Positions 1 to 9,628 of a stretch of 9,628 bases of DNA are shown here, one piece after another; positions within the stretch are counted from its first letter, which is position 1, and each line of letters starts with the position of its first letter. Made by a program: the position numbers and the translations under genes. Source of the DNA: Pirellulales bacterium (GTDB lineage: Bacteria > Planctomycetota > Planctomycetia > Pirellulales > JAICIG01); assembly GCA_025924495.1 (NCBI GenBank), contig JAICIG010000306.1, forward strand, positions 1 through 9,628, read 5' to 3'. Under the pieces are notes generated by a model. The model made no database searches, was not told where the DNA came from, and was given only the letters and a program-made list of their open reading frames with translations.

Positions 1-433
1 CGACGGCCACCTCGTCCCGGGCAACCCGGCGCGCGTCGAGGCTATACGGCCCCGGGCCGTTGGCGATGACCAGGAGCATCGCCCCCATCATCGACAGGTT
101 CTTCATGAACTGGATCGTCTGCTCCTGCTGCGCCTGGGCGTCTTCCAGCCGCCAGAAGCCGTGGAAGTAGTAGCTGGCCAGGACCAGAAACACAAGCAAC
201 AATAAGGCGCCGAACCGGGCATACAGACCGACCACGACCGACACGCCGCCTACGAGCAGGAACACGATTGCCCCAACCAGCATCAACTGCGGCGCGGGAA
301 TTCCGACCTTTGCCATTGATACCACTATGTCGTTGAAGTGCGGAATCTTGTTTCCGGCCGCGGCCATAATGAAAATGGTCGACAACAGCACGCGGCCGAT
401 GACCGACAGAAGTCCTTGTATTGCGCTAGGCAT
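1..433 (-). CDS. DoxX family membrane protein (C-terminus cut by window edge)
   Basis: The frame runs from ATG at 433 to the window edge, giving 144 codons and no stop, so it is partial but probably lacks only a few residues. The product is a small integral membrane protein. It starts with a GRVLLSTIFIMAAAGNKIPHF segment and has hydrophobic stretches near residues 8-25, 50-70, 74-90 and 112-125, which fits the four-helix DoxX family. The late motif GPGPYSLD is also typical of DoxX proteins. An AAGGAG-type ribosome site lies just upstream, and another ATG 5 bases earlier is out of frame. It follows pirin by 13 bases and must be co-transcribed. DoxX proteins occur with thiol, quinone and oxidative stress genes in several bacteria, but their reaction is mostly undefined. 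The family call is firm; the role is inferred from context. Confidence 0.85.
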   Translation of the reverse strand, partial: MPSAIQGLLSVIGRVLLSTIFIMAAAGNKIPHFNDIVVSMAKVGIPAPQLMLVGAIVFLLVGGVSVVVGLYARFGALLLLVFLVLASYYFHGFWRLEDAQAQQEQTIQFMKNLSMMGAMLLVIANGPGPYSLDARRVARDEVAV

Positions 434-446
434 GGCATAGGCTCCT

Positions 447-1145
447 TCAAGCAAGATTGAACAACATCACCTCCGCAGCAGTGTCGGCACGCACCGACAA
501 TGCGGGTTCTTCACTGATCGCAACGCCGTCGCCCTCCTGGAGCGGCTGACCGTTGAGTTGCACCCCGCCGCGCAAGACCTGCAACCAGGCGTGGCGGCCT
601 GCCGGCAAGGAAAAACTCAGGTCCTCGCCGCGTTCGAGCGTCGCGAGATAAATCTCGGCATCTTGTCGAATCACCAGCGAGCCGTCGCGGCCGTCAGGCG
701 AGGCGGTCAACTGCCACTTGCGCTGGCGTCCCGGCGCGTCGAAAGCGCGCTGTCCGTAGCTGGGCGGCAAACCGTTTTTCTCCGGCAGCAACCAGATCTG
801 GTAAAGATGCACGGCCTCCGATTCACTCGGGTTGAATTCGCTGTGGCGGATACCGGTCCCGGCGCTCATGTGCTGGAACTCGCCGGGATGCAATGCTTCT
901 CCGTTGCCCAGGCTGTCGCGATGCGCCAGCGCTCCTGAAAGTACGTAGGTGACGATCTCCATATCGCGATGTCCATGCAATCCGAAGCCTTGCCCCGGTG
1001 CAATGCGATCTTCGTTCATGACGCGCAGCGCGCGGAAATTCACATGCTCGGAATCGAAGTAATCGCCGAACGAAAAGGTATGGTATGTATCGAGCCAGCC
1101 GTGATTGAAATGGCCGCGCGATTGCGAAGGTCGAATTCGAAACAT
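447..1145 (-). CDS. yhhW: Pirin family protein, YhhW-like (quercetin 2,3-dioxygenase type)
   Basis: The product is 232 residues with a two-domain cupin fold expected. It matches my recollection of E. coli YhhW almost colinearly: RGHFNHGWLDTYHTFSFGDY, then GFGLHGHRDMEIVTYVLSG, then MSAGTGIRHSEFNPS. The metal site is complete: His57, His59, His101 and Glu103, the same numbers as in YhhW. YhhW has quercetinase activity in vitro; the cellular substrate is not known. An open frame extends to 1211, but two ATGs at 1151 and 1145 follow the AGGAG at 1156-1160. The start at 1145 gives 10-base spacing and aligns the N-terminus residue for residue with YhhW, so it was chosen; 1151 would leave only 4 bases. 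It is the first gene of a pirin-doxX operon behind marR, with a palindromic operator-like site upstream. Confidence 0.93.
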   Translation of the reverse strand: MFRIRPSQSRGHFNHGWLDTYHTFSFGDYFDSEHVNFRALRVMNEDRIAPGQGFGLHGHRDMEIVTYVLSGALAHRDSLGNGEALHPGEFQHMSAGTGIRHSEFNPSESEAVHLYQIWLLPEKNGLPPSYGQRAFDAPGRQRKWQLTASPDGRDGSLVIRQDAEIYLATLERGEDLSFSLPAGRHAWLQVLRGGVQLNGQPLQEGDGVAISEEPALSVRADTAAEVMLFNLA

Positions 1146-1171
1146 GATCATTAATCTCCTGGAATTGTTTC

Positions 1172-1199
1172 CGGTCGGCCCTTCGGCAGGGCCGCCGGA
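1172..1199 (-). other. Strong hairpin in the pirin leader
   Basis: In minus-strand sense the leader contains CCGGC-GGCCCT, a 5-base loop, then AGGGCCG-A-CCGG: 11 base pairs with one bulged A. It lies between the marR stop and the pirin ribosome site. There is no T-run behind it, so it is not a standard intrinsic terminator. It could be a leaky marR terminator, an mRNA processing or stability element, or chance in GC-rich DNA. Confidence 0.45.
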
Positions 1200-1201
1200 T
1201 T

Positions 1202-1219
1202 TACTTGACATATCAACTA
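1202..1219. promoter_or_regulatory. Candidate MarR operator upstream of pirin
   Basis: The minus-strand sequence TAGTTGATATGTCAAGTA is an 18-base inverted repeat with 7 of 9 pairs matching and a core TTGA....TCAA. Its half-site TACTTGACAT recurs exactly in the marR promoter at 1782-1791. Size and symmetry fit a MarR dimer site. The position, 57 bases ahead of the pirin start and just behind the marR stop, suits repression of pirin-doxX. No clear -35/-10 pair was found here, so part of the transcription may come from marR. Confidence 0.55.
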
Positions 1220-1241
1220 CTTGCCTAAAAAAACTACTCGG

Positions 1242-1727
1242 CTAGCTCGGCTCGGCAGACCACGGGGCGCGCAGTCGCTCGAGCAAGCGATTCAACTCCT
1301 TCAATTCTGCCTTCGACAAATGGCCCGCCAGTTGTTGGTGCAACGCCTGAATCGGTTCGTCAAGTTGCTCCAATACTTTCAAAGCTTTCGGCGTGATAGA
1401 TACATAAACGACGCGCCGATCTTCCTCACAGCGGACGCGGGTCGCCATGCCCGCTTGCTCCAGCCGATCGACGAGGCCGGTTATGCCGGGCACGACCGTG
1501 ATCGTGCGGCCGGCAATCTCCAAGATCGGCAGGGGCTTGCCTTCGCCGCGCAAGATACGAAGCACATTATATTGCGACGGCGTCAGGCCGTACTCGCGAA
1601 ACAGCCGCGTGAAGCGGATCTGCGCCTGGTCGCCGCTGCGAGCCAGATTCAGCAGCACTTCCTGTTCAAGTGACTCAAAAGGACGCTTCTTCTTGAGTTC
1701 GCTCTGGAGTTGACGATTCGAGTCCAT
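1242..1727 (-). CDS. MarR family transcriptional regulator
   Basis: The 161-residue product has the size and layout of a MarR winged-helix repressor: an N-terminal dimer helix, LTPSQYNVLRILRG near residues 48-61, a recognition region PGITGLVDRLEQAGM near 80-94, and a wing with EEDRRVVYVSITPKA near 101-115 that includes the family's DRR. The C-terminal helices close the dimer. The frame is open to an ATG at 1757, but that codon sits against the -10 element of the promoter. The ATG at 1727 has an AGGA-type site and follows the predicted transcription start by about 25 bases, so it was chosen. A single Cys100 lies just before the wing; some MarR proteins sense oxidants through cysteine, but this is only a possibility here. 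It is upstream of and co-oriented with pirin and doxX and probably regulates them and itself. Confidence 0.92.
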   Translation of the reverse strand: MDSNRQLQSELKKKRPFESLEQEVLLNLARSGDQAQIRFTRLFREYGLTPSQYNVLRILRGEGKPLPILEIAGRTITVVPGITGLVDRLEQAGMATRVRCEEDRRVVYVSITPKALKVLEQLDEPIQALHQQLAGHLSKAELKELNRLLERLRAPWSAEPS

Positions 1728-1758
1728 GCTTTTCCTGCTCGTTGCTCTCGCCCGCATA

Positions 1759-1791
1759 TAGTTTACATATCATTCAATTGCATGTCAAGTA
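1759..1791 (-). promoter_or_regulatory. marR promoter overlapped by paired operator half-sites
   Basis: A perfect -35 TTGACA (1783-1788) and a 17-base spacer lead to TAAACT (1760-1765, 4 of 6 matches to the -10 consensus). The half-site TACTTGACAT at 1782-1791 covers the -35, and an inverted near copy ATGTAAACTA (8 of 10) at 1759-1768 covers the -10, 13 bases away. The first copy is identical to the half-site upstream of pirin. This layout suggests autorepression by the MarR protein. Confidence 0.6.
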
Positions 1792-2040
1792 TTTTCGGTT
1801 CGGCGGCCGCTGCCGCTTGACGTCGCGGCAACCAATTCGCAGGCAATTCGTTTCCTGAACCTTTGGCGATTAGGCAGCTTGCGTCGACCTGTCGGCCAGG
1901 GGGAAGAGCGGAAGCAAAGACTCGCAGCCACGCGATGCACGAGCTGTAGCGTTCGGGCGGTTTTTACGCTGTCCGAGTCAGAGGGAAACGAAGGGCGTTT
2001 CCCGATCGTCATCATCACATATGTAAGCATCGATTGCCTG

Positions 2041-2214
2041 TGGGGAGACAAGTTCGGCTTCCAGGGGGGCGGCGGAGTCGACCACCTGGCCAAGACCGCG
2101 AATGTTTTCGGTCACTCGCTCGATCAGAGCGGCTAGGAGTACATCAACGGCCGGCCGGTTTGGATCGTCACCGGGGTTGTTTCAACCGGCGCCCTGACAA
2201 CCAAACTTGCCTGA
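2041..2214 (+). pseudogene. Possible gene remnant interrupted by an amber codon
   Basis: One plus frame has third positions rich in C and G, as in real genes of this window. It reads FGFQGGGGVDHLAKTANVF, then GHSLDQSG, then TAG at 2134-2136, and continues in the same frame as EYINGRPVWIVTGVVSTGAL up to TGA at 2212-2214. No convincing start codon or ribosome site was found, and I do not recognise the family. It could be the tail of a lost gene with a nonsense change, or chance in GC-rich DNA. Confidence 0.2.
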
Positions 2215-2301
2215 ACCGCGAACTAGCGATTGCGATATGCACCGGGTGAAGTCCAAGAGCAGGGCTCTGTCCCACGAACTGCCGACCATATGCAGTTCAT
2301 G

Positions 2302-2354
2302 AGCCGGCGGCATGGCGTCTTTGGCGTGATGCCGCCGGCTTGCCTGGATTTTTT
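2302..2354 (+). terminator. 12-base-pair hairpin, terminator-like
   Basis: AGCCGGCGGCAT (2302-2313) pairs perfectly with ATGCCGCCGGCT (2329-2340) around a 15-base loop. In the plus direction a T-run (2349-2354) follows after 8 bases, a loose terminator layout. In the minus direction it lies 22 bases past the aroQ stop but has no T-run behind it. It may end transcription from either side. No intact plus-strand gene lies upstream. Confidence 0.5.
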
Positions 2355-2362
2355 GGCGCCCC

Positions 2363-3037
2363 TTAGCGCACGCCGTCCGATTCGGCGGGCTTGCGATCTC
2401 GATCGAGCCAGCCGCGCAGTGCGGCTGCTTGAATCTGGTCGTCGAAGCCCGCCTCGCGAAACGCCCGTTCGGCCTGTCTCCGCAGCGACTCGCGAGCGAC
2501 CGACTCCGACAGTTTGGGGCGCAGTTTCGCATAGGCTTCGAGCAATTGCTCGCTGATTCGGTCAATCCTCGGCCGCAATTCGGTCTGCAGATCTGCCGCG
2601 TCAGAAAACGGCTCGCGTTCGACGCGCTGCCACTCGTCCCAAGCGGCCTGCTGAATCAGCTTGCCTGCGTCGATCTGGGCCTGCATCAACTGCCGCGTCT
2701 CATCGGCCGGCAAGCCGAATGGCTCCCCGCGGCGCTCGAGCGCCTCCAGCAACCGTCGCTCTCGTTCTGGATCGTTAATCGGCTGCCGTGCGTTCCATTT
2801 GTAACGGGCCACTTCGTGCATGACTTCCAGACGGTTGAGCATCGCGTCGAGCAACTCTTGAATGGCGGCATTGTCCGCCGTTGCCGCGGCATTAACCGCA
2901 GTACGATCGGCGCGAACAGCCGTAGCGCGCTCTGGCATTCCCGCCTGCGGCGCGCAGGAAGTCATTGACAGCAACGCCGCGCCAGCAACCAGCGAGCGGA
3001 TCCGGCAAAGCGGCGCAAGGCAAGAGGGAGACCGCAA
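2363..3037 (-). CDS. aroQ: Exported chorismate mutase, gamma class (AroQ), lipoprotein-like
   Basis: The product is 224 residues. Residues 15-28 (SLVAGAALLSMTSC) form a signal with a plausible lipobox, so Cys28 may be lipidated. The mature part matches secreted AroQ-gamma enzymes such as M. tuberculosis Rv1885c in RLEVMHEVARYKWNARQPIND. Catalytic positions keep their spacing: Arg69, Lys80, Asp89, Arg92, and Gln129 where the tubercular enzyme has Glu (E. coli has Gln). The Thr105 equivalent is Gly125. The enzyme turns chorismate into prephenate, here outside the cytoplasm. The frame is open to ATG at 3154, but those ATGs lack good ribosome sites and overlap or precede the TATAAT box. TTG at 3037 has AAGGAG 7 bases upstream and yields a tidy signal peptide, so it was chosen. 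No other aromatic pathway gene is nearby. Confidence 0.85.
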   Translation of the reverse strand: MRSPSCLAPLCRIRSLVAGAALLSMTSCAPQAGMPERATAVRADRTAVNAAATADNAAIQELLDAMLNRLEVMHEVARYKWNARQPINDPERERRLLEALERRGEPFGLPADETRQLMQAQIDAGKLIQQAAWDEWQRVEREPFSDAADLQTELRPRIDRISEQLLEAYAKLRPKLSESVARESLRRQAERAFREAGFDDQIQAAALRGWLDRDRKPAESDGVR

Positions 3038-3068
3038 AGGCAAGCTCCTTGTTGGGCAAAGATCAAGA

Positions 3069-3074
3069 ATTATA
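3069..3074 (-). promoter_or_regulatory. Consensus -10 box for aroQ
   Basis: A perfect TATAAT in minus-strand sense, about 30 bases ahead of the proposed TTG start and its AAGGAG site (3045-3050). No good -35 was found at 16-18 bases. The box favours the short TTG start, since the ATGs at 3082 and 3088 would lie at or before it. Confidence 0.45.
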
Positions 3075-3114
3075 GCCGACATTTCCATTCGCTCGATGAT
3101 CGCCTCCGCCGTAG

Positions 3115-3127
3115 TTCCGGTCCGGAA
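3115..3127. promoter_or_regulatory. Palindrome between the divergent aroQ and mscS-type genes
   Basis: TTCCGGTCCGGAA is a perfect 6-base inverted repeat around a central T, in the spacer between two divergent genes. It could bind a dimeric regulator acting on one or both. There is no further evidence. Confidence 0.25.
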
Positions 3128-3177
3128 ATTGCAAAGCGAGCCCGCTTGAAACACTTTATTCCCTTTCGGAGCAGGGC

Positions 3178-4596
3178 ATGCTTCCTCAATTTGCTTTAGC
3201 CTTCGCGGTCGAGCTTTCCTTCCTGTCGGCGTTGCTGCAAGCGCCGGGTGCGCCCAGTGCGACCAAGCCGGATGCTAATCCGCCAGCCGCACCCGAGAAG
3301 GTCGACGTCGAGCCGGTGGCTCAAGACGAACAGATCGGCCGCCGGCTGTTGCGAATCATGAAGGCCACCACCTGGTTTGACGACCCGACGGTTCGCGTCG
3401 ACCAGGGCGTAGTGATTCTGGGCGGGCACACGGATAACAAAGATCACAAGGCTTGGGCCGGCGAACTGGCTTCGAAGACGGAAGACGTCGTGGCGGTCGT
3501 CAATCACATTCAACTCGACGAAGCCCCGCTCTTCGACATGCGGCCGGCGGTCACCGAAATTGAGAGCCTGCTGAAAGGCGGCATCAGATTGTCGCCTTTG
3601 TTCGGCGTCGCGGCCATCGTGCTCTTGCTGTCGTGGTTCGCCGCCAAGCTGACGCAACGCCTGACGCTGCGCGTGCTCGAGCGGCGATTGGGCAATGCCT
3701 TGTTAGCCGAGGTCGGATCGAAGGCGGTTGCCATTCCGGTCTTCTTGCTCGGGCTGTACCTGGTGCTGGAGCTTTCCGGTTTAGCGCGCGTCGCACTGAC
3801 CGTCGCGGGAGGCACCGGCCTGGCCGGGCTTGTGCTCGGCATTGCGTTTCGCGACATCCTGGAGAATTTTCTGGCCGGCATTCTGATCAGCGTTCAACAT
3901 CCGTTTCGGGTCGGCGATTTGATCCGCGTTGAAGACAAACAAGGCTTTGTCCAGCGGGTGACCACGCGGGGAACGATCTTGATCGCGTACGACGGCACAT
4001 ACATTCAGGTTCCGAATTCGACGATTTATAAAACGACGATTCACAACTTCACTGCCAATCCGAAAATGCGCCAGGAATTCGTCGTCAACCTGGGGCTGCT
4101 CGATCCGATCGAAACCGCCCAAGACCTCGCAGCCAAAGTGCTGCGCGAGCATTCAGCAATCCTCAAAGACCCGGAACCCGTCGTATTAGTTGACGAACTG
4201 ACGGGCGGCTCGATCAATCTCAAGGCCTATTTCTGGGTCGATGCGACGGAATACAGCGATTTGAAGGTGCGTTCGTCGGCAATCCGGCTGGTAAAAGATG
4301 CTTTGCAAAAAGCGAAAATGCTATCGCCCGACGGCATTCAACAGATCGCGTTTCCCAAAGGCCTTGCCATCCGCCGCGACGAAGCAGATGGCGATCACAA
4401 ACCGGCTGAACAAGCGACGGCCGACGGCCGCTGCACAACAGCGACGTGTCCGCCCCAGGACGCTGCGGCACGGGCCGAGGGGGACTTGGGAAGCGAGGCG
4501 GCGCAACTGCGTGCTCAAGCCAAAGCCGCGCCGCTGCCCGAGCAAGGGGCCAACTTGATCGCCCATGCAAGCAGCGGCAACGGTCGACCGGCATAA
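3178..4596 (+). CDS. MscS family mechanosensitive channel with N-terminal BON domain
   Basis: The product is 472 residues. In order: a hydrophobic export signal or first helix (3-20), an Ala/Pro linker, a BON domain at about 50-113 (IGRRLLRIMKATTWFDDPTV, GVVILGGHTDN, VVAVVNHIQL), helices at about 140-157 and 183-203, then the Gly/Ala-rich MscS pore helix at 207-240 ending in ISVQHPFRVGDLIRVED. The cytoplasmic MscS beta and alpha/beta domains follow to about 395. The last 75 residues are polar, Ala-rich and probably disordered. MscS channels release solutes on hypo-osmotic shock. BON domains bind membranes or ligands in the periplasm and could couple the channel to the envelope. A GGAG-type site precedes the ATG. 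It is divergent from aroQ and convergent with the next gene. The subfamily is not resolved. Confidence 0.93.
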   Translation: MLPQFALAFAVELSFLSALLQAPGAPSATKPDANPPAAPEKVDVEPVAQDEQIGRRLLRIMKATTWFDDPTVRVDQGVVILGGHTDNKDHKAWAGELASKTEDVVAVVNHIQLDEAPLFDMRPAVTEIESLLKGGIRLSPLFGVAAIVLLLSWFAAKLTQRLTLRVLERRLGNALLAEVGSKAVAIPVFLLGLYLVLELSGLARVALTVAGGTGLAGLVLGIAFRDILENFLAGILISVQHPFRVGDLIRVEDKQGFVQRVTTRGTILIAYDGTYIQVPNSTIYKTTIHNFTANPKMRQEFVVNLGLLDPIETAQDLAAKVLREHSAILKDPEPVVLVDELTGGSINLKAYFWVDATEYSDLKVRSSAIRLVKDALQKAKMLSPDGIQQIAFPKGLAIRRDEADGDHKPAEQATADGRCTTATCPPQDAAARAEGDLGSEAAQLRAQAKAAPLPEQGANLIAHASSGNGRPA

Positions 4597-4637
4597 TGCC
4601 GCTCGGGCGCCCGGCGATGGTCAGCGCGCTCTGCAGC

Positions 4638-4877
4638 CTAGCGCGTCGGCTTGGCCTTGGGAGGCTGCGCGCCGGAGCCCTTGGCCCGGGCGGGCTCGCC
4701 GGGCATAAACCGATTGCAGCCACTCGAGCCAGTGACGCTCAGACGGAATGCCTGCAACTCTTCGTCAATGCACAGCCCCAGCGTCGTTTTGGCGATCCTG
4801 GCGTCGGGTTCAATCTGCCACCACTTGCAGTCTTTACAGAGTCCCCACGACTGTTCAACCTCTGTCTTCTTGGCCAC
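4638..4877 (-). CDS. Small four-cysteine protein, probable metal or Fe-S binder
   Basis: The product is 79 residues. The frame is open to 5039, but GTG at 4877 has a perfect AAGGAG (4886-4891) 8 bases upstream, and the protein-like part begins there. The core has Cys14 and Cys17 (GLCKDCKWWQIEPDA), Cys36 (TLGLCIDEELQ) and Cys54 (SGCNRFMPGEPAR), followed by a basic Pro/Lys tail. The C-x2-C plus two single Cys pattern with flanking Trp and Phe suits a single zinc, iron or iron-sulphur site. I recall similar short proteins labelled benzylsuccinate synthase beta-like, a name that probably overstates what is known. It has no signal peptide, so it should be cytoplasmic. It is convergent with the MscS gene, whose stop lies 41 bases away. 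Confidence 0.8.
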   Translation of the reverse strand: MAKKTEVEQSWGLCKDCKWWQIEPDARIAKTTLGLCIDEELQAFRLSVTGSSGCNRFMPGEPARAKGSGAQPPKAKPTR

Positions 4878-5429
4878 CGTTGTTTCTCCTTGCGATAAGG
4901 TTCGCAGCGCGGTATGCGAATTGATTGATTCGTCCCCCAGAATTACGACGCCAGCATAAAGCGTGCCGCCCCTAGCGCGCCGTGGTCGCGATGCTTTAAC
5001 GCGACGGTAAGCGGTCGACGCCGTCGCTGGCGCTTGCATATCCGCGACTTCCTGGTCGCTTGTCGCTCAGCGGATCACTGCGCGGCCTGCATTGCCCGAT
5101 ACCTTCCTTATTCACGTCCGCGCGCCCAATGGGCGACATTTCCGATATCCTCGGGCTGGCCCCATGCCCGACCGAGGACCACTGCGCCAGACAGATGTCG
5201 CATTTATTGGTCTTGGCGCACTTTGAAAGAGATCCAAGAATCATCGCCTAAGCTGCGACCGGCGTTGCGGTTAATCATCCTGCAACGGATCGTTTCGCGC
5301 ATCGCTCGGAGCTGGCCGGTAGGAACAGGCGAACGATTCGCCGGCAAATCGAACTATGTCGAAGGGCCCAATAGGGAGCGGTTACAAAAACTCCTGCAAA
5401 AAGTGAGGCGGGACGCCTCTCTCGCCGCG
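4878..5429. other. Spacer between the four-Cys gene and the histidine kinase
   Basis: About 550 bases without a convincing gene. The kinase frame is open back to 5034, but that part lacks domain-like sequence and is probably not translated. Perfect short inverted repeats lie at 5328-5342 (GGCGAA-CGA-TTCGCC) and 5405-5419 (GAGGCG-GGA-CGCCTC); the second is close to the kinase start. No clear promoter was identified. Confidence 0.5.
5405..5419 (+). promoter_or_regulatory. Hairpin next to the kinase start
   Basis: GAGGCG-GGA-CGCCTC is a perfect 6-base-pair stem ending 10 bases before the ATG. It holds the only Shine-Dalgarno-like GAGG nearby, so it could lower translation, or it may be chance in GC-rich DNA. 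Confidence 0.25.
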
Positions 5430-7142
5430 ATGAATATGTTCGACTTCCTTGGCAATCTCCTTGATACCACCGACTTTCCCGCGCGTTGGCATTGCGGGCA
5501 GTGGACGACAGGGCACGGACTGCTGCACATCGTTTCCGATCTCGGCGTGTGGTCGGCCTACATCACCATTCCCTGTGTGCTGATTTATTTCATGCAGCAG
5601 CGGAAAGACCTGCCTTTCCGCACCGTGTTCTGGTTATTCGTGGCGTTCATCCTGGCCTGCGGGTCGACTCATTTGATGGAGGCCGTCATCTTCTGGTGGC
5701 CGGCCTACCGGCTGGCAGGCGTGATCAAGTTGTTTACGGCCATCGTTTCATGGACCACGGTGTTCGCCCTGGCGCCGATCATTCCCCAGGCCCTGGCGCT
5801 GCGCAGCCCGGAAGCATTGCAACGCGAGGTCGATGAACGCAGACGGGTCGAGGCGGAACTCCGAGCCGCCCAACGAGATTTGGAGGCGCGAGTTTCAGCT
5901 CGCACCGAAGAGTTGGCCTCGGCCAACCAGGCGCTGCGCATGGAGGTCATCCAACGACAACACGCTCAGGAACAGGCCGAATTCGCCAACCGGATGAAGG
6001 ACGAGTTCCTGGCCACCTTATCGCATGAACTAAGGACGCCGCTAACAGCCATTGTCGGCTGGGCGGCGTTGCTCAAAACGGATCAGCTTGGCCCCGAAGA
6101 AACGGGGCGAGCCATCGAGACGATCGCTCGCAATGCCCGGTTGCAGACGCGGTTGATTGAAGATCTCCTCGATGTCTCGAGGATCGTGTCCGGCAAACTG
6201 CGGATCGAGTCGCAGGCCGTCGATGTGAAGAAGGTCATCGAGGCAGCCATCGCTTCGACCGCTCCGCTGGCCGACTCCAAGTCAATCAAGATCGAGCGGA
6301 GCTATGCGGACGACGCCGCATTCGTGCTAGGCGACGCCGCGCGGCTGCAGCAGGTCGCCTGGAACCTGCTCTCGAACGCCGTGAAGTTCACGCCCGTGGG
6401 CGGCGCCATCAGCGTGCAAACGTCGCGAGCGGGAAACAATGCCGTAATTCGCATTGCCGATAACGGCGAGGGGATCGCGCCGGACCTTTTGCCCTTTGTG
6501 TTCGATCGCTTCCGCCAGGCAGATTCGTCAACGACGCGCCGCCACGGCGGCCTCGGACTTGGCCTGGCGATCGTGCGCCATCTCGTGGAGCTGCATGGCG
6601 GGCAGGTGTCGATCGAAAGTGCCGGCACAGGTCACGGCGCGACCGTAACGGTAATCTTGCCGAACCTCGCCGCCGCAGCATCGCCAGCGGCGAGGCTGCT
6701 GGAAGAAATGTTCGCCGAGGTTCCCGACAATGCGGCCGGCGATTTGACCGGGCGTTCCGCCCTGGTCGTCGACGACGACCCCGATACGCTGGGCGTGCTG
6801 GAGCGCATTCTCAAAGGCCGGGGCGCCAAAGTCGTGACGGCCTCATCCGCCAACCAGGCAATCGAGACGCTCGGCGCGCAACAGCCCGACGTTCTGGTCA
6901 GTGACATCGGCATGCCAGACGGAGACGGTTATCACCTCATCCGCCAAGTCCGCGCACTTGAAAACGTCAATCGGCACATTCCCGCCGTGGCCCTGACGGC
7001 CTTCGCGCGCGCCCAGGACCAGGCTTGCGTGATTCAAGCCGGCTTTCAAGCTTACTTGCGCAAACCTATCGACCCTGCCGAACTGACCTCCGCGATCGCA
7101 ACGCTACTCAATGCAGAAGCTGGTCCAACGCCTGGGCGTTAG
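5430..7142 (+). CDS. Hybrid histidine kinase with ETR1-like ethylene-binding membrane domain
   Basis: The product is 570 residues. Three membrane helices (about 34-54, 64-86, 96-120) resemble the plant ETR1 ethylene-binding domain. Asp37, Tyr44, Ile47, Pro48, Cys77 and His81 match ETR1 Asp25, Tyr32, Ile35, Pro36, Cys65 and His69 with identical spacing; Cys and His are the copper(I) ligands in ETR1. A coiled coil (about 128-190) leads to a HisKA domain with His199 (SHELRTPL), then an ATPase domain with N-box Asn312/Asn316, DNGEGIAP from 344 and GGLGLGLA from 373. A receiver domain follows with acidic Asp448-450, phospho-acceptor Asp492 and Lys in LRKPID. No output domain is present, so a phosphotransfer partner must lie elsewhere. 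No strong ribosome site precedes the ATGs at 5430 and 5436; 5430 was chosen because similar proteins begin near there. Ethylene or another small hydrophobic ligand is inferred, not shown. Confidence 0.93.
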   Translation: MNMFDFLGNLLDTTDFPARWHCGQWTTGHGLLHIVSDLGVWSAYITIPCVLIYFMQQRKDLPFRTVFWLFVAFILACGSTHLMEAVIFWWPAYRLAGVIKLFTAIVSWTTVFALAPIIPQALALRSPEALQREVDERRRVEAELRAAQRDLEARVSARTEELASANQALRMEVIQRQHAQEQAEFANRMKDEFLATLSHELRTPLTAIVGWAALLKTDQLGPEETGRAIETIARNARLQTRLIEDLLDVSRIVSGKLRIESQAVDVKKVIEAAIASTAPLADSKSIKIERSYADDAAFVLGDAARLQQVAWNLLSNAVKFTPVGGAISVQTSRAGNNAVIRIADNGEGIAPDLLPFVFDRFRQADSSTTRRHGGLGLGLAIVRHLVELHGGQVSIESAGTGHGATVTVILPNLAAAASPAARLLEEMFAEVPDNAAGDLTGRSALVVDDDPDTLGVLERILKGRGAKVVTASSANQAIETLGAQQPDVLVSDIGMPDGDGYHLIRQVRALENVNRHIPAVALTAFARAQDQACVIQAGFQAYLRKPIDPAELTSAIATLLNAEAGPTPGR

Positions 7143-7159
7143 CTCTGCTCGCGGCGCGG

Positions 7160-7375
7160 CTACGACATCTTCGCGCCACCCGGCGCCGGCGGCGTGCCCG
7201 TCCCTTCGACCGACAGGGGCTGGCCGCAACACTCCAAATGTACTCCCGACTTGCAATGGCAAGGAGCCGTCACTTCCAGCTTCATCCCGCACTTTTTGCA
7301 GACGAGCTGCGTACCCATCGTAAGCTGATCGGCATGATGCGTGGTTTCTGTCGAGCCGTGCTGCATCGTGGCCAT
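7160..7375 (-). CDS. Small desulforedoxin-like cysteine-rich protein
   Basis: The product is 71 residues. The ATG at 7375 has CTCCT complement (AGGAG) at 7383-7387, spacing 7. The N-terminus is polar and His-rich. The core runs LVCKKCGMKLEVTAPCHC and HLECCGQPLSVEG: Cys26-x2-Cys29-Gly, then Cys39-x-Cys41, then Cys49-Cys50-Gly. The CxxCG...CCG layout is that of desulforedoxin and the N-terminal domain of desulfoferrodoxin, where four Cys hold one iron. The extra C-x-C pair between the two halves is not usual in desulforedoxin. The tail is Gly/Pro-rich. No signal peptide is seen. It is convergent with the kinase, whose stop is 17 bases away. A zinc ribbon is the main alternative. The role is unknown; redox or metal handling is inferred. 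Confidence 0.78.
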   Translation of the reverse strand: MATMQHGSTETTHHADQLTMGTQLVCKKCGMKLEVTAPCHCKSGVHLECCGQPLSVEGTGTPPAPGGAKMS

Positions 7376-7634
7376 CGTAATTCTCCTGTTGAACGATTTG
7401 TCGTCGGACCCACGTCACGGGTTAAAGGCAATCCGCGTGCCGATTGGTCAGGCGCCGTGAAGCCGCTGTGGTCGCCAACGGGGTCGGACCGCTTTAGAAC
7501 CTCCCGGGCGGTTCGACTATCAGCACCAACAGGTGGGTCCGCACAAAGTAGGAGTGCTCCGGGAAACCCATCCATGATTACCGGTCTGGCGTCATTGACG
7601 ATTAAACGCTGGTTTGGAAATCGGAGGTCAGGCC
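7376..7634. other. Spacer without a convincing gene
   Basis: Open frames here read as low-information sequence. The one notable element is an 18-base near palindrome, GAACCTCCCGGGCGGTTC at 7497-7514 (8 of 9 pairs). It includes a GGTTCGA that resembles a tRNA T-loop, but no tRNA fold could be built around it. Confidence 0.4.
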
Positions 7635-7880
7635 ATGGGATTATCGGTTATTCAGGGACATTAAGGCGGAAATCGATCCGGCGACGGTAGTCGAGGAAAC
7701 TGAACCTCCAATTTCTTTCACACCCTATCGACCGATCGGGCCAGAATTGCGATATGGACAAAAGCCTCGGGAACACTTCCAACGGCTGACCCGGGAGGAA
7801 GAACTGGCGGCGGCGTTGGATTTCATACGGAAAAAGAATCCGGAGGCTAAAAAACATTTCCCGGGATTTCCGAGCGATTT
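7635..7880 (+). pseudogene. Possible small gene broken by a frameshift, ahead of a terminator
   Basis: ATG at 7635 follows a strong GGAGGT (6-base spacing) but hits TAA after nine codons (MGLSVIQGH). A different plus frame, open from 7606, then reads like protein: DIKAEIDPATVVEETEPPIS, YRPIGPELRYGQKPREHFQR, LTREEELAAALDFIRKKNPE. A one-base change near 7653 would join the two. That frame has no stop before the terminator at 7885, so the 3' end is also unclear. I do not recognise the family. It may be a decayed gene, or the frame may be chance. Confidence 0.3.
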
Positions 7881-7884
7881 TACG

Positions 7885-7906
7885 AGCCCGGATTTTCCGG
7901 GCTTTT
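7885..7906 (+). terminator. Intrinsic terminator
   Basis: AGCCCGGA, a TTT loop and TCCGGGCT form a perfect 8-base-pair GC-rich stem, followed at once by TTTTGCTGTTT. This is a textbook plus-strand intrinsic terminator. It implies that a transcript arrives from upstream, possibly from the broken small gene at 7635-7880. Confidence 0.75.
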
Positions 7907-7951
7907 GCTGTTTAAGAGGCTGGAATTCATTTTTGGGAAAGGGAAATCATC

Positions 7952-8104
7952 ATGGCCGACTGGTTTTACCAGAGCAGGGGGCAAGATGTGGGGCGGGATT
8001 CGGAGTCTGACTTGAAGCAGAAGGCGGCCGCAGGTGAAGCTGGACAAACTCCGCATCACAATTCGGTAATGCTTCCTTCAAATGATCTTTGCCTTTCTTG
8101 CTGA
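7952..8104 (+). pseudogene. Truncated GYF-domain gene
   Basis: The frame encodes 50 residues, starting MADWFYQSRGQDVG and continuing SESDLKQKAAAGEAGQT. This resembles the start of planctomycete proteins with a GYF-type domain (MADWYY..NGQ.VGPVS...LK.LA..G). The conserved Pro after VG is replaced by Arg, and the usual tail with a Trp-x-Glu-Gly motif is missing. After about 8048 the sequence becomes the reverse complement of the end of another gene (the FSLRT relic). The ribosome site is weak. The best reading is a gene cut by a deletion or rearrangement; a short functional peptide is less likely. Confidence 0.5.
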
Positions 8105-8219
8105 TCTTACAGAAAACATCCGCCCCTATCGCTGGGTCGCCGGTCGGCGGAAACGACGCCGTGATGCGACGGCTCTTAGCCATCTTGTCACTGGTCGCAA
8201 TTCCTGCATTGAAAACTGC
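8046..8219 (-). pseudogene. Frameshifted C-terminal remnant of the FSLRT-type gene
   Basis: In the frame shifted by one base from the neighbouring CDS, the sequence reads AVFNAGIATSDKMAK, then CKISKKGKDHLKEALPNCDAEF. The end (GxxxLKEALPNCD) is the usual close of planctomycete proteins with a FSLRT start and leucine-rich tail, and the sister gene here ends similarly (QLAAALPDCKVMR). The normal stop is absent and the sequence runs into the GYF fragment. This supports one gene, 8046-8493, broken by a frameshift near 8225-8240 and by loss of its end. Confidence 0.55.
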
Positions 8220-8493
8220 ACCTCTGGACCGCCTGAAAATAGTCGTCGTCCATGTTCTGCCATAGCCAAGCCGGCCAATCCGGCCGCGACGGCGAACTTA
8301 AAGCACCCTTTCCTTTGTATACTGCGAATTCCCAATTATAAAATGCCGATCCGCCCAACGCTTCAATTGCCTTCACCGCTTTCCGTTGCTCGCGGGCTCG
8401 ATGGACGACGACGCGGAGCCAGACGGCTAAGGCTGTCATAATGACGAACGCAGTTCGTAGGCTGAAGGTGAGATAGCGGCGACGGGATGTCAT
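8188..8493 (-). CDS. FSLRT-type small membrane protein, truncated by frameshift
   Basis: The product is 101 residues, starting MTSRRRYLTFSLRTAFVIMT, with one membrane helix at about residues 12-30 followed by HRAREQRKAVKAIEALGGSA and then a soluble part reaching MDDDYFQAV. Up to DDYFQAV it looks like a normal member of the planctomycete FSLRT family. The last residues, QRCSFQCRNCDQ, are Cys-rich and unlike the family, and the true continuation lies in another frame (8219 down to 8046). It is a close paralogue of the gene at 8526-8978. No strong ribosome site is visible. It may be a pseudogene; the start and the membrane helix are clear. The function of this family is unknown. Confidence 0.6.
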   Translation of the reverse strand: MTSRRRYLTFSLRTAFVIMTALAVWLRVVVHRAREQRKAVKAIEALGGSAFYNWEFAVYKGKGALSSPSRPDWPAWLWQNMDDDYFQAVQRCSFQCRNCDQ

Positions 8494-8525
8494 TTTGAGG
8501 ATTCTCGGCCGAAAACGAGGGCTGA

Positions 8526-8978
8526 TTACCGCATCACCTTGCAGTCGGGCAACGCGGCTGCCAATTGCCGCTGAGTATCTACATCGATAGTCCTGGAAAG
8601 CCGCACCGCTCGGAGCGGCTGTAGTCGCTGGAGTTGCGGAATCAATTTCAGTATTTCGCGGTCGCTATAACGGCATTGACGCAGATTGACGGTATCGATG
8701 TTGTACAGAAAGTCCTCGCCAAAGCTCAGGCGAAGCCATGCCGTTCGCTGCCATTTCGCCTGCATATCTCGTACTTCGGAAAGCGTAAAACCCTTTTTAC
8801 GAGGACCGTACGCATAATTTATCCTGCCACCTATCGCTAAGACGGCCTGGACAGCATCTCGTTTGTCGCGGGCTCGTTCTACCCACCAACCTAACCAGAC
8901 GGCGAACAGCGTGAGCACGACGAACGCAGTTCGTAACGAAAACTGAAGCCAGCGGCGACGGTTTGCCATTCGGCCCAT
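8526..8978 (-). CDS. FSLRT-type small membrane protein
   Basis: The product is 150 residues: a basic start (MGRMANRRRW), LQFSLRTAFVVLTLFAVWLG as the membrane helix (about 13-31), ERARDKRDAVQAVLAIGG, and then a soluble domain with leucine-rich character (LSFGEDFLYNIDTVNLRQC, ILKLIPQLQRLQPLRAVRLS) closing with AALPDCKVMR. This is the common planctomycete layout of an anchored protein with a short leucine-rich-repeat-like tail; its job is unknown. ATG at 8978 has AGGA 8 bases upstream and starts 4 bases after the stop of the preceding gene, so the pair is co-transcribed. A second ATG at 8969 would also fit. The first 50 residues closely match the gene at 8188-8493, which shows tandem duplication. 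Confidence 0.8.
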   Translation of the reverse strand: MGRMANRRRWLQFSLRTAFVVLTLFAVWLGWWVERARDKRDAVQAVLAIGGRINYAYGPRKKGFTLSEVRDMQAKWQRTAWLRLSFGEDFLYNIDTVNLRQCRYSDREILKLIPQLQRLQPLRAVRLSRTIDVDTQRQLAAALPDCKVMR

Positions 8979-8982
8979 TGGT

Positions 8983-9429
8983 TCAGTCCTGCGGACCTTG
9001 GGGCGGGCGGATCAAGAGCCAGTGCGTGAAGACGCAAAGCAGGCCGACGACAGGGGCAAAGCTCCACAGCAAGAGAAGTACCTGAAACTCCGACGACAAT
9101 GATTTCGCAATCGCTTGCAAGCGAGCAAGCGGAGTAGCAGCGGGATTAGGATTTGCGTACAGGGTAAAGACGTTCACCACACCGGCGTCGGACGGCAAAT
9201 ACAAATTAATTCCAAAGATGCACCCCGCGGCAATCCCTACCCACCATGCCCTCGCTTTGCCACTTGAGTTGACGCTCAAAATCACCGCCGAAGCGGGAAC
9301 GCAAATTAGGAACAGGGTCTCGACGAGCCCTATTTGCCACGACGGCTCCGCCATCCACAAGGCCGCACCGATCCCAAGGGCGGCGACGGTGGCGAGCAGC
9401 GTGCGGAGCGAATAGTTGAAGCGGCCCAT
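8983..9429 (-). CDS. Small four-helix membrane protein with SLRT start
   Basis: The product is 148 residues, starting MGRFNYSLRTLLATVAALGI. Hydrophobic segments lie at about residues 9-26, 33-54, 62-77 and 115-140, so three to four membrane helices are expected. The N-terminal motif relates it to the planctomycete SLRT families, though the body differs from the two downstream genes. The frame is open to 9531 with ATGs at 9531, 9462 and 9429; the last was chosen because the SLRT motif normally lies 6-8 residues from the start. No strong ribosome site is visible. The TGA at 8983-8985 nearly touches the next ATG, which suggests an operon. The function is unknown. Confidence 0.72.
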   Translation of the reverse strand: MGRFNYSLRTLLATVAALGIGAALWMAEPSWQIGLVETLFLICVPASAVILSVNSSGKARAWWVGIAAGCIFGINLYLPSDAGVVNVFTLYANPNPAATPLARLQAIAKSLSSEFQVLLLLWSFAPVVGLLCVFTHWLLIRPPQGPQD

Positions 9430-9521
9430 TGGCTGAATCTCACGGGGCGAAGCGAACGGCATCAACCTACTGCTCTGCGGCGAAAGTGGGCAAGAGATTC
9501 TGAGCGGCGGTCGTCGCCACC

Positions 9522-9628
9522 TCACGTGCACAACGGAGAAATGGCGAGAAAAAATGCAATGGAGAGGGTTGCAGAAAGTGCTACGGCGGCGGCAATCGTG
9601 GCTGGACTTCGGTGCTCCTTGACGGCCA
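9522..9628 (-). CDS. Partial C-terminus of a membrane protein
   Basis: From the window edge to TGA at 9522-9524 one frame reads AVKEHRSPATIAAAVALSAT and LSIAFFLAISPLCT. No start codon is present inside the window, so the 5' part lies outside. The hydrophobic run suggests a C-terminal membrane helix. It would precede the FSLRT row by 92 bases. The call rests only on protein-like composition. Confidence 0.4.
   Translation of the reverse strand, partial: AVKEHRSPATIAAAVALSATLSIAFFLAISPLCT

Follow-up and report, generated by a model that had tools for sequence, protein, structure and literature searches.

The window, by which we mean the whole 9,628-nucleotide stretch of DNA analysed here, encodes on its plus strand an ETR1-like hybrid sensor histidine kinase of 570 residues (5430..7142), in the frame and with the coordinates and stop given by the first-pass annotation. 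Four Pfam-A domains score over their cut-offs, all on the same strand: the ethylene-binding domain ETR1_N (PF25487; residues 30-124, 5517..5801), which covers profile positions 3-97 of 97 at 125.3 bits (cut-off 27, E = 1.2e-36); HisKA (residues 189-254, 5994..6191; 68.5 bits); HATPase_c (residues 301-411, 6330..6662; 102.7 bits); and a receiver domain, Response_reg (residues 445-556, 6762..7097; 84 bits). With HisKA, HATPase_c and a receiver in one chain, the protein is a hybrid histidine kinase. NCBIfam gave 156 matches, the best 25 of which are other two-component protein models, all under cut-off. His199, within HisKA, is invariant across 30 aligned proteins and is the expected phospho-acceptor.

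The gene may start at 5430 or 5436; a methionine aligns with window Met3 in 78 of 121 close proteins (a set in which the window protein is counted twice); residues are numbered from 5430 throughout. Starts upstream of 5430, such as that of the 639-residue database protein P0002, were set aside; most close relatives begin near 5430/5436. The stretch upstream of 5430 is also present in the close relative P0003, leaving room for a longer start.

The recognisable minus-strand neighbours are DoxX, a pirin/quercetinase-type cupin and a MarR regulator, which lie in a row at 2-1757 with DoxX running off the window end, and a gamma-class AroQ chorismate mutase at 2363-3088 (TIGR01806, 98.7 bits, cut-off 74.15). 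A mechanosensitive channel (MscS) with an N-terminal BON domain occupies 3178-4596 on the plus strand. Four small minus-strand ORFs (4638-4913, 8188-8493, 8526-8978 and 8983-9429) matched no Pfam or NCBIfam family, the frame just upstream of the kinase had no Pfam match, and neither did the five ORFs of at least 80 residues that overlap the kinase 3' end or start within 1 kb downstream (E <= 0.1). Among the ten ORFs (kinase included) and six further ORFs scanned, no neighbour was recognisably linked to ethylene. Across 36 planctomycete-titled loci carrying a relative, no neighbour recurred: at blastp E <= 1e-8, with frames of at least 100 residues, matches were confined to the kinase and two window frames overlapping it. 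This is weak evidence because the loci are uneven in length, some with less than 1 kb on one side.

Putative ethylene/copper site and predicted fold

The first-pass annotation had assigned the N-terminal helices to an ETR1-like domain, and the ETR1_N match bears this out; an unrelated membrane family for these helices was ruled out, ETR1_N being the sole Pfam match of the region. For the residue comparison we aligned ETR1 residues 1-120 and took Y32, I35, P36 and I62 to be four of the seven ETR1 residues needed for ethylene binding. PMC11819568 gives the number as seven and names the other three, D25, C65 and H69, of which Cys65 and His69 are the proposed copper ligands. The AzoEtr1 sequence was taken from the Azospirillum brasilense Sp7 plasmid record (L154); its D35, C75, H79 and K98 and its length of 525 residues agree with PMC11819568, which identifies the aligned protein as the characterised receptor.

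All seven ETR1 site residues and the lysine match both receptors in the alignment. These are Asp37 (5538..5540; ETR1 D25, AzoEtr1 D35); Tyr44, Ile47 and Pro48 (5559..5573; ETR1 Y32, I35, P36; AzoEtr1 Y42, I45, P46); Ile74, Cys77 and His81 (5649..5672; ETR1 I62, C65, H69; AzoEtr1 I72, C75, H79); and Lys100 (5727..5729; ETR1 K91, AzoEtr1 K98), all on the plus strand. The six positions listed in the first-pass annotation were exact, as were its Asp-to-Cys spacing of 40 and Cys-to-His spacing of 4, the same as between D25, C65 and H69 of ETR1; Ile74 and Lys100 had gone unmentioned. The putative copper/ethylene site is complete, as had been proposed, and it is read, like the four domains with kinase and receiver over their cut-offs, directly from the sequence.

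This site is far beyond chance. Of 6425 stop-to-stop frames of at least 80 residues from 153 fetched loci, 138 contain the motif D-x6-Y-x2-I-P-x(24-32)-C-x3-H, all of them among the 156 profile matches and none among the 6269 others. Removing three profile matches that span fewer than 91 residues left 153, and merging those with identical last 100 residues gave 141 distinct bacterial domains. All seven site residues are present in 123 of the 141 (18 are without at least one), although the Asp37 and Tyr44 counts lean upward because 76 of these domains come from loci gathered with two patterns, one of which contains both residues. The 65 profile-gathered domains have all seven in 53 cases and the Cys/His pair in 64; the corresponding figures for the 76 from pattern-gathered loci are 70 and 75. 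Overall, Cys and His are both present in 139/141 and the seven residues plus Lys in 81/141, while among the 121 close proteins (window again counted twice) none of the eight positions varies.

Group labels for the aligned domains follow record title and phylum searched. Where ETR1 has K91, 36 of 46 Bacteroidota domains have Arg, and 62 of 66 planctomycete and 20 of 23 cyanobacterial domains have Lys. Two loci from the phylum of Zavarzinella (L118 and L116) have Phe for the site Pro and retain Cys and His; in L118 some 260 residues of the stop-to-stop frame precede the domain.

The AlphaFold2 model, a monomer built with 30 aligned proteins, places three helices at residues 27-57, 64-87 and 91-114. 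Its pLDDT averages 78.8 overall and is about 50-70 across the first 130 residues. Hydropathy in 19-residue windows peaks at starts 34, 61-70 and 97, and together with this moderate-confidence model points to three N-terminal transmembrane helices. A long continuous helix (residues 127-216, 5808..6077, plus strand) is predicted to lead into HisKA as a coiled-coil-like linker. Pfam-A found neither GAF nor PAS at E <= 0.01, only the four domains; this agrees with the direct coiled-coil coupling to HisKA, ATPase and receiver described in the first-pass annotation, which the model likewise predicts. A profile built from eight close relatives retrieved no solved structure of the domain at E <= 1, though a review says that the structure of the ETR1 domain has been elucidated (PMC10452086).

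Relatives and distribution of the domain

The 15 aligned domains most similar to the window domain all come from planctomycete genomes (68.2-74.5% identity), in keeping with the planctomycete affinity suggested at first reading. A FastTree tree rooted on the ETR1 sequence also places the window among sequences from planctomycetes; support is modest, at 0.79 for the pair that includes its nearest neighbour and 0.47-0.75 for the clades that follow. Three uncharacterised ETR1_N hybrid kinases, P0003 (94% identical to the window protein over the alignment, with frame and domains alike), P0007 (57% overall) and P0027 (45%; planctomycete according to its source), have the same four domains and site, and differ from the window protein only in sequence divergence.

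The ethylene-binding-domain family has many members, and they come from several bacterial phyla. Residues 1-135 as query retrieved 597 database proteins at E <= 0.001 among 948 candidates. The exact ETR1_N, HisKA, HATPase_c and Response_reg make-up was found in 24 of the 120 matches listed of these 597 (precomputed Pfam lists, read by eye; the window's own P0002 is included), which rules out a rare or unique arrangement; most of the other proteins among the 120 have PAS-type domains as well, and about ten have a GAF. Reference genomes yielded 142 stretches encoding a relative. In the best 80 of the 142, planctomycete titles (36) rank first, followed by Bacteroidota (Mucilaginibacter, Pedobacter, Dyadobacter and others), with single records of Brasilonema, Vampirovibrionales, Acidobacteria, Hydrogenedentota, Polyangia and Cerasicoccus.

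Whole-genome profile searches found the domain in 28 of 294 sampled genomes from the phylum of Zavarzinella, 45 of 146 from that of Brasilonema (44 over cut-off) and 9 of 148 from that of Mucilaginibacter, each sample including one carrier chosen as its centre, and in 0 of 14 control genomes. Two genomes in the phylum of Brasilonema, G432 and G402, have nine and seven matches, some weak or partial, which suggests paralogue expansion and decay. Of 72,556 plasmid records, 18 matched at E <= 1e-5, seven of them Azospirillum, and a scan of viral contigs found no relative of the query. On Novosphingobium sp. ES2-1 plasmid p2, typed as conjugative, an ethylene-binding-domain kinase gene overlaps a response regulator gene (L155, 3001-4468), and a Cas9 gene lies near the pair.

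The first-pass annotation had made a real observation, and its interpretation is supported in part. Its implication that such kinases are rare, being mostly plant or cyanobacterial, does not fit a family of this size in several bacterial phyla, in which the proteobacterial AzoEtr1 is reported to bind ethylene (PMC11819568); nor is the GAF-less make-up unusual, given the 24 of 120 matches listed that share it.

Probable ethylene sensing and its alternatives

We consider it probable that the window protein is a hybrid histidine kinase that binds ethylene in a Cu(I)-dependent way and senses this gas or an olefin of similarly small size. It would be membrane-bound and probably homodimeric; Cys77 and His81, in the second helix of a three-helix domain of the ETR1 type, would hold the Cu(I), and Asp37 and Lys100 would help to position and transmit. 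Ethylene binding would alter how these helices and the long helix 127-216 pack and thereby change kinase activity at His199; phosphate would then move to the fused receiver and from there to a separate partner, an HPt or a response regulator, whose gene would lie elsewhere. We expect such an unlinked partner because the window receiver is without an output domain. The copper, the ethylene, the dimer and the direction of signalling we infer from ETR1, SynEtr1 and AzoEtr1. Affinity or ligand could differ, because the domain is only 42% identical to that of AzoEtr1 and 35% to that of ETR1.

The same site is a copper site, and the domain might hold Cu(I) and report copper level or redox state, ethylene binding being incidental. 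Several residues outside the seven would suit such a sensor: an additional N-terminal Cys is present in 138 of the 141 bacterial domains, and the close relatives retain His33 (119/121) and His29 (112/121). A review also mentions a proposal that the perception of ethylene evolved out of an ancient mechanism of copper transport, but calls this unsupported by later findings (PMC10452086). We nevertheless judge a copper sensor unlikely: every ethylene-binding residue is kept, beyond the copper ligands alone, AzoEtr1 and SynEtr1 are reported to bind ethylene (PMC11819568, PMC6682694), and His29 is found in only 25 of 66 domains of the wider planctomycete set.

These extra residues could also have a part within an ethylene receptor. 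Cys22 (in the His21-Cys22-Gly23 codons, 5490..5498, plus strand), His33 and His29 are invariant or nearly so among the window protein's close relatives and might add ligands to the Cys77/His81 copper. On this reading the metal site of a GAF-less, directly coupled planctomycete receptor would be enlarged, which would change its affinity or provide a relay for copper loading, and its carriers would be bacteria with no known association with plants; we regard this as quite improbable. The N-terminal Cys that is kept so widely, and a Trp in 140/141 bacterial domains, are found in AzoEtr1 too. The His four before Asp, which is His33 in the window protein, occurs in 86/141 domains overall (59/66 planctomycete, 21/23 cyanobacterial), and its position is Tyr in 38 of 46 Bacteroidota domains. 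For the single cyanobacterial Cys, a role like that of the plant dimer disulfide has been proposed, according to PMC6682694. A role for the N-terminal Cys as an added metal ligand is an unproven alternative.

Copper-olefin chemistry is not strictly selective, and the pocket of a soil or water planctomycete might sense another small molecule, such as another alkene, CO or isoprene; most planctomycete carriers in the best 80 of the 142 loci are metagenome bins whose titles mention no plant contact. The site residues are, however, the very ones found in AzoEtr1, a proven binder of ethylene, and nothing in the analysis pointed to a different ligand; we hold this to be very doubtful. A degenerate or unexpressed domain that binds no ligand would be in line with the 18 of 141 relatives that have lost at least one site residue, but it is scarcely credible for a protein that has lost none and has an intact frame, kinase and receiver, and whose 94% identical relative P0003 retains frame and domains.

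The window protein and Arabidopsis ETR1 both have an ethylene-binding domain with the full site, a histidine kinase and a C-terminal receiver. ETR1 is ER-located, signals through CTR1 and has a GAF domain, whereas no GAF match lies between binding domain and kinase in the window protein. Among bacterial proteins, SynEtr1 (Synechocystis) and GeiEtr1 and GeiEtr2 (Geitlerinema) also join an ethylene-binding domain to a histidine kinase; SynEtr1 has a cyanobacteriochrome, GeiEtr1 has a GAF but lacks a receiver, and GeiEtr2 has PAS, GAF and receiver (PMC6682694). Of these extra domains, the receiver of GeiEtr2 is the only one also present in the window protein.

A characterised counterpart in its site is AzoEtr1, whose residues 1-130 are reported to bind 14C-ethylene saturably (PMC11819568). 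The two proteins have in common the seven site residues and the Lys, as well as the N-terminal Cys (AzoEtr1 C20) and the His four before Asp (H31). They differ in that AzoEtr1 is described as a binding domain-PAS-kinase protein whose response regulator is encoded by its own gene immediately downstream (PMC11819568), whereas the window kinase has no PAS match and its receiver is fused, and no response regulator was recognised among the five ORFs that overlap its 3' end or start in the next 1 kb.

Before Azospirillum, direct evidence of receptor-bound ethylene acting on a microbe came, according to PMC11819568 (2025), only from Synechocystis and the fungus Rhizophagus irregularis. Our literature search, which was not exhaustive, found no paper on planctomycete ethylene receptors among the titles and abstract openings covered, which is no proof of absence; the family, and putative ethylene receptors in further bacterial phyla, are already in print as far as these sources go. 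Because such sensors are known from other bacteria, the window protein, though clear-cut, is an ordinary addition to a known and widespread bacterial receptor family. A planctomycete receptor would carry ethylene signalling into a phylum without a tie to plants or photosynthesis, and next to ETR1, the cyanobacterial receptors and AzoEtr1, this compact, GAF-less protein with a putatively complete site would offer a simple test protein for coupling between domain and kinase.
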